Of a stretch of 64,000 nt of DNA, positions 1 through 64,000 are shown in pieces. How positions within the stretch are numbered: position 1 is the stretch's first letter; each line of letters starts with the position of its first letter. The notes under the pieces were generated by a model. The model was not told the DNA's origin. It saw nothing but the letters and a program-made list of their open reading frames with translations, and did not search any database. The stretch lies in contig NZ_AXAR01000003.1 in assembly GCF_000472905.1 (NCBI RefSeq), positions 65,054 through 129,053 of the forward strand, given 5' to 3'. A program made the translations under genes and the position numbers. This DNA is from Alicyclobacillus pomorum DSM 14955 (GTDB lineage Bacteria; Bacillota; Bacilli; Alicyclobacillales; Alicyclobacillaceae).

Positions 1-282
1 GACGAACTTCGTCAGGACTGGCTGTCCAAAGTGGTTCCATTCTGTGAGTCCATCGGCATCGACGTCCCTGCGCATTACGACGAAGAAACCGGAAAATTTG
101 TGTTGGACTTCCCGTTTCCATGTAAGTTTGACGTGGAGCGGCAGGAGTGGCTGATGGACCAGCCAGACACTTGGGACAACGTGATCAAGCGGTTTAAGGC
201 CCGAGGTCCGGAAAATGAAGCGTTTATTCACCGCATTCAAAAAGGATTTCACGAGTACGAACGTCTGCGCCGTTCCTCCTAA
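1..282 (+). CDS. paaA: PaaA-type ring-epoxidase catalytic subunit, C-terminal fragment (5' end outside window)
   Basis: The reading frame is open from the first base and ends at 282, so only the last 93 residues are visible. PaaA is the di-iron catalytic subunit of phenylacetyl-CoA 1,2-epoxidase; its iron ligands lie upstream of the window. The call rests mainly on the neighbours (PaaD, PaaB, PaaC and PaaX homologues directly downstream) and on the charged C-terminal tail with the GP-E pattern near 'KARGPENEAF'. The tail differs from that of classical PaaA as I remember it, and a benzoate-CoA-ligase-like gene lies at 3603. A paralogue acting on another aroyl-CoA, such as benzoyl-CoA, is therefore possible. 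The family is likely; the substrate is uncertain. Confidence 0.65.
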   Translation, partial: DELRQDWLSKVVPFCESIGIDVPAHYDEETGKFVLDFPFPCKFDVERQEWLMDQPDTWDNVIKRFKARGPENEAFIHRIQKGFHEYERLRRSS

Positions 283-332
283 ACTGGAGGCTTGTGTGCG
301 TGTGGCAATGGGTCAGGAAAGGAGGCGACAGC

Positions 333-647
333 ATGGGGGTTGACCGCTATTGGCGCGCTCTCCAGGAAGTGATGGATCCCGAGTTTCCCATTTCGGTGGT
401 CGACATGGGGCTCATTCGTGGGATTCACCATTCGTCAGACGGTGAGGTATTGGTGACGATGACCTTTACGTCGGTATCTTGCGCCTGTATGCAGTGGATT
501 GAATCCGACATCCGAGAACGATTGCTGCGATTGGACGGTGTACACAGCGTTCGCGTAGAGGTTATCTGGGATCCACCTTGGAATGCCAATCAAATGACCG
601 ACAGGGGGAAGCAAACCTTGCAGAGTTGGGGGGTAGCTGTATCGTGA
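333..647 (+). CDS. paaD: PaaD N-terminal domain as a separate protein (MIP18/DUF59 family)
   Basis: A 104-residue MIP18/DUF59 domain protein. The frame extends up to a GTG at 294, but the ATG at 333 has a clear AAAGGAGG ribosome site 8 bases upstream and is preferred. The domain shows the family pattern 'DPEFPISVVDMGL' near the N-terminus and a conserved Cys pair region 'SCACM' near residue 50. PaaD is an iron-sulfur/di-iron maturation factor for the PaaABCE epoxidase. In proteobacteria it continues into a C-terminal zinc ribbon. Here the protein stops first, and a matching ribbon is encoded separately at 1448-1624. The stop overlaps the next start in a GTGA arrangement, implying translational coupling with paaB. 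Confidence 0.8.
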   Translation: MGVDRYWRALQEVMDPEFPISVVDMGLIRGIHHSSDGEVLVTMTFTSVSCACMQWIESDIRERLLRLDGVHSVRVEVIWDPPWNANQMTDRGKQTLQSWGVAVS

Positions 648-907
648 GCAAAGACCACGTTACCAAGAGGTACGACGTGTTTGCACGAAGTCAGCGCGGT
701 GGGCCGCTGTATCACATCGGGATGGTGGAAGCGTTTTCGGACGACCTCGCAAAAGTATATGCGCATACGACATACGACGAGGAAAGCTGGTTTGAGATGT
801 GCGTAGTACCTGCTGAACAAATGCGGTGGGTCATTGAACCGAAAGCGTTGTATCCGAGGGAGGGGGTGAATGGACGTGGACACGTGGTCGTGGGTCAACG
901 TTCTTGA
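644..907 (+). CDS. paaB: PaaB-type epoxidase structural subunit
   Basis: An 87-residue homologue of PaaB, the small bridging subunit of phenylacetyl-CoA epoxidase. The GTG at 644 overlaps the paaD stop (GTGA). The longer frame from 578 would lie inside paaD and lacks a ribosome site. Recognisable features are an N-terminal 'YDVFARSQRGGPLYHIG' stretch and a later 'WFEMCVVP' segment, typical of this family. The 3' end overlaps paaC by 38 bases, so paaD-paaB-paaC form one translationally coupled operon. It has no catalytic residues of its own and is expected to organise the PaaA-PaaC complex in the cytoplasm. Confidence 0.85.
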   Translation: MSKDHVTKRYDVFARSQRGGPLYHIGMVEAFSDDLAKVYAHTTYDEESWFEMCVVPAEQMRWVIEPKALYPREGVNGRGHVVVGQRS

Positions 908-1481
908 AGCGCTGGCGGACAACAAGTTTGTGCTCGGAGATCAGCTGGTGGAAGTCGGCATCAGCGCTCCGGAACTGCAATCGGCGTTGGCAGCGGTGGC
1001 CATTGCGCAGGGCGAATTGGGACACGCGCGCCATTTATACCACTGGTCTCACGAACTTCAGGGGATTGACAAGGATGTCGCCGAGGAGTCGGGAAACTCT
1101 TTGCCCATCTTACAGTTCCATGAGAATTGGATAGAACTGATGGTCTCCGTTCTTGGGCTGAATGTTGCCACAAAAGTCGTCCTGGACTATTTGCGCCAAG
1201 TTGGTGGAGCCGCAGTCGTGCAAAAAACCACAAAGATGTTGGATGAAATGGACGAACACATCACCTTTGCCACGGAGTGGTGTCGCCGGTTTCGACACGA
1301 AACGGGAGCCATACCCAGACTGTACGAGGAGTCCGTGACGAGACTGGTAAGGGAATTCAGCACATGGCTTCACAAGATTGAACAGCAATTGAGGGACGTG
1401 GAGCCACCTGACCTGACAGGGTTGTTTTGCAAGGAGATGGAGTCCAAATGCAGTCCCTTAACCACAGGCCATCCCGCGTGA
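870..1481 (+). CDS. paaC: PaaC-type epoxidase structural subunit
   Basis: A 203-residue ferritin-like helical protein related to PaaC, the non-catalytic partner of PaaA. The start ATG at 870 follows an AGGGAGGGGG ribosome site inside paaB. The early 'LADNKFVLGDQLVEVG' and 'ELGHAR' helices are the best family marks, and 'DEHITFATEW' corresponds to the second ferritin helix pair. It is shorter than E. coli PaaC (about 250 residues). Its position between paaB and the zinc-ribbon gene supports a complete epoxidase core. The substrate cannot be decided from this subunit. Confidence 0.8.
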   Translation: MDVDTWSWVNVLEALADNKFVLGDQLVEVGISAPELQSALAAVAIAQGELGHARHLYHWSHELQGIDKDVAEESGNSLPILQFHENWIELMVSVLGLNVATKVVLDYLRQVGGAAVVQKTTKMLDEMDEHITFATEWCRRFRHETGAIPRLYEESVTRLVREFSTWLHKIEQQLRDVEPPDLTGLFCKEMESKCSPLTTGHPA

Positions 1482-1624
1482 AAGCCACTCCGTTTCTAGC
1501 TGTCAAGTGTCCATTTTGCGGTTCCCGTACGGTGCGACGGGTGTCACAGTTTGGCAAGGTGCAGCTGGTCAGTCAGTTTCTCTGCAGCGACTGCAGAAGC
1601 GTGTTCGAGCGCGTGCGTTGGTGA
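1448..1624 (+). CDS. Stand-alone zinc ribbon matching the PaaD C-terminal domain
   Basis: A 58-residue protein with two zinc-binding Cys pairs, 'CPFCGS' and 'CSDC', and the central 'VSQFGK' stretch that resembles the C-terminal part of proteobacterial PaaD. The ATG at 1448 has AAGGAG 11 bases upstream and overlaps the end of paaC; the longer frame from 1427 has no better site. Together with the separate MIP18-domain gene at 333-647 (104 residues) it adds up to about the size of a one-piece PaaD (about 165 residues). It is inferred to assist metal-centre insertion into the epoxidase. The motif is visible; the role is inferred from the family. Confidence 0.75.
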   Translation: MQSLNHRPSRVKATPFLAVKCPFCGSRTVRRVSQFGKVQLVSQFLCSDCRSVFERVRW

Positions 1625-1747
1625 CAGGAGAGCGCTGAGACGATCCTTGAAACGAGAGACATCAGTATCGGTCCCGTCGCCTCAGGATTTCTGAGGTTGA
1701 GTGGTAAGATATTGAGCAGAGTGACTTCGGGGAATTGAGGGATCGTC

Positions 1748-2572
1748 ATGAGGCCAGTTTCGCTGTGTTTCACTCTTTTTGGGGACTATTTTCGCGACTT
1801 GAATATGGAAGTCTGGGTAGGCAGCCTGATTCGGTACCTCGAGCCGTTTGGGATTACTTCTGGGGCAACCCGGGTCACGCTGTCGAGAATGGTCCAGCAA
1901 GAATTCGTCACGGCTCGCCGCATTGGGCAGAAGAGTTTCTATCGACTGTCTGATAAAGGCAAGCGGCGAATCCTGGATGGCGTCACCCGGGTGTACGACT
2001 GGGACGACGAACGCTGGGATCGGAACTGGCAGGTGGTATCCTGCAACCTGGTGGATGTTGAAAAGGATCTGCGCGACTCGATTCAAAAAGAATTGCAGTG
2101 GATGGGGTTTGGCTCCCTTGGACGCGGTATGTGGATTTGCCCGCATCAGCGATACAGTCAGTTAAAGCAGATGATGGATGAGTATCAAATTCAGCCACAT
2201 GTGCACGTGTTTACAGGGACCTACGAGGGACTTGGCTCTCCGCTGGATCTTGTATCTCAAGCGTGGAACTTGCCTGAGATAGAGGAGAAGTACGAGTCGT
2301 TTCTGCGAGAGTTCGGACCCAAGTTCCAGCGCTTGCATCAACTTGGGGTGCAGGGCTCCCTGTCCGAGCGAGACGCATTTGTCGAGCGCGCATTGCTGGT
2401 GCATGAGTACCGCAAGTTTTTGTTTGTCGATCCGCGGCTGCCCAAGGAACTGCTTCCGGCCAATTGGGCAGGGGAACAGGCGCGAAAACTGTTCAAGGAC
2501 TTTCACGAATTTTTATCTCCATTGGCAGAAAAGTATTTTTACGACCATTTGGAAATCGCAGACTCGGCGTGA
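1748..2572 (+). CDS. paaX: PaaX-family transcriptional repressor
   Basis: A 274-residue PaaX-type regulator, close to the usual family length. The ATG at 1748 has GAGG 7 bases upstream. The N-terminal third is a winged helix ('TSGATRVTLSRMVQQ' followed by 'RRIGQKSFYRLSDKGKRRI'). The middle and C-terminal parts form the ligand-binding region typical of PaaX ('WDRNWQVVSCNL', 'LRDSIQKELQWMGFGSL'). In known systems PaaX represses paa genes and is released by phenylacetyl-CoA. Here it follows the epoxidase genes on the same strand after a 123-base gap and probably controls this cluster. The inducer could be another aryl-CoA. Confidence 0.88.
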   Translation: MRPVSLCFTLFGDYFRDLNMEVWVGSLIRYLEPFGITSGATRVTLSRMVQQEFVTARRIGQKSFYRLSDKGKRRILDGVTRVYDWDDERWDRNWQVVSCNLVDVEKDLRDSIQKELQWMGFGSLGRGMWICPHQRYSQLKQMMDEYQIQPHVHVFTGTYEGLGSPLDLVSQAWNLPEIEEKYESFLREFGPKFQRLHQLGVQGSLSERDAFVERALLVHEYRKFLFVDPRLPKELLPANWAGEQARKLFKDFHEFLSPLAEKYFYDHLEIADSA

Positions 2573-2688
2573 GCGCCGCAGAAAGACGGTCGCGAGAGGG
2601 GAGACATTCCTCTCTGCGCCACGGCCGACTCATCATCGACTGAAGATTATCAATTCTTTAACAAAAACTACTTTTGGAGGTTGTGCAC

Positions 2689-3465
2689 ATGGAATTTGTC
2701 ACCGTGAAAAAGGAAAACGGCGTTGCTGAAATTCACCTGCATATCGGTAAGGGAAACGCGTACGATTTCGATGTTTACCGTGAGATCAATGCCGCGATTG
2801 ACGAGGTTCGCTTGGATTCCAGCATTCACGTGGCCATCCTCATGAGCGACGTTCCGAAATTTTTCTCGGTCGGTGCCAATGTAAACTTCCTCAAGTCGGC
2901 AGACCCCAAGTTCAAGACCCAGTTTTGCCTGTTCTGCAATGAAACGCTGGACAAAATTGCGCGTTCTCCACAGATCTTCATTGCCATGCTCGAAGGGCAC
3001 ACGGTTGGCGGTGGGTTGGAGATGGCGATGGCTTGCGACCTGCGGTTTGCTGCGAATGATGAGTACCAGATTGGATTGCCCGAAGTTACTCTCGGTGTGC
3101 TCCCCGGAACTGGGGGAACGCAGCGGATGTTACGGTTGGTTGGCTATTCGAAGGCGCTGGACTTGTGCATCACCGGCCGCACACTGTCGCCGCTGGAAGC
3201 CCTCGACTACGGTCTGGTAGACAAGGTGTATGACGCCTCCGAGATTCGGGAAAAGACGTTTGAATACGCCCGCAAGTTGGTGGACAGCGCCACGTACGCC
3301 GTCAGCAATATCAAGTTGTCCATCATGAATGGCAAGGAAATGCCGTTGAACGCCGCCATTCGCTACGAAGGTGAGCTGCAGAACCTGCTGTTCCGGTCGC
3401 AAGATGCGAAGGAAGGTCTGAGTGCATTCCTTGAGAAGCGCCCTGCCTCGTTCCAAGGCCAGTAA
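2689..3465 (+). CDS. Enoyl-CoA hydratase/isomerase family protein (aromatic cluster)
   Basis: A 258-residue crotonase-fold protein. The ATG at 2689 has TTTTGGAGG upstream; the frame from 2674 starts inside that site. The oxyanion-hole segment 'GGGLEMAMACD' and the second acid in 'GLPEVTLG' retain both glutamates of true hydratases, and 'GTGGTQR' follows as usual. The first pocket reads 'SVGANVNFL' rather than the common GADI/E form, which suggests a non-standard substrate. It sits between paaX and the benzoate-CoA-ligase-like gene, so a role on a ring-epoxide or ring-opened CoA intermediate is plausible. A second paralogue lies at 18735. Confidence 0.85.
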   Translation: MEFVTVKKENGVAEIHLHIGKGNAYDFDVYREINAAIDEVRLDSSIHVAILMSDVPKFFSVGANVNFLKSADPKFKTQFCLFCNETLDKIARSPQIFIAMLEGHTVGGGLEMAMACDLRFAANDEYQIGLPEVTLGVLPGTGGTQRMLRLVGYSKALDLCITGRTLSPLEALDYGLVDKVYDASEIREKTFEYARKLVDSATYAVSNIKLSIMNGKEMPLNAAIRYEGELQNLLFRSQDAKEGLSAFLEKRPASFQGQ

Positions 3466-3474
3466 TAGAGGAGC

Positions 3475-3524
3475 AGACCGGCGAAGCGCCCCGCAAGCCG
3501 TCGGCGCTTCCCCGGTCTTCTTGA
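3475..3524 (+). terminator. Rho-independent terminator candidate after the crotonase gene
   Basis: Two stacked stem blocks, AGACCGG with CCGGTCT and GAAGCGCC with GGCGCTTC, enclose a GC-rich loop and are followed by a short pyrimidine-rich tail. It probably separates the upstream gene from the ligase gene at 3603. Confidence 0.6.
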
Positions 3525-3602
3525 TGTTGGGAAGGAACGATGGCGCTTCCCCCATGTAGTATATGAAAGGGCTTACAAAATTGAGATTGGAGTTGATGGG
3601 AC

Positions 3603-5195
3603 ATGGCAGCACCCCGCAATGCCGTCTTGCCCCTGGCCACTCATGACCTCTACAACGCTGCAAGCTACTTTATTGACCGAAACGTGGAACTCGGACGGGC
3701 GGAAAAAATCGCGATTCACCATGATGACGGTGACATCACGTACGGTGATTTACGAAGGTGGGTAAACCGTGTAGGACACGGTTTGAGGGGAATCGGTGTA
3801 CAAATGGAGAATCGAGTCCTCCTCGTTTGCTATGACTCCGTTGAATTTGTTGCGTCGTTTTTCGGCGCAGTCAAAATCGGTGCCATTCCAATCCCAACCA
3901 ACACCATGCTGCGTCCCAAAGATTACGTGTATTTGTTGAACGATAGCAGGGCGAAGGTCGCCGTGGTGGAGGCTGAGATTTGGAATCAATTGCAGCCGGT
4001 TCGGAGTCAACTGCCTTTTCTTGAGCACGTTGTCGTCATCTGTCGGGACCATGCGACGGTGCCCGCTGGTTGTTTGGAATTTACGAGCTGGCTGGCAGAG
4101 CAGTCCGAGGAACTGTCTCCGGTGGACACCATCTACGACGATGCGGCGTTCTGGCTTTATACTTCGGGCAGCACGGGTAAGCCCAAAGGAGCCATTCATT
4201 TGCAACACGACATGGAACTGGCCTTGCACCACTACGCGGAAGGCATCCTGGACATGACGGAAGCAGACGTGACCTTCTCTGCTTCTAAGCTGTTCTTCGC
4301 ATATGGCATGGGAAATGGCATGTATTTTCCGTTGGGGGTGGGTGGCACCGCTGTGTTGATGCGCGAACGCCCGACGCCGACGGTCGTGTTTGAGCGAGTC
4401 GAAAGACATCGTCCAACCCTCTTCTTTGGTGTACCTACCTTGTACGCGGCGATGTTGGATCACGTGAAGAGACGAGGTTTCGCATATGATTTTTCATCCG
4501 TGCGCTACTGTGTCTCTGCCGGAGAGCCTTTACCTCCGGCAATCTATCATCGATTCAAAGAGACGTTCGGAGTGGACATCCTGGATGGCATCGGGTCCAC
4601 CGAAGCGCTGCACATCTACCTTAGCAATCGGCCTGGAAATGTACGAGCAGGCAGCACCGGGCAGGTTGTACCGGGGTATGAAGTCAGGATTGTGGACGAG
4701 GCGGGGTGCTCTTTATCACCCAATCAGGTGGGGGAACTCTTGTTGAAGGGGGACTCGCTGGCTCAAGGCTATTGGAACCTACACCAGCAGACCAAGGCCA
4801 AATTTGGTGGCGAATGGTTCCACACGGGGGATTGCTACTATTACGATGAGGATGGATTCTTCTGGTATTGCGGTCGATTGGACGACATGCTCAAGTCCGG
4901 AGGAATTTGGGTGTCGCCTATCGAAATTGAGAATGTATTGATAGAACACGAGGCGGTATTGGAAGTGGCAGTTGTCGGCGGGAGGGACGAAAACGGCATT
5001 GAAAAGCCCGTGGCTTTCATCGTGCCACAGGATATCCATCAGGCGCCACAACTAGAGCAGGAGCTGTTTCACTTTGTCCGGGATCGGCTCGCCCGGTATA
5101 AATGCCCCAAGCGCTTCGTATTTGTTGAGTCACTACCGAAGACCGAAACGGGCAAAATCCAAAGGTTTAAGCTACGAGACACCGTGCACGTGTAA
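3603..5195 (+). CDS. Benzoate-CoA ligase family protein (ANL superfamily)
   Basis: A 530-residue AMP-forming acyl-CoA synthetase. The P-loop 'YTSGSTGKPKGA' lies near residues 186-197, the A5-type motif is 'DGIGSTEALHIYLSN', the hinge region 'YCGRLDDMLKSGG' is present, and the C-terminal catalytic lysine sits in 'PKTETGKIQR'. 'GSTEALHIYLSNRPG' and the overall length match the benzoate-CoA ligase family better than phenylacetate-CoA ligase (about 430 residues). It would activate an aromatic acid to its CoA thioester, feeding the epoxidase encoded upstream. Benzoate itself is an inference; hydroxy- or aminobenzoates are alternatives. Confidence 0.85.
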   Translation: MAAPRNAVLPLATHDLYNAASYFIDRNVELGRAEKIAIHHDDGDITYGDLRRWVNRVGHGLRGIGVQMENRVLLVCYDSVEFVASFFGAVKIGAIPIPTNTMLRPKDYVYLLNDSRAKVAVVEAEIWNQLQPVRSQLPFLEHVVVICRDHATVPAGCLEFTSWLAEQSEELSPVDTIYDDAAFWLYTSGSTGKPKGAIHLQHDMELALHHYAEGILDMTEADVTFSASKLFFAYGMGNGMYFPLGVGGTAVLMRERPTPTVVFERVERHRPTLFFGVPTLYAAMLDHVKRRGFAYDFSSVRYCVSAGEPLPPAIYHRFKETFGVDILDGIGSTEALHIYLSNRPGNVRAGSTGQVVPGYEVRIVDEAGCSLSPNQVGELLLKGDSLAQGYWNLHQQTKAKFGGEWFHTGDCYYYDEDGFFWYCGRLDDMLKSGGIWVSPIEIENVLIEHEAVLEVAVVGGRDENGIEKPVAFIVPQDIHQAPQLEQELFHFVRDRLARYKCPKRFVFVESLPKTETGKIQRFKLRDTVHV

Positions 5196-5245
5196 CTCTC
5201 GTCTCTGTAGACAGAGTATTCAAAAAAGATGTGGAGGTGGGGTCG

Positions 5246-7060
5246 TTGCGCGGAAACGTTTTGGCATCCGAAGCGACGCGAAACGAACTGATTGAAGTCG
5301 CCCAAGGAAGAAGAGCTGCAAGCCTGTGGATTCGAGGGGGGCAGGTTGTCAACGTCTACTCTGGAGAAATTGTCCCTGCAAACATCGCTGTATACAAGGA
5401 TTGCATCGCATACGTGGGCCCCAGCGACCTTGTGGTGGATGAAAATACAGTTGTTCTCGATGCCGACGACCGTTTCATTACTCCTGGATTTGTTGAACCC
5501 CACGCCCATCCTTGGGTGGTTTACAACCCTGTGAGTCTCACGGAAAAGGTCCTGCCGCTCGGCACTACCACCCTGGTGCACGACAACTTGTTCTTTTACT
5601 TGCACCTCGGTCCAAAAGGATTTGCCCAGATGGTCCAGGATGTGCGCGCGTTGCCAGGACTGCATCTGTGGCTGGTCCGGCTGATTTCCCAGGTCGACTA
5701 CCCGGAAGAGAAAGAGGAGTTTGCCGCTGAGTACGTCCGGAAACTCCTCCAGCTCCCTGACGTGGTGGGGACGGCTGAAATAACCCGGTGGCCGATGTTG
5801 TACGACGCTGACCCGCACCTGCTGAACAACATTGACTATGCCAAGCGCCTGGGCAAGGTCTCAGACGGTCATACGTCCGGGTGCTCCTATGAACGGCTGA
5901 ATTCCATTGTGGCTGCAGGCATCAGCGCCTGTCACGAGGCGATTCACGTACAGGAAGTGCTGGATCGGTTGCGGCTCGGACTGTGGACCACGCTGCGCAA
6001 CAGTTCCTTGCGCCCGGACTTATCGGAGATTATACAGGCTGTGACGGAATGCGGCGTGCAGACACATCGGATGATGATGACCACGGACGGACCACATCCC
6101 AGCTTCATTGAGGACAACGGATTTGTGGACGGTTTATTGCGATCCGCCGTTGAACACGGCGTCTCTCCCATCCAGGCGATTCAGATGGTGACCTTAAACC
6201 CCGCGACATACCTAGGACTCGACGAATACATTGGCGGGATTGCGCCGGGGCGCCGCGCAGATCTGGTGTGTCTTCCGGACCTCCAACAGTTTCAACCTGA
6301 GTGGGTGGTTGCCGGCGGGCGGGTGGTCGCACGACACCAACAGTTGACGGCTCATTTGCCGACCATCGATTGGCTGTCGTATCCGCAGACAAAACCGATT
6401 GTTGTTTCTGGTGAGCAGTTGCAAGACCCGAATCTCTTCGTGTATGCGCAACCCGGGGCGGACGAACGCGCGACCATTCCAGTTATTCGTTTCAAGTCGG
6501 CGGTGATTTCGGAACGGAAAGATGTTTCCGTGCGGGTCCGTCATGGATTGGTGGATTTAGAAGGGGAACCCGGACTGATTTACGGAGCCTTGCTGGAGCG
6601 GTCTGGTGAGTGGATATCTCACGCGATTCTAGAAAACTTCCTGGATGATGTGGAAGGCTTGGCGAGCACCTACAACACGACCACACACATCCTTGCTCTG
6701 GGCAAAAGCCCGACCGCCATGGCACAGGCCGCCATACGGGTACGCGAATTGGGCGGAGGCATTGTTCTCGTAGACAAGGGCAAAGTGGTTTTGGAAATTC
6801 CGCTTCCTTTTACTGGCATGATGACACCCAGCGCGTCGTTTCGTACGGCGGTAGAATACCATCGCGTGTTGTCGGAAGCGGTGAAACAACGCGGATATCC
6901 GTTCCATGACATCTTGTACTCTCTGCTGTTTTTGACGTGCGACAATTTGCCTGGTCTGCGGCTGACGCCAAGCGGATTGGTGGACGTGAAAAGCAAACAA
7001 GTCCTGTATCCATCCGTCAAAAAACCGTTGCAACACCTTCGAACCGCACCTGCAAGGTAA
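5246..7060 (+). CDS. Adenine-deaminase-like amidohydrolase
   Basis: A 604-residue amidohydrolase with the adenine deaminase layout: N-terminal beta-sandwich, metal-dependent TIM barrel and a C-terminal adenine-deaminase domain. The TTG at 5246 is preferred because GTGGAGGTG lies 6-7 bases upstream; the GTG at 5231 is inside that site. The metal motif reads 'EPHAHPWVVYNP' where true adenine deaminases have an HVHIESS-type motif, and the barrel acid region is 'TTDGPHPSF' rather than TDD-HP. This resembles the poorly characterised YerA-type branch. Adenine as substrate is therefore uncertain. It follows the ligase gene closely on the same strand, so it may be cotranscribed with the aromatic cluster. 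Confidence 0.75.
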   Translation: MRGNVLASEATRNELIEVAQGRRAASLWIRGGQVVNVYSGEIVPANIAVYKDCIAYVGPSDLVVDENTVVLDADDRFITPGFVEPHAHPWVVYNPVSLTEKVLPLGTTTLVHDNLFFYLHLGPKGFAQMVQDVRALPGLHLWLVRLISQVDYPEEKEEFAAEYVRKLLQLPDVVGTAEITRWPMLYDADPHLLNNIDYAKRLGKVSDGHTSGCSYERLNSIVAAGISACHEAIHVQEVLDRLRLGLWTTLRNSSLRPDLSEIIQAVTECGVQTHRMMMTTDGPHPSFIEDNGFVDGLLRSAVEHGVSPIQAIQMVTLNPATYLGLDEYIGGIAPGRRADLVCLPDLQQFQPEWVVAGGRVVARHQQLTAHLPTIDWLSYPQTKPIVVSGEQLQDPNLFVYAQPGADERATIPVIRFKSAVISERKDVSVRVRHGLVDLEGEPGLIYGALLERSGEWISHAILENFLDDVEGLASTYNTTTHILALGKSPTAMAQAAIRVRELGGGIVLVDKGKVVLEIPLPFTGMMTPSASFRTAVEYHRVLSEAVKQRGYPFHDILYSLLFLTCDNLPGLRLTPSGLVDVKSKQVLYPSVKKPLQHLRTAPAR

Positions 7061-7207
7061 CGAAGACAGACTGTGCAAAGGATTGAAACTCTCGTATCGA
7101 AGGATGCTGTTGTCAATGTGATAACCATGCCAGCGCCCCTGGCTGTTGGCAATGTGAACCTGATATAGATCAATTCGGCAATATATGCAGCGCTTTGTAA
7201 GTATCGG

Positions 7208-7657
7208 TCACGTGTTCTCTGGCAGTACAAGCGTCTTATATACGGAGTTCAATCCTTTGACGAATTCGACGGTCGTCTCCAATTGATGTGGATCGAACGG
7301 CGCGAACATCTCCATCATCTGATTCACGCGTTGCTCTCGGACCATTTCCAGCTTTCTCTTGCCATCCTCCGTGAGCGTAACATAGACCACTCGTCGGTCG
7401 CTCTTTGACCTGTGACGTTGGACGAGGTGCTTCGCCTCGAGTTCGTCGCACAGGGCAGTAATGGTGCTCGGACTCATATCTGCAGCCCGGGCGATATCTC
7501 CAATCTTCGCCGTGTCCCGTCTACTCAAATAGCTAAGGACGAACAGCTGATTTCGCGTGAATCCTTCCTTCGCGAGCGTTGTCGCCAAGTTTTGCTGCAA
7601 AATCAACAACTGGTACGCTAGCTCAGCGCATGTCTCACGCATCACATGGGTATCCAT
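7208..7657 (-). CDS. MarR family transcriptional regulator
   Basis: A 149-residue winged-helix regulator, typical MarR length. The recognition region 'IGDIARAADMSPSTITALCDEL' and the wing 'RSKSDRRVVYVTLTEDGKRKLE' are clear. Translation could instead begin at the ATG at 7714, giving 19 more residues; neither start has a strong ribosome site, and the shorter form fits the family better. It is convergent to the amidohydrolase gene and lies just downstream of the glycosyltransferase gene on the same strand. It is notably similar in sequence style to the MarR at 10810. The ligand and targets cannot be read from the sequence. Confidence 0.85.
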   Translation of the reverse strand: MDTHVMRETCAELAYQLLILQQNLATTLAKEGFTRNQLFVLSYLSRRDTAKIGDIARAADMSPSTITALCDELEAKHLVQRHRSKSDRRVVYVTLTEDGKRKLEMVREQRVNQMMEMFAPFDPHQLETTVEFVKGLNSVYKTLVLPENT

Positions 7658-7769
7658 TTTTGCCACCACGGTTCTACATTGTACGTTACAGACTGAGACG
7701 TCCATCATTAGCATACCACGATTTGAGGTAGGAAGCGTCTGCGAGAAAGGCGCAGTCTACGGCCATACC

Positions 7770-9185
7770 TTAGGTTCGTCTTGTTCTCACTGCAGACTTC
7801 CATTGTCGCCACTGCAAAAACAGGAACGCGTACGTCGGTAGGTACTCGATGTACATGTCCAAAAACACGTCACCGTAAGTCAAGTGAGAGGCCACCGCAA
7901 GCCACTCCGTTGCGAAGTCAGCTGCAATGATGGCAAATGGTAGCAGCGGCAAGACGTACCATGGGTGCATGACGGGGGAAGCCAGTATAAACACGAGCCC
8001 CGTCAGGCACACCTTCTGTTCGATGGACCACTTTCGGGCGCTTGTGACAAGTACCACATACCATGCAGTGAGCTCGGCACCCAGGATGATGAGGGACGCG
8101 TGTTTGTGGATGATGGGCCCAAACCACTTTGCGAGTACATACTCCAGGCTTCCGTTGTACGCTATCTGCGACACTTTGGTGAAGTACGCGAACAGGTCAC
8201 CCCGTGCCGAAAGAAAGGGAAGGTATACGACGACGACGGACAAAAGAAAACTCACAAAGGCTTTGAGGGAATATTTCCATGTCCGCAGGTCGATGAGCGC
8301 AGCGAGCATCACCGCTGGATACACTTTGATACAAGTTGCCATGGCAAGCGCCACGCCCATGGCTATCGGTTGATTCCTGAGCCGAAACAGCCAGGCGAGC
8401 AACAGCCATGGAATGGCGAACATGTCCACGTGCCCAGATCCAAAGGACTCCACAAGCAACGGCGGAAACAACAGAAATAGAGTGAATTGCTGCACGTCCT
8501 TGTCCGACAGGCGATGTGCCTCATCGATGTAGTGGCGTATCCAGCGCAAGACACGACCGCTTCGCGGCGGTAGGTACGGCTCGGTACCGCGTGTATTACC
8601 TCGCTTTCGTTCCACCAGTACAGCGTAAAACAAGACCATGCTGGCCACTTGATTGAAGATCAGCATTGCTTTGTATTGAGAGAGCGTTCCATTCGTCATC
8701 CACGCGATGATACCAAAGTACACCTGTGCCACCGGTGGATACGCCTCGGGCCAATCTTTCCAGTCCATGAGCCACCAGTACGACCAGTGTCGGTACTGGG
8801 TGAGGTGGGGATGGATGGGAACGTACTGAAACGGATTGACACCATGCACCAACAGGCGTCCATCCCACATGTAGCGCAATACATCCAGCGAGTACGCCAG
8901 AGGCTGGGCGATGAGCCAGATGGTCACGACCAGTGAGAGGACAAGCGGCACGCCAAGTTGAAAGCGGCGCCGATGGAAGGGCTGCACTCGTGACAACGCG
9001 ACCGCGAGGGCACAGGCCGCTAGCCACGGAAGGGCTTCGAGCAGCCACGCCTTGTGGATATCTTGGACGACCTTGCCGTTGCCGTACAATCTGTGTGCCC
9101 ATGTATACGAAACGCAGATACAGGTCACGTAGAGGAGAACCATGGATCCGTAGGCGACTTGTTTGATTTTCCGACTATGCATCAT
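7770..9185 (-). CDS. Polytopic membrane glycosyltransferase (GT-C/mannosyltransferase-like)
   Basis: A 471-residue protein with about ten to twelve predicted membrane segments. The extracytoplasmic loop after the second or third helix carries 'DVLRYMWDGRLLVHGVNPFQY', a signature of polyprenol-phosphate-sugar dependent GT-C enzymes (DUF2029/MptB-like). The acidic residue in 'LDVLRY' would be the candidate catalytic base. Such enzymes transfer a sugar from a lipid carrier to an acceptor outside the membrane. The acceptor and sugar are unknown here, and no cell-wall operon surrounds it. Two adjacent ATGs occur at the start; the first is used. Confidence 0.75.
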   Translation of the reverse strand: MMHSRKIKQVAYGSMVLLYVTCICVSYTWAHRLYGNGKVVQDIHKAWLLEALPWLAACALAVALSRVQPFHRRRFQLGVPLVLSLVVTIWLIAQPLAYSLDVLRYMWDGRLLVHGVNPFQYVPIHPHLTQYRHWSYWWLMDWKDWPEAYPPVAQVYFGIIAWMTNGTLSQYKAMLIFNQVASMVLFYAVLVERKRGNTRGTEPYLPPRSGRVLRWIRHYIDEAHRLSDKDVQQFTLFLLFPPLLVESFGSGHVDMFAIPWLLLAWLFRLRNQPIAMGVALAMATCIKVYPAVMLAALIDLRTWKYSLKAFVSFLLSVVVVYLPFLSARGDLFAYFTKVSQIAYNGSLEYVLAKWFGPIIHKHASLIILGAELTAWYVVLVTSARKWSIEQKVCLTGLVFILASPVMHPWYVLPLLPFAIIAADFATEWLAVASHLTYGDVFLDMYIEYLPTYAFLFLQWRQWKSAVRTRRT

Positions 9186-9291
9186 CTTCTAGAAACCGTC
9201 CAATCTATGGTGAGTACCGGACACGACGTGGTGTGTTCCCACGATTAGATTACAGGGAACACCAGCAGTTTGCACACGGTTCTCATGAACT

Positions 9292-9320
9292 TTGAGACGG
9301 TGCGGAAGAGGGCGTACAAT
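9292..9320 (+). promoter_or_regulatory. SigA-type promoter for the aldose-epimerase-like gene
   Basis: TTGAGA, a 17-base spacer and TACAAT lie 35 bases before the start codon of the gene at 9355. Five of six positions match in the -10 box and four or more in the -35 box. Confidence 0.7.
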
Positions 9321-9354
9321 ATCCATGATAGATGATGATGATGGAGGTGTCCCG

Positions 9355-10215
9355 ATGTACCGAATGAACCAATGGAGAGACGGCTACGAGTTATATGAGC
9401 TTGTGGACGATAGCACGAATTCCTGGTTTCGAATTGCTCCAGAACGAGGTGGCCTGGTGGTCTCCTTAGGTTTGGCTGGGGAAGAACTCCTGTACCTCGA
9501 CAAGGACACGTTCCTGAATCCCGATACCAATGTCCGCGGCGGAATTCCCGTCCTGTTCCCAATCTGCGGTCAGTTGCAGGGAGGGGCGTACGAGTGGCAA
9601 GGAACCACGTATTTCATGAAGAATCACGGTGTCGCCCGGACCAACCCATGGACAGTGCTCAACGTGGACACAAAGGACGGTGCGGCCATCACGCTCCAAC
9701 TGGTCAGCAATGAGCGGACGTTGGCGGAATTTCCGTTTGAGTTCGAGCTGGTGTTCGAGTACGTCTTGAAAGGCGGATCGCTCACCATTTTTCAAACATA
9801 TATCAACAAGTCCAATCGTCCGATGCCGATGTACGCGGGGTTCCATCCCTACTTCAAATCGTCGGTAAAAGACCTGCACTATGACACGGATGCAACCCGG
9901 TATCTGGACTACAACGACATGGCGGAGAAGGACTATGAAGGACACATCGATTTAACGAACATGGTGGAATCCGCGGTACTGCTCAATGCTTCTCGGCGGT
10001 CCATCTCTTTTCCTCTCCCCGACATCGGCCGGAAGGTCTTGATGGAATATGGCCCGGAGTTTAAGTATGTTGTCTTGTGGACAGTCTCTGGAAAGCCATT
10101 CGTGTGTGTAGAGCCGTGGATGGCCAAGACGGGTTCACTGAATACTGGACAGGACGTAATGTATGTGAAGCCGGGTGTGCCTTTGAAAACCTATCTGACG
10201 ATTCGCTGCATGTGA
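9355..10215 (+). CDS. Aldose 1-epimerase (galactose mutarotase-like) family protein
   Basis: A 286-residue protein of the galactose-mutarotase fold. The ATG at 9355 has ATGGAGGTG upstream, so the long N-terminal extension back to 9292 is not translated; it contains the promoter. Candidate catalytic groups are the histidines in 'KNHGVART' and 'GFHPYFK' and the glutamate in 'CVEPWMA'. 'GGIPVLFPICG' is typical of the D-hexose-6-phosphate epimerase/YihR-like subgroups. It interconverts sugar anomers, but the exact sugar is not evident. It stands alone, divergent from the glycosyltransferase gene and followed by its own terminator. Confidence 0.82.
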   Translation: MYRMNQWRDGYELYELVDDSTNSWFRIAPERGGLVVSLGLAGEELLYLDKDTFLNPDTNVRGGIPVLFPICGQLQGGAYEWQGTTYFMKNHGVARTNPWTVLNVDTKDGAAITLQLVSNERTLAEFPFEFELVFEYVLKGGSLTIFQTYINKSNRPMPMYAGFHPYFKSSVKDLHYDTDATRYLDYNDMAEKDYEGHIDLTNMVESAVLLNASRRSISFPLPDIGRKVLMEYGPEFKYVVLWTVSGKPFVCVEPWMAKTGSLNTGQDVMYVKPGVPLKTYLTIRCM

Positions 10216-10230
10216 CGCGACTCGTCCATG

Positions 10231-10260
10231 AAACGCGGTGTATGTGCACCGCGTTTTTCT
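10231..10260 (+). terminator. Rho-independent terminator after the aldose-epimerase-like gene
   Basis: A perfect 10-bp stem, AAACGCGGTG with CACCGCGTTT, a six-base loop and a T-rich tail lie 15 bases after the stop codon. Confidence 0.9.
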
Positions 10261-10361
10261 ATGTGAACACTTTGCAAAGCCGCAGTTAAAATCATTTCGA
10301 TTCGTGAAAGATGTTTTAGGAAAGGAACATTTCGAGAGACGTTTGCATAGGAATCAGATAG

Positions 10362-10381
10362 GGTTAACGTTCCGGTTAACC
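10362..10381. promoter_or_regulatory. Inverted repeat GGTTAAC-N6-GTTAACC, possible operator
   Basis: A perfect 7-6-7 inverted repeat ends two bases before the AAGGAGG ribosome site of the SPW gene at 10400. Its position suggests control of transcription or translation of that gene. The binding protein is unknown. Confidence 0.5.
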
Positions 10382-10399
10382 TGAAGGAGGTGAGGTCAC

Positions 10400-10570
10400 A
10401 TGTGGCAACTGTGGTTGAGCGGTATTATTGGCCTTTGGGTCCTCATTTCGCCCTGGGTGTACGGTTTTGCGAGCAACACCGGCGGACTTTGGAACAGCGT
10501 CATTTTCGGGGTCATCATTCTCATTCTCTCTATTTGGGCGGCTTGCGCCGACAAGCAGAACAAGTCGTAG
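10400..10570 (+). CDS. SPW-repeat small membrane protein
   Basis: A 56-residue protein. The ATG at 10400 follows a strong AAGGAGGTGAG ribosome site. The sequence 'GLWVLISPWVYGF' carries the SPW motif (Ser-Pro-Trp at the end of a membrane helix), followed by a second hydrophobic helix rich in Ile and Leu and a short hydrophilic tail 'ADKQNKS'. SPW proteins usually carry one or two such repeats and have no established biochemical role. The gene has its own terminator and an inverted repeat in its leader, so it is probably a monocistronic regulated unit. Confidence 0.85.
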   Translation: MWQLWLSGIIGLWVLISPWVYGFASNTGGLWNSVIFGVIILILSIWAACADKQNKS

Positions 10571-10616
10571 GGTAGTCTCTCCCAGACAGTACGGTGTCTT
10601 TATACCACTTTGGAAC

Positions 10617-10649
10617 AGACAGGCATCACATGGATGCCTGTCTCTTTTT
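10617..10649 (+). terminator. Rho-independent terminator after the SPW gene
   Basis: A perfect 11-bp stem, AGACAGGCATC with GATGCCTGTCT, a five-base loop and CTTTTTG tail. Confidence 0.92.
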
Positions 10650-10655
10650 GTCTGG

Positions 10656-10685
10656 TTGTACGCGTAATTGTTTCATTGCTAAAAT
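10656..10685 (+). promoter_or_regulatory. Putative SigA-type promoter for the MarR gene at 10810
   Basis: TTGTAC, an 18-base spacer and TAAAAT. It leaves a leader of about 115 bases that contains the near-palindrome GAGACAGTCTC at 10736-10746, a possible autoregulatory site. Confidence 0.45.
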
Positions 10686-10809
10686 ATTAGTATCGCTAGG
10701 TTTCTCGGCGTTTGTAAACAGGCTGTACGCTACGTGAGACAGTCTCGTAAAACATTTCTCATGGTGTTTTGCAAACGCTTAACTCAGTTCTGTAGGAGTG
10801 AACTCCGCC

Positions 10810-11262
10810 GTGGACGAGGACAGACTTACGCATCAATTGCAGGAACTAGAAGATGTATTGGCCCGATTTCAACGGACCATTCGCACATATTTCCTCTCTC
10901 AGACATTTGGCCTGACGGGGAGTCAGATATTCGTCTTACGATACTTGTCTTCGTGCCCACAAGCGAAGGCCTCGGATATTGCCAGAGTGTCCGGATTGAG
11001 TCCAGGCGCAGTTACACAAGTGTGCGATGAACTTGTGCGCATGGGGTATGTCGAGCGATTGCGTTCCAACGACGACCGGCGAGTGGTCAACGTGGTCATT
11101 ACAAAGAAGGGCCGCGAACAATTCGAAGTCATTCGGAAGCTACGCAGCGACCGCGTGCGGTCCATCCTCGAGCAACTCGGTCCAAACGACGTCGACGAAT
11201 TTCTGCGTATTGTCAACCGGATTGTGGAGATTGTAGAAAGTGAATCTGACGGAAAGAGGTAG
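10810..11262 (+). CDS. MarR family transcriptional regulator
   Basis: A 150-residue winged-helix protein. The GTG at 10810 is favoured because TAGGAGTG lies about 10 bases upstream; the GTG at 10798 overlaps that site. The HTH core 'ASDIARVSGLSPGAVTQVCDEL' and wing 'RSNDDRRVVNVVITKKGREQFE' are standard. It resembles the MarR at 7208-7657 in both recognition helix and wing, so the two are probably paralogues. The HAD phosphatase gene starts 40 bases downstream and may be cotranscribed. The ligand is unknown. Confidence 0.87.
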   Translation: MDEDRLTHQLQELEDVLARFQRTIRTYFLSQTFGLTGSQIFVLRYLSSCPQAKASDIARVSGLSPGAVTQVCDELVRMGYVERLRSNDDRRVVNVVITKKGREQFEVIRKLRSDRVRSILEQLGPNDVDEFLRIVNRIVEIVESESDGKR

Positions 11263-11301
11263 TTCCATGGATAACATGGTGTGGATTGGACGTTCTGACG
11301 G

Positions 11302-11823
11302 ATGATGCGCGCAGTCATTCTGGACCGTGACGGCGTAATCAACGACCACCGGGACTATGTGAACACACCGAATGACTTGTACTTATTCGATTTCGCGGCT
11401 GGTGCCATCCGGCGCCTCAACGAGGCAGGGTTTCTCGTGGTGGTGGCAACGAATCAAGGTGGAGTGGGGCTCGGATACATGTCCGAGGACACGTTGCAAG
11501 CCATTCACAAGAAGATGCTTCGGGAGCTACGTGAACAAGGCGCTGAGATTCACGATGTCGCCGCGTGCACCCATGCACCGAAAGCGGGGTGTTCTTGCCG
11601 CAAGCCGAAGCCAGGGCTGCTATTGGAGTTGCAGCGCAAGCACGGCTTTGATCTTACCGCCAGCTATATGGTTGGCGACATGGAGACGGACGTGGAGGCT
11701 GGTCAGTCGGCAGGAACCCACACGGTTCGTATTGGTCGTGGCCCTTCTGCAGCAGACTACGTTGCAACGGATTTGGCAGATGCGGCGAGGTGGATTGTAG
11801 CGGATGCGTTCACAGGTCTGTAG
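11302..11823 (+). CDS. HAD-IIIA phosphatase, GmhB-like (heptose/histidinol phosphatase family)
   Basis: A 173-residue HAD hydrolase. Motif I is 'LDRDGVIND', motif II 'ATNQGGVGLG', and motif IV 'MVGDMETDVEAG'. The cysteine-rich 'CTHAPKAGCSCRKPKPG' loop is the zinc-binding element that defines D,D-heptose 1,7-bisphosphate phosphatase and histidinol-phosphatase relatives. No other heptose gene is present in the window and hisC is far away, so the physiological substrate is open. The start is one of two adjacent ATGs without a strong ribosome site. A terminator follows at 11850. Confidence 0.88.
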   Translation: MMRAVILDRDGVINDHRDYVNTPNDLYLFDFAAGAIRRLNEAGFLVVVATNQGGVGLGYMSEDTLQAIHKKMLRELREQGAEIHDVAACTHAPKAGCSCRKPKPGLLLELQRKHGFDLTASYMVGDMETDVEAGQSAGTHTVRIGRGPSAADYVATDLADAARWIVADAFTGL

Positions 11824-11849
11824 GCGGGCGCCATATGATACATGGGATG

Positions 11850-11875
11850 CGGCCGCGCGAGGAGCGGTCGTTTTC
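11850..11875 (+). terminator. Rho-independent terminator after the HAD phosphatase gene
   Basis: A 7-bp GC-rich stem, CGGCCGC with GCGGTCG (one G-U pair), a seven-base loop and a TTTTC tail. Confidence 0.65.
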
Positions 11876-11906
11876 ATACAGTCCTCAAGGACAAGGGGAT
11901 GAACCT

Positions 11907-12287
11907 ATGGATCAGGACGACTGGCGCCCAGCGGACAGTGATAGGCAGTGGGAAGTGGAGTTGCAAACAGACGGAAATCTTCGCGACACGGACTGGGTAG
12001 ACGGACATCTGGAAGAGTGGTGGGAGCACTTGCTGTGGTCTCAGATGGTCGACCACGAAAATCTTCTGAGTTGGTCGCTGCGGGATGGAGTGCCTGTACC
12101 ACTGGTTTCGACGCACCCTGCAACACGAGCCCGCACAATTCGAACTCAGCCGGTCTACCGAGCGTGGAATCAGAAGGACTTTGTACTTGCGTATCCGACG
12201 CTCGCGCCGTATGCGCCGTTTCCGTCGACTGGGGCGTTTGGGTACGACCCTTGGGCAGCACAGATGTATTACAGCGTGTGGTGGTAA
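11907..12287 (+). CDS. Hypothetical acidic, tryptophan-rich protein
   Basis: A 126-residue open frame that I do not recognise. The ATG at 11907 has AAGGGGATG upstream. The N-terminal half is acidic and rich in Trp and Asp ('MDQDDWRPADSDRQW', 'HLEEWWEHLLW'). The C-terminal half is rich in Pro, Tyr and Ala and ends in '...MYYSVWW'. There is no signal peptide or membrane helix. Its base pattern looks like that of neighbouring coding regions, and it lies between a terminator and the rocA promoter. It could be a small spore or surface-associated protein, but nothing in the sequence proves this. Confidence 0.5.
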   Translation: MDQDDWRPADSDRQWEVELQTDGNLRDTDWVDGHLEEWWEHLLWSQMVDHENLLSWSLRDGVPVPLVSTHPATRARTIRTQPVYRAWNQKDFVLAYPTLAPYAPFPSTGAFGYDPWAAQMYYSVWW

Positions 12288-12314
12288 CATGGAATGTGCA
12301 CTGAGGTCGCGAGA

Positions 12315-12328
12315 ACCGTGCGCACGGT
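12315..12328. repeat. Perfect 14-bp palindrome upstream of rocA
   Basis: ACCGTGCGCACGGT lies between the hypothetical gene and the rocA promoter, about 30 bases before the -35 box. It may be an operator or a small hairpin at the end of the upstream transcript. Confidence 0.45.
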
Positions 12329-12357
12329 CCGCGGAGTGCAGGCTGTCCGCGTACGGT

Positions 12358-12386
12358 TTGCCGACCATCAAAATGACAGGTAAAAT
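12358..12386 (+). promoter_or_regulatory. SigA-type promoter for rocA
   Basis: TTGCCG, a 17-base spacer and TAAAAT, about 70 bases before the rocA start codon. Confidence 0.55.
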
Positions 12387-12454
12387 AGGCTAGTGTGTTA
12401 ATTCAGGTGACATACCAACTGTGTACAGGCAGTCACAGACTGGAGGATAAGACC

Positions 12455-14002
12455 ATGTTGGGACCATTTGAAAACGAGGCACTCACGAATTTTAGCATCC
12501 CTGAAAACCGACAACACATGTTGCAGGCGTTGGACTTGGTGAGGTCACAACTGGGACAAGAGTACCCGCTGTACATTGGCGGAAAACCGGTGATGACGGA
12601 GAAGAAGGAGACTTCCATCAACCCATCGCAGTTGGATCAAGTCATTGGGTACGTCGCCCAAGCGGATCAAAAACTCGCGGAGGAAGCGATGCAGGCTGCA
12701 TGGGCTGCATTTGAAACATGGAAGCGCAAGTCTTTCGAAGAGCGAGCTCGCTACCTGTTCAAGGCGGCAGCCATCATGCGTCGGCGGAAACACGAGCTGT
12801 CCGCGTGGATGACATATGAGGCCGGGAAGACATGGGCCGAGGCAGACGCCGATACGGCAGAAGCCATCGATTTTTTGGAATTTTACGGGCGTGAAGCCAT
12901 TCGCTTAGGTGAACCCCATCCTCTGGTTCGGATTGTGGGCGAAGACAACGAACAATATTATCTACCTCTCGGCGTAGGCATTATTATTCCACCCTGGAAC
13001 TTCCCGCTCGCGATTTTGACTGGGATGACGGTATCTGCGGTGGTTGCCGGGAACACCGTGATTGTGAAACCAGCCACGCCCACCAATGTGATTGCCGCGA
13101 AATTCATGGAGATAATGATGGAAGCAGGTATTCCGGACGGCGTCATCAATTTCTTGCCGGGTAACCCGGATGTGATTGGCGACTTCCTCGTCGACCACCC
13201 GAAAACCCGCTTCATTTCGTTCACCGGTTCCCGTGCCGTCGGCTGCCGGATCTACGAACGAGCGGCGAAGGTGCAACCCGGTCAGATTTGGCTCAAGCGC
13301 GTTGTTGCTGAAATGGGCGGGAAAGACGCCATTGTTGTTGACGATAACGCGGACTTCGAAGATGCTGCGCGCCAGATTGTCGGTTCTGCCTTCAACTTTT
13401 CCGGGCAGAAGTGCTCTGCGGCCTCGCGTGCGATTATTCACCAGGATGTCTACGATGAAATGTTGAATCGCATTGTGGAGCTTACCCAAAAGTTGAAAGT
13501 TGGCCCTGGCATGGATGAATCTAGCAATGTCGGTCCCGTCATCGACGAGAAGGCATACAACAAGGTCCTCTCGTATATTGAAATTGGAAAGGGCGAGGGC
13601 AAGTTGCTGATTGGCGGTGGCAAGGCCGAAGGGAATGGATATTACATTCAGCCCACGGTTTTCGCGGATGTCGATCCCAAAGCACGCATCGCCCAAGAAG
13701 AGATCTTTGGCCCTGTGCTGGCAGTGATTAAGGCCAAAGACTTCGAGGATGCCATTCGCATTGCAAATGACACGGAGTACGGCTTGACAGGTTCCGTGTT
13801 CAGTCGCAATCGAGATCACCTCGAATACGCACGTCGAGAATACCATGTTGGCAACCTGTACTTTAACCGCAAGTCTACGGGTGCGTTGGTTGGCGTTCAT
13901 CCGTTTGGCGGGTTCAATATGTCGGGAACGGATTCGAAGGCGGGCGGACGTGATTTACTGTTGCAATTCACACAGGCGAAGGCCGTGTCGGAAAAGCTCT
14001 AA
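12455..14002 (+). CDS. rocA: L-glutamate gamma-semialdehyde dehydrogenase (1-pyrroline-5-carboxylate dehydrogenase)
   Basis: A 515-residue aldehyde dehydrogenase, exactly the length usual for RocA/PruA of bacilli. The ATG at 12455 has TGGAGG upstream; a 20-residue upstream extension is rejected. The catalytic cysteine is C320 in 'FSGQKCSAASR', the general base is E286 in 'VVAEMGGKDA', and 'PWNFPLAILTG' marks the NAD site. It oxidises glutamate semialdehyde to glutamate, the last step of proline and arginine catabolism. No proline dehydrogenase or rocDEF gene is adjacent, so it is a single-gene unit here. Confidence 0.93.
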   Translation: MLGPFENEALTNFSIPENRQHMLQALDLVRSQLGQEYPLYIGGKPVMTEKKETSINPSQLDQVIGYVAQADQKLAEEAMQAAWAAFETWKRKSFEERARYLFKAAAIMRRRKHELSAWMTYEAGKTWAEADADTAEAIDFLEFYGREAIRLGEPHPLVRIVGEDNEQYYLPLGVGIIIPPWNFPLAILTGMTVSAVVAGNTVIVKPATPTNVIAAKFMEIMMEAGIPDGVINFLPGNPDVIGDFLVDHPKTRFISFTGSRAVGCRIYERAAKVQPGQIWLKRVVAEMGGKDAIVVDDNADFEDAARQIVGSAFNFSGQKCSAASRAIIHQDVYDEMLNRIVELTQKLKVGPGMDESSNVGPVIDEKAYNKVLSYIEIGKGEGKLLIGGGKAEGNGYYIQPTVFADVDPKARIAQEEIFGPVLAVIKAKDFEDAIRIANDTEYGLTGSVFSRNRDHLEYARREYHVGNLYFNRKSTGALVGVHPFGGFNMSGTDSKAGGRDLLLQFTQAKAVSEKL

Positions 14003-14016
14003 TGAAATGAGATGGA

Positions 14017-14048
14017 AGAAAGGGCGCACCTCAGAGTGCGCCCTTTCT
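14017..14048. terminator. Strong hairpin between convergent rocA and the LCP gene
   Basis: A perfect 13-bp stem (AGAAAGGGCGCAC with its complement) around a six-base loop, located 14 bases after the rocA stop. It has only a short T-rich tail but probably ends transcripts from both sides. Confidence 0.75.
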
Positions 14049-14062
14049 GTCGGGTGTGTGAA

Positions 14063-15229
14063 TCAGTATGGAATGGCGGCAAGCCACCAGTTTGCCGAGT
14101 TGCTCATAGCGCTCATTTGATCTGTGGGCAGGTTGTTTGCTTCCGTCCCGATATGGTCGTGGCCATTCATCGCGTTGTCCACGCTGCCAGAATTCGTCAC
14201 GGGAGGAGTCCAGTTTTCTGTGACCTGGGGATCTTGTATCGGACTGTGGACGACCACGCCTTTGTCAAAGAATTGTTCCGCAACGTATCTGGCTTCTTGT
14301 GGATTCACAATCCAGTAACTTTGGTCATTCGGCGAGTTCTTGTCGGGATCATGAAATGAGCCAGGTAACGTTTCGTGGATAATTTGGTATCCCTCGTACT
14401 GTTTGGCCTTCTCGGCGAGGCCAAGCACATCAAGCATGCTCATATCTGTGTCAATGGTGCCCCAGAACTCGCGAACCAACGTTGGCAATTTCGTCACGTT
14501 TGTGGGTTTCAGGAGCTGGTGTGCCAACGCCGTCAGGAACTTCTGTTGTCGCTCGGTTCGACCAATGTCGCCGAGTGTATCATGTCGGAAACGAACGTAG
14601 CCGAGGGCTTGTTCACCAGTCAACGTTTGTGCACCAGGCCGTAGGTTGATGACAGCGTATTGCTTGTCTCCCGTGTTGTAGTACATGCGTTTGTCGACCT
14701 TCATGGTGACGCCGCCAAGGGTGTCAATAATGTCAACAAGCCCACTGAAGTGCGTCAGTGCGTAGTGGTCGATGGGTTGATGGATGAGCTGGTTGACGAG
14801 AGTTTCCGCCAGTGCGGGACCACCCAACATCAATCCTTCGTTGATCTTCGAAGATGATCCGTCCGGGAACATGACTTTTGTGTCTCGCGGGATGGACATC
14901 AATTCGATGCGCTTGTTTTTCCGGTCGATGCTACAGAGAATCAGGACGTCCGCGTTACCACCTGGTTCGCCAGCACGGTTGTCTGTCCCAATCAGAAGGA
15001 TGTTCGTGCGCGCCTCGTCCGGTGCCGTGGTCTCAACCGGCGGCAACGTCATGCCTTTGTACTGAGCGGCTTCGGTGTGCGTCAGTGGGCGTGTCAGCGC
15101 GTAGTAACCCCCTGCCCCAAGGGTGAGACAGCCTGCCATGGCGGAGGCGATAATCACCGTTCTTCGCTTTCGCTGTAATTTTGTATCATTCCATGGTTTC
15201 GGTTTCTTTTTGAGATGTCGTCCCGCCAT
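14063..15229 (-). CDS. LytR-CpsA-Psr (LCP) family cell-wall polymer ligase
   Basis: A 388-residue type II membrane protein. The start at 15229 is chosen because AGGGGTGATGGA lies just upstream; a 67-residue extension would read through an intergenic region. A cytoplasmic basic tail precedes one membrane helix (about residues 24-45). The LCP domain follows: 'NILLIGTDNR', 'LMSIPRDTKV', 'SKINEGLMLGG' and 'GYVRFRHDTLGDIGR' with its conserved Arg and Asp residues. LCP enzymes attach lipid-linked anionic polymers such as teichoic acids to peptidoglycan outside the membrane. A Ser/Asn-rich C-terminal tail of about 60 residues is family-variable. Confidence 0.92.
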   Translation of the reverse strand: MAGRHLKKKPKPWNDTKLQRKRRTVIIASAMAGCLTLGAGGYYALTRPLTHTEAAQYKGMTLPPVETTAPDEARTNILLIGTDNRAGEPGGNADVLILCSIDRKNKRIELMSIPRDTKVMFPDGSSSKINEGLMLGGPALAETLVNQLIHQPIDHYALTHFSGLVDIIDTLGGVTMKVDKRMYYNTGDKQYAVINLRPGAQTLTGEQALGYVRFRHDTLGDIGRTERQQKFLTALAHQLLKPTNVTKLPTLVREFWGTIDTDMSMLDVLGLAEKAKQYEGYQIIHETLPGSFHDPDKNSPNDQSYWIVNPQEARYVAEQFFDKGVVVHSPIQDPQVTENWTPPVTNSGSVDNAMNGHDHIGTEANNLPTDQMSAMSNSANWWLAAIPY

Positions 15230-15396
15230 TCCATCACCCCTGTTGCCAGTGCCCTTATCATGCCCTGATGCAACAAAAAAGTTGTCCATGACGTTGTCGC
15301 GAAAAATGATTTGCACTTTTTGCGCATTTGCCCGAAAATACAAATACCAGCACGACAAAGTTCCCCGCGATGTTATCCGTTTGGAGGTGGTGGGGC

Positions 15397-15810
15397 ATGA
15401 GTCAAGATTCACGCCCAGTAAACGCGTCAAACGCCTCGCCGAACCGTCGGCCGAGCGTAACAGTGTACAACCGATTGGTACGTGATAAAATGCCGGAAAT
15501 CATTGAGGCCATGGGCAACATTGCGGTTTATCAAATTCTCGATGACACTGCGTTTCGCGACGCGTTGCTCAGCACGATTTCTCGCAGCGCCGCTCAGTTT
15601 TCGGAGACGGAGAGCCTCGAGTCGCTGGCTGATTTGCTGGACTGCATCGACATTTGGCTCGAGATGAACGATTTGACGATGGAAGAAGTGGAAAAGGCGC
15701 GGGCTGAACGCGTCAAGCGATGTGGTAACTTCCACCAGAAAATGTTTCTCGAAGTCGTGGCAGACGGTGCATCTTCTGACGCTTTGCAACTGCGGGAGTT
15801 CCGCTGCTAG
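15397..15810 (+). CDS. MazG/PRA-PH-like nucleotide pyrophosphohydrolase family protein
   Basis: A 137-residue protein. The ATG at 15397 follows TTGGAGGTGG. 'VYNRLVRDKMPEIIE' near residue 23 is the hallmark of small all-alpha NTP pyrophosphohydrolases, and 'ESLADLLDCIDIWLE' supplies the acidic helix expected to bind Mg2+. The usual EExxE motif is not obvious, because the segment between them reads 'ALLSTISRSAAQFSETES'. Activity on damaged or non-canonical nucleotides is a family inference. It is divergent from the LCP gene and convergent to the broken MFS gene. Confidence 0.78.
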   Translation: MSQDSRPVNASNASPNRRPSVTVYNRLVRDKMPEIIEAMGNIAVYQILDDTAFRDALLSTISRSAAQFSETESLESLADLLDCIDIWLEMNDLTMEEVEKARAERVKRCGNFHQKMFLEVVADGASSDALQLREFRC

Positions 15811-15888
15811 GCAAAGAACAGAAGAGCGTATCGTGGTCGATTGCGCCAGAGGCCGCGAATCTATATCAATCATCAGTCTTGGCATATC

Positions 15889-15940
15889 AGCGATTTGCAA
15901 CATCGCGACGAACCACGCAAGTGGACTTTTGCAAATCGCT
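15889..15940. repeat. 12-bp perfect inverted repeat with 28-base structured spacer
   Basis: AGCGATTTGCAA at 15889-15900 is mirrored by TTGCAAATCGCT at 15929-15940. The spacer holds a smaller hairpin, CCAC-GCAA-GTGG. It lies between convergent genes and may act as a bidirectional terminator, but there is no T-run. Confidence 0.6.
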
Positions 15941-15953
15941 CATACACATGATG

Positions 15954-17233
15954 TCACGGAGCGGGAAGCGATGTACGTTTCTCGCTCTTTGCAGTCTCCA
16001 CATTCCAGGGTCTGCGCAGCAGGAAGACACCCAGTCCGAGCAGGACGCATGCCGCGCCCCCAATCAAGACTGTTAACGGTGCGCCGAGGGAAGCCACCAT
16101 GACACCACCCATGAGGTATCCGACCGGCAGCCCTGCGCCTGTCATGGTCGTGGTTGCGCCGTAGACCTTGCCGCGTATTTGGTCTGGTACAAGTCTTTGT
16201 TGACAAGTCGCATAGATGACGTTATAGGGCGCGTACGTGAAACCTCCCAGAAATAGACTCGCCATCGCGAGCCACGGACTTTGGGCCAGGCCCAAGATAC
16301 CGCTACACAAGCCCCAGCAGACAATGATGGATGATGTAACCCAACGGACCGACCACTGCGGGCGAAAACGGCCCCAGAGTAATGTGCCGAGGAGGGCACC
16401 GACAGCGAAGCTTGACCACATCATGCCAAGCATCGACGCCTGCCCGTGGAATTTCTGCGCAATAAGCACCGGCAGGGCGGGTTCCAGCGGACCGTACGTG
16501 AGGTCGAAAAACAGCGTGATCATTGTGAGCAGGAAGAGGAGCGGGACTCGATATAAGTAGACCCACCCCTCCCCTAACCTTGTAAGCCAGGTGCCATCTG
16601 GTTTCGACCCTCGAGAGGCTGGATTGGCAGACAGGTCTGCCGCGTACATGCGTGTGGGAATGGCAATGAGTGTCACGACATAGACAAGAAAGCAGCCTGA
16701 CGTGACCAGGAAAGTGAGCGGTGCACCAATGAAGCCAATGAGCATTCCACCGAGCGCCGGACCGAGCAGCGTGGCGAGATTGATACGGACCTGCGTGAGG
16801 GCGTTCGCTGCCTCGAGTTCCTCATCCGTCACGAGATTTGGAACGAGCACACTGCGGCCAATCATGGAAATCGGTGAAAGCGCACCGGCGAGAATGAAAA
16901 GGACAAGTAAAAAAGAAACGGGATACGGATGAACCACTCCACAACTGGAATCAGAGCGTATAACACCAATTGTGCCACGTTGTCGAACAGCATCAGGATC
17001 TTGCGTGGCCACCTATCAAGGACAATTCCGATAAACGGACTTGTTATCATTTGTGCGACCGGATAGGCCGCGAGTACAAGCCCGATGTTTGTGGCTGATC
17101 CAGTTTCCCGAAGAACGAGCCACGTTAACGCAATCCAACTCATGGTCATCCCAAGTTGAGCAAACATGGTTCCAATCCAGAACAACCGAAACTGTGGGTT
17201 TCGAGACAGGTTGGCGTAGATTTTCCCTTGCAC
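15954..17233 (-). pseudogene. MFS transporter disrupted by a frameshift
   Basis: Two minus-strand frames together make a full-length major facilitator of about 426 residues. The N-terminal part (17233 down to about 16910) starts with a GTG preceded by GGGGTGA and carries the loop 2-3 motif 'GIVLDRWPRK'. The C-terminal part continues in another frame with the remaining eight or so helices. The shift maps to a run of six A (plus strand) at 16909-16914. One extra base there would join 'IPFLF' smoothly to 'LLVLFILAG'. It is either a real inactivating mutation, a phase-variable homopolymer or a sequencing error. Substrate unknown; drug or metabolite export is typical for this type. Confidence 0.85.
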
Positions 17234-17295
17234 GGATTGGTCACCCCACGTAGCTTGGTTTCAGATACATTTGACGAGTACATTTCCACCGTAAT

Positions 17296-17370
17296 GGCTT
17301 TATCCCTCACTGTCCATACGTCAATCGTCGTAAACAGCGTTGAAGGAGCTTCAGAAGTGAGGGGAAAGCC
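17296..17370. repeat. Imperfect inverted repeat near the DUF1697 remnant
   Basis: GGCTTTATCCCTCACT at 17296-17311 is mirrored by AGTGAGGGGAAAGCC at 17356-17370, with one indel and one mismatch. It could form a long hairpin or be the trace of a small mobile element. The rest of 17234-17402 holds no gene that I can support. Confidence 0.4.
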
Positions 17371-17402
17371 ATGAAAGCCCGACGATAAAGGAAGTTGATA
17401 AA

Positions 17403-17489
17403 ATGACCATCTATGTCGCTTTGCTTCGAGGAATCAACGTGAGTGGGCAAAAGATCATTAAGATGGAAAAGCTAAGAGCCCAGCGTTGA
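17403..17489 (+). pseudogene. DUF1697 gene remnant (N-terminal 28 codons)
   Basis: The ATG at 17403, with AAGGAAG upstream, begins 28 codons that read 'MTIYVALLRGINVSGQK' and 'IIKMEKLRA' before a stop. This is the conserved N-terminus of DUF1697 proteins, which are normally about 180 residues long. The following 120 bases up to the DUF72 gene show no continuation in any frame, so the rest of the gene seems to have been deleted. The intact ribosome site suggests recent loss. Confidence 0.75.
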
Positions 17490-17610
17490 CGATGTAGGTG
17501 TTGTACATCGTGAAGTATATTTGCTGTGTCGTAAAGGCTATCCGTCCAACTTGCGAACGATGATGGTATAAGATGATATAATTCGAGGAGGCGAAGGGAG
17601 CGTCATCGGT

Positions 17611-18483
17611 ATGCCTGTGCGAATCGGAACGTGTGCTTGGGCGGATCACCACCACTTCTACCCGAAGAGTGTCAAACCATCAGAAAGGCTGGCATTCTAC
17701 AGCGAGTATTTTTCGCTGGTGGAAGTCGATAGTTCTTATTACGGGATCCCGAACCCCCAGACCGTTCGCCAATGGGTACGTCAAACGCCGAGGGATTTCG
17801 TTTTTGACGTAAAGGCGTATCGTACACTGACGCAACATGACCGCGGCGAGGCTGGCCCAGAACTGTTGGAACAGCATTTTACCGCTTTCACGAAAGCGCT
17901 GACGGTTCTTGCGGACGCCGAAAAACTTGGCGTAGTATTGTTTCAATTCCCTCCGTGGTTCGTATGTACACCGCAAAATCAGGAATACGTGGAGCGAGTC
18001 GTTCACAAAATGTCCGAGTTCACGGTTGGCGTTGAATTTCGGCATCGCAGCTGGTTCCTTGGAGATCAGCGAGCATCTACCGTGCAATGGCTGCACGACT
18101 TGCGAGCTGTGAATGTAGTGTGTGACGAACCGCAGGCGGGAATGGGAACCATTCCTTTCGTCCCAGACGTCACTCACTCGAAGTACGTGATGTTTCGCCT
18201 TCACGGGCGCAACGAACATACGTGGTACCAAAAGGGGTTGACGTCGTCGCAGCAGCGGTTTGATTATCTCTATGCACGAGAAGAATTGCGGGAATTTCTT
18301 CCAATCGTGGCAGAATGGTCGAACCGAGCGGATGACGTGCACATCTTGATGAACAACAACCAGGGAGACTACGCAGTCACAAACGCATTAGACTGGAAAT
18401 TCTTGCTTGGGCAACCGGTCAAACCCCGGCCCCAGCTGGAAGAAAGCACTCAGCTCACGCTGTTCGACCTGGGCGAGACGTAG
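17611..18483 (+). CDS. DUF72 domain protein (YunF-like)
   Basis: A 290-residue TIM-barrel-like DUF72 protein. It begins 'MPVRIGTCAWADHHHFYP' and has 'SLVEVDSSYYGIPNPQTV', 'FQFPPWF' and 'GVEFRHRSWF', all hallmarks of the family. 'VMFRLHGRN' and 'HILMNNNQGDYAVTNA' complete the conserved core. The biochemical function of DUF72 is not established. It is the first gene of a probable three-gene unit with 18490 and 18735. GGAGGCGAAGGGAG lies upstream of the ATG. Confidence 0.9.
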   Translation: MPVRIGTCAWADHHHFYPKSVKPSERLAFYSEYFSLVEVDSSYYGIPNPQTVRQWVRQTPRDFVFDVKAYRTLTQHDRGEAGPELLEQHFTAFTKALTVLADAEKLGVVLFQFPPWFVCTPQNQEYVERVVHKMSEFTVGVEFRHRSWFLGDQRASTVQWLHDLRAVNVVCDEPQAGMGTIPFVPDVTHSKYVMFRLHGRNEHTWYQKGLTSSQQRFDYLYAREELREFLPIVAEWSNRADDVHILMNNNQGDYAVTNALDWKFLLGQPVKPRPQLEESTQLTLFDLGET

Positions 18484-18489
18484 GAGGAT

Positions 18490-18717
18490 ATGATGAACCA
18501 AGGTTGGCCGGATTGGATGTTTGCAGCGTTTGCCATCGGCGGCTGGGAACTGTTTGATTTGATTGCACGAAAGTTAAATGTTCCTTCCGCGCGCTGGGTT
18601 GGCGGAGGTATCGTGGCGCTGTGTCTTCTGATCCTCGGTGTGCGGTACCTGCGGAGATGGTGGTACCGGAAACACCATCCCGAAGTGCCGGATCCAGATG
18701 AATGGAAAAATTATTGA
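18490..18717 (+). CDS. Small hypothetical membrane protein
   Basis: A 75-residue protein starting six bases after the DUF72 stop, with TAGGAGGAT as ribosome site. It has one probable membrane helix ('WVGGGIVALCLLILGVRYL') preceded by an amphipathic Trp/Phe-rich segment, and ends in a basic then acidic hydrophilic tail. I do not recognise the family. Close spacing suggests cotranscription with the DUF72 and enoyl-CoA hydratase genes. Confidence 0.65.
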   Translation: MMNQGWPDWMFAAFAIGGWELFDLIARKLNVPSARWVGGGIVALCLLILGVRYLRRWWYRKHHPEVPDPDEWKNY

Positions 18718-18734
18718 GCGGGGAGCGACGTGGC

Positions 18735-19511
18735 ATGGGGACAGTACATATTGAGGTTCGAGATGGAGTCGCAGTGTTGACGCTCGACAATCCACCTCTC
18801 AACGTTCTCAGTACTGATATGGGGCGTCAAATCAAACAGGCTGTGGAGACTATAGGCGACAATCCAGCAGTGTACGCAGTGGTGGTAACGGGTGCCGGAG
18901 ATCGCGCGTTCATGGCGGGAGCGGATATTAAAGAGTTTCCTCAGTACATTGAAGAAGGGAACGCAGAAGAGAAGGCGTTGGCGTTTGATGACGCGATGAA
19001 TCAACTGCAACGACTTGGAAAGCCGACGATTGCCGCGTTGAACGGTCTGACCCTGGGAGGGGGCTGCGAACTCGCACTCGCGTGTGACTTCCGCATCGCT
19101 GAGGAGCAGATTGTCATTGGCCTTCCAGAAATCAAACTCGGGGTCTTCCCCGGTGCTGGTGGAACACAACGTTTGTCCCGACTGATAGGGCCTTCCCGTG
19201 CCAAGGAATTGATTTTCAGCGGGGAACCTGTATCGGCCGCTGAAGCGTATCGGATTGGCTTGGTCAATCGAGTCGTGCCCAAAGGGAGCGCGCTCTCGTC
19301 TGCTCTGGAGTTCGCACAGGTGTTTACGCAGCGCAGCCAGGTGGCATTGCGGCTTGCGAAGCAGGCGATGGATCAGGGACTCGAGATGCCATTGGAAGAT
19401 GGAATCCGATTGGAAGCCAAGCTGTTTGGCGAAGTGTTCAGGTCCGCAGATGCCAAAGAGGGAATTCAAGCGTTCATCGAAAAGCGGCAACCTAAATTCA
19501 CGAACCGCTGA
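18735..19511 (+). CDS. Enoyl-CoA hydratase
   Basis: A 258-residue crotonase. The ATG at 18735 is used; the frame from 18702 overlaps the upstream gene. 'AFMAGADIKEF' and 'LGGGCELALACDFRIA' form the oxyanion hole and carry the first catalytic Glu, and 'GLPEIKLGVFPGAGGTQR' carries the second. All features fit a classical short-chain 2-enoyl-CoA hydratase of fatty-acid or butanoate oxidation. It is more canonical than the paralogue at 2689. It is followed by a terminator. Confidence 0.9.
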   Translation: MGTVHIEVRDGVAVLTLDNPPLNVLSTDMGRQIKQAVETIGDNPAVYAVVVTGAGDRAFMAGADIKEFPQYIEEGNAEEKALAFDDAMNQLQRLGKPTIAALNGLTLGGGCELALACDFRIAEEQIVIGLPEIKLGVFPGAGGTQRLSRLIGPSRAKELIFSGEPVSAAEAYRIGLVNRVVPKGSALSSALEFAQVFTQRSQVALRLAKQAMDQGLEMPLEDGIRLEAKLFGEVFRSADAKEGIQAFIEKRQPKFTNR

Positions 19512-19527
19512 ACCCGGATCACCGGTG

Positions 19528-19563
19528 AGCCAGTGACACGCTCTAGCGTCACTGGCTTTCTTA
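19528..19563 (+). terminator. Terminator after the enoyl-CoA hydratase gene
   Basis: A stem with AGCCAGTG/CACTGGCT and ACGCT/AGCGT blocks, a small loop and a TTTCTT tail. It also faces the convergent gene ending at 19564. Confidence 0.8.
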
Positions 19564-20445
19564 TCATGGGGTGATGCCATCCAACCAACTTCCGTCCCAC
19601 GTGCGGACGGGTCCGTAAGAAGCGGGAGAAGGGAGTTGAAGCGTGCGCGCGATGTCGGGATGGACAATGCCGACCAACTGTTCTAAGCCGTCAATCAATC
19701 GCGGAGAAGGCCGACAGTACAGCCCCTCCGATAGGACGTATATCTGGTGGTTGCGCATGGCTGGTACAGACGACCACGTCTGGCGCGAGAGAATTTTTTG
19801 CAGAGGTACTTTGTGCTGCGGAACACCGGTCCAGACCGCGAGTACGTAGTCCGGATTGGCCGCAATGACCCGACTACCGTCGTCTTTCACCTGGTCTCCT
19901 TCAGCATCTGCAAAGATGTTGGCGCAGCCGGCCAGAAAACTGATCTCGGTGAGCCAGTTTGATTGGGCAGGCGAAAACACCGGATTCGGCCACCACTCCC
20001 AGTATAGTTTGGGACGGTCCTCGCAGGTCTGGGTCTGCTTTACAATGTTCGCCACGCGGCGTTGGAGAGAGGAGATGACCGTCTCCAACACGTCTTGTGG
20101 AACCGCACCGTCGAGCGCATCAGCCACCAGGCGCATGTCCTGCCAAATGTCTGAAATCCCGTGAGGAGATAGGACGATATAAGGGAGCCCCGCACTTCGA
20201 ACCGACTCAACCACGCGTTCCATGCCGGGCACGGAAAGGGAACAGACGGTGAGATCCGGCTTCAAGTTGCACAATCGCTCGATGTCAATGTTCAAATCGG
20301 GGCCGAGTTTTGGCAATGCACGAACCACGTCTGGCGGATAGTCTGAATACAGGTCAACGCCGACCAAGCAGTCGCCGAGACCCATAGCACAAAGAATCTC
20401 TGTGTTGCTTGGGCAGAGTGACGCAATACGCGGTCTGGCTGTCAC
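19564..20445 (-). CDS. Cobalamin-binding/BtuF-like periplasmic-binding-fold protein without signal peptide
   Basis: A 293-residue protein of the ABC-transporter substrate-binding (TroA/BtuF) fold. The GTG at 20445 lies 7 bases after GAAGGAGGG; the GTG at 20451 overlaps that site. 'RIASLCPSNTEILCAMGLGDCLVGV' and 'LPKLGPDLNIDIERLCNLKPDLTV' are typical of the cobalamin-binding subgroup. There is no signal peptide or lipobox, so it is probably cytoplasmic, unlike true transport components, and no permease gene is adjacent. It could sense or sequester a corrinoid or metal chelate; this is inference. Confidence 0.75.
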   Translation of the reverse strand: MTARPRIASLCPSNTEILCAMGLGDCLVGVDLYSDYPPDVVRALPKLGPDLNIDIERLCNLKPDLTVCSLSVPGMERVVESVRSAGLPYIVLSPHGISDIWQDMRLVADALDGAVPQDVLETVISSLQRRVANIVKQTQTCEDRPKLYWEWWPNPVFSPAQSNWLTEISFLAGCANIFADAEGDQVKDDGSRVIAANPDYVLAVWTGVPQHKVPLQKILSRQTWSSVPAMRNHQIYVLSEGLYCRPSPRLIDGLEQLVGIVHPDIARTLQLPSPASYGPVRTWDGSWLDGITP

Positions 20446-20460
20446 ACGCACCCTCCTTCA

Positions 20461-20489
20461 TTGTTCAGTCTTGGTACCTACAGTATAAT
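20461..20489 (+). promoter_or_regulatory. SigA-type promoter for the YuiB-like gene
   Basis: TTGTTC, a 17-base spacer and a perfect TATAAT, about 70 bases before the start of the gene at 20558. Confidence 0.65.
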
Positions 20490-20557
20490 GAAACCAAATC
20501 TCTCTGTGTTGACACAGCGTACTGGGTATGGGCCATCAAAGTTGAGGAGTGTCCGCC

Positions 20558-20821
20558 TTGTTTGGGTTCTGGTTTTTATTGGATGTGCTGGCCATTGTCT
20601 CAATGTTTGGCTTCGGCATCGCCTTGAACATGATTTTTCGGCAGTGGTGGGTGTCCGTACTCCTATTTGTTCTGCTATCCGCTATGTTGTTCTTCCGCGT
20701 CGGGTTTTCGTTCTCCGTGGCAGAGTGGGTGTTGTACGGTATCAGCCTCGTGGGCGTGTTGCTGTCTGCCTTTGGGGTAATGGCTCTAAAAAAGAACGGA
20801 TATGCCCTGTTCACGAAGTAA
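20558..20821 (+). CDS. YuiB-like small membrane protein
   Basis: An 87-residue protein with three predicted membrane helices. TTG at 20558 is 8 bases after GAGGAG; GTG at 20549 overlaps that site and would add three residues. The segment 'FGFGIALNMIFRQWW' resembles the B. subtilis YuiB family of putative membrane proteins; the assignment is from memory and tentative. The function is unknown. It has its own promoter and a strong shared terminator. Confidence 0.6.
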   Translation: MFGFWFLLDVLAIVSMFGFGIALNMIFRQWWVSVLLFVLLSAMLFFRVGFSFSVAEWVLYGISLVGVLLSAFGVMALKKNGYALFTK

Positions 20822-20862
20822 TAAAGAAGTAATAAAGGTGTCGGTTCCAACCCTGCGCATGG

Positions 20863-20898
20863 AAAAAGGACGGTGCCTCTACGGCGACCGTCCTTTTT
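20863..20898. terminator. Bidirectional terminator between the YuiB-like gene and ppa
   Basis: A perfect 12-bp stem, AAAAAGGACGGT with ACCGTCCTTTTT. The A/T-run at each end can serve as the U-tail for either strand. Confidence 0.93.
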
Positions 20899-20905
20899 CA
20901 CGGCT

Positions 20906-21397
20906 TCAGCCTTTGTAGCGCTGAATCGACTCCTGCAAAATGCGTTCTGCGTCGTCGCGGCCCTTCCAGCCTTCAATTTTCGTCTCCTTGCCCTCCAGGT
21001 CCTTGTACACCTCAAAGAAGTGGGCAATTTCCTTGAGAATGTGTGGCGGTACGTCGTCCAGCGTTTGTACGTGGGAAAAACGTGGGTCTGTTTCCGCAAC
21101 ACCGAGTAACTTTTCGTCCTGGCCCTTGTCGTCGGACATGACCAGTACACCGACAACGCGCGTTTCAATGACGCAACCCGGGAAGGTCGGGAACGAGGTC
21201 AAAACCAGGACGTCCAGCGGATCTCCATCCTCCGCCAGCGTGTTTTGTATGTATCCATATTCGGTAGGATAGTGCATCGGAGAATACAGGACTCGGTCGA
21301 GCCGAAATACGCCGGCTTCCTTGTCAAATTCGTACTTGTTCTGGCTGCCCTTAGGAATTTCAATAAAGGCGTCCACACTGAGCTTGCCGCTGGACAT
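20906..21397 (-). CDS. ppa: Inorganic pyrophosphatase, family I
   Basis: A 163-residue soluble pyrophosphatase. The core signature 'EDGDPLDVLVL' holds the metal-binding aspartates, with upstream 'PTEYGYIQNTL' and the further acidic residues 'VMSDDKGQDEK'. It hydrolyses PPi in the cytoplasm with Mg2+. Its length and motifs are those of bacterial family I enzymes; B. subtilis uses a different (family II) enzyme. GGAGGAACTGTAA precedes the ATG. Confidence 0.95.
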   Translation of the reverse strand: MSSGKLSVDAFIEIPKGSQNKYEFDKEAGVFRLDRVLYSPMHYPTEYGYIQNTLAEDGDPLDVLVLTSFPTFPGCVIETRVVGVLVMSDDKGQDEKLLGVAETDPRFSHVQTLDDVPPHILKEIAHFFEVYKDLEGKETKIEGWKGRDDAERILQESIQRYKG

Positions 21398-21723
21398 TTA
21401 CAGTTCCTCCTTTAAACATGTTCTTACCCATTATATGCTCACTGCGAAGCCTTGGGCAACCAAGCAGGGGTGAGGCAGTGAAAGAGACTCTGGCACTGCA
21501 ATGCGGCCACGTTGTGGATTCTCTTTGACAATGCAAAAGAGTTGGGAGAAAGTGAAGTAGCTGACTGGACGAATCACTGTTTGATTGGTAACGTGAGTGT
21601 GACCCGGCCCATCTTGAGCGTTGGTGGTGGATTCATAATTGTACATGTGGTGAGTCACGATAGAGCCGAGATCAGACCGGATGAAAAAACACGTGGAAGA
21701 ACAGAGTACGGGGGGATTCGAGG
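21398..21723. other. Intergenic region without a supported gene
   Basis: This 326-base stretch separates the divergent ppa and cax genes. Short open frames occur on both strands (for example 21431-21658 minus) but have weak ribosome sites and no recognisable motif. It presumably holds the two promoters, but I see no clear -35/-10 pair. Confidence 0.5.
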
Positions 21724-22776
21724 TTGAAGAAGTGGATATGGCCTGTCACTACAGTCTTGGTAGCCGCCAGTGCAGCTGTCGAACTGATGCACGCAGGTCA
21801 CTTGATGGTGTTCATTTTGGCGTGCCTGGCCATTATTCCTTTGGCAGGTTTGATGGGAAGGAGCACAGAATCGATTGCCGCACATGCGGGCTCTCGAGTC
21901 GGTGGGCTCTTGTCCGCCACGTTTGGCAACGCCGTGGAACTTATCATCGGCATCATTGCGCTCAGTAACGGACTCACCACACTGGTGAAGGCGTCAATTA
22001 CCGGGTCGATTCTGGGAAACCTCCTGTTTGTCCTCGGCGTCAGCTTTTTTGTGGGCGGGATTCGACATCCGATTCAACGGTTCAACATCCGCGCTGCACG
22101 CAGCAACGCGTCGATGTTGCTCTTGAGCGTCGGTGTGGCCTTCATCGTGCCAGCAATTTTCTCATCTGAACGCGCAGAGGTCAGCCTTGCACTGTCCAGT
22201 GTAGTGGCCACCGTTTCATTGCTGTTGTACATATTGGGACTCTACTTTTCGTTGTTTACGCACCGCGACGTATTTAAATCCATTGACAGCGTCAGCACCG
22301 AAGGGGAAGACGAACATCATTGGCGGTTGTTTCCCTCTGTTGTTGTCTTGTTGGTCACCACGGTCCTCGTGGGACTGGAAAGTGAATGGCTGGTCGATAG
22401 CATGAAGTCTTTGGCTACGACGTTCGGATGGAGCGAAGTGTTCATGGGCGTTGTGGTCGTCGCAGTCATCGGCAACGTCGCTGAGCATGCTTCGGCCGTG
22501 TGGATGGCCTGGAAAAACAGGATGGACTTGTCGTTGGAAATTGCCGTCGGCAGCAGTTTGCAGGTGGCGATGTTTGTGGCACCGATTTTGTTCTTTGCCA
22601 GCCTGTTTATTGGAAATCCAATGCCGCTGCTGTTTTCCTGGCCGGAACTCGCCAGTATGGGTGCCGCCGCTATATTGGTGGTGGTGTTGATGATGGACGG
22701 CGAATCGAACTGGCTGGAGGGCGCGATGGCGTTTGGCGCGTACTTGGTGATGGCCGTCGGATTTTATACGTTGTAG
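21724..22776 (+). CDS. cax: Calcium/proton exchanger (CaCA superfamily, ChaA/CAX type)
   Basis: A 350-residue protein with about eleven membrane helices. The two inverted repeats are marked by 'TFGNAVELIIGIIAL' and 'VVAVIGNVAEHASAV', whose glutamates bind the cation. It exchanges cytoplasmic Ca2+ (possibly Na+ or K+) for H+. The TTG start at 21724 follows GGGGGGATTCGAGG; no better ATG exists upstream of the first helix. It ends near a large hairpin shared with the convergent threonine dehydratase gene. Confidence 0.92.
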   Translation: MKKWIWPVTTVLVAASAAVELMHAGHLMVFILACLAIIPLAGLMGRSTESIAAHAGSRVGGLLSATFGNAVELIIGIIALSNGLTTLVKASITGSILGNLLFVLGVSFFVGGIRHPIQRFNIRAARSNASMLLLSVGVAFIVPAIFSSERAEVSLALSSVVATVSLLLYILGLYFSLFTHRDVFKSIDSVSTEGEDEHHWRLFPSVVVLLVTTVLVGLESEWLVDSMKSLATTFGWSEVFMGVVVVAVIGNVAEHASAVWMAWKNRMDLSLEIAVGSSLQVAMFVAPILFFASLFIGNPMPLLFSWPELASMGAAAILVVVLMMDGESNWLEGAMAFGAYLVMAVGFYTL

Positions 22777-22829
22777 GGCGGGACACCCATTCGCGAGCAC
22801 CTCGTTTTCTGGGGAGACGGATACATGGT

Positions 22830-22880
22830 AAACCAAAGCGGGCACCGGTGCCATCGTGTGACCGGTGCCCGCTTTGGTTT
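22830..22880. terminator. 20-bp perfect hairpin between convergent cax and threonine dehydratase genes
   Basis: Positions 22830-22849 and 22861-22880 are exact reverse complements around an 11-base loop. There is almost no T-tail, so it is either a bidirectional terminator or a transcript-stabilising stem. Confidence 0.8.
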
Positions 22881-22887
22881 AAAGCGA

Positions 22888-24108
22888 TTAACAACGATTT
22901 GTGGGCTTATAACCGTGTTCCTGCAGCGTGTGGAAGATGAGATGGATGTGGTTGGTGTCCTTGGTTTCCAGGTCGAGTTCGACTTCCGTTTGACCGAGGG
23001 CGATGCTGGTCCCAACTCGGTGGTGCTGCACTGAGAGGACATTGGCTCCAAGCCCAGAAATGATGTCCAACAAATCCCGCAAGGCCCCGGGTCTATCGGC
23101 GAGGTTCACGGCCAATCGCAGGAATCGCCCGGACTCCACAAGACCGTGCTCAATCACACGAGAGAGCATCGTCACGTCAATGTTTCCACCAGAAAGAACC
23201 ACCACTACGTTTCCGATGTTATGCGGGACCTTTCCATAGAGGCACGCGGCCAGTGCAGCCGCCGCAGACCCCTCCGCCACGAGCTTACTCCGCTCGAGCA
23301 GCAAAACCATAGAACGAGCGATTTCGTCTTCCTCCACAGTCAGTACGTCGTCTACGTACTGTTTGGCCAGCGTAAGCGTCAGGTCACCTGGTCTGCGCAC
23401 CGCAATCCCATCAGCAATGGTGGGGCATGGCGGGAGGGTCTCTACGACACCTGTGTCGAGGGCATGGCGGAAACAAGCGGCTGCAGACGCTTCCACCCCA
23501 AAGACTTTGATATCGGGGCGCAGCGCTTTGACTGCCACCGCGATGCCGGCCGCGAGCCCACCGCCGCCCATCGGTACGATAATGGCGTTTGCCGACGGCA
23601 GTTGTTCGAGGATTTCCAAACCGACGGTGCCTTGTCCGGAGATAATGTATGGATCGTCAAAGGCGTGCACGTACGTGTATCCGTGTTGCTCCTGCAGCTG
23701 TAATGCGTGTGCGTAGGCGTCGTCGTACGAATTACCGGAGAGCACGACGTTTGCGCCATATCCTTGCGTCGCGGCAATTTTTGCGAGGCTGGCGCTTTCC
23801 GGCATCACGATGGTACAGGGCGCCTGATGGTAACTCGCTGCAAAGGCTACGCCTTGCGCGTGGTTGCCGGCGGATGCTGCGATGACGCCTCGTTTGCACT
23901 CTTCCTCTGTCAGATTGGCAATCTTGTTGAACGCGCCGCGCAGTTTGAACGAGCCTGTTTTCTGTAAGTTTTCGAGTTTGAAATAGATGTTGTTGCCGGT
24001 CATTGTGGAGAATGTTTTAGAATAATCGACAGGCGTTTCCAGAACGACGCCTTGCAACCGCGTTCGCGCAGCCTGAATGTCGTTGAGCGTTGGAATGAAT
24101 GTAGACAC
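22888..24108 (-). CDS. ilvA: Threonine dehydratase with C-terminal ACT domain
   Basis: A 406-residue PLP enzyme. The Schiff-base lysine is in 'QKTGSFKLRGAFNKI', the phosphate loop is 'VPMGGGGLAAG', and the C-terminal 75 residues form an ACT-like regulatory domain ('AVNLADRPGALRDLLDIISGLGANV'). It deaminates threonine to 2-oxobutanoate. This size with a single ACT-type domain fits both the short biosynthetic IlvA and TdcB-like catabolic forms. GTG start at 24108 with AAAGGAG upstream. It is divergent from hisC. Confidence 0.9.
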   Translation of the reverse strand: MSTFIPTLNDIQAARTRLQGVVLETPVDYSKTFSTMTGNNIYFKLENLQKTGSFKLRGAFNKIANLTEEECKRGVIAASAGNHAQGVAFAASYHQAPCTIVMPESASLAKIAATQGYGANVVLSGNSYDDAYAHALQLQEQHGYTYVHAFDDPYIISGQGTVGLEILEQLPSANAIIVPMGGGGLAAGIAVAVKALRPDIKVFGVEASAAACFRHALDTGVVETLPPCPTIADGIAVRRPGDLTLTLAKQYVDDVLTVEEDEIARSMVLLLERSKLVAEGSAAAALAACLYGKVPHNIGNVVVVLSGGNIDVTMLSRVIEHGLVESGRFLRLAVNLADRPGALRDLLDIISGLGANVLSVQHHRVGTSIALGQTEVELDLETKDTNHIHLIFHTLQEHGYKPTNRC

Positions 24109-24173
24109 GACGAGACTCCTTTCAATATCGGGCTAACCGCGCTTGGCCGCCTCAGAAGATAGGTACACGTCCG

Positions 24174-24202
24174 TTGTTGGACGGTGGATAGTGTGCTAGA
24201 AT
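24174..24202 (+). promoter_or_regulatory. Putative SigA-type promoter for hisC
   Basis: TTGTTG, a 17-base spacer and TAGAAT, about 100 bases before the hisC start. Confidence 0.5.
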
Positions 24203-24304
24203 GCACGGTATATCGCACGGTCTATTGTAACAGAGCCTATTTGGGAGTGGTACTCTCTGCAACAGGGTTAGGCTTTGCTGCAGTCGAATTGGGGGATGCT
24301 GCGA

Positions 24305-25411
24305 ATGATGGAATGGACAAAGTTGGTACGGCCAGGGATATCCGACATTGAGCCCTACGTACCCGGATTGACAGATGACGAGCTGCAAAAACTGTACGGT
24401 CTGAAGCGCGTGATCAAATTGAATGCCAACGAAAACGCGCTGGGGCCGTCGCCGTTGGCCATTGAGGCGATTCGAGAAGAACTCTCTACATTGCACCACT
24501 ATCCAGACGGCGGAAGTGAATTGTTGCGTGACGCCATTGCAAAGTTTCACGGATTGTCCGCAGAACACGTGCTGGTTGGCAACGGATCGGACGACATCAT
24601 CAAATTATTGTCTGAAACATTTTTAGAGTCGGACGACGAAGTTGTGGTTCCGTCTCCGACGTTCTCGCAGTATTCGTTCGGTGCCGCGATTATGCGCGCG
24701 AACGTAAAACAGGTTCCTCTGCACGCAGATTTCTCGTTTGACGTGGAAGCGCTGGCCGACGCGGTGACAGAGAAGACGAAGTTAATCTACCTGTGTTCCC
24801 CCAATAATCCCACCGGAACGATTCTCACTCAGGAAGAAGCGGAATGGCTGCTCAAAGCACTGCCGGAACACGTGGTTGTGGTGCTTGATCTCGCATACAA
24901 CGACTACAGTCAAAACGACCGGCGCGTTGTCGACAGTCCAGCATTGTTTGCCGATCCGCGGGTGGTTCTGCTACATACCTTTTCCAAGCTCTACGGCTTG
25001 GCAGGGCTCCGTGTGGGTTATGCCCTGGCACATCCGGAATTGCTCGCGTTCGTGAACCGCGTCCGGGAACCGTTCAACGTGAACCGGGTCGCACAGCGGG
25101 CGGCAGCGGCTGCGCTGTTGGATGAAGATCATCGACGTGCATCACGGGCGCTCGCAGCGGAAGGCAAGCGCTTTTATGAAACGCAGTGTGCGGCTGTGGG
25201 GCTGTTCGCAGTCCCTGCAGAAGGGAACTTCATTCTCGTTCGGACGGGGGATGGCGTGGCGACCGCGAACGAATTGATGAAGATGGGCGTGATGATTCGC
25301 GCTGGATTCTCGGGGCTCGCGGAATGGGTCAGAATTTCCTTCGGCACGACCGAGGAGAATGAGATATGTATGAACGCTCTGATCCAATCGACCCAGCGTC
25401 AACACGCGTAA
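24305..25411 (+). CDS. hisC: Histidinol-phosphate aminotransferase
   Basis: A 368-residue class II aminotransferase. The PLP-binding lysine lies in 'HTFSKLYGLAGLRVGYA', 'KLNANENALGPSP' is the N-terminal signature, and 'SPNNPTGTILTQEEAEWLL' the cofactor loop. It converts imidazole-acetol phosphate and glutamate to histidinol phosphate, and in bacilli often also acts on aromatic amino acids. The start at 24305 has TTGGGGG about 9 bases upstream; earlier starts overlap that site. No other his gene is adjacent. Confidence 0.9.
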   Translation: MMEWTKLVRPGISDIEPYVPGLTDDELQKLYGLKRVIKLNANENALGPSPLAIEAIREELSTLHHYPDGGSELLRDAIAKFHGLSAEHVLVGNGSDDIIKLLSETFLESDDEVVVPSPTFSQYSFGAAIMRANVKQVPLHADFSFDVEALADAVTEKTKLIYLCSPNNPTGTILTQEEAEWLLKALPEHVVVVLDLAYNDYSQNDRRVVDSPALFADPRVVLLHTFSKLYGLAGLRVGYALAHPELLAFVNRVREPFNVNRVAQRAAAAALLDEDHRRASRALAAEGKRFYETQCAAVGLFAVPAEGNFILVRTGDGVATANELMKMGVMIRAGFSGLAEWVRISFGTTEENEICMNALIQSTQRQHA

Positions 25412-25424
25412 GCACTGTAGAAGT

Positions 25425-25463
25425 GAAAACCCCGCTCGTTCCTTAGGAACGGGCGGGGTTTTT
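25425..25463. terminator. Bidirectional terminator between hisC and lgt
   Basis: A long GC-rich stem, AAACCCCGC and CGTTCC pairing with GGAACG and GCGGGGTTT, with TTTTT on one side and an A-run on the other. Confidence 0.92.
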
Positions 25464-26252
25464 ATCATCTGGTGTTGGTTTACGGCCATCACGGACAAAC
25501 AGAAAGATAAGCACGCCAATCCCCAGGACAACGAGCGGTGCGCTTGTCCATTGTGCGGCATCCCAGTGAAACAGATACCGCGGTGAATCTCCACGCAACA
25601 TCTCTAACAAGAACCGGACTGCATTGTACGCGATGACGTAGTACATGAACAGGAACCCTTTCGGCCACCGCCGTTGCTTGAGAATCAGCAGGATGGCGAA
25701 GAGCACGACATCGGCCTGTCCCTCCCAGACTTCGGCTGGCCACAGTGGCTGGTCGCCGTACGTCTGATACGCCAGCGTTTCCGGTGGGTAGAGGATACCG
25801 AAGCCGCGGTGGGTGGGGTCGCCAAAAGCGTCTCCATTCATGAGGTTTGCATCGCGGCCGATGCTTTGTCCAAGCAACAGGCCGGGCGCTACCACGTCCG
25901 CCAGCGACCAAAAGTCGAGCCGATGTTTGTATATGTACCAAGCGCCAACGATGAAGGCGCCCGCCACGCCGCCTTGAATCGACAAGCCACCGTGCCAGAC
26001 GGCGATGATTTCGCCGGGGTGTTGTGCGTAGTACGGCCAGTCAAAGAAGAAGACTTGCCAAAACCGCGCTCCCACAATACCTCCTAGCAGTAGCATTGGC
26101 GCCAGGTTCCAGAGGTGTGCGACCAGATCTCGCTTGCCGTCTGCCTTTGCAAAGTACAACGTCGCGCCAAGTCCCAGCAGGAACGCCAAGGCGAAGATGG
26201 TGCTGTACGCCCGTACCGGGAAGTTTCCAATCCAAAACCAGTATTGGTGCAT
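25443..26252 (-). CDS. lgt: Prolipoprotein diacylglyceryl transferase
   Basis: A 269-residue, seven-helix membrane enzyme that adds diacylglycerol to the lipobox cysteine of prolipoproteins. ATG at 26252 is 8 bases after AAGGAG; GTG at 26258 is too close. The family loop reads 'GGLSIQGGVAG', with Gln where E. coli Lgt has its His103, and the signature reads 'GRDANLMNGDAFG', keeping the Arg and Asn. 'AYNAVRFLLEMLRGDSPRY' is the conserved C-terminal helix. The deviations suggest a divergent branch. The 3' end overlaps the terminator stem shared with hisC. Confidence 0.88.
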   Translation of the reverse strand: MHQYWFWIGNFPVRAYSTIFALAFLLGLGATLYFAKADGKRDLVAHLWNLAPMLLLGGIVGARFWQVFFFDWPYYAQHPGEIIAVWHGGLSIQGGVAGAFIVGAWYIYKHRLDFWSLADVVAPGLLLGQSIGRDANLMNGDAFGDPTHRGFGILYPPETLAYQTYGDQPLWPAEVWEGQADVVLFAILLILKQRRWPKGFLFMYYVIAYNAVRFLLEMLRGDSPRYLFHWDAAQWTSAPLVVLGIGVLIFLFVRDGRKPTPDDKNPARS

Positions 26253-26401
26253 CGTCACAACTCCTTGATTGAGAAGAATCCATCACCGTCCACCGCGATA
26301 AACCTCTTATACTATACCACTTTGTGTCTGTTTGCGGCTTGGACTACAATGAAGGAGTTGCACAGCACCATGCACGAGCTGGTAGACGTCGAGAACACAA
26401 T

Positions 26402-26734
26402 CTAATTCTGTCCCTCGATGGATCCCTTAGGCGCCTGTGAGGGGGGTTCATCCAAGGTGACTTGCCGGTCGGACGACATCGGGTTCTGGTCGCGGAGCGA
26501 GCTGACGACAGCTTGCCCTGGCCGCCACGGTGACGTCTTTCCAAGTTTCTCTTCATTCGTCGATGCACCGTACGGCCCTTCCGGGAATTCCTCCCGCAAA
26601 ATATCGTAATCCCGGGCTTGTACGGCGGACAATTCGGCGTTTGGCAAGTCCGTATCATTGATGGGGCCAGGGTTGTACGACCCAGAGTTTGTGCTGGTCA
26701 ATGGCGCCTTTCCTTTTTCGGCTTTCGACAACAT
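26402..26734 (-). CDS. Hypothetical hydrophilic protein
   Basis: A 110-residue protein that I do not recognise. The ATG at 26734 has a good GAGGTGAG ribosome site. The composition is rich in Pro, Ser, Asn, Glu and Gln, without hydrophobic segments, so it is probably mostly disordered. 'NPGPINDTDLPNAELSAV' and 'EEFPEGPYGA' are the more structured-looking parts. Small proteins of this kind are common among spore-associated proteins of bacilli, but no motif supports that here. It is divergent from gltX. Confidence 0.6.
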   Translation of the reverse strand: MLSKAEKGKAPLTSTNSGSYNPGPINDTDLPNAELSAVQARDYDILREEFPEGPYGASTNEEKLGKTSPWRPGQAVVSSLRDQNPMSSDRQVTLDEPPSQAPKGSIEGQN

Positions 26735-26811
26735 GACTCACCTCGCAAGGGAATGTTGTCCTTAGGCTTTCATTCTTTCTTGAATCAGATACATGACGTG
26801 GAGGTTGTGAA

Positions 26812-28296
26812 ATGGTGGACACCGAACACCCGGTTCGAGTGCGCTTTGCACCAAGCCCTACGGGGTCGCTGCACATTGGTGGGGCGCGCACTGCATACTT
26901 CAATTGGCTGTTTGCGCGCCAGCACGGTGGCACATTCGTCCTGCGTATCGACGACACCGATACAGCAAGATCTACGGAGGCGTCATTACAGGAAATATTG
27001 GATAGCTTTCGCTGGCTCGGCATTGATTGGGATGAGGGGCCCATCGTTGGCGGGCCGCACGGGCCGTATCGCCAGTCGGAGCGGCAGGAGATCTACCGAG
27101 CAGCACTGGATAAGCTGGTGTCGGAAGGGCGGGTGTACCCGTGCTTCTGTTCGCAGGAGCAATTGGCCAAAGACCGTGAAGAAGCCCAGCGTCAAGGTAG
27201 GGCACCGCGGTACGTCGGCCGTTGTAGGAATTTGTCCAGAGAGCAAGTGAAAGCGAAGATGGACGCTGGGGAACCGCATGTCTATCGCTTCCGGTCTCCG
27301 CAGGTCGGAGAGACCGTCGTGCACGATGTCATCCGCGGCGACGTGGTCTTTTCGAACGAAGAGCTCGATGACTTTGTGGTGTGGAAGGCGGACGGTACGC
27401 CAACGTATCACTTCGCGTCTTGTGTTGATGACTCAGAAATGCACATCACACACGTCATCCGAGCGGAGGAACATTTGTCCAATACCCCCAAACATGTGGT
27501 CTTGTTTGAGGCGCTGGGCGCAGAACTGCCTGTTTTCGCGCACGTTCCGATGATTTTGGCGCCGGACCGCAGTAAGTTGAGCAAGCGCCATGGCGCGACC
27601 AGTGTCCGGGAATACCGCGATGCAGGCATTCTTCCGGAGGCGCTGATCAACTATTTGTTGTTACTCGGTTTTGCGCCGGGCGAGGACAAGGAAATTCTCA
27701 CACGCGAAGAGGCAATCAAGCTGTTCGACTTGGAGCGCGTGACCAAGCATGCGGCAGTGTACGACGTGAAGAAACTGGAGTGGTTAAATGCCCAGTACTT
27801 CCGCGCCTTACCTGTTGACCAGGTGTTGGACATGGTTTGGTCTTTGCTGCGGGAAGCGGGGTACGTGGAGGAAAATCCAGATGCTCACACGTTAGCTTGG
27901 ATTCGGACGGTGATTCAGACATCACAGGACCGCTCTCGGAATGCAGGAGAACTCATCGCAAATGTGTCGTATTATTTTCAGGCACCGCAGCAATACGATG
28001 AGAAAGGTGTCAAAAAGCACTTCTCCCATCCGGATGTGGCGGACAGATTGGATCAACTTGCGGATGCTCTGGACACGGTCGTCCCGTTTACAGTGAGCAA
28101 CATTGAGCGTCTCTATCGCGGCCTGGCTGAGTCTTGGCAGGTAAAGGCCGCTCAGTTGATTCATCCGACGCGTCTCGCCATCAGCGGTGTGACGGTTGGC
28201 CCAGGACTGTTTGACATCATGGCGCTCCTTGGCCGGGAAGAGTGCCAGGAACGCATGCGATGGGTCGCCGTCAAACTGCGTGCAGGTCAATTGTAA
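26812..28296 (+). CDS. gltX: Glutamyl-tRNA synthetase
   Basis: A 494-residue class I synthetase. The HIGH-type motif is 'PSPTGSLHIGGAR' and the KMSKS-type motif is 'KLSKRHGATSV'. The CysxCys region 'VYPCFCSQEQL' near residue 105 is the Zn-like insertion. It charges tRNA-Glu and, in bacilli lacking GlnRS, also tRNA-Gln for later amidation. The product also feeds HemA-dependent haem synthesis (52167). GTGG-AGG-TTGTGAA lies upstream of the ATG. A tRNA-Gln/tRNA-Glu operon follows directly. Confidence 0.96.
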   Translation: MVDTEHPVRVRFAPSPTGSLHIGGARTAYFNWLFARQHGGTFVLRIDDTDTARSTEASLQEILDSFRWLGIDWDEGPIVGGPHGPYRQSERQEIYRAALDKLVSEGRVYPCFCSQEQLAKDREEAQRQGRAPRYVGRCRNLSREQVKAKMDAGEPHVYRFRSPQVGETVVHDVIRGDVVFSNEELDDFVVWKADGTPTYHFASCVDDSEMHITHVIRAEEHLSNTPKHVVLFEALGAELPVFAHVPMILAPDRSKLSKRHGATSVREYRDAGILPEALINYLLLLGFAPGEDKEILTREEAIKLFDLERVTKHAAVYDVKKLEWLNAQYFRALPVDQVLDMVWSLLREAGYVEENPDAHTLAWIRTVIQTSQDRSRNAGELIANVSYYFQAPQQYDEKGVKKHFSHPDVADRLDQLADALDTVVPFTVSNIERLYRGLAESWQVKAAQLIHPTRLAISGVTVGPGLFDIMALLGREECQERMRWVAVKLRAGQL

Positions 28297-28370
28297 GCAT
28301 CCGGATATCGTGTGCGCGAAGTTACGCAACGAACCGTTCCTGTGGAACTTTGCATTTCGTTTGTAAGATG

Positions 28371-28412
28371 AACCTCACCGTTTGAGTTGTGCCGCAGCGG
28401 TGAGGTTTTTCT
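28371..28412 (+). terminator. Rho-independent terminator after gltX
   Basis: A perfect 10-bp stem AACCTCACCG/CGGTGAGGTT, a 17-base loop and a TTTTTCTTT tail. The 315-base gap between gltX and the tRNA genes also holds the tRNA promoter and otherwise no gene. Confidence 0.85.
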
Positions 28413-28542
28413 TTAATTCGCCTGATCTGGACGGGGAGATTATCGTGTCAGCAAGGCTGGTATTACATCTGCCCAACAGGTGCAGGCAGACACTTGGCGT
28501 CAGCGGAAATTTCATAAGAAAATTTTTCCTTGAGAAAAACCG

Positions 28543-28571
28543 TTGACAACCCAAATAAAGGCCTGTATAAT
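28543..28571 (+). promoter_or_regulatory. Consensus SigA promoter of the Gln-Glu-Lys tRNA operon
   Basis: A perfect TTGACA, 17 bases and a perfect TATAAT, as expected for stable RNA genes. The -35 box lies in the left arm of a 10-bp inverted repeat, CCGTTGACAA (28540-28549) and TTGTCAACGG (28578-28587), the right arm covering the start-point region. Confidence 0.92.
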
Positions 28572-28611
28572 CCTCAATTGTCAACGGCGCGATGCCAAGA
28601 CAAGACGGCGA

Positions 28612-28685
28612 TGCCGAATGGTGTAATGGTAGCACGACTGACTCTGGATCAGTTAGTCTAGGTTCGAGTCCTAGTTCGGCAGCCA
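28612..28685 (+). tRNA. tRNA-Gln (anticodon CTG)
   Basis: A 74-base cloverleaf with acceptor TGCCGAA/TTCGGCA, anticodon loop CTCTGGA and GGTTCGAGTCC T-arm. CCA is encoded. Confidence 0.96.
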
Positions 28686-28686
28686 A

Positions 28687-28761
28687 GGCCCTATCGTCTA
28701 ACGGTTAGGACGCCGCCCTCTCACGGCGGTAATAGGGGTTCGAATCCCCTTAGGGTCACCA
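28687..28761 (+). tRNA. tRNA-Glu (anticodon CTC)
   Basis: A 75-base cloverleaf with acceptor GGCCCTA/TAGGGTC, anticodon stem CCGCC/GGCGG around CTCTCAC, T-arm GGGGTTCGAATCCCC and encoded CCA. Confidence 0.96.
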
Positions 28762-28768
28762 AAACTCT

Positions 28769-28844
28769 GGGTCATTAGCTCAATTGGTAGAGCATCCGAC
28801 TCTTAATCGGCAGGTTGAAGGTTCGAGTCCTTCATGACCCACCA
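28769..28844 (+). tRNA. tRNA-Lys (anticodon CTT)
   Basis: A 76-base cloverleaf with acceptor GGGTCAT/ATGACCC, anticodon loop CTCTTAA and encoded CCA. The first anticodon-stem pair is a T-C mismatch. Confidence 0.95.
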
Positions 28845-28848
28845 CAGA

Positions 28849-28879
28849 GCGACTTTCCGTACGGGAAGTCGCATTTTTT
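28849..28879 (+). terminator. Terminator of the tRNA operon
   Basis: A stem GCGACTT/AAGTCGC extended by CC/GG around a short loop, with an ATTTTTTG tail. Confidence 0.92.
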
Positions 28880-29023
28880 GTCCCTTTCGTAACGGTGAAT
28901 GCTTCCATCTCTTGTTGTTCGCGGGAGATGAAAGGTTTCTTCGCAGCCTGGAGTTTTCTATGATGAGAGTAAGGTAAAGTAGGGCAGGGAGCACTGGCCC
29001 TAGTCGATTCCTACGGAGGGACC

Positions 29024-30871
29024 ATGTTGAACAAAAAACATCAACGAGGCGAATATCGCCTGCGGGCGGTTGAAACATGGCTGGATCAATTCGGCGCTAT
29101 GGTTTGGGCCGTGGACCAGATCTGGCATGGAGCGGCGCAGCCTCCCGTCAACGTGTTTGAAGATACGTTCATCGAACTATATCGACGTTTTTCGAGCATC
29201 CGCCGCTTTCCGTCCGCGCGTTCAGCGGTGCTGTATTACGCTATACAAGCTTGTGTCAACGCAAAGGAGTCGGAACTCGCCGAGAACGTACACCGCGCGA
29301 GTACCCAAGTCGGCGACTCGGCCAAAGCGAACGTGTCCGAGACGACGGCGTGCTCCATGCCTTGGGAAGGTGAGCTAGAGGCGATTTGTCGACTCACGCA
29401 AACTCAGAAATGGGTGGCCGTTTCGTACCTGTTTCACGAGGGTGACATGCATACCCTGTCCCGCACGATTTCTCGACCCAGGGCGTTCGTCCTGAACCAG
29501 CTGGATGCGGCCTCCAAAGTGCTGTGGTCTGCTTCCGACACGTTTGCCAGTGCGCAGCAAAAATGGGTCGACTTGCGCACGAAGGTCCAGGTCTATCTGG
29601 AGCAGTTGTGTGTACCGGAAGCGGTGCAGGTACGAGCGAGAAAGATGTTGATGGCGTCTGCTGCAAGCATGCAAGCAGAACACCGCCAGCGCGGACCAAG
29701 ATGGGTGAAGTACGGGATGGTGCTGGCTGGAGCGGTAGCCCTTGCGGCGATTGCTTACGGTGCACAGGGGAGAGTTCAGTCTGCCACTGCGAGCAGCGCT
29801 GCCGCGGGCGACGCGTCCATGCCGCCGAAGCCGACCGGCTTGCCAAGCCCCATATCCAACTTCCCAGGGCGTGTGCTTGCACAATTTCGGCTCGCGAACC
29901 ACTTCGACATAAAAACCGCAGCGCACATGGCGATTACAAAGAACAGTGTGTACCTGCCTGAGTTGACCACAGTCAGCGATACGTGGCCGTCTGTGGTGAT
30001 AAATCGGTGTGACATGGCTAAATCGGGTCAATCGCTTGAGGAGAACCTGGAGCGAGTGGGACAAGTGGACCTGATTCCACCAACGCACCCGGCAGCGTCC
30101 AGTGGAAAATCAGCCGCGCCAGTCGGCTGGGTGGTCAAGGAATGGCGCTTTTACGTGACGGGTTCTTGGGGGATAGTCGTCGCGAATTGGGTGCCACACG
30201 GTGCGTCTGGTGAGTCGGTAACACAGCTGTACGCCCTCTATCTACCCACTGGAAAAGCAAGCCTCGTCAAGACGTTTGACAACAAATCGGCAAGCGACCA
30301 AACAGTCGTGGCCGTGGGTGCAGGGAAAATCGTGGTTCAGTCAGCCATTGACGGTGCAGCGGATCAACCACAAGGACAAGCGTCCTTGAGCTTACCTGTC
30401 GACGTCTATACGTTGTCAGGACACATTCCTTTGCAAGCGCTGGGCGAGCCAAAACACATTCCAGCCCCATTTGGGCTGATGCAAGATCCGGTTATCACCG
30501 GGGATCGGCTGATATTTCAGGGAATCCGGGGACAGGTTCAGCCGGAGGACAATATCAATGCGACTTGGTATGGTTTGTCCTGGGACGGTCAATTGGCCCG
30601 TTACGATGGTCCTCCGCTGGACGGTCAACCGCACTGGCCAGTCACAGGAGCGTCTGGTGCTCTCTGGTGGGCAGAGACCACCCCAGACGACTCGCATCAG
30701 TCCAGCATGCAAGTGCTGATGCACCCATTGACAGGCACAGACGCGGTGAAGCAGACTCCAGCGCAGACCCTGGCACAGTCTGTTCAGTTTTTTACTGCGT
30801 CGGATCAGTACGTCGCCTGGGTTCAGTCGACGGAGGGAGTCACCCAACTTGTGGTTGGAGAGTTGCCATAG
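29024..30871 (+). CDS. Membrane protein with degenerate ECF-sigma-like N-terminus and large extracytoplasmic domain
   Basis: A 615-residue protein that I cannot place in a named family. The first 225 residues look cytoplasmic. Residues about 14-80 ('FGAMVWAV', 'FEDTFIELYRRFSSIRRF') follow the pattern of sigma-70 region 2, and residues about 115-170 ('LTQTQKWVAVSYLFHEGD', 'VLNQLDAASKVL') follow that of region 4. One membrane helix spans about residues 227-249. The remaining 365 residues lie outside the membrane, begin with a Ser/Ala/Pro-rich linker and contain repeated Trp/Tyr/Gly beta-strand patterns suggestive of a propeller. A membrane-tethered sigma or anti-sigma-like sensor is an inference. 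It ends 39 bases before uvrC. Confidence 0.7.
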   Translation: MLNKKHQRGEYRLRAVETWLDQFGAMVWAVDQIWHGAAQPPVNVFEDTFIELYRRFSSIRRFPSARSAVLYYAIQACVNAKESELAENVHRASTQVGDSAKANVSETTACSMPWEGELEAICRLTQTQKWVAVSYLFHEGDMHTLSRTISRPRAFVLNQLDAASKVLWSASDTFASAQQKWVDLRTKVQVYLEQLCVPEAVQVRARKMLMASAASMQAEHRQRGPRWVKYGMVLAGAVALAAIAYGAQGRVQSATASSAAAGDASMPPKPTGLPSPISNFPGRVLAQFRLANHFDIKTAAHMAITKNSVYLPELTTVSDTWPSVVINRCDMAKSGQSLEENLERVGQVDLIPPTHPAASSGKSAAPVGWVVKEWRFYVTGSWGIVVANWVPHGASGESVTQLYALYLPTGKASLVKTFDNKSASDQTVVAVGAGKIVVQSAIDGAADQPQGQASLSLPVDVYTLSGHIPLQALGEPKHIPAPFGLMQDPVITGDRLIFQGIRGQVQPEDNINATWYGLSWDGQLARYDGPPLDGQPHWPVTGASGALWWAETTPDDSHQSSMQVLMHPLTGTDAVKQTPAQTLAQSVQFFTASDQYVAWVQSTEGVTQLVVGELP

Positions 30872-30910
30872 ACGCCACGATGAGTTCGCCAGTGGGGGAG
30901 GTGATGGTCG

Positions 30911-32683
30911 GTGAATCAAGTCCTTCGCGACAAATTGACACTCTTGCCAGCGAAGCCTGGCGTGTACTTGATGAAAGACGAATCCGGGAACATCATCTAC
31001 GTGGGAAAGGCGAAGGTTCTGAAAAACCGGGTGAGGTCCTACTTTACAGGTTCTCACGACGGGAAGACCCAACTGTTGGTCAGCCAGATCCGCGATTTTG
31101 AGTATATCGTGACAGATACTGTGGCCGAGGCATTGGTTTTAGAGTGCAACCTGATCAAGCAGTACTCGCCCCAGTACAACATCATGTTGCGCGACGACAA
31201 GGCATATCCGTACATCAAAATTACGCATGAGCGCCATCCACGCCTGGAGATTGTTCGTCGGGTGAAAAAGGACAAGGCGAAGTATTTCGGCCCATATCCG
31301 AATGCCACATCTGCGACCGAGACGAAAAAATTGTTGGAGCGATTGTATCCTCTGCGCAAGTGCAAGACGCTGAAGAAAAAGGTCTGTTTGTACTACCATA
31401 TCGGGCAGTGTTTGGCCCCTTGCGAGTTCCCTGTTGAGGAGGAGACGTATGCTGCGCTCACGCGCGAAATTGCGAATTTCCTCAGCGGCGGACACAAGCA
31501 AGTGCAAGAAGACCTGCGCCAGCGCATGGAACAAGAGGCAGAAAAACTAAATTTTGAACGAGCCAAAGAACTCCGTGACCTTATCCAGCACATCGAACGG
31601 GTCATGCAAGAGCAGAAAGTCACAGTCACTGACCTCGTCGACCGCGATGTCTTCGGGTACTACGCGGAACGTGGGTGGCTCTGCGTCCAAGTCTTCTACG
31701 TGCGATCCGGCAAAATGATTGAGCGCTCTGTCAACGTGATGCAACACTACAAAGAAGCCGAGGAAGACTTCATGTCATTCGTCGAACAGTTTTACTATCA
31801 GCAGGCGGATATTCCGAAGGAAATTTTATTGCCGCAAGGCGTGAACAGCGACGCGCTGCAGGAGTGGTTGCCGGCGAAGTGCATCCAGCCAAAGCGGGGA
31901 CAAAAGCGTCAACTCGTAGATCTGGCGTGCGAAAATGCCAAGCTGGCGCTGGAGGAACGCCTGCGACTCATGGAAAAGAAGATGGACCGGACTCTCGGGG
32001 CCATTGTGGAACTAGGTGAGACGCTCGCCATCCCGACACCGCACCGCATTGAAGCGTTCGACAACTCCAACATCCAGGGCTCTGACGCCGTGGCGGCCAT
32101 GGTCTGCTTTATCGACGGAAAACCTGCGAAGTCGGAGTATCGCAAGTACAAAATTCGAACGGTGCAAGGGCCGGATGACTACGAATCGATGCGGGAGGTA
32201 ATCCGCAGGCGGTACACCCGAGTTCTGAAGGAAAAATTGCCTCTGCCGGACCTGATTGTGATTGATGGTGGTAAGGGCCAATTGGCAGCAGCGTTGGACG
32301 TGCTGGAGAACGAGCTCGACCTGGACGTTCCGGTCTGTGGATTGGCGAAGGATGACCGTCACCGGACGCACCAACTGTTCTTCATGGATGAGGAGCAACC
32401 GGTGGAAATGGACCGTCACTCCCAAGCATTTTATCTGTTGGAACGCATTCAGGACGAGGTACACCGATTTGCCATTACGTTCCACCGGCAACTGCGCAAA
32501 AAAACCGGACTGAGTTCCGTGTTGGACGACATCCCCGGCGTCGGCCCGCAACGGCGCAAGGCGTTGCTAAAGCACTTTGGATCCCTCCAATCCATGCGCG
32601 AAGCCCCGTTAGAGGAGTTTCAATCCATCGGCATTCCAGCCAGGTTGGCGGAGGCGATTCAAGTGCACTTGCGACAGCTGTAA
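30911..32683 (+). CDS. uvrC: UvrABC system protein C
   Basis: A 590-residue excinuclease subunit that makes both incisions in nucleotide excision repair. Domains in order are GIY-YIG nuclease ('[20 protein letters not shown]', residues about 14-95), a Cys-rich segment ('[17 protein letters not shown]'), the UVR motif ('[15 protein letters not shown]'), the RNase-H-like C-terminal nuclease ('[19 protein letters not shown]', '[12 protein letters not shown]') and a helix-hairpin-helix pair ('[13 protein letters not shown]'). GTG start at 30911 with GGGGGAGGTG upstream. Confidence 0.96.
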
Positions 32684-32739
32684 AGCCGTTTCGTCACGGT
32701 TGCAGACGAGCAGGACTTGACATCGACGCTTGTCGTTTC

Positions 32740-32768
32740 TTGACGCTGTATTTCACAACCAGTACAAT
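32740..32768 (+). promoter_or_regulatory. SigA-type promoter of sdhCAB
   Basis: TTGACG, a 17-base spacer and TACAAT. The leader of about 100 bases contains a perfect 7-bp hairpin, GGCAGTC-GATGA-GACTGCC, at 32800-32818. Confidence 0.75.
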
Positions 32769-32874
32769 TTACGGTGGTATCGGGAATTCCCAACCTAGAG
32801 GCAGTCGATGAGACTGCCGTTACATATGTCCTGACCATGTGAGAGCGTGGCGGGTTTCGAAGGGAGGCAAACGC

Positions 32875-33492
32875 GTGGCACAAGTTAAACCACACACAGA
32901 TTACATGCTGCGCAGGTTACACACACTTTCCGGGGTCATTCCTGTCGGGCTGTTTTTGTTGGAACACCTATTTACTAACGCAACAGCCACCAAAGGCGCA
33001 GCATCTTTCAACAATGCAGTCGGCGCAATTCAATCCATTCCGCTACTGCCCTTTATTGAGTTTTTCTTTATTTTCTTGCCCCTTGTTTATCATGGTGTAT
33101 TCGGACTGTACGTGGCATTTACCTCCGGATATAACGCAGGGCAATACTCGTGGGGACGCAACGTGATGTTTACCTTGCAACGGATCACGGGCATCATCAC
33201 GTTTGTGTTCATCATCTACCACACGTGGACGACTCGGTTCTCAGGGCACGCGCCGACGTTTGACATGATGCACCACCTGGTTCAGAACCCAGCGTATCTG
33301 TGGTTTATGATCATCGGCGTCGTCGCTGCAACGTTCCACTTTGCCAATGGCATGTGGTCGTTCTGCATTCACTGGGGGATTACCGTTGGCCAGCGTGCGC
33401 AGCGCGTGACCGCCTACGTGTCGATGCTATTGTTTGTGGTCTTGGCTGGCATCGGCGTTGACGCGATTCTCGCCTTTACACACAGCGCGTAA
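32875..33492 (+). CDS. sdhC: Succinate dehydrogenase cytochrome b558 subunit
   Basis: A 205-residue membrane anchor with five helices, close to B. subtilis SdhC (202 residues). The GTG at 32875 follows GGGAGG; the longer frame from 32839 is rejected. Histidines in membrane segments ('RRLHTLSG', 'YHGVFGLYV', 'IIYHTW', 'AATFHFANGMW') are the candidates for the two haem b ligands. It links SdhAB to menaquinone. It is the first gene of sdhCAB. Confidence 0.95.
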   Translation: MAQVKPHTDYMLRRLHTLSGVIPVGLFLLEHLFTNATATKGAASFNNAVGAIQSIPLLPFIEFFFIFLPLVYHGVFGLYVAFTSGYNAGQYSWGRNVMFTLQRITGIITFVFIIYHTWTTRFSGHAPTFDMMHHLVQNPAYLWFMIIGVVAATFHFANGMWSFCIHWGITVGQRAQRVTAYVSMLLFVVLAGIGVDAILAFTHSA

Positions 33493-33556
33493 CGGCTACA
33501 TACGCAGTCCTTTTCCGGCACTGTTGTGTCGATGACGACGAAGGAGGGAACGCAGC

Positions 33557-35308
33557 ATGAGCGGACAACGCATCATCGTAGTCGGCGGTGGTCTGGCCGG
33601 CTTGATGACGACCATTAAAGTAGCAGAAGCGGGAATGTCAGTGGACTTGTTTTCACTGGTTCCAGTAAAACGCTCTCACTCCGTGTGTGCCCAGGGTGGC
33701 ATTAACGGTGCAGTAAACACCAAAGGTGAAGGCGACTCGCCCTGGATTCACTTTGACGATACGATTTACGGCGGAGACTTCCTCGCCAATCAAAAGCAAG
33801 TTTTGGCCATGTGTGAAGCGGCGCCTGGCATTATCCATTTGATGGACCGCATGGGGGTCATGTTTAACCGGACTCCGGAAGGTCTGCTCGACTTCCGTCG
33901 GTTCGGCGGCACCAAGCACCACCGCACTGCGTTTGCAGGTGCGTCCACGGGGCAACAATTGCTGTACGCTTTGGACGAGCAAGTCCGCCGTCACGAAGTG
34001 GCGGGGTTGGTCACCAAGTACGAAGGTTGGGACTTCCTCGGCGCCATCCTGGATGATGAAGGTGTTTGTCGCGGCATTGTGGCACAAGACCTCCGCTCCA
34101 TGGAAATTCATACGTTCCGCGGCGATGCGGTTGTCATCTGTACGGGTGGCAACGGCATGATTTTCGGGAAGAGCACGAACTCCCAGATCAACACCGGATC
34201 GGCAGCGTCTACGCTTTATCAACAAGGCGTCAAGTACGCGAACGGCGAGTTCATCCAGGTTCACCCAACCGCCATTCCAGGCGACGACAAGCTGCGCTTG
34301 ATGTCCGAATCTGCGCGCGGCGAAGGTGGACGAGTCTGGACCTACAAGGACGGAAAACCTTGGTATTTCCTAGAAGAAAAGTATCCAGAATACGGAAACC
34401 TGGTTCCCCGTGACATTGCAACCCGTGAGATCTACAAGGTCGTTGTGGAGATGGGGCTCGGTGTCGACGGCGAGAACCAGGTGTATCTTGATCTGTCCCA
34501 CATCCCGGCAGACGTGCTGAATGTGAAACTCGGCAACATTCTCGACATCTACGAAAAGTTCGTCGGTGACGATCCGCGCAAGGTCCCGATGCGCATCTTC
34601 CCGGCTGTGCACTACAGCATGGGTGGTCTGTGGGTCGATATCAATCAGCACACGAACATTCCGGGATTATTCGCTGCGGGTGAAGCGGACTTCCAGTACC
34701 ACGGCGCAAACCGCCTGGGTGCCAACTCCCTTGTCTCCGCCATCTACGGTGGCATGGTCGCAGGGCCGAATGCCGTGAATTACGTCAAGGGGCTGAAAAA
34801 GTCGGCGAACGACTTCTCGGAAACGCTCTTTGACCAGTACCGTAAGCGGGAAGAAGAGAAGTTCGAAGAAATCATGCGGCTGGATGGCACGGAGAACCCA
34901 TATCAGCTCCACCGCGAGCTTGGCAAAGTGATGACGGAAAACGTCACGGTCGTTCGCTACAATGACAGGCTGAAAAAGACCGACGAGAAGCTGCAAGAGC
35001 TCATGGAACGCTGGAAGAAGATCAAGCTTCCTGACAAGTCTCGTTGGCAAAACCAGTCCGCTCAGTTTACGCGCCATTTGTGGAACATGCTGCAACTGGC
35101 TCGCGTAATTACCATTGGTGCGCTGATGCGCAACGAGAGCCGTGGGGCACACTACAAACCAGAGTTCCCGAAGCGCGACGACGAGAATTTCTTGAAGACA
35201 ACCATTGCTACATTTACGCCTGACGGTCCTAAGATTTCATACGAAGAAGTTGACACCTCGCTGATTCCTCCACGTGAACGTAACTACGGTAAGAAGGAGG
35301 ATGCATGA
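33557..35308 (+). CDS. sdhA: Succinate dehydrogenase flavoprotein subunit
   Basis: A 583-residue FAD protein. The Rossmann motif 'VVGGGLAGLMTTIKVAE' is at the N-terminus, the FAD-linking histidine is in 'KRSHSVCAQGGINGA', and 'ESARGEGGRVW' with 'VHYSMGGLWVD' form the dicarboxylate site. It oxidises succinate to fumarate on the cytoplasmic face. AAGGAGGG precedes the ATG. It is 64 bases after sdhC. Confidence 0.96.
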   Translation: MSGQRIIVVGGGLAGLMTTIKVAEAGMSVDLFSLVPVKRSHSVCAQGGINGAVNTKGEGDSPWIHFDDTIYGGDFLANQKQVLAMCEAAPGIIHLMDRMGVMFNRTPEGLLDFRRFGGTKHHRTAFAGASTGQQLLYALDEQVRRHEVAGLVTKYEGWDFLGAILDDEGVCRGIVAQDLRSMEIHTFRGDAVVICTGGNGMIFGKSTNSQINTGSAASTLYQQGVKYANGEFIQVHPTAIPGDDKLRLMSESARGEGGRVWTYKDGKPWYFLEEKYPEYGNLVPRDIATREIYKVVVEMGLGVDGENQVYLDLSHIPADVLNVKLGNILDIYEKFVGDDPRKVPMRIFPAVHYSMGGLWVDINQHTNIPGLFAAGEADFQYHGANRLGANSLVSAIYGGMVAGPNAVNYVKGLKKSANDFSETLFDQYRKREEEKFEEIMRLDGTENPYQLHRELGKVMTENVTVVRYNDRLKKTDEKLQELMERWKKIKLPDKSRWQNQSAQFTRHLWNMLQLARVITIGALMRNESRGAHYKPEFPKRDDENFLKTTIATFTPDGPKISYEEVDTSLIPPRERNYGKKEDA

Positions 35309-35309
35309 C

Positions 35310-36077
35310 GTGACTCAGCAAACGGCAACTGCGAAGAAGACCGTTCACCTGATTATTGAACGTCAAGATGGTCCGAATTCTCCTGCCTATACGCAGGAGT
35401 TTGTCGTCGACTATGTTCCAGGTATGAATGTCATCGCCTGTTTGATGGCCATTCAGCGTAATCCGGTCGATAAAGACGGGAACCCCGTAGCCCCGGTGGC
35501 ATGGGAGATGAACTGCCTGGAAGAAATCTGTGGCGCATGCATGATGGTCATCAACGGTAAGCCTCGTCAGGCTTGTTCGGCCATTGTCGACCAACTGGAG
35601 CAACCCATTCGGTTGAAACCGGCCCGCACGTTCCCTGTTGTGCGCGACCTGGTGGTCGACCGGAGCCGCATGTTTGACGCGCTGAAGAAAGTAAAGGCGT
35701 GGATTCCGATTGACGGTACTTACGACCTGGGCCCCGGTCCGCGGATGCCGGAAAAAGATCGGCAGTGGGCCTATGAACTGTCTAGGTGCTTTACGTGCGG
35801 TGCGTGTGTGGAGGCGTGCCCAAACGTGAACGAACGCACGTCGTTCATTGGGCCATTCGCGATTTCACAGGCTCGGTTGTTTAACGAGCACCCAACAGGC
35901 AAGATGCACCGCGAAGAGCGGCTGGAAGCACTGATGGGCGAAGGCGGAATTCATGAATGCGGGAACGCGCAAAACTGCGTACAGGTTTGTCCGAAGGGCA
36001 TTCCGTTGACCACGTCGATTGCGGCGATGAATCGCCAAGTCAACGCGTATGCGATTGGTTCTTGGTTGAAAAAATAA
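35310..36077 (+). CDS. sdhB: Succinate dehydrogenase iron-sulfur subunit
   Basis: A 255-residue electron-transfer subunit. The [2Fe-2S] cysteines are in 'CLEEICGACMMVINGK', the [4Fe-4S] set is 'CFTCGACVEACP', and the [3Fe-4S] set lies in 'CGNAQNCVQVCPKG'. GTG at 35310 is 9 bases after AAGGAGG; the in-frame ATG at 35301 abuts the ribosome site and would add three residues. It starts directly after the sdhA stop and is followed by a terminator, closing the operon. Confidence 0.95.
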   Translation: MTQQTATAKKTVHLIIERQDGPNSPAYTQEFVVDYVPGMNVIACLMAIQRNPVDKDGNPVAPVAWEMNCLEEICGACMMVINGKPRQACSAIVDQLEQPIRLKPARTFPVVRDLVVDRSRMFDALKKVKAWIPIDGTYDLGPGPRMPEKDRQWAYELSRCFTCGACVEACPNVNERTSFIGPFAISQARLFNEHPTGKMHREERLEALMGEGGIHECGNAQNCVQVCPKGIPLTTSIAAMNRQVNAYAIGSWLKK

Positions 36078-36090
36078 GCGCTGTACGCGT

Positions 36091-36119
36091 GGTGGAGACG
36101 AAAGTCTCCACCATTTTTG
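36091..36119 (+). terminator. Terminator of sdhCAB
   Basis: A perfect 9-bp stem GGTGGAGAC/GTCTCCACC closed by a GAAA tetraloop, followed by ATTTTTG. Confidence 0.93.
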
Positions 36120-36175
36120 TTTACACCGGGGGTGCGCTGTCGATACTGGGACTGGGGATGAAGGAGCGAATCACT

Positions 36176-36796
36176 ATGATGAAACCCATGGAGCTCGGCT
36201 TCATCGTGGCTTTGTCCGTCCTCACCGTTCTTGCGACGGGCAGCGTGCTTCGGGATGCCAGCATCGGCCAGACGTCGTATGTGGATCAGGCAGTGTCGAA
36301 AGGAATTCACGCTGTGCAAGCGTGGGCCAGAAGTTCACTGTGGCAGGAAAACGTACCGGTCGAAGACTTGGCACAGTCGAAGCCGGCAGCGTCAACCTCT
36401 TCTGGTCCATCGGCCGGCCTAGAGGCCAAGGGATCTGTCAGCGGGACCGAAGCCTCGGGCGACGCAGCCCGTTGGCATGCACAAGACGTGGGGCGGCTGA
36501 CAAACATCGTCAAAACGGTCTTACAGTCCATGACGCCCGATGAGTGGAAGACGTTGGGGTCTGATATCGCGGCGCAGAACCCGTCATCAAAGGCAGTCGA
36601 GGTGGCGTCCATCGTCAAAAAGCACTTGTCTCCAGCAGACCAACAGTGGCTCACCACTCATTTTTCAGGACCGCAGGCTTTCAATGCTGGAGATTTGGAT
36701 CTCTTGCAACAGGTTGTCTCTGAGTGTAAGGCCAAACTGACGCCAGACGAGCAGTCTCAACTCCAACAGGAATTGTCGCAGTTGTTGACTTCGTGA
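36176..36796 (+). CDS. Hypothetical exported or membrane-anchored protein
   Basis: A 206-residue protein not recognised. The ATG at 36176 has AAGGAG 10 bases upstream. An N-terminal hydrophobic helix (about residues 6-24) without a clear signal-peptidase site suggests anchoring. A Ser/Ala/Gly-rich linker (about 62-95) follows. The C-terminal 100 residues are predicted helical, with two similar 'MTPDEWKTLGSDIA' and 'LTPDEQSQLQQELS' segments and 'LSPADQQWLTTH' between them, suggesting an internal repeat. B. subtilis has ysmA at this location, to which it is unrelated. A spore or envelope role is possible. Confidence 0.65.
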   Translation: MMKPMELGFIVALSVLTVLATGSVLRDASIGQTSYVDQAVSKGIHAVQAWARSSLWQENVPVEDLAQSKPAASTSSGPSAGLEAKGSVSGTEASGDAARWHAQDVGRLTNIVKTVLQSMTPDEWKTLGSDIAAQNPSSKAVEVASIVKKHLSPADQQWLTTHFSGPQAFNAGDLDLLQQVVSECKAKLTPDEQSQLQQELSQLLTS

Positions 36797-37070
36797 TGCC
36801 CGTAATGAACGATGCGATGCTAGGAATCTGCGAAAGTGTTGGAAGATAGCGGGCTCGAAGACGCTGTCACCCAAACGCCAGAGCAGCCAGTGTGACATGG
36901 TGGGACCCAATACAAGGGTGTCACCGTTTTGCTGTTCAGCACAAGTTTGTAGTGTGACAAGCCCTTACTCACCGACTTAGATTGTCAGATCGGCAAATCC
37001 GTGGTACCCTAAATAAACCGAGAAAGTCCATAAACATGCTAGGAATATAGTTCGTCTTGGGGTGGAAAAC

Positions 37071-37745
37071 ATGGGGAGAGAATTCCTGGATTTGTTCGAC
37101 CGTTGGGCGTCTACGTACGATGAGACGGTTTACGGTGGGGATAAAGAGTACGTTGAGGTGTTTTCAGGATATGATGAGATTTTGCAGAGCGTCGCGGAGC
37201 GGACCGTGGGAACGGTGCTCGAGTTTGGCGTTGGCACGGGCAACCTGACCGCAAAGCTGGTCGCGTTAGGGCGCCGTGTGATTGGTGTGGAACCGTCCGT
37301 TGAAATGCGTAAACTCGCGCAGCATCGGCTCGCGAATGTGCCAATTCACGACGGCGATTTTCTGCACTTCGAATTGCCGATTCAGCACGTTGATTCCATT
37401 GTCAGCACGTACGCCTTTCACCACTTGACGGACGACGAAAAACGGCTGGCCGCTCGGCGATTTAATACACTGCTTTCGATGGGCGGAAAGGTCGTCTTCG
37501 CTGACACCGTCTTTGTGGATCAAGAAGCGAAGGAGAAAGCCATCCGCAAGGCCCAAATTGAATTGCGCTCCAACCTCGCAAACGACCTGGCCACTGAATA
37601 CTATACAACTGTACCGGAGATGACGAGGATATTTCAGGAGGCTGGCTTTGACATTGAGTTCGCCCAATGCAATGCATACGTGTGGCGGTGGGAGGCTACG
37701 AAGATTCAACCGGTCGAAGCACAAGATGCTCCTGCTGTACAATGA
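37071..37745 (+). CDS. yrrT: Class I SAM-dependent methyltransferase, YrrT-like
   Basis: A 224-residue methyltransferase. The SAM-binding motif I is 'VLEFGVGTGNLT', followed by the acidic 'GVEPS' and 'DSIVSTYAFHHL'. ATG at 37071 follows TTGGGGTGG; the GTG at 37062 overlaps it. In B. subtilis yrrT heads the operon for methionine-to-cysteine conversion (yrrT-mtnN-mccA-mccB). The same neighbours, without mtnN, occur here, which supports the name. The substrate is not known. The upstream gap 36797-37070 shows no SAM riboswitch. Confidence 0.82.
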   Translation: MGREFLDLFDRWASTYDETVYGGDKEYVEVFSGYDEILQSVAERTVGTVLEFGVGTGNLTAKLVALGRRVIGVEPSVEMRKLAQHRLANVPIHDGDFLHFELPIQHVDSIVSTYAFHHLTDDEKRLAARRFNTLLSMGGKVVFADTVFVDQEAKEKAIRKAQIELRSNLANDLATEYYTTVPEMTRIFQEAGFDIEFAQCNAYVWRWEATKIQPVEAQDAPAVQ

Positions 37746-37782
37746 AGAAGCACGCCGGTCCAGAAGAACCTAAGAGGGTGGT

Positions 37783-38718
37783 GTGATACTGGTGGATGGT
37801 GTGATTACAGATATTCGAGCGTTGATTGGCCATACGCCCCTGATGGAGTTGAAGCATTCCGGCGTGCCGAATGGAGTTCGATTGCTTGCGAAACTCGAAT
37901 ACTTCAACCCTGGTGGCAGCGTAAAGGACAGACTGGGCGTGGAGTTGATTCGGGACGCCTTCGCGACCGGGAAGTTAAAGAAGGGTGGAACCATCATCGA
38001 ACCCACCGCTGGCAACACAGGGATTGGGTTAGCGTTGGCCGCGCTTCACGAGGATGTCTCGGTGATCTTCGTGGTCCCGGAAAAGTTTAGCGTTGAGAAA
38101 CAGCAACTGATGCGCGCACTTGGCGCGAAGATTGTGCATACACCGACCGAAGAAGGCATGAAAGGCGCCATCCGGAAAGTGGAAGAACTCTTAGCAGAAA
38201 TTCCGGGTTCATTCAGCCCCAGTCAGTTCGCCAATCCAGCGAATCCGGCGGCGTACTATAAGACGCTGGGTCCAGAAATCTGGGACCAGACGCAGGGTCA
38301 GGTAGATATCTTTGTAGCGGGAGCAGGGACCGGCGGAACGTTTATGGGGACGGCCAGGTACCTGAAAGAGCAAAACCCGGCCGTGAAGACTGTGATTGTA
38401 GAGCCTGAGGGCTCCATCTTGGGCGGTGGACCAGTGGGTCCCCACGAAACCGAAGGGATTGGCATGGAGTTCTTGCCGCCATTTATGGACAAGACGTACT
38501 TCCAGGCGATTCACACGGTGTCGGACAAGGATGCGTTTCGCAGAGTGCACGAGTTGGCGCGGAACGAGGGACTCCTCGTCGGTAGTTCATCTGGTGCGGC
38601 GATGCACGCAGCCTTAGAAGAAGCGAACCATGCCCCCAAGGGAACGACGATTGTGACCATTTTTCCGGACAGCAGTGAGCGGTACTTGAGCAAGAACATC
38701 TACCAGGGAGGTTTTTAA
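37783..38718 (+). CDS. mccA: Cystathionine beta-synthase (O-acetylserine-dependent), cysteine-synthase family
   Basis: A 311-residue fold-type II PLP enzyme. The lysine is in '[15 protein letters not shown]', the phosphate loop is '[11 protein letters not shown]', and '[14 protein letters not shown]' replaces the TSGNTG motif of classical cysteine synthases, a change typical of the MccA/CBS-like branch. It joins homocysteine with O-acetylserine or serine to make cystathionine. The downstream mccB starts immediately after the stop (TAAATG), so the two are coupled. Confidence 0.88.
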
Positions 38719-39852
<1,134 letters not shown>

Positions 39853-39871
39853 TGGTTGACTGAACCAGGAT

Positions 39872-39908
39872 TGGCCGCAGGGGTATTCTCCACTCGTGCG
39901 GCCATTTG
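39872..39908 (+). terminator. Terminator candidate after mccB
   Basis: An 8-bp stem TGGCCGCA/TGCGGCCA with a 17-base loop and a TTTGT tail. Confidence 0.65.
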
Positions 39909-40065
39909 TATGACCATGCTCGGAATGGACGGTTTCAAACCGCAAGCCATCTCTCGTGGTGCTGAATCCCTCTATTGAATTTACAAATTTCCCATTATAA
40001 CAAACACTGTGATAGCGTGGCCAGCGTGCGGGCTTGCCTGCTCGCCCATGTTTTCCGATTTCCGC

Positions 40066-40093
40066 ACACGGTTTCACAGGCCGTCATACTATA
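40066..40093 (+). promoter_or_regulatory. Sigma-K-type promoter for gerE
   Basis: The -10 box CATACTATA at 40085-40093 fits CATANNNTA, and AC dinucleotides lie 15 and 17 bases upstream as expected for sigma-K. B. subtilis gerE is transcribed by sigma-K, which supports the match. Confidence 0.65.
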
Positions 40094-40144
40094 GCGTGAC
40101 TGTATCCCATTCTTGTAGACCGAGCGACAAGGAGGGATAAAAGA

Positions 40145-40372
40145 ATGTCTTCCGGCAATGACATGCGGGTGAAGTCACTACTGACAAATCGTGAGCGAGA
40201 AGTATTCGAATTGCTGGTTCAAGACAAGACGACAAAGGAAATCGCAGCCCAGCTGTTTGTGAGCGAGAAGACAGTGCGTAATCACATTTCCAATGTGATG
40301 AAGAAACTTAATGTAAAGGGACGCTCCCAAGCCGTCGTAGAACTCGTGCGACTGGGCGAACTGAATATTTGA
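40145..40372 (+). CDS. gerE: Spore-coat gene regulator GerE
   Basis: A 75-residue LuxR-type helix-turn-helix protein, the same size as B. subtilis GerE (74). 'LTNREREVFELLVQDKTTKE' and 'FVSEKTVRNHISNVMKKL' form the DNA-binding domain and are nearly identical to GerE. GerE acts late in the mother cell, activating or repressing sigma-K-dependent coat genes. AAGGAGGGATAAAAGA precedes the ATG. It has a sigma-K-like promoter and sits between metabolic genes as in B. subtilis. Confidence 0.96.
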   Translation: MSSGNDMRVKSLLTNREREVFELLVQDKTTKEIAAQLFVSEKTVRNHISNVMKKLNVKGRSQAVVELVRLGELNI

Positions 40373-40379
40373 CGTAATT

Positions 40380-40413
40380 ACCCCTACAGTGACATGGTGT
40401 AGGGGTGTCCTTT
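40380..40413 (+). terminator. Terminator after gerE
   Basis: A perfect 9-bp stem ACCCCTACA/TGTAGGGGT and a CCTTTC tail, a few bases after the gerE stop. Confidence 0.7.
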
Positions 40414-40479
40414 CGTTGACGCTGGCAGGGGAGAATGATACAATCTGCAAGAACACAACGTCTTAATTGAGGTGTGCCT

Positions 40480-40920
40480 GTGGGGGTTACGTTCTCCAAC
40501 CACGTGGTTGAGATTGAAAAGCATCTTCGGATGATTGCGTCGACCGTGCGCCGCAGAGGGCGGATGTTGCTCGAGCAGTATCATATGACACCGCCGCAGT
40601 TCGACGCGCTCGTGATCCTGGATCGGGATGGCGTGTTGACCATCGGGGACTTGAGCAACCGCCTCTACCTTGCGTATAGCACCACAACAGACTTGGTTGA
40701 TAGGTTGGAACGAGCGTCGTTTGTGGTGCGTGAGCGCGATTCGGAGGACCGTCGAGTGGTGCGAGTGCGGCTCTTGGAAAAAGGTCGGCAAATGATTGAG
40801 AAGGTGCTGGATGCGCGACGCGCGTACCTTGCAGGAGTCCTGGAGTCAGTCAGTTCGAAAGATCAGGAAGAAATATTGAGGATATTAGCGTTGTTAAATG
40901 ACAAAATGGACAAGAACTGA
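40480..40920 (+). CDS. MarR family regulator (YsmB position)
   Basis: A 146-residue MarR protein. GTG at 40480 lies 5-6 bases after TGAGGTG; GTG at 40474 would overlap it. The HTH is 'IGDLSNRLYLAYSTTTDLVDRLE' and the wing 'RERDSEDRRVVRVRLLEKGRQ'. The location between gerE and racE matches B. subtilis ysmB, whose role is unknown. Followed by its own terminator. Confidence 0.88.
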   Translation: MGVTFSNHVVEIEKHLRMIASTVRRRGRMLLEQYHMTPPQFDALVILDRDGVLTIGDLSNRLYLAYSTTTDLVDRLERASFVVRERDSEDRRVVRVRLLEKGRQMIEKVLDARRAYLAGVLESVSSKDQEEILRILALLNDKMDKN

Positions 40921-40923
40921 CAT

Positions 40924-40955
40924 GCTGTGCGAATGCCGCACAGCGTTTCCTTTTT
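40924..40955 (+). terminator. Terminator after the YsmB-like gene
   Basis: An 8-bp stem GCTGTGCG/CGCACAGC, a five-base loop and a TTTCCTTTTT tail. Confidence 0.88.
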
Positions 40956-41045
40956 CGCGCCAGGTTCCTCCACGTCATATACATGCAGAAGTATATCGAT
41001 GCAGAAGTCATCACAGTACTAGCGTTTCAGGGAGCGGTGAAATAC

Positions 41046-41873
41046 GTGTCAAACCAATTGCCGATTGGTGTTTTTGATTCTGGCGTCGGAGGATTGACGG
41101 TAGCCTCGGCAATCAAAGCCGAGCTGCCCAATGAGACCATTACCTATTTTGGAGATACAGCACGGTGCCCATATGGGGACAAAACACCGGAGCAGGTACT
41201 TGAATATTCAACAGAAATCTGTGACTTTCTGGTGCAGCGTGGGGTCAAAATGTTGGTCGTCGCCTGCAATACGGCCACGGCCGTCGCGCTGCCGACATTG
41301 CAACAGCGTTACCACGTTCCTGTGCTCGGCGTCGTACGCCCTGGAGCCCGCGCTGCAGTCCGCGCCACCGAGACCATGCGGATTGGTGTGATTGGAACGG
41401 CCGTGACGGTCAAGAGTGGTGTCTACGAACGCGCCATCAAATCCCTTCTTCCGAAGGCTGAGGTGTACAGTCTTGCGTGTCCGGAATTCGTGCCGCTCGT
41501 AGAACGCGGGGAAACGTCTGGAAAACACGTCGAACGGATTGTCCAGGAACGTCTTCTCCCGTTACAGAAACGTGACATCGACACGCTGATTCTGGGATGC
41601 ACGCACTACCCGCACTTGGAATCCGTCATTCAGCGCGCCGTGGGTGACCACGTCCGCCTCATTTCGTCTGCCTACGAGACAGCTCGAGAGGTGAAAGCGG
41701 TACTGTCCGACCAAGCCTGGACAGCGGATCGTACCGAACCAGCAGTCGACCAATACTTCACGAGCGGCGACGGCGTGCGCATGGAGCAGGCACTCCAGAA
41801 GTGGATGCGTGCCTGGGCGGATGACGCCTTTGTCATCCACGTAGGGATGGAATCGTTGACGTGCAGCCTGTGA
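41046..41873 (+). CDS. murI: Glutamate racemase
   Basis: A 275-residue racemase that makes D-glutamate for peptidoglycan. The two catalytic cysteines are C74 in 'VVACNTATA' and C185 in 'LGCTHYPHL', the same spacing as in B. subtilis RacE, and 'GVFDSGVGGLTV' binds substrate. The GTG at 41046 is selected over a 21-residue extension from 40983. GGGAGCGGTG lies upstream. Gene order matches racE of B. subtilis. Confidence 0.95.
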   Translation: MSNQLPIGVFDSGVGGLTVASAIKAELPNETITYFGDTARCPYGDKTPEQVLEYSTEICDFLVQRGVKMLVVACNTATAVALPTLQQRYHVPVLGVVRPGARAAVRATETMRIGVIGTAVTVKSGVYERAIKSLLPKAEVYSLACPEFVPLVERGETSGKHVERIVQERLLPLQKRDIDTLILGCTHYPHLESVIQRAVGDHVRLISSAYETAREVKAVLSDQAWTADRTEPAVDQYFTSGDGVRMEQALQKWMRAWADDAFVIHVGMESLTCSL

Positions 41874-41967
41874 CACGAAACACACGCCAGATCCACTGGG
41901 GACAATCCACGAAATGTGGTACGATGTGAAGCAACCGCAACGGTGATGGACATGGAGTGAGCACGTA

Positions 41968-42576
41968 GTGAAGACGATTTATCTCGCCACAAAGAACGCA
42001 CACAAAGTAGGGGAGTTCGCGGCACTTTTGCAGCCGCTGTCAGTGTCCGTTCAGCCGTTGCCGGACGGCGTTCCGGACTGTCCGGAAACAGGCACCACGT
42101 TTGAATCCAATGCCATGCAAAAAGCGTCATTTTACGCCGCTTATTGCGATTCGTGGGTACTGGCGGACGACTCTGGGTTGTGCGTAGATTGGCTTCATGG
42201 AGCTCCCGGAGTTCATTCTGCCAGATATGCCGGTGTGCACGGAGACAGTGCCGCCAACAATGAGAAGTTACTGAGAGCACTCAACGGGGTGCCCGAATCG
42301 GAACGGAATGCACAATTCGTATGCGTTTTGGCACTCTACCACCGTCGGTACGGCACCGGGTATGTGGCGCGTGGCGAGGTCCACGGTAGGATTGCTCTGC
42401 AGCCAAGTGGTCAGTCTGGTTTTGGATACGATCCGCTGTTTTACGTCCCAGAACTCGGCTGCACGTTTGGCGACTTGCCAACGGATGTGAAGAACTCGGT
42501 GTCTCACAGGGCGAAGGCTGTACAAGTTCTGACTCAATTGTGGAGGGGGGCGGAGGATGAGGCTGTGCATCGTTAG
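41968..42576 (+). CDS. rdgB: XTP/dITP diphosphatase (RdgB/HAM1 family)
   Basis: A 202-residue nucleotide house-cleaning enzyme. 'YLATKNAHKVGEFAALL' binds the triphosphate, 'FESNAMQKA' and 'LADDSGLCVDWLHGAPGVHS' carry the metal-binding acids, and 'GFGYDPLFYVPELG' closes the site. It removes inosine and xanthosine triphosphates from the pool. GTG start at 41968. It overlaps the next gene by 20 bases. Confidence 0.95.
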   Translation: MKTIYLATKNAHKVGEFAALLQPLSVSVQPLPDGVPDCPETGTTFESNAMQKASFYAAYCDSWVLADDSGLCVDWLHGAPGVHSARYAGVHGDSAANNEKLLRALNGVPESERNAQFVCVLALYHRRYGTGYVARGEVHGRIALQPSGQSGFGYDPLFYVPELGCTFGDLPTDVKNSVSHRAKAVQVLTQLWRGAEDEAVHR

Positions 42577-43114
42577 CGATACGCATCGCTACCGACACGA
42601 ATTATTGAGCGCTGTGAAGAGCGTTCCCAAGATTGACGCCATTTTGCACGCAGGGGATGAAATTGAAGACGTACGTTGGCTCGCGCAACGAGTGGACTGG
42701 CCCATCTACGCAGTGGCAGGAAACTGGGATTCCGGAAGCCGCGACTTCCCACATGATTTGACCATCGACGCGTTCGGCCCGCGCATCTTTCTGACACATG
42801 GTCATCGCTGGAGGGTAAAAGAAGGGATGAAGGCGCTCACGGAACGCGCCAAAGCCGTGGGTGCAAACATCGTCGTCTTTGGCCACACGCACACGGCCGT
42901 CGTGCTGATGTCGGACGGCATCCTGTTTGTCAATCCTGGCAGTCTGGCTGCGCCGCGCGGCCGCAGAGAGCGGACGTTTGCGGTGCTGGACATTGCTCCG
43001 GCAAACGCTCCAGATGCTTACAACGTCAAGGTCTCCCATTACACGAGTCAGGGCGAGCTAACCAGTGGGCAGATGCGAGTGACCATGATAAAAAGTTCCA
43101 TCCCCAACAATTGA
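42557..43114 (+). CDS. ysnB: YfcE/MJ0936-type metallophosphoesterase (YsnB)
   Basis: A 185-residue phosphodiesterase-like protein. Metal-binding motifs occur in order: 'VSDTHR', 'HAGDEIED', 'AGNWD', 'THGHRW' and 'FGHTHT'. The ATG at 42557 lies within rdgB behind GGAGGGGGGCGGAGG, so the two are translationally coupled as in B. subtilis ysnA-ysnB. Physiological substrate unknown. Confidence 0.92.
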   Translation: MRLCIVSDTHRYRHELLSAVKSVPKIDAILHAGDEIEDVRWLAQRVDWPIYAVAGNWDSGSRDFPHDLTIDAFGPRIFLTHGHRWRVKEGMKALTERAKAVGANIVVFGHTHTAVVLMSDGILFVNPGSLAAPRGRRERTFAVLDIAPANAPDAYNVKVSHYTSQGELTSGQMRVTMIKSSIPNN

Positions 43115-43229
43115 ATGCGAAGACTTGATCTCTTGGGGCGATATCGTCTACACTGTTTGAGTGCAGACGAACGACTGACACGTTTGTTAGTGACGAGTGT
43201 ACGGGTGCATGGATTGTAGCGCTCCTGAC

Positions 43230-43303
43230 GCGGGTGTAGTTCAGTGGTAGAACTCCAGCCTTCCAAGCTGGTCGCGTGGGTTCGATTCCCATCACCCGCT
43301 CCA
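43230..43303 (+). tRNA. tRNA-Gly (anticodon TCC)
   Basis: A 74-base cloverleaf with acceptor GCGGGTG/CACCCGC, anticodon stem CCAGC/GCTGG around CTTCCAA, and encoded CCA. Confidence 0.97.
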
Positions 43304-43304
43304 T

Positions 43305-43381
43305 GTCTCAGTAGCTCAGCTGGATAGAGCAACAGCCTTCTAAGCTGTGGGTCGGGGGTTCGAATCCCTCCTGAGACGCCA
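43305..43381 (+). tRNA. tRNA-Arg (anticodon TCT)
   Basis: A 77-base cloverleaf with acceptor GTCTCAG/CTGAGAC, anticodon stem ACAGC/GCTGT around CTTCTAA, and encoded CCA. Confidence 0.97.
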
Positions 43382-43414
43382 CAACCATTATGGATGACCC
43401 GTCATCGGGTGCTT

Positions 43415-43452
43415 GTTGCGGAGTGTGCGCAGCTGTCGCTGAACTCCGCAAC
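43415..43452. repeat. 10-bp inverted repeat overlapping the tig promoter
   Basis: GTTGCGGAGT (43415-43424) and ACTCCGCAAC (43443-43452) are exact complements with an 18-base spacer. The right arm fills the space between the likely -35 and -10 of tig. It could be an operator or the terminator of the tRNA transcript. Confidence 0.6.
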
Positions 43453-43462
43453 ATGGTATAAT
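43434..43462 (+). promoter_or_regulatory. Extended -10 promoter for tig
   Basis: TGGTATAAT at 43454-43462 is an extended -10 box. The -35 region is poor, as is common for this promoter type. Confidence 0.6.
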
Positions 43463-43545
43463 GGGCGCGTTGTGTACGGACAAGATTGTCCGCTGCACAA
43501 GATTTACAGGGCAACTTGGCCGTGTTTTGGGGAGGAACTTGACAC

Positions 43546-44838
43546 ATGACGGTGAAATGGGAAAAAACAGAGGCGAACGTCGGCGTTCTCGAAGTGGAGG
43601 TCGACAAAGATAGATTCTCTGAAGCGTTGGACGTTGCTTTCAAAAAAGTTGTCCAGCGTGTGAATGTACCCGGTTTCCGAAAGGGAAAGGTTCCACGCAA
43701 ACTGTTTGAGTCCCGTTTCGGGGTAGAGTCTCTGTATCAAGATGCAGTGGACTATCTGTTGCCGCGTGCATACGATGAAGCGGTTCGCGAATCCGGTATC
43801 GAACCAGTCGCCTTGCCGGACGTGGACGTTGTTCAACTGGAAGCGGGTAAGCCGTTTATCTTCAAGGCAAAGGTGACGGTGAAGCCGGAGGTCGAGTTGG
43901 GCGATTACAAAGGGCTTGAAATCAAGGACAAGCCGTTTGAAGTGGACGACAATGCAGTCAACGAGGAATTGGAACAGATTCGAAAGCAACATGCGCAAAT
44001 TGACGTCGTCGAGGACGGCCAAGTTGAGCAAGGAGACATTGTAAACATTGATTTTCAGGGCACCGTCGACGGTGAGGCGTTCGAAGGCGGGGAAGCCGAA
44101 AACTATCAGTTGGAAATCGGTTCCGGCATGTTCATCGCTGGTTTCGAAGAACAACTGGTGGGTATGAAACCTGGTGAGGAGCGGGACATCGAGGTCACCT
44201 TCCCAGAGGACTACCATGTCAAAGCGCTTGCGGGCAAAGTGGCGAAATTCGATGTCGTACTGCATGACATCAAGCGCAAGCACCTGCGTGAACTGAATGA
44301 CGAATTCGTTCAGGAAATCAGTGACTTCCAGACGGTAGACGAGTTCGTCGAGGACTTGAAGAAGCAGTTGGAAAGCCGCAAGGAACAAGAACATAAGCGC
44401 TATCTCGAAGACGAAGCAGTTCAGGCTGCGGTGGCTGCCGCGAAGGTAGATATCCCGCAAGTCATGATTGATCACGAAGCGGATCACCTGGTGCAAAACT
44501 TCGCACAGCAGTTACAAATGCAGCAGATTCCGTTTGACGCGTACCTGGAGTTTACCGGTCAAACCCGCGAAGAACTGCGTGGTCAATTCATGGAATCTGC
44601 AGAGAAGAGTGTTCGCACGGCGCTGGTTCTGGAGGCCATTGCGAAGAAGGAAGGGCTGGAGCCTTCTGACGAAGATGTCGATGCGGAACTGCAGAAGATT
44701 GCTGAGTCTGCGGGTCTCGAGGTCGAACGCGTCAAGCAGATGCTCAGCCTTCGTGATCCAGGACTGAATTCCTTCCGGAACGACTTAAGAACCCAAAAGA
44801 CGGTCGCTTTCCTGGTGGAACATAGCAAAATCGTGTGA
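43546..44838 (+). CDS. tig: Trigger factor
   Basis: A 430-residue ribosome-associated chaperone and peptidyl-prolyl isomerase. The ribosome-binding loop reads 'GFRKGKVPRKLFESRFG' (near residue 44), the FKBP-like PPIase domain spans about residues 150-245 ('VNIDFQGTVDGEAFEGG'), and the helical chaperone domain makes up the rest. GGGGAGGAACTTGACAC precedes the ATG. It opens the folding and proteolysis block with clpP, clpX and the lon genes. Confidence 0.96.
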   Translation: MTVKWEKTEANVGVLEVEVDKDRFSEALDVAFKKVVQRVNVPGFRKGKVPRKLFESRFGVESLYQDAVDYLLPRAYDEAVRESGIEPVALPDVDVVQLEAGKPFIFKAKVTVKPEVELGDYKGLEIKDKPFEVDDNAVNEELEQIRKQHAQIDVVEDGQVEQGDIVNIDFQGTVDGEAFEGGEAENYQLEIGSGMFIAGFEEQLVGMKPGEERDIEVTFPEDYHVKALAGKVAKFDVVLHDIKRKHLRELNDEFVQEISDFQTVDEFVEDLKKQLESRKEQEHKRYLEDEAVQAAVAAAKVDIPQVMIDHEADHLVQNFAQQLQMQQIPFDAYLEFTGQTREELRGQFMESAEKSVRTALVLEAIAKKEGLEPSDEDVDAELQKIAESAGLEVERVKQMLSLRDPGLNSFRNDLRTQKTVAFLVEHSKIV

Positions 44839-44875
44839 ATTCGTGTACAATAAATCTACATAGGGTGTTTTAGCG

Positions 44876-44910
44876 ACAAGGCACGATGATATACCGTGCC
44901 TTGTTTTCTC
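44876..44910 (+). terminator. Terminator after tig
   Basis: A perfect 10-bp stem ACAAGGCACG/CGTGCCTTGT, a nine-base loop and a TTTCTC tail. Confidence 0.85.
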
Positions 44911-44969
44911 AAACCAGTGATTTGCAAACAATCTCTGCGGCCCAAAAGGTCGCGTGCGGAGGGGACGTC

Positions 44970-45557
44970 ATGAGTTTGACGCCAATTGTCATCGAGCAAA
45001 CGAGTCGTGGTGAGCGGTCTTACGACATCTATTCTCGCCTGTTAAAAGACCGAATCATCATTCTCGGCACGCCTATCGATGACTATGTTGCGAACTCGGT
45101 AGTTGCTCAATTGTTGTTCTTGGCAGCGGATGACCCGGAACGGGATATTCAGCTATATATCAACAGCCCTGGCGGATCTGTGACAGCTGGGTTTGCCATT
45201 TACGACACGATGCAACACATCAAGCCCGACGTGTCCACCATGTGCATTGGCATGGCGGCGAGCATGGGCGCATTTCTGTTGGCTGCTGGCGCAAAGGGCA
45301 AACGCTACGCGCTGCCGAACAGCGAAATCATGATTCACCAGCCGCTGGGCGGAGTGCAAGGGCAGGCATCCGACATTAAAATCCACGCAGATTGGATTTT
45401 AAAGACGAAGGAAAAACTAAACCGAATCCTGTCTGAAAGGACCGGGCAACCGTTGGAAAAAATTGAACGGGATACTGACCGGGACAACTTCCTCTCTGCC
45501 GAAGAAGCGAAGGCATACGGTTTGATTGACGATGTGATTGTGGGAACCGGCGCGTAA
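44970..45557 (+). CDS. clpP: ATP-dependent Clp protease proteolytic subunit
   Basis: A 195-residue serine protease. The catalytic Ser98 ('GMAASMGAF') and His123 ('IMIHQPLGG') are at the standard positions, with the Asp expected in the '[14 protein letters not shown]' region. The ATG at 44970 has GGAGGGG upstream; the 28-residue extension to 44886 overlaps the tig terminator. It forms the barrel that ClpX feeds. No CtsR heptad repeats or CIRCE element are visible upstream. An inverted repeat (CGTTCAT/ATGAACG) lies in the gap before clpX. Confidence 0.96.
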
Positions 45558-45643
45558 CACCTTGTCCGGACCTCTACAGTGGCGTTCATCGGCGCGTAAC
45601 GCGTACAGATCTATGAACGTCCTTTATAAAGGGAGGGAACGCA

Positions 45644-46918
45644 ATGTTCAAGTTCAATGACGAGAAAGGTCAGCTGAAGTGTTCCTTCTGCGGGAAAACG
45701 CAGGAACAGGTGCGCAAGCTGGTTGCCGGACCAGGTGTATACATTTGTGATGAGTGCATCGAGTTGTGTAACGAAATCGTGGAGGAACAACTTGGCGAAG
45801 AAGAGGAATTCGACCTGAAAGAGGTTCCGAAACCGACAGAGATCAAGTCCATTCTTGACCAGTATGTGATTGGTCAGGAGGCTGCAAAGAAGTCTCTGTC
45901 CGTTGCGGTCTACAACCACTACAAGCGGATCAACAGCCGTTCGTCCAAAGGTGACGACGTCGAGTTGTCGAAGAGCAACATTCTGTTGATTGGGCCAACC
46001 GGTAGCGGTAAGACGTTGCTTGCGCAAACCTTGGCGAGGATTCTCAACGTACCGTTTGCGATTGCGGATGCGACCTCTCTCACGGAAGCTGGGTACGTGG
46101 GTGAAGATGTTGAGAACATCCTCCTGAAGCTCATTCAAGCGGCTGACTACGATGTGGAAAAGGCTGAGCGAGGCATTATCTACATCGATGAGATTGATAA
46201 AATTGCCCGTAAGTCGGAAAACCCTTCCATCACTCGGGACGTTTCTGGCGAAGGCGTTCAGCAGGCACTGTTGAAGATTCTGGAGGGAACTGTGGCCAGC
46301 GTGCCTCCGCAAGGTGGGCGAAAGCATCCGCACCAGGAGTTCATCCAGATTGACACGACGAATATTTTGTTCATCTGCGGTGGTGCCTTTGACGGCATTG
46401 AGCCGATTATCAAGCGTCGCCTGGGACGCAAAGTCATTGGATTCGGTGCCGCTGGGAACACCACGGAAGCCGCTTCAAACAATGTTCTGCAGCACGTGCT
46501 TCCGGAAGACCTCTTGAAGTTTGGGTTGATTCCAGAGTTCGTCGGACGTCTACCGGTTGTAACGACGCTGGAGATGTTGGATGAATCCGCGTTGAAGAGA
46601 ATTTTGACTGAGCCGAAGAACGCTTTAGTCAAACAGTTCCAGAAGTTGCTGGAGATGGACGACGTCGTGCTCGAGTTCCACGAAGACGCGTTAGCTTATA
46701 TCGCGAAAGAAGCGATTAAGCGCGGTACCGGCGCACGTGGACTCAGGGCGATTATCGAATCCATCATGCTGGACGTGATGTATGAATTGCCGTCGCGAGA
46801 CGACGTCAAGAAGTGCATCATTACCAAGGAGTCTGCCGCCCGTGAACAAGGACCCATTTTGCTCGGCAAGGACGGTAAGGCCACAAAGATTATGATTAAG
46901 TCCGAAGAAACTGCATAA
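45644..46918 (+). CDS. clpX: ATP-dependent Clp protease ATP-binding subunit ClpX
   Basis: A 424-residue AAA+ unfoldase. The N-terminal zinc-binding domain has 'CSFCGK' and 'CDECIELC'. Walker A is '[12 protein letters not shown]', Walker B '[11 protein letters not shown]', and sensor 2 '[12 protein letters not shown]'. It delivers substrates to ClpP encoded just upstream. AAAGGGAGGGAAC precedes the ATG. Followed by a strong terminator. Confidence 0.97.
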
Positions 46919-46931
46919 GACAGGAATGGCA

Positions 46932-46970
46932 AGCGCCTGTCCGGGACACCCGGGCAGGCGCTTTTTGTTT
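46932..46970 (+). terminator. Terminator after clpX
   Basis: A 12-bp stem (AGCGCCTGTCCG with its complement, one G-U pair), an eight-base loop and a TTTTTGTTT tail. Confidence 0.93.
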
Positions 46971-46995
46971 ATGGTCCCACTTCCGGGGCAATACT
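46967..46995 (+). promoter_or_regulatory. Sigma-F-type promoter for lonB
   Basis: GTTTA at 46967-46971, a 15-base spacer and GGCAATACT at 46987-46995 match the sigma-F pattern (GYWTA and GGNNANANT). B. subtilis lonB is sigma-F dependent. The -35 box overlaps the tail of the clpX terminator. Confidence 0.65.
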
Positions 46996-47033
46996 ATCAG
47001 GTATCTGATAGCGAAAACAGGGAGGGGTTTATC

Positions 47034-48728
47034 GTGAGCGCTACCATTTTGGCTGTCATTCAGGTGTTCTTTGCTGTGGTGATTGGCCTATATTTCTGGA
47101 ATTTGCTCAAAACGCAAAACAGCAACCGCAACGCGATAGAACGTGAGTCTCGCAAGGAATTAGACAAGCTGCGGAAAATGCGCGCTGTGTCACTCAGTGA
47201 GCCGCTGTCCGAAAGGACTCGGCCGGCAACCATGAAGGATATCGTCGGACAAAAGGATGGACTCAAGGCGTTGCGTGCGGCACTGTGCGGCCCGAATCCT
47301 CAGCACGTGTTAATTTACGGCCCCCCTGGTGTGGGCAAGACGGCGGCGGCGCGCGTTGTTCTCGAAGAAGCGAAAAAGAGCCTAGGTTCTCCGTTCGGAT
47401 CTGATGCAAAATTTGTAGAAATCGACGCAACCACGGCGCGCTTTGATGAGCGCGGCATCGCGGACCCGCTGATTGGTTCTGTGCACGACCCGATTTACCA
47501 AGGCGCAGGTGCGATGGGCATGGCCGGCATTCCACAACCCAAAGCCGGCGCCGTGACCAAGGCGCACGGCGGCATGTTGTTTATCGACGAGATTGGAGAA
47601 CTCCATCCGATTCAGATGAATAAATTGCTGAAAGTTCTGGAGGATCGTAAAGTTTTTCTGGAAAGTGCGTACTACAGCAGTGAAGACAGTTCGATTCCCC
47701 CTCACGTTCACGACATCTTCCAGAACGGATTGCCCGCCGACTTCCGACTCGTCGGAGCAACCACCCGGTCGCCAGAAGACATTCCACCAGCCATTCGGTC
47801 GCGCTGTCTCGAGATTTTCTTCCGTCCATTGACGAAGGAAGAGATTGCAGAGGTCGTCCGCAAAGCAACTGACAAGGTTTGCATGACCATGTCCGATAAC
47901 GCCGTGGAAGAGATTGCGAAGTACGCCACCAATGGACGGGAAGCAGTGAACATTGTACAAATCGCAGGTGGCCTGGCCCTGACGGAACAGCGCAATTGCA
48001 TCAAGCTGGAAGACGTCCAGTGGGTGATTCAGTTTAGCCAGTTGAATCCTCGCCCGGATCACAAGATTCACGCGCAGTCGCAGGTCGGTGTGGTCAACGG
48101 TCTCGCGGTATACGGCCCAAGCCTCGGCGTGCTGCTTGAGATTGAGGTGACGGCGACACCCGCGGCCCGGAAGGGAAAGGGAAACGTGTGTATGACCGGA
48201 TTGGTGGAAGAGGAAACCCTCAGTTCCGGCGCAAGGAGCATTCGGAGAAAGTCGATGGCGCGTGGTTCGCTCGACAACGTGTTGACCGCTCTTCACCGAT
48301 TTGCCGGGGTGAACGCAGCGGACTACGACTTGCACATCAACTTCCCTGGGGGAATGCCGGTCGATGGTCCAAGCGCGGGGATTGCCATGGCGACAGCGAT
48401 ATACTCTGCTGTGACCGGGCGGCCTGTTCAGAACACGGTGGCCATGACAGGGGAGATTTCCATCCACGGTTACGTGCGGCCGGTCGGTGGCGTTCCTGCA
48501 AAAATTGACGCTGCAAAGCAAGCGGGCGCTTCCGCCGTGATTATCCCCAAAGAGAACTGGCAAGAGACATTTCTGCAGTACGAAGGGACGAAGATCATCC
48601 CGGTGGAACGTATCGAAGACGTCCTGCGACTTGCGCTGGTTGGTGGACTGGATGAAAGCCACAGTTTTGATTCTTCTATCCCCGCTGCACACACGTCCGT
48701 GAATGCCATCGTTCCCTCGGCACAGTAG
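47034..48728 (+). CDS. lonB: Sporulation-specific membrane-linked protease LonB
   Basis: A 564-residue Lon-type protease (B. subtilis LonB is about 550). The GTG at 47034 follows GGGAGGGG. An N-terminal membrane helix (residues about 3-22) replaces the large substrate domain of LonA. Walker A is '[12 protein letters not shown]' (residues about 96-107) and the proteolytic dyad is Ser447 ('DGPSAGIAM') and Lys490 ('VPAKIDAAKQ'). It acts in the forespore. It has its own sigma-F-like promoter between housekeeping clpX and lonA. Confidence 0.93.
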   Translation: MSATILAVIQVFFAVVIGLYFWNLLKTQNSNRNAIERESRKELDKLRKMRAVSLSEPLSERTRPATMKDIVGQKDGLKALRAALCGPNPQHVLIYGPPGVGKTAAARVVLEEAKKSLGSPFGSDAKFVEIDATTARFDERGIADPLIGSVHDPIYQGAGAMGMAGIPQPKAGAVTKAHGGMLFIDEIGELHPIQMNKLLKVLEDRKVFLESAYYSSEDSSIPPHVHDIFQNGLPADFRLVGATTRSPEDIPPAIRSRCLEIFFRPLTKEEIAEVVRKATDKVCMTMSDNAVEEIAKYATNGREAVNIVQIAGGLALTEQRNCIKLEDVQWVIQFSQLNPRPDHKIHAQSQVGVVNGLAVYGPSLGVLLEIEVTATPAARKGKGNVCMTGLVEEETLSSGARSIRRKSMARGSLDNVLTALHRFAGVNAADYDLHINFPGGMPVDGPSAGIAMATAIYSAVTGRPVQNTVAMTGEISIHGYVRPVGGVPAKIDAAKQAGASAVIIPKENWQETFLQYEGTKIIPVERIEDVLRLALVGGLDESHSFDSSIPAAHTSVNAIVPSAQ

Positions 48729-48740
48729 CCTCTTCGGGTA

Positions 48741-48769
48741 TCACGCCCTGATGATCCATCAGGGCGTGA
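48741..48769. repeat. 13-bp palindromic hairpin between lonB and lonA
   Basis: TCACGCCCTGATG and its complement CATCAGGGCGTGA flank three bases. There is no T-run, so it is either a weak terminator or an operator upstream of lonA. Confidence 0.65.
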
Positions 48770-48921
48770 AAGCTGTGCATGGGTTGCCCAATTAGACTTT
48801 GCCACTGCATTTTTGTACAATTAAGGCCAATTCGAAACCGTCCTTGCACAGCCGACGGAGGTAGTGTATCAATGAATTCGCGATACCATGTTGTTTCAGG
48901 GTAGACTCGGGGGTGGAAAAC

Positions 48922-51336
48922 ATGGTTGCTGAAAAGACGATAGACGTATTTCCACTGTTGCCGCTACGCGGACTGCTGGTCTATCCGGCGATGGTTTTAC
49001 ATTTTGATGTCGGGCGTGACAAGTCCATCAAAGCATTGGAAAAGGCAATGGTGGGTGAACACTTGATATTGTTGACCTCTCAGGAGGATGGACAAATTGA
49101 CGAGCCGACCCCGGATGACTTATATTCCGTGGGCACGATTGCTCGAGTGAAACAAATGATGAAGCTGCCGAATGGCACGATTCGCGTCCTCGTTGAAGGG
49201 GTTGAACGCGCAAAGATTGAAGAGTTCACTCGGGTGGACGAGTGGTTTGAGGTTCGTGTGCGTCGGCATGCGGATGATTCAAACAGCGACAGGAGTCCTG
49301 AACTTCAGGCGATGATGCGCTCGCTGTTGCAGCAATTTGAGCAATACGTGAAGTTGTCCAAAAAAGTCGACCAGGAAACCTATGCTTCGGTGATAGACAT
49401 CGAGCATCCAGGGCGTTTGGCGGACGCGATTGCCGCACATTTGCCCTTAAAGATTCGCGATAAACAGGAAATCCTGGAATCGTTCGACGTCCGTGAGCGC
49501 CTGGAAAAGGTCCTCCAAGTGCTGTCGGATGAACGAGAAGTCCTCGAACTGGAGAAGAAGATTCACCAACGCGTGCGCAAGCAAATGGAGCGGACGCAGA
49601 AAGAGTACTACCTGCGTGAGCAAATGAAAGCCATTCAGAAAGAGCTCGGCGAGCGCGAAGGGCGTGCAGGTGAAGTCGAGGAATTGCGCGCAGCCATGCA
49701 GGAGAAGAACTTGCCGCCACAAGTGGTCGAGCGCCTGGAAAAGGAACTCGACAGACTGGAGCGGATCCCTCCTTCTTCGGCCGAAGGCACTGTCGCGCGC
49801 ACATACATCGACTGGTTACTTGCACTGCCATGGCTGGATGCTGCGTCGTCCAAGGTTGACCTGAAGAAAGCCGAGCGTATTTTGCAAGAGGAGCATTACG
49901 GACTGGAAAAGGTCAAAGAGCGTATTCTCGAGTTTCTAGCGGTGCAGAAACTGGTGGAACGGCAAGCAGGCCCGATTATTTGCTTGGCTGGCCCGCCCGG
50001 TGTGGGCAAGACCTCTTTGGCGAGGTCCATTGCCTCGTCTTTGAATCGGCCGTTTGTGCGGGTCTCTCTGGGTGGTGTCCGGGATGAGGCGGAGATTCGC
50101 GGCCATCGACGTACGTATATCGGGGCGCTACCTGGTCGCATTATTCAGGGCATCAAGCAGACCGGAAAGCGGAACCCCGTGTTCCTGCTGGACGAGATAG
50201 ACAAGATGGCGAGCGACTTCAGGGGGGACCCAGCATCCGCCATGTTGGAAGTGCTCGACCCTGAGCAGAACCACGCGTTCTCCGACCATTACATAGAAAT
50301 TCCGTTTGACTTGTCCGACGTGTTGTTCATCACGACGGCGAACAACGTGTACCAAATTCCGGGCCCGTTGCGGGACAGAATGGAAGTCATTCAACTCTCG
50401 GGCTATACCGAGTTGGAAAAACTTCAGATTGTGAAACACCACCTGTTGCCAAAGCAAAAGAAGCAACACGGATTGTCCGGCGACAAGCTGAGGATTTCGG
50501 ACGAGGTGCTCATGCAGCTCATCCGCGATTACACGCGGGAGGCCGGCGTCCGCCAACTGGACCGACTCGTGGCCGCCGTTTGCCGAAAAGTTGCGCGCCT
50601 CGTCGCAGAAGGCGAGAAGCGCAGAGTCACCGTGAATGCACAGCTCCTGGTCGAGTTCCTCGGTCCTGCCCTGTACCGCCATGGTGTGATGGAAGAGGAG
50701 GATCAGGTGGGCGTTGTGACGGGGCTGGCCTGGACCCAGGTTGGTGGCGACACGTTAACCATCGAGGTTTCGGTCGTACCGGGCAAGGGGAAGGTGATGA
50801 TTACGGGCCAATTGGGCGATGTGATGCGTGAAAGTGCCCAGACAGCGCTATCGTACGTGCGGTCTCGTGCACAATCCCTCGGTATCCCCACGGACTTCGC
50901 GGAGAAGGTTGACATTCACGTTCACGTCCCTGAGGGGGCCATTCCGAAGGACGGACCTTCGGCAGGCATCACCATGGCCACCGCCATTGCCTCTGCATTG
51001 AGTCACCGTCCTGTCAATCGGCGGGTCGCGATGACGGGGGAAATCACGTTGCGTGGGCGCGTGTTGCCAATTGGCGGATTGAAGGAGAAGAGCTTGGCAG
51101 CACACCGTGCAGGAATTGACACCATCCTATTTCCGGAAGGGAATCAGAAGGACTTGCGAGATATCCCGGATTCGGTCAAGTCTGCCGTGAAGTTTTTACC
51201 GGTCAAGCACATGGACGAAGTATTAGCACACGCGTTGCTACCCAAGGTCGATGACGAAGAACCGGGGTTGTCCCCGCTGTTCGGGTCACTTCCCAACCTC
51301 ACCGAGGGGTTTGGAGAAGAGGGGGCTCATCAGTGA
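48922..51336 (+). CDS. lonA: ATP-dependent protease La
   Basis: An 804-residue cytosolic Lon protease. The N-terminal substrate domain (about 1-310) is followed by the AAA+ module with Walker A '[12 protein letters not shown]' (from residue 357), Walker B '[11 protein letters not shown]', and the protease domain with Ser680 ('DGPSAGITM') and Lys723 ('LKEKSLAAH'). ATG at 48922 follows TCGGGGGTGG. It degrades damaged and regulatory proteins. It overlaps engB (GTGA). Confidence 0.97.
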
Positions 51337-52004
51337 AACTGAGAAGTGCCACGTTCGAAATCAGCGCCGTCAAACCGGCGCAGTGGCCGACGGATGGACT
51401 TCCAGAATTTGCGTTTGTCGGGCGAAGCAACGTGGGCAAGTCGTCCTTGCTGAACCGGTTACTTGGGCGGAAATCCTTGGCCCGGGTTTCCGCCAAGCCA
51501 GGAAAGACACAGCAGATCAATTTCTACCGGATCAACGACGAGTTCCGGTTTGTGGATTTGCCGGGATACGGCTACGCGCAAGTCAGTAAGCAGGAACGGG
51601 CGCTCTTTGTCCGGTTGATGGAGACGTATTTGACCCATCGAGACTCTTTGCGCCGCGTGATTCACCTCATTGACATCCGTCACGAACCGACGAAGCAAGA
51701 CATCGAAGCGCACCGGTGGTTGCTCACCCTTGGCGTGCCTGTGTGCGTCGTTGCAACAAAACTGGACAAGATCTCAAAATCCGCTGTGAACCCTTCGTTG
51801 GCCACCATCCGGAAAGTCCTGCGGACACCGTACCCAGTCATTGCCGTTTCCTCAGAAAAAAATGTCGGGTTGGACGCGCTGTGGGACATCCTATCTGGCG
51901 ATTTGGCTACGTTGTCAACCACGGAAGACGGGGAGGCGCACGGTGGTGGGGGCAAACAACAGGCTGAGGAGGTCACGGATAGCTCTCGCGGGTGGAATGA
52001 GTGA
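51333..52004 (+). CDS. engB: Ribosome biogenesis GTPase YsxC/EngB
   Basis: A 223-residue TRAFAC GTPase. G1 is '[16 protein letters not shown]', G3 '[12 protein letters not shown]' and G4 '[10 protein letters not shown]'. It assists 50S subunit assembly. The GTG at 51333 overlaps the lonA stop by four bases, the same pairing as lonA-ysxC in B. subtilis. The C-terminus has a short Gly/Glu-rich extension. Confidence 0.95.
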
Positions 52005-52068
52005 CAGCGTGTCCTGGCAGCCACCAGCCAACCCCACAATTGTCGATGTACCGACACAACTCGAGTGC

Positions 52069-52074
52069 TATAAT
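52069..52074 (+). promoter_or_regulatory. -10 box (TATAAT) likely belonging to a hemA promoter
   Basis: A perfect TATAAT lies in the engB-hemA gap, but I see no convincing -35 box 16-18 bases upstream. The resulting leader before hemA would be about 85 bases. Confidence 0.4.
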
Positions 52075-52166
52075 GACGAAGAGATTGTGTGACAAGGTAT
52101 CATATAGTAACGCACTTGGTTCAAAGTATGAAGGCGGTCCAATTTCCGAAAAGGAGGTGGCCCATC

Positions 52167-53594
52167 TTGCATATCATGGTTGTCGGATTGAATCACAAGA
52201 CAGCGCCCGTGGAACTCCGGGAGCGAGTCAGCATCTCCGATGTGGAATTGGACGACATCCTGAATCAATTTCGACAGACGAGAACAGTCCTCGAAATTGT
52301 TGTACTGTCCACTTGCAATCGCACCGAGTTGTATGCCGTGGTGAACTCCTCGCGAGCCGGAGAAGATTTCTTGGTGCGCTTTCTTTCAGACCGGTGCCAC
52401 ACCGCGCCGGATGGATTGAAACCGCACTTGTACGTGAAATACGGACATTCAGCTGTGACACATTTAATGAAAGTGGCGTCCGGTCTGGACTCTATGGTCA
52501 TTGGCGAGACGCAGATTCTCGGCCAAGTACGCAATGCGTTCCTGACCGCGTCGGACGCCGGCGCGACGGGTGCATTGTTGAATCAGTTGTTCCGTAAAGC
52601 CATACATGTTGGAAAGCGCGCCCAAACCGAAACCACCATCGGACAGAGCGCAGTATCGGTTAGCTATGCCGCTGTCCAGCTCGCCAAGAAAGTGTTTGGC
52701 GACCTCCGAGGACACCGTGTGCTCGTGGTTGGCGCCGGAAAGATGAGCCGACTGACGGCGCAACATCTGTCTTCTGCGGGGATTGAACAAATCTACATTG
52801 CAAACCGCACGTATGAAAAGGCGGAAGACCTTGCCGAGGAGTTCGGTGGGGTTGCGATTTCCTGGGACAACCTGTCGGATGCGCTGGCGGAAGCGGATAT
52901 CGTGATTTCCTCCACAGGGTCTAAGGGCTACGTTTTATCGGAAGCCGTTGTGAGTGAGGCGGTCAAACGGCGTCACCATAAGCCGTTCATGTTGATAGAT
53001 ATTGCGGTCCCGAGGGATATCGAGCCGTCGGTGAGCGGTTTGCGCAATGTGTACCTGTACGACATCGACGACCTGGAAGGGGTCGTTGCTGCCAACTTGG
53101 CAGAGCGGCAACGGCAGGCGGAGGTCGTCGAACGCATGATTGCGACCGCCCTGCAGGAGTACTCCGAGTGGCTGTCCGAACAGGAAGTGGTGCCGCTGAT
53201 TGCCGCGGTCCGAGCGAAGGGCACCGCGATTCAATCGTCCGTGATGGAGAGCCTCAAGCGCAAGTTGCCCGACTTGACGGAACGCGAATTAGAGTTGATT
53301 CACAAGCACACCATGAGCATTGTCAATCAACTCCTGCGTGATCCCGTGCAAAACATGAAGGAATTGGCCATCGCGTCGGGGGGCACGGAACACGTGCGCG
53401 TATTTGCACAATTGTTCGGCCTCACTGATGAAGATTTGCGGAAACACAGCAAAGAGAGCTGGCTCTTCGCCGGCGCCCTGGAAAACGAGGGCGAGGCGAA
53501 GGGGTTCACGGATCTGGTCAAACAGTGGCGGAATCAGCTGCTGCGTGAACCGTCAGCACAGTCCAAAGTCACGCTGCACCCTGTCCTCCGCTAG
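52167..53594 (+). CDS. hemA: Glutamyl-tRNA reductase
   Basis: A 475-residue enzyme that reduces glutamyl-tRNA to glutamate semialdehyde, the first step of C5-pathway haem synthesis. The TTG at 52167 is chosen because AAGGAGG is 9 bases upstream and 'MHIMVVGLNHKTAPVELRE' is the normal HemA start; an upstream extension to 52089 is rejected. The active-site Cys50 is in 'STCNRTELY', and the NADPH site reads 'VLVVGAGKMSRL'. First gene of hemAXCDBL. Confidence 0.96.
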   Translation: MHIMVVGLNHKTAPVELRERVSISDVELDDILNQFRQTRTVLEIVVLSTCNRTELYAVVNSSRAGEDFLVRFLSDRCHTAPDGLKPHLYVKYGHSAVTHLMKVASGLDSMVIGETQILGQVRNAFLTASDAGATGALLNQLFRKAIHVGKRAQTETTIGQSAVSVSYAAVQLAKKVFGDLRGHRVLVVGAGKMSRLTAQHLSSAGIEQIYIANRTYEKAEDLAEEFGGVAISWDNLSDALAEADIVISSTGSKGYVLSEAVVSEAVKRRHHKPFMLIDIAVPRDIEPSVSGLRNVYLYDIDDLEGVVAANLAERQRQAEVVERMIATALQEYSEWLSEQEVVPLIAAVRAKGTAIQSSVMESLKRKLPDLTERELELIHKHTMSIVNQLLRDPVQNMKELAIASGGTEHVRVFAQLFGLTDEDLRKHSKESWLFAGALENEGEAKGFTDLVKQWRNQLLREPSAQSKVTLHPVLR

Positions 53595-53605
53595 GGGTTG
53601 TGGAC

Positions 53606-54421
53606 ATGCTGAGCAGTCGATTGGTCATTGACATTTCCGTGCTGTGCTACGCAGCCAGCCTTGTGCTGCTGTTTGTTGACGCGATTCAACCGCGCCGTGC
53701 TGTCAATCGGACGGCGCTTGTTTTATTGTTTCTTGTGTTTGTGGCAGAGACATTTGTCCTGCTCCATCGCTTGCAGACTTCCGGCGCGGTGCCCGTATAT
53801 ACCTCGTTTGACGTCATGTTGCTCTTGTCGTGGCTCATCCTGTTGGTCGCTGTGGTTGTGAACACGTTTTTTCGCATTGACTTGGTACTGTTTTTTGCCA
53901 ACGCATTGGGGTTTGCCATCGTCGTGTTTGATGCGTTTGCCCATGTTGGACGGGTCGTGTATACAGCTCGGCAGGGAGACGTGCTCGTTTTGCACATCAC
54001 TTGTGCCATCCTGAGCTACGCCGCGTTTTCGTTTGCGTTCGTCTTTTCTATCATGTACCTTGTGCAGGACAAGTTTTTGCGAGAGAAACGGTGGAACCGC
54101 ATGTACCTGCGACTTCCGTCCCTGGAGCGATTGGATACCTATGCGTTCCGGTCCATCCTCGTGGGCTTTCCGTTTTTGCTCATCGCGATGATCCTCGGCG
54201 CGATTTGGGGCAAGCTTACGCTGGGACGGTTCCTTTTCATGGACCCCAAGCCATTGGCAACGACCTTACTGTGGATGATGTACGGCGTCTACCTGATTTT
54301 GCGATTGCGATCCGGTTGGGGCACCTCGAAGCTGATCTGGTACAACGTCATCTGCTTCACTGGCGTCATTGTGAACTTCGTTGTCATTGGCAGCTTCTCG
54401 CTGTTTCACCACACTCTATGA
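53606..54421 (+). CDS. hemX: HemX-like membrane protein (CcsA/cytochrome c assembly family)
   Basis: A 271-residue protein with eight predicted helices. It shows the CcsA/CcmC-type pattern with conserved histidines ('FAHVGR', 'VLHITCAILSYAAF') and 'GAIWGKLTLGRF', a WG-type segment. In B. subtilis HemX lowers HemA levels. ATG at 53606, 11 bases after the hemA stop; the GTG at 53600 overlaps the ribosome site. Its place between hemA and hemC matches B. subtilis. Confidence 0.9.
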   Translation: MLSSRLVIDISVLCYAASLVLLFVDAIQPRRAVNRTALVLLFLVFVAETFVLLHRLQTSGAVPVYTSFDVMLLLSWLILLVAVVVNTFFRIDLVLFFANALGFAIVVFDAFAHVGRVVYTARQGDVLVLHITCAILSYAAFSFAFVFSIMYLVQDKFLREKRWNRMYLRLPSLERLDTYAFRSILVGFPFLLIAMILGAIWGKLTLGRFLFMDPKPLATTLLWMMYGVYLILRLRSGWGTSKLIWYNVICFTGVIVNFVVIGSFSLFHHTL

Positions 54422-54443
54422 CTGAAGTGCGGGAGGGTTTCCC

Positions 54444-55376
54444 ATGCAGACATTGCGCGTGGCATCGCGAAGAAGTGCGCTCGCGATGACGCAAACTCAG
54501 TGGGTGGTTACACAACTGGAATCCCGTTATCCAGGTCTGCGCGTTGACATTGTGCCTGTGGTGACGAAGGGTGACAGGATATTGGACGTGAGCCTGTCCA
54601 AAGTCGGTGGAAAAGGCTTATTTGTCTCGGAAATTGAAGCCTGTCTCCTGTCCGGGGACGCGGATTTCGCGGTTCACAGTTTGAAAGACGTCCCCGCTGA
54701 CCTGGCGGAAGGACTCGCCTTGACAGCGATTCCAGAGAGAGAAGATCCGCGGGATGCGCTCATTACGAAGACAGGGTGTAGCCTCGACGCGTTGCCGGAC
54801 GGCGCTGTGATTGGCACTTCCAGCCTCCGTAGAGTCGCACAACTGCAAGCGTACCGACCGGATCTGCGGTTTGTCCCGATACGCGGCAACATCGACACTC
54901 GGCTCCGAAAGCTGGAGGAAGAGGAGTTAGACGCCATTGTACTCGCAGCTGCGGGGTTGCACCGAATGGGATGGACCGACAAGATTACGGAATACCTGCC
55001 GCCACATGTTTGCTTACCGGCGGTGGGCCAGGGCATTCTGGGGATTGAAAGTCGCAGCGCCGACCAGCGCGTCAATGACATCCTGAGCTCGCTACACAAC
55101 GGAGCCACCGCCGCAGTCGCTCAAGCAGAGCGCACCTTGTTGCAGGCGTTGAACGGAGGCTGCCAAGTGCCGATTGCAGGCTATGCAGAGCGTGACGACA
55201 GCGGACAAGTTTGGCTGCGCGGATTGGTAGCCAGCCCTGACGGGCGCACGGTGCTCCGTGCGGAAGTGCGAGATCAAGCGCCCGACCGTGCGGGACTGGA
55301 GGTCGCAGAGAGACTTCGAGCGCAGGGTGCGGACCAGCTCCTTGAGGCGACGGCAGCCGTATCCACTGCTGAGTAG
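54444..55376 (+). CDS. hemC: Porphobilinogen deaminase (hydroxymethylbilane synthase)
   Basis: A 310-residue enzyme that polymerises four porphobilinogens. 'RVASRRSALAMTQTQWV' is the N-terminal signature, 'HSLKDVPADL' the active-site Asp region, and the cysteine in 'LNGGCQVPIAGY' binds the dipyrromethane cofactor. ATG at 54444 after CGGGAGGG. Third gene of the hem operon. Confidence 0.96.
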   Translation: MQTLRVASRRSALAMTQTQWVVTQLESRYPGLRVDIVPVVTKGDRILDVSLSKVGGKGLFVSEIEACLLSGDADFAVHSLKDVPADLAEGLALTAIPEREDPRDALITKTGCSLDALPDGAVIGTSSLRRVAQLQAYRPDLRFVPIRGNIDTRLRKLEEEELDAIVLAAAGLHRMGWTDKITEYLPPHVCLPAVGQGILGIESRSADQRVNDILSSLHNGATAAVAQAERTLLQALNGGCQVPIAGYAERDDSGQVWLRGLVASPDGRTVLRAEVRDQAPDRAGLEVAERLRAQGADQLLEATAAVSTAE

Positions 55377-55388
55377 GGGATGGCGTGA

Positions 55389-56180
55389 ATGGATGCTCAC
55401 GTTGCGAAACAGGATGTAACGTTGTTGGTCACGCGGCCACATGGGCCGTCTGAACGCCTGTGCGCAGCGGCGCAGCGGTTTGGTATGCGCGTGGAATCCG
55501 TTCCATTGCTGGAGATCCAATACAGAGTCCAAGACGGGGACTTCAACTTGGTTGAACACCTTGGCGAGTTTGACCTAGTGGTGGCGACCTCCGCCAACGG
55601 GTTGCGCGGGTTGGAACGTGCCGCGGCCCAAGCCGGGTGCCGCCTCGCGGACGCCGCTCCCCCATGCGTCACGGTGGGCGCTGCCACCGCGAACGTCGCC
55701 ACTCGTTTGGGATTACACGCGACCTACCCCGAAGGCGGAAAAACAGCCCAAGACCTGGCTGCGTGGATCTCCGCGCAGTATCCACCTGGGCTGAACATCG
55801 CGTGGCCGTGTGGTCTACTGGCGGATAGAACGTTCGCTCACATGTTGACGGCGCAAGGCTTCCGGGTCCGACCGTGGGTCTGTTACGAGACGGTCGTGAA
55901 AGACGTTCCACCGACGCGGTGGAGAGAGGTACTTGCAGGCGGTGGCGTTCATGTGTTGATGCTATATAGCCCTTCCGCTGTCCAGGCCTTGGCACGTCAT
56001 CTGGACGTGGTGAGACATCTGGCTGCAGACATCCGGTACGCGGTGGTGGGGCCGACGACGGCACAGGCGCTGCGACATCAGGGACTGACCGCCTGGTGCG
56101 TGGCTTCCAAGCCGTCTGACGAGAGGTTTGTGGAATCGATTGCGCGGACACTGTGCATCGAAGCGGGTCATCTAGAGTGA
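55389..56180 (+). CDS. hemD: Uroporphyrinogen-III synthase
   Basis: A 263-residue two-lobed protein, low in conserved motifs as usual for HemD. Supporting features are 'LLVTRPHGPSERLCAA' at the start, 'DLVVATSANGLRGLE', 'CVTVGAATANVATRLG' and 'VLMLYSPSAVQAL', followed by 'YAVVGPTTAQALRHQGL'. It closes and inverts hydroxymethylbilane. The ATG is 13 bases after the hemC stop. Confidence 0.92.
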   Translation: MDAHVAKQDVTLLVTRPHGPSERLCAAAQRFGMRVESVPLLEIQYRVQDGDFNLVEHLGEFDLVVATSANGLRGLERAAAQAGCRLADAAPPCVTVGAATANVATRLGLHATYPEGGKTAQDLAAWISAQYPPGLNIAWPCGLLADRTFAHMLTAQGFRVRPWVCYETVVKDVPPTRWREVLAGGGVHVLMLYSPSAVQALARHLDVVRHLAADIRYAVVGPTTAQALRHQGLTAWCVASKPSDERFVESIARTLCIEAGHLE

Positions 56181-56212
56181 GGCCCGAAACATAGAAACAG
56201 GGGTGTTGATGT

Positions 56213-57190
56213 ATGAATTCCTTTGTGAGACACCGTACATTGCGGAGCTCAGAAGGACTCCGCTCATTAGTCCGTGAACACGCGTGGAGCGTCAAGGATT
56301 TAGTCTTGCCGCTGTTTGTCCAGGAAGGGCTGAAGGGCAAAGAAGAGATCTCTGCGATGCCGGGCATCTATCATTTTGGGCTCGATGAATTTCGCCGCGA
56401 GATTCATGAGATCTCGCAATTGGGTATTCCTGGAATACTGCTCTTTGGTATCCCTGGACACAAGGATGATCAGTGCACGAGCGCTTACGACGAAAACGGC
56501 ATTGTCCAACAAGCGATTCGGGTTGCAAAACAGGAGAACCCAGATCTTGTCGTGATGACGGACGTCTGCCTGTGTCAATACAACCCCACGGGACACTGCG
56601 GCATTGTGCGGGACGGCAAAATTGTCAACGATGAGAGCTTGACCCTGATTGCAAAGACCGCGCTTTCGCACGCATTGGCCGGCGCTGACGTGGTCGCACC
56701 TTCAGACATGATGGACGGACGCATCGCTGCCATCCGTTCCGCTTTGGAAGAGCATCAATTGCACGACGTGGCCATTCTCTCCTACGCCGTCAAGTACGCG
56801 TCGGCGTTTTACGGGCCGTTCCGCGAGGCCGCGCACTCCGCACCTGCGTTCGGGGATAGGCGGACGTATCAAATGGACCCTGCCAACAGTCGGGAGGCGT
56901 TGCGGGAAGCGATGTCGGACGTCGAGGAAGGCGCGGACATGCTGATGGTGAAACCTGCCCTGTCGTACATGGACGTCACGCGGACCATCCGGGATTCGTT
57001 CGACTTGCCTGTTGCCACGTACAACGTGAGCGCAGAGTACAGTATGGTCAAGGCGGCCGCACAGCGCGGCTGGATTGACGAGCGCGCCATCGTGTCGGAA
57101 ATGCTGGTTTCCTTCAAGCGGGCCGGAGCGGACTTTATTATCACATATCATGCGAAAGATGCGGCCGTTTGGTGGAAACAACAAGGGTAA
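56213..57190 (+). CDS. hemB: Delta-aminolevulinic acid dehydratase (porphobilinogen synthase)
   Basis: A 325-residue TIM-barrel enzyme. The zinc site cysteines are in 'DVCLCQYNPTGHCG', marking the zinc-dependent type. The two Schiff-base lysines are in 'SYAVKYASAFYGPF' and 'LMVKPALSYMDV'. It condenses two aminolevulinates to porphobilinogen. AGGGGTG lies upstream of the ATG. Confidence 0.96.
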   Translation: MNSFVRHRTLRSSEGLRSLVREHAWSVKDLVLPLFVQEGLKGKEEISAMPGIYHFGLDEFRREIHEISQLGIPGILLFGIPGHKDDQCTSAYDENGIVQQAIRVAKQENPDLVVMTDVCLCQYNPTGHCGIVRDGKIVNDESLTLIAKTALSHALAGADVVAPSDMMDGRIAAIRSALEEHQLHDVAILSYAVKYASAFYGPFREAAHSAPAFGDRRTYQMDPANSREALREAMSDVEEGADMLMVKPALSYMDVTRTIRDSFDLPVATYNVSAEYSMVKAAAQRGWIDERAIVSEMLVSFKRAGADFIITYHAKDAAVWWKQQG

Positions 57191-57236
57191 GCATTCGGCT
57201 GGATGAGTGAATCACGGATGGACGAGGGGTGACAGC

Positions 57237-58529
57237 ATGCGGAGTAAGTCTGAGGCAGCTTTTGAGTCGGCAAAGGCCGTGATGCCAGGTGGTGTAAACA
57301 GCCCTGTGCGGGCCTACCGCGCGGTGGGCGGGACACCATTTTTTGCCGACAAGGGTGAAGGACCGTATTTGTGGGACATCGACGGCAATCGTTACGTGGA
57401 CTACCTGTTGTCGTGGGGCCCACTGATTTGGGGCCATGCGCATCCGGAGATTGTCAAGGCGGTCACGGAGGCGGCGGTCAAAGGTACCAGTTTTGGCGTG
57501 CCCACCGAATTAGAGACCCGCATGGCGCGGCTGGTGGTTGACATTGTGCCGTCAGTGGACGTGGTGCGCATGGTCAACAGTGGAACCGAGGCCACCATGA
57601 GTGCACTGCGCCTCGCTCGCGCCTTTACAAAGAGGCCCTGTATCGTAAAGTTCGAAGGGTGTTATCACGGGCACGCGGACAGCCTGTTGGTGAAAGCCGG
57701 TTCTGGCGTCGCCACGTTCGGTCTGCCGGACAGTCCCGGCGTGACTCCTCAGACAGCCGAAGGCACGTTGACCGTGCCCTACAACGACATTCCGGCGATT
57801 GAGGCGCTGTTCGAACAACGTGGGGAGCAGATTGCTGCCGTCATTGTGGAACCCGTGGCAGGCAACATGGGTTGCATTCGGCCAAAAGACGGTTTCCTTC
57901 AGAAACTGCGCGCATTGACCCAGGAGTACGGTGCGTTGCTCATCTTTGACGAAGTGATGACTGGATTCCGAGTGGCGCTCGGTGGTGCGCAAGCCCGTTT
58001 TGGCATTCAGCCCGATTTAACCACCATGGGCAAAGTGATTGGTGCGGGACTGCCTGTCGGAGCGTACGGAGGTCGCAGAGACATCATGGCGATGGTGGCG
58101 CCAGAGGGGCCGGTCTATCAGGCGGGTACGCTCTCTGGCAATCCACTCGCGATGGCGGCCGGCGTGGTTGCCCTGGAGATGCTGAAGAACGCTGCAGCGG
58201 GCGGACTGTACGACCGGATGCAGGATTACGGGCAAAAACTCGTAGAAACCTTCGTTGCCGAGGGAAAGCGGCGCGGTATTCCGGTTTCAGGTCACGCCAT
58301 CGGCGGTATGTTCGGCTTGTTTTTCCGCGATGCTTCTCCGGAAAATTATGAGCAAGCCAGCCAGTGTGATAAAGAGCGGTATGCTCAATTTTTCCACGCG
58401 ATGTTGAACAACGGCGTGTCGTTCGCGCCATCTCAGTTGGAGTCAGGGTTCTTGTCTGCCGTACACGGAGAAACGGAGTTGAATCTGACCCAAGAAGCGA
58501 TGGTGAGCGCGTTTCGCCAGGTTGGATGA
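57237..58529 (+). CDS. hemL: Glutamate-1-semialdehyde 2,1-aminomutase
   Basis: A 430-residue class III PLP enzyme that makes 5-aminolevulinate. The PLP lysine is K266 in 'MGKVIGAGLPVGAYGG', and 'MPGGVNSPVRAYRAVGG' is the HemL signature. ATG at 57237 with GAGGGGTGA upstream. Last gene of the hem operon, giving a full Glu-tRNA to uroporphyrinogen-III set with gltX. Confidence 0.96.
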   Translation: MRSKSEAAFESAKAVMPGGVNSPVRAYRAVGGTPFFADKGEGPYLWDIDGNRYVDYLLSWGPLIWGHAHPEIVKAVTEAAVKGTSFGVPTELETRMARLVVDIVPSVDVVRMVNSGTEATMSALRLARAFTKRPCIVKFEGCYHGHADSLLVKAGSGVATFGLPDSPGVTPQTAEGTLTVPYNDIPAIEALFEQRGEQIAAVIVEPVAGNMGCIRPKDGFLQKLRALTQEYGALLIFDEVMTGFRVALGGAQARFGIQPDLTTMGKVIGAGLPVGAYGGRRDIMAMVAPEGPVYQAGTLSGNPLAMAAGVVALEMLKNAAAGGLYDRMQDYGQKLVETFVAEGKRRGIPVSGHAIGGMFGLFFRDASPENYEQASQCDKERYAQFFHAMLNNGVSFAPSQLESGFLSAVHGETELNLTQEAMVSAFRQVG

Positions 58530-58592
58530 CGGAATGAGAACGCGAATCGCCATCCCGCGGGTTGGCGACCATTAACATATCGTATGGACCTC

Positions 58593-58620
58593 ACAAACAG
58601 CTCCGAAAGGGGCTGTTTGT
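58593..58620 (+). terminator. Hairpin after hemL
   Basis: A 12-bp stem, ACAAACAGCTCC with GGGGCTGTTTGT (one G-U pair), closed by a GAAA loop. No T-run follows, so it is a probable but not classic terminator. Confidence 0.6.
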
Positions 58621-58659
58621 GCGTGGACACCGGGCACTACGGTGGCATGGATGGGCACG

Positions 58660-58688
58660 ACATAAAGGCTCGCCCGAGGGCATACAGT
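58660..58688 (+). promoter_or_regulatory. Sigma-E-like promoter for spoVID
   Basis: ACATAAA at 58660-58666, a 14-base spacer and CATACAGT at 58681-58688 resemble sigma-E boxes. CATACAGT is immediately repeated at 58689-58696. B. subtilis spoVID is sigma-E dependent. Confidence 0.5.
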
Positions 58689-58783
58689 CATACAGTGAGA
58701 GGCTGAACATCGTCACGAACGTTTGTACGGAGCGGCCGGTGTTCTTGTCGCTCCGCCACATCGTGCGAGGAGGAGGGGAACGT

Positions 58784-60376
58784 ATGAGCGAGCCGGATCG
58801 TGCCCCGTTGATTCAATTATCCGTAGATCAGGAAGTTTTTATCGACACGGTTCGCGATGGGGACGTGATTGAAGACGCCACCGTGGCGACCGAGGTGACG
58901 TCGTTTGACCGTGTGGATGACGCCTACGTCCTGGAAGGGGCCATTGTCTTTGCGGGCTATCTGGCGGGCGAAGGGGTGGAACGTGGGGCAGAGGCAGGGG
59001 AGTTTGACTCCCTGTCCATCGACTTCGACGGCGGTTCGATTGCAAAACACGTGCACCATCGCATGCCATTCGTACTTCGTGTCCCGGTCAACTCACAGCC
59101 GCGCGGGATTGTCAACGTGGCCAGTCGCCTTGCGGCATGGAATTTGGAGGTCATCAGCACGGGGTGGATCCGCGTCGTGGCCGACCTCAATATCGTGGGA
59201 CTGAACGGAAGCCAAGGGTACCACTTCCAGTGTGGTGCGCAGGAAGCTGGGGATTTGTTTTTTGATCCGTCCTGGGACACGGATTTCGACACAGCCGCCA
59301 CCCGGGGGGAATCGCCCACGCTTGGCAAGCCGCCAGCACTGGCGGATCCGACGGTATATGGGGATCCGTCTATGGCGTCGCACTCCCCGGGCACCAACGA
59401 TGCCTTTGAAGACGTATCGGCAGATAGCGTGGAACGTGAATTGGAGTGGGCGAGAGGCGTAGAGCATTCCCAATTTGAAGCGGACTCTGGTGGACGACAC
59501 GAGGATGCGGGCACGAGTGAGCTTCAGGGAAAAGTCGAAGCGCTAAGCGATGCACGTGGTGGCCACGAACCATTGGATGCGCATGACAGTGAATCATCCG
59601 TTCGTGAAAACAGCCGTGCTGAGTCAGAACTGGGGTCCCATGCTCCAGAAGAACGTCGGGGAGACGATATGAAATCTGAGTCTCACGCTGGAGAACATCA
59701 GCGGCACGAAACGGAATCGAGTGCTCGCCAGAAGCGGCAGCGCACAGCGGATTCACAACCTGCGTCGGACAAAGATGAGTTGCGGTCACTCGACCACGTC
59801 TTGGACGGTCAGTCGCTGACAGATCAGGCGGAGGACCACCAGACGGATGAATCGGCACCACCGTCGACTCCGGTGGTCGAATTTGAGTTTGAGCATCAAG
59901 TCAGTGCGGTTGAATTGTCTCAGTCTCAGGCCGGGCCGGAACTTCCGGCTGAGTCAACCGAGGACTTTGTCCCGTCCCGGAGTTTTAGCGATGATGAGTT
60001 TCACGCGACGGCTGGTTTTGTACCGACAGTGCGCGTGGGCAGCGACTTAGGGCCGAGCCAGTCAAGCGATGTCGACCTGGACAGCGATGACTTCGCGCGT
60101 TCAGAGCACACACCATCGGTCAAACAGGAGGATTGGGGAGACGAAACGACACATGTCGACAAAGACTTGTGGTCGTTTGTCGACTTCAATGGACCGGAAG
60201 CGGCGCACACGTTGCGGTTCGCCATTGTGATGGAAGAGGAAACACTGGAGCTGGTTGCTGAGCGACTCGGTTGTTCGAAAGCCGATTTGATGCGCGTCAA
60301 CCGACTCACCGACGAGCCTGTGTATCCTGGGAGATCCCTGCTCATCCCTAGCACTGCGTCCACGTTGGTGCACTAG
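58784..60376 (+). CDS. spoVID: Stage VI sporulation protein D (spore coat encasement), LysM domain
   Basis: A 530-residue protein. The ATG at 58784 follows CGAGGAGGAGGGG; the frame back to 58562 crosses the promoter and hemL terminator. The N-terminal 165 residues form the folded SpoVID coat-localisation domain. A long acidic, Ser/Glu/His-rich low-complexity region (about 170-460) follows. The C-terminal 50 residues are a LysM motif ('EETLELVAERLGCSKADLM', 'VYPGRSLLIP'). It drives coat encasement around the forespore. Position upstream of ysxE and valS agrees. Confidence 0.9.
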   Translation: MSEPDRAPLIQLSVDQEVFIDTVRDGDVIEDATVATEVTSFDRVDDAYVLEGAIVFAGYLAGEGVERGAEAGEFDSLSIDFDGGSIAKHVHHRMPFVLRVPVNSQPRGIVNVASRLAAWNLEVISTGWIRVVADLNIVGLNGSQGYHFQCGAQEAGDLFFDPSWDTDFDTAATRGESPTLGKPPALADPTVYGDPSMASHSPGTNDAFEDVSADSVERELEWARGVEHSQFEADSGGRHEDAGTSELQGKVEALSDARGGHEPLDAHDSESSVRENSRAESELGSHAPEERRGDDMKSESHAGEHQRHETESSARQKRQRTADSQPASDKDELRSLDHVLDGQSLTDQAEDHQTDESAPPSTPVVEFEFEHQVSAVELSQSQAGPELPAESTEDFVPSRSFSDDEFHATAGFVPTVRVGSDLGPSQSSDVDLDSDDFARSEHTPSVKQEDWGDETTHVDKDLWSFVDFNGPEAAHTLRFAIVMEEETLELVAERLGCSKADLMRVNRLTDEPVYPGRSLLIPSTASTLVH

Positions 60377-60403
60377 TCGCCATTCCCGACAGGCGGTGAC
60401 AAG

Positions 60404-61393
60404 ATGAGTCTAACCGATGTGTCAGACCTCGAACCGCTGTTGCAGCCATACGGCGTGCGTTCCACCCGGGTGTCTCCCTTGGCACCCGGGCGTTTCCGTG
60501 TGGACACGTCAACCCGGAGTTACGAAGGGCGCGTGGTTTCGGAGACGTCGGCCATATCGCGCATGTCCCTTGCGGATTACGCGGCGCACAGACAGTTCCG
60601 GCGTACGCAGCGGTTTTTGCTCACGTTATATCACGACCGATTCGTTCCAGCTGGGGAAGACCATGTGTTTTATCTGACAGATGCCTGGGTTGGACCGCCT
60701 CTGAATGTATCGTTCCGCGACGTGATGGACGGGATTGACAACCTGTGCCACCTGCATCGGGCGGTGGAGGGGTACAGAGCGTCCCTCCCCACGGACCTGT
60801 TTTCGTCAGAGGACCGGTCGGACCGGTGGCTCGAGGCGCTTCAGAAAGGGGCCCGTTGGCTCGGTGTAGAGAAAATGCTTGGGCGTGCGAAAGAAAACGA
60901 GCGACTGTCTGAATGGCTGACGAAGTGGGAGGACCTCGCTCAGGCTTCCATTCGTCATTTGGTCAGCGCGGGGTACAAGGAAGTGGCACGCGTATGGCGG
61001 GCCAGTCAGGAGATAGCCTGGAATCAGTACCGGCTGTCCAACCTGATTCGACTGCGAAATGGAAGGATGGCTACCTTGCAATCCGCAGATCCTGTAGCGG
61101 ACACTCGACTCTATGACCTCGCTTCGTTTTGTCAAGACATCTGTGCTCGGGGTCACGCGGATGGGGTCATAGAGGCAGTGGAACAGTACGCCAAGCAGAT
61201 GAAAATCACCCCAGAGGAGAAAGCAATCGTCTATGCTTTCACCGCGTTTCCACACCAGGCGTTTGCTGTGGTGCGCAGCTGCCCGTCCGTTGGGGATTCG
61301 TCACCGGAGCGTTGGGTGGTCAAGGCGCAACAGCAGTACAGCGTAGCGCGCACGTTGTTAAAGCAATTGGAACGAAGGGGGAGGATGACGTGA
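60404..61393 (+). CDS. ysxE: YsxE-like spore coat protein, probable pseudokinase of the CotS family
   Basis: A 329-residue protein with the aminoglycoside-phosphotransferase-like fold of CotS/YsxE proteins. Where active relatives have HGDxxxxN, it reads 'AWNQYRLSNLI', so the catalytic Asp is missing. It follows spoVID as in B. subtilis. ATG at 60404 after GGCGGTGACAAG. It is expected in the inner coat, not as an enzyme. Its stop overlaps the next start. Confidence 0.85.
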   Translation: MSLTDVSDLEPLLQPYGVRSTRVSPLAPGRFRVDTSTRSYEGRVVSETSAISRMSLADYAAHRQFRRTQRFLLTLYHDRFVPAGEDHVFYLTDAWVGPPLNVSFRDVMDGIDNLCHLHRAVEGYRASLPTDLFSSEDRSDRWLEALQKGARWLGVEKMLGRAKENERLSEWLTKWEDLAQASIRHLVSAGYKEVARVWRASQEIAWNQYRLSNLIRLRNGRMATLQSADPVADTRLYDLASFCQDICARGHADGVIEAVEQYAKQMKITPEEKAIVYAFTAFPHQAFAVVRSCPSVGDSSPERWVVKAQQQYSVARTLLKQLERRGRMT

Positions 61394-62676
61394 GTACTCC
61401 AGATCCCTTTGGTGCCATCGAAGCCTACGGGGCTGACCTCGAGGTGTTGGAGGAATACAACTGCGTTCCGATTCGAGCGCGCATTGTGCGCGACCTGCTG
61501 AAAGTGCAAACCGAAAGCGGGGCTCGAGTGTTGAAGAAAGGCGCCCACAAGGCCGTTCACTTGGACTGGTCGTTTCTTTGTGCAGAGTATGTGGCGAAGT
61601 CCGGATTTCCGAACGTGCCTCGGTTCATTCGAACTCGGTACGGAGATCCGTACGTGCTCCACTCGACTGGCACGTACTACATGACGGCGTGGCGGCCTGG
61701 GCGCGAATTGGACGTCCAGAAGACAAACGAGCTCTTCGATGGGATGCGGATTCTGGGTGAGTGGCACGAAGCTGCTTTTGGATGTCGACCGCAAGGCATT
61801 GAGGTGCCGCGGCGGACGTCATTTGTGACGCGCATGCGACGCGCGGCGGAAGTGTTGCAGCGATATCGCCAGATGGCGCAAAGCGCACAGGAAACAACTT
61901 CGTTTCAGCGGGTATTTGCCGCGAATGCACAGGACTTGTTTGAACGCTTGCTGGGGTCCCTCCAGCGCCTCGAGGATGCCGATTTCCCGACGGTCGACGG
62001 CGCGGCGCGCGAACAAGGGTGGGTGTGTCACGGGGATTACACCTGCCACAACGTAATCTTGGACGATAGCGCATACACCGTCTGGAACTACGATAAAGTG
62101 TACCCGGGTCTCCCGCTCATGGACACCGCTCTGTACTTGCACAGATACATGCCAGCTTACGACTGGGACCCGGCGGTGCTGGCCTCGGCACTGGAACGTT
62201 ATCGGGAAGCGAGCCGTTACCCAGAGGACGGTCAAATCCTCGCTGCGCTGCTCACCGTGCCGCTGCGCTCGATGCAGGTGGTCTCGTGGTACTTCCAGCG
62301 CTCTAGGGACTGGGCGGAAGAGGAGTTTGTGCACGCGCTTGAGATGTCACTGAACATGGATGTGCAGCGCATGGTCGCTGTGCAGGAGGTATTTGAGGAC
62401 TCGCGCGAAATCCCAGTTCAGTTGCTTCCGGGGCCAGTCGCCTGGCAGGCAGACCCCATCCTGGTGCAAGATAGACAGGTCCCATCGAAGGTCAGCTTAG
62501 CGGACGAAGCGCCGGCCGGGGACTTCCGTTCCGGAGTGGAGGCCCGAACGCGGCCAAAAAGACCGCTACCAGGCCGCGCAAACAACGCGCGGGCGAAACG
62601 TCGAACGCCAAGCCGCGTTGCCAGTCATCGCCCCAAGCTATGGGGAGACGCCACACCGGCCGATGAGCGGGAATAA
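61390..62676 (+). CDS. CotS-family spore coat kinase-like protein
   Basis: A 428-residue protein related to the preceding one. GTG at 61390 follows GGGGGAGGATGAC and overlaps the ysxE stop. Here the catalytic loop is intact, 'CHGDYTCHNVILDD', although the following DFG-like Asp motif reads 'VWNYDKVYPG'. 'LRVLKK' is replaced by 'ARVLKKGAHKAVHL' as a possible ATP lysine. The last 80 residues are basic, Arg/Ala-rich and probably disordered. It may be an active partner of the YsxE pseudokinase in the coat. Confidence 0.83.
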   Translation: MSTPDPFGAIEAYGADLEVLEEYNCVPIRARIVRDLLKVQTESGARVLKKGAHKAVHLDWSFLCAEYVAKSGFPNVPRFIRTRYGDPYVLHSTGTYYMTAWRPGRELDVQKTNELFDGMRILGEWHEAAFGCRPQGIEVPRRTSFVTRMRRAAEVLQRYRQMAQSAQETTSFQRVFAANAQDLFERLLGSLQRLEDADFPTVDGAAREQGWVCHGDYTCHNVILDDSAYTVWNYDKVYPGLPLMDTALYLHRYMPAYDWDPAVLASALERYREASRYPEDGQILAALLTVPLRSMQVVSWYFQRSRDWAEEEFVHALEMSLNMDVQRMVAVQEVFEDSREIPVQLLPGPVAWQADPILVQDRQVPSKVSLADEAPAGDFRSGVEARTRPKRPLPGRANNARAKRRTPSRVASHRPKLWGDATPADERE

Positions 62677-62679
62677 CGG

Positions 62680-62710
62680 GGAAGGACACTCCACGGAGTG
62701 TCCTTCCTTC
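62680..62710. terminator. Bidirectional terminator after the coat genes
   Basis: An 11-bp stem GGAAGGACACT/AGTGTCCTTCC with a short loop, placed between the coat gene and the convergent small gene. Confidence 0.75.
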
Positions 62711-62729
62711 GCAATGTCGTGGGTATGCG

Positions 62730-62891
62730 CTACGGTGCCCCGAGAAACATGGCTACGAATACGATGAACAGGAGCAGCAAAACGAACAAGTCAATGGCAC
62801 TTGGCCACAAAATGGCGCGCAAAAACAATAGAAAGATGGCCACCGCCAAGATCACTTTGACAAACCGTGCAAGTGCGTAGAAGAACCCCAC
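62730..62891 (-). CDS. Small hydrophobic membrane protein
   Basis: A 53-residue protein with two adjacent hydrophobic segments ('VILAVAIFLLFLRAILW' and 'IDLFVLLLLFIVFVAMFLG'). GTG at 62891 is preceded by GGGGGACGAGGA. The same region is open on the other strand, but that product is a basic, Asn/Lys-rich peptide without features. Family unknown. Confidence 0.5.
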   Translation of the reverse strand: MGFFYALARFVKVILAVAIFLLFLRAILWPSAIDLFVLLLLFIVFVAMFLGAP

Positions 62892-63094
62892 GTGTCCTCG
62901 TCCCCCTCTGTGGAGCACAGACTATGGTATGTATATGCAAGCTTGTGACACGGGTCAACCTTTCGTCGCAGACGATGCAGTCGGAGTTCATGACAAAGCG
63001 GGCGCGTCTCTGATAAGATGAGACGAGAAAAAGACCGCGTTTTGCGGATGGTGCATTCCTGTGCAAGTCGCGGAACATATGCGTGGAGGTTCTG

Positions 63095-63589
63095 ATGAGC
63101 GAATACACTACAGACAAAGGCATCTGGAACGGATGGTACTGGAGGCTCATTGGTCTTTCCGTCATGAGCATCGCCATTGTGCAGCTGTTATTGAAGTACG
63201 TCATTCACTACTCATTATTTGTCAGCCTGCCGATGGCCGTCCTCGTCATTTCTTATATCGTGGTGCCTAGGGCCAAGGAGAGAACGTTGGCAAACGCGCT
63301 GCTCGGTGTTTTTTCCATGTTTGTCGTCAGCGCTGCGCTGGCCCTGATTTTTGAGCCGGCGGTGGTTCAACAAGCCGCAAAGCAACACATCGTCCGGCAG
63401 TTCCTCCTCGAGTATTTGGCATTGCCCCTGTTGCTTGGCATTACGCTCGCGTACGGGTATCTGCGCCTGTCGCAGTGGTCGGATAAGAAGCGAGCGGAGC
63501 TGGAAGAGAAACGCCGAGCGCAAATGGTTGCGGACAAGCCCGTACCGCCCCGACGCATACACCGCAAGAAAAAGCGGAAGAAACGTTGA
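63095..63589 (+). CDS. Hypothetical four-helix membrane protein
   Basis: A 164-residue protein. ATG at 63095 has GTGGAGG upstream. Four predicted helices span about residues 17-125, followed by a strongly basic tail ending in 'RKKKRKKR'. It lies directly upstream of the valS T-box unit. The family is not recognised; the basic tail could bind membrane lipid head groups or nucleic acid. Confidence 0.72.
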   Translation: MSEYTTDKGIWNGWYWRLIGLSVMSIAIVQLLLKYVIHYSLFVSLPMAVLVISYIVVPRAKERTLANALLGVFSMFVVSAALALIFEPAVVQQAAKQHIVRQFLLEYLALPLLLGITLAYGYLRLSQWSDKKRAELEEKRRAQMVADKPVPPRRIHRKKKRKKR

Positions 63590-63615
63590 AACGGTTTCAC
63601 TTCGCGCGACGCCGC

Positions 63616-63645
63616 TTGACACACCAAAGCGTATGTTTGTATCAT
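63616..63645 (+). promoter_or_regulatory. SigA-type promoter of the valS T-box leader
   Basis: A perfect TTGACA, an 18-base spacer and TATCAT, placing transcription start near 63652. Confidence 0.8.
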
Positions 63646-63651
63646 GTTACG

Positions 63652-63905
63652 TACATTCAACTTTACGTTTTGGGCGAGGAAGAGAAGGAGTAGAGTGCAT
63701 CCACTCTGTACAGAGAGAACGGTCATTGGCTGCGAGCCGTTCCAGAGTATCACTCGAAGGTCGTCTCGGAGCTGTCGTTCGACCGGGTCATTCCGTTATC
63801 AATGGTCAAGTGTTGCACGGATGTTTCGCAGATCCCGTGCAAAAGTCAGGTGGTACCGCGGAAATCAACCTTTCCGTCCTGAAGGACGGAAAGGTTTTTA
63901 TTTTG
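63652..63905 (+). promoter_or_regulatory. T-box leader (Val, GTC specifier) controlling valS
   Basis: Stem I begins near 63671. The specifier loop has AGTA at 63689-63692 on the 5' side, and GAA-G-GTC-G on the 3' side places the Val codon GTC at 63760-63762. The apical part has the AGAGA and GGCTGCGAGCC blocks. The T-box sequence AGGTGGTACCGCG is at 63848-63860. Uncharged tRNA-Val should prevent the terminator at 63867 from forming and allow valS expression. Confidence 0.93.
63867..63901 (+). terminator. T-box attenuator terminator
   Basis: A perfect 13-bp stem AACCTTTCCGTCC/GGACGGAAAGGTT, loop TGAA, and a TTTTA tail. Confidence 0.95.
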
Positions 63906-63932
63906 ACCCCGATGTGAGGAGGAATCGTTCCC

Positions 63933-64000
63933 GTGAGTGAGAATGGGACAAAATCTTTGCCAACCGTGTATGATCCGGCGTCTGTAGAACAGCGGATTTA
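63933..64000 (+). CDS. valS: Valyl-tRNA synthetase, N-terminal fragment (runs off the window)
   Basis: Twenty-two codons are visible. GTG at 63933 follows TGAGGAGG by about 10 bases. 'LPTVYDPASVEQRIY' corresponds to the conserved ValS N-terminus. The Val T-box directly upstream and the position after spoVID-ysxE, as in B. subtilis, make the identity firm although the catalytic motifs lie beyond the window. Confidence 0.93.
   Translation, partial: MSENGTKSLPTVYDPASVEQRI

Follow-up and report, generated by a model that had tools for sequence, protein, structure and literature searches.

The Gene and Its Locus

The window, meaning the whole 64,000-nucleotide stretch of Alicyclobacillus pomorum DSM 14955 that was analysed, carries a gene for a 615-residue protein, followed by uvrC and then by sdhCAB; its features are collected in Table 1. 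When the window protein and the products of the adjacent genes were used as tblastn queries, the order tRNA-Gln/Glu/Lys, gene, uvrC proved common to the loci of relatives, and the tRNA trio was also present in the 20 relatives' loci scanned with ARAGORN. Across relatives, the gene is separated from uvrC by 12-93 nt or overlaps it by 4 nt in several species, so both probably form one co-transcribed operon, with probable translational coupling in those species. The open reading frame is a real gene, because its homologues occupy a fixed locus and each of the protein's three parts has a dN/dS well under 1.

Table 1. Features of the gene and its surroundings in the window.
Feature	Position	Strand	Basis or remark
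tRNA-Gln, tRNA-Glu, tRNA-Lys cluster	28612..28844	+	ARAGORN; marks the conserved locus, just upstream of the gene
Sigma-A-type -10 element TATGAT (putative)	28959..28964	+	59 nt 5' of the start codon
Shine-Dalgarno GGAGGG	29015..29020	+	Sequence read directly
Whole gene, 615 aa	29024..30871	+	ATG start
Sigma region 2-like domain, residues 8-94	29045..29305	+	NCBIfam, family profile, AlphaFold model, profile comparison
Sigma region 4-like helix-turn-helix domain, residues 115-167	29366..29524	+	Family profile, AlphaFold model, alignment
Juxtamembrane helices, residues 177-194 and 199-223	29552..29692	+	AlphaFold model, tail profile score, low dN/dS
Membrane helix, residues 226-246	29699..29761	+	Prediction and hydrophobic sequence
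Outer beta-propeller domain, residues 281-615	29864..30868	+	Prediction, structure matches, profile match
uvrC, next gene	30911..32683	+	39 nt from the 615-aa gene in the window

Of 24 representatives, 15 have the motif TA[TC]NAT[GA] no more than 110 nt upstream, compared to a mean of 0.8 and a maximum of 4 in shuffled sequences. Given this sigma-A-type -10 element, expression would be constitutive from a sigma-A promoter. Translation would often be coupled to that of uvrC. An autoregulatory promoter of the ECF type (GGAAC..CGT) was found upstream in 1 of the 24, near chance.

Regarding its distribution, the gene is restricted to Alicyclobacillaceae, where nearly all sampled members carry it. 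Homologues of the full-length query were found in 36 of 61 genomes, every one in the family of the window, and a profile of the outer domain was positive in 39 of 59 genomes of the order, all from that family, and in none of 18 sister-family genomes. Within the family, the outer-domain search recovered the gene in 39 of 41 genomes, one further genome (G012) keeps a truncated copy, and a class-wide sample of 399 genomes gave matches from family members only. The two members lacking an outer-domain match are G012 and G010; the latter genome is 85% complete and its uvrC match starts at base 23 of a contig, so the adjoining gene simply lies off that contig. A contig scan with the family alignment named Alicyclobacillus contaminans, A. 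tolerans, A. macrosporangiidus, A. mengziensis, A. acidiphilus, A. fastidiosus and A. herbarius among the carriers, and the same kind of scan with the single window protein recovered no relative.

A precursor of the gene was sought upstream of uvrC in the sister family and rejected, the reading frames there being of other types, some of which we take to be NfeD/SPFH-type and others unrelated. A small reading frame of the window at 26402-26734 (minus strand), with the motif EEFPEGPYGAS...LGK.TPW, also occurs near uvrC in the sister family (L119:725-1069, minus strand), and its sequence points to a conserved, uncharacterised small protein.

Sigma Ancestry of the Cytoplasmic Half

An earlier note on this DNA, made from the sequence alone, had read the N-terminal half as a degenerate ECF-sigma-like domain with regions 2 and 4, and profile searches bore this out, matching sigma factors and no unrelated family. 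On its own, the window protein has a single hit in NCBIfam, the RNA polymerase sigma factor model NF008891 (residues 16-168, E=1.8e-4), with a score far under the cut-off of that model, and nothing in Pfam at E<=10. A simple phmmer search of the PDB with residues 1-225 returned nothing, and a family profile was needed: the profile of the 13 members having both sigma2 and sigma4 matched only sigma factors in the PDB (best E=2.7e-11), and in the A. pomorum genome it matched the canonical ECF sigma at C1:296237 (E=2e-18) and another one (E=3.7e-14). The canonical ECF sigma of locus L147 aligns with positions 11-168 of the family profile (E=2e-18). Among the relatives, G003 and G024 match many NCBIfam sigma models, the best E=8e-11 in G003, with all singly scanned members staying under the curated sigma-model cut-offs (best 42 bits against 198 for NF006930, and 29 against 42.9 for TIGR02937). 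In profile-profile comparison with canonical ECFs, the sigma2 part scored 74 for the long forms (shuffled maximum 18) and 51 for the short forms, which have no sigma4 (null maximum 17).

The AlphaFold model of residues 1-219 shows sigma2 and sigma4 in a closed arrangement (pLDDT 89, pTM 0.85). It superposes on anti-sigma-locked sigmas from NepR, RsiW and CnrY complexes with Z 11.6-13.2 and rmsd 3.1-3.4, the matches being 5uxx_C (Z 13.2, rmsd 3.1 over 148 residues), 5wur_A (Z 12.4) and 4cxf_A (Z 11.6), while superposition on sigmas bound to RNA polymerase leaves an rmsd of about 27 A, so their domains are arranged differently. Foldseek also ranked sigma chains first, with weak E-values (best 0.01). 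Judged from profiles and predicted structure, the N-terminal half descends from an ECF sigma factor, with regions 2 and 4 recognisable and region 3 lacking. The alternative of an unrelated helical domain that only imitates a sigma factor was rejected, as the profile, the structure and the alignment to canonical sigmas are all concordant.

Membrane Helix, Propeller and Probable Fusion Origin

The single membrane helix postulated in the earlier note was likewise recovered by prediction, joining 225 residues to a large folded outer domain, with 369 residues after it. The basic stretch HRQRGPRWVK just before the helix suggests that the N-terminal part is cytoplasmic. Both the helix and the propeller are confident predictions: the outer domain is nearly all strand and was modelled as a beta-propeller, mostly at high confidence, so that structure prediction of the two halves gave sigma domains inside and a propeller outside. 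Compared to the PDB, the outer domain matches neuraminidase propellers (Z up to 12.9), a TolB propeller (11.7) and NHL propellers; since these are of many kinds, the matches indicate the fold and not the function. The family profile of this domain matches Vgb, the virginiamycin B lyase (E=4e-5), and the window propeller has no match in Pfam. It is the best conserved part of the protein, likely a sensor of a ligand or of the envelope.

At locus L147 of the same genome, a canonical ECF sigma gene overlaps the next gene by a few bases, and in the product of that neighbour a short tail (VPLPESVKQDIL...) and a basic patch precede a single membrane helix, which an outer domain follows. This neighbour (L147:1708-3202, contig C1) has no Pfam match, is probably an anti-sigma of an undescribed type, and has homologues widespread in the family. 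When the juxtamembrane helices were compared to the anti-sigma tail by profile, the score was 17.1 against a maximum of 11.3 in 100 column shuffles, over 23 columns corresponding to one amphipathic helix, with an hhalign probability of 19% over these columns. The gene apparently goes back to an ECF sigma gene that became joined in frame to the adjacent gene for its one-helix membrane anti-sigma, an origin for which the layout argues well and the sequence weakly, because the tail similarity spans 23 columns. In G003 (L053:5526-6356), an insertion made of a run of KLDA/KLDT repeats separates the sigma4-like region from the juxtamembrane helix.

Degeneration, Domain Losses and Selection

Residues were counted by eye after the 13 long forms had been aligned to four canonical ECFs from the A. 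pomorum genome. Neither the asparagine of region 2.4 with the downstream Asp..Arg nor the tryptophan of region 2.3 in register is kept in any of the 13 (in G009 a tryptophan lies one column off), and the aspartate of region 2.2 is kept in 5 of 13 and Gln-Glu in 3 of 13. The segment for -10 recognition is lost in all 13 members having sigma2 and sigma4, and the sigma2 surface expected to contact the RNA polymerase clamp is poorly conserved.

Both sigma domains are found in 13 genomes of 7 genera, whereas sigma4 is missing in genera g4, g5, g8, g13, g15 and g16, the cytoplasmic part then being 106-160 residues long compared to about 195-300 otherwise. With a single gain assumed, a phylogeny from concatenated uvrC, sdhA, gltX, sdhC and sdhB implies repeated loss of sigma4: each of 1000 bootstrap trees requires 3-7 losses, and 934 of them require 5 or 6, counts to be taken as approximate because IQ-TREE stopped before convergence. 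The sigma2-like part is kept in all members but one. The exception is G007 (L056 / L037), where the coding sequence ahead of the membrane-proximal motif is a mere 26 residues long and directly follows tRNA-Lys, leaving no room for further N-terminal coding sequence past the tRNA. In G012 (L058, between uvrC and tRNA-Lys), the propeller is gone; the sigma2-like part remains, together with the juxtamembrane motif and the membrane helix.

Nei-Gojobori dN/dS values for the close pairs G011/G028, G021/G027, G035/G036, G063/G064 and G019/G025 were 0.19-0.42 in the sigma-like part, 0.07-0.12 in the juxtamembrane and membrane helices and 0.05-0.13 in the outer domain. For the short forms, the range was 0.10-0.42. 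These ratios indicate purifying selection on all three parts, weakest on the sigma part, which evolves about 2-4 times faster than the remainder in most pairs.

Proposed Role and Alternative Explanations

The product would reside in the cytoplasmic membrane with the sigma2-sigma4 module inside and the propeller outside, and the juxtamembrane, anti-sigma-like helices would hold the sigma module closed. Because the residues for -10 recognition are lost and sigma4 has been repeatedly discarded, the protein most likely no longer directs promoter-specific transcription; with these losses and the absence of the sigma part in G007, the suggestion of the earlier note that it works as a sigma-like or RNA-polymerase-binding protein is not supported. 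A remaining binding role is nevertheless favoured, because sigma2 has been preserved under purifying selection. By combining both arguments, the reading placed ahead of its rivals, tentatively and at slightly less than an even chance, is a constitutive, membrane-anchored pseudo-sigma, in which the retained sigma2-like domain most likely acts as a tethered docking module for core RNA polymerase or an anti-sigma, its exposure being regulated by the propeller. Against docking stand the poorly conserved clamp surface of sigma2 and the fast evolution of the sigma part, which, being also lost in G007, may have no shared function. A more specific proposal, that the propeller-gated domain positions RNA polymerase at the membrane or titrates anti-sigmas, is speculative and rather doubtful; we know of no membrane protein in which a sigma domain has such a regulatory use.

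An unlikely but serious competitor, second in the ranking, is an active fused sigma/anti-sigma comparable to IutY, where a signal at the propeller would trigger regulated intramembrane proteolysis and the released sigma2-sigma4 fragment would transcribe a regulon, the short forms being secondary losses. The order of the parts equals that of IutY, both sigma domains persist in 7 genera, G003 is recognised by sigma models (down to E=8e-11), and the closed conformation of the model as well as purifying selection would be expected; however, promoter-melting and -10-recognition residues are gone in 13 of 13, the promoter found upstream is of the sigma-A type rather than an ECF-type autoregulatory one, all singly scanned members fall below the curated sigma cut-offs, and sigma4 was repeatedly lost. 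The repeated loss of sigma4, the G007 form, and an outer domain conserved best while the sigma part evolves fastest agree with a vestigial cytoplasmic domain, where the membrane-anchored propeller is the working part, with an envelope or ligand-binding role, and the sigma remnant is a decaying anchor or folding aid. Such decay appears improbable, since G012 dropped the outer domain yet kept the sigma2-like part and the membrane helix, the dN/dS of the sigma part is clearly below 1 with short forms included, and all members but one keep the sigma2-like part.

A PhyR-type mimic would be an anti-anti-sigma: by capturing an anti-sigma, its closed sigma-like domain would set a different sigma free. 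The protein shares with PhyR a sigma fold without DNA-binding residues, whose loss is expected of a mimic, and a closed arrangement; the sigma-like domain of PhyR ranks with the best matches of the structural comparison (4qic_A, Z 11.2), and G003 weakly matches the PhyR model (E=0.0054). Unlike PhyR, it is membrane-bound, the Pfam search found no receiver domain, the rest of the protein being a propeller, the locus has no gene for a separate anti-sigma as partner, and sigma4, which in PhyR helps to hold NepR, is often missing, making this explanation very improbable, the least likely of those considered. The docking pseudo-sigma is consequently retained as the working interpretation.

Comparison with Known Systems

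The joining of sigma factor, membrane helix and sensor in one polypeptide is already known, so the earlier note's view of an undescribed system does not stand for the design itself. IutY (ECF243) of Pseudomonas putida is a sigma/anti-sigma hybrid from which active sigma is released by Prc/RseP, and outside it has the periplasmic domain of an anti-sigma, which receives its input from a TonB receptor (PMC5411451). The Alicyclobacillaceae protein resembles it in that one membrane helix links an ECF sigma domain in the cytosol to a domain outside; however, it belongs to a Gram-positive, exposes a beta-propeller, and its sigma part is degenerate, with sigma4 lost in many relatives. The same single chain of sigma, membrane segment and extracytoplasmic sensor-like domain is present in ECF52 (SCO4117), ECF48 and ECF53 of Actinobacteria, where the membrane helix is preceded by an anti-sigma domain of the zinc-finger type and ECF52 also has a carbohydrate-binding module (PMC5826349, PMC8999054). 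In contrast, no zinc finger was found in the Alicyclobacillaceae members: zf-HC2 was absent among the matches listed for 30 of them in Pfam at E<=1, although the same library detects it in a ZAS anti-sigma of the A. pomorum genome, and the segment between sigma4 and the membrane helix in the window has a single cysteine (C196) and no CxxC. Planctomycete ECF sigma factors carrying WD40 repeats (PMC8567305) also join an ECF sigma domain to propeller-type repeats, but they belong to a distant phylum and their repeats are of the WD40 type, whereas the window propeller has no Pfam match and its sigma part is degenerate.

What is distinct in the Alicyclobacillaceae protein is the propeller, the lack of a zinc finger, the degenerate sigma and the stepwise series of losses, and a literature search found no paper on this pseudo-sigma family, an absence that is not proof. 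Within one family and at a fixed locus, there appears to be a natural series from a recognisable ECF sigma to sigma2 only to no sigma, the remainder being mostly kept, which lets one ask what becomes of a fused sigma/anti-sigma once promoter selection stops and whether sigma2 by itself can find new use as a docking module at the membrane. The small set of one-polypeptide sigma/anti-sigma designs also gains a Gram-positive branch, putatively propeller-sensing.

The canonical pair at L147 has a homologous sigma and a similar layout of anti-sigma tail and membrane helix, differing in that it consists of two overlapping genes, with intact sigma residues and a different outer domain. Elsewhere on contig C1 of this genome (L142:1035-3144), an ECF sigma gene is followed by that of a membrane protein of 526 aa that has carboxypeptidase-regulatory-like domains and is probably a further anti-sigma sensor, and on contig C33 (L145:1254-3467) lies a pair whose sequences resemble SigI and an RsgI-type anti-sigma.
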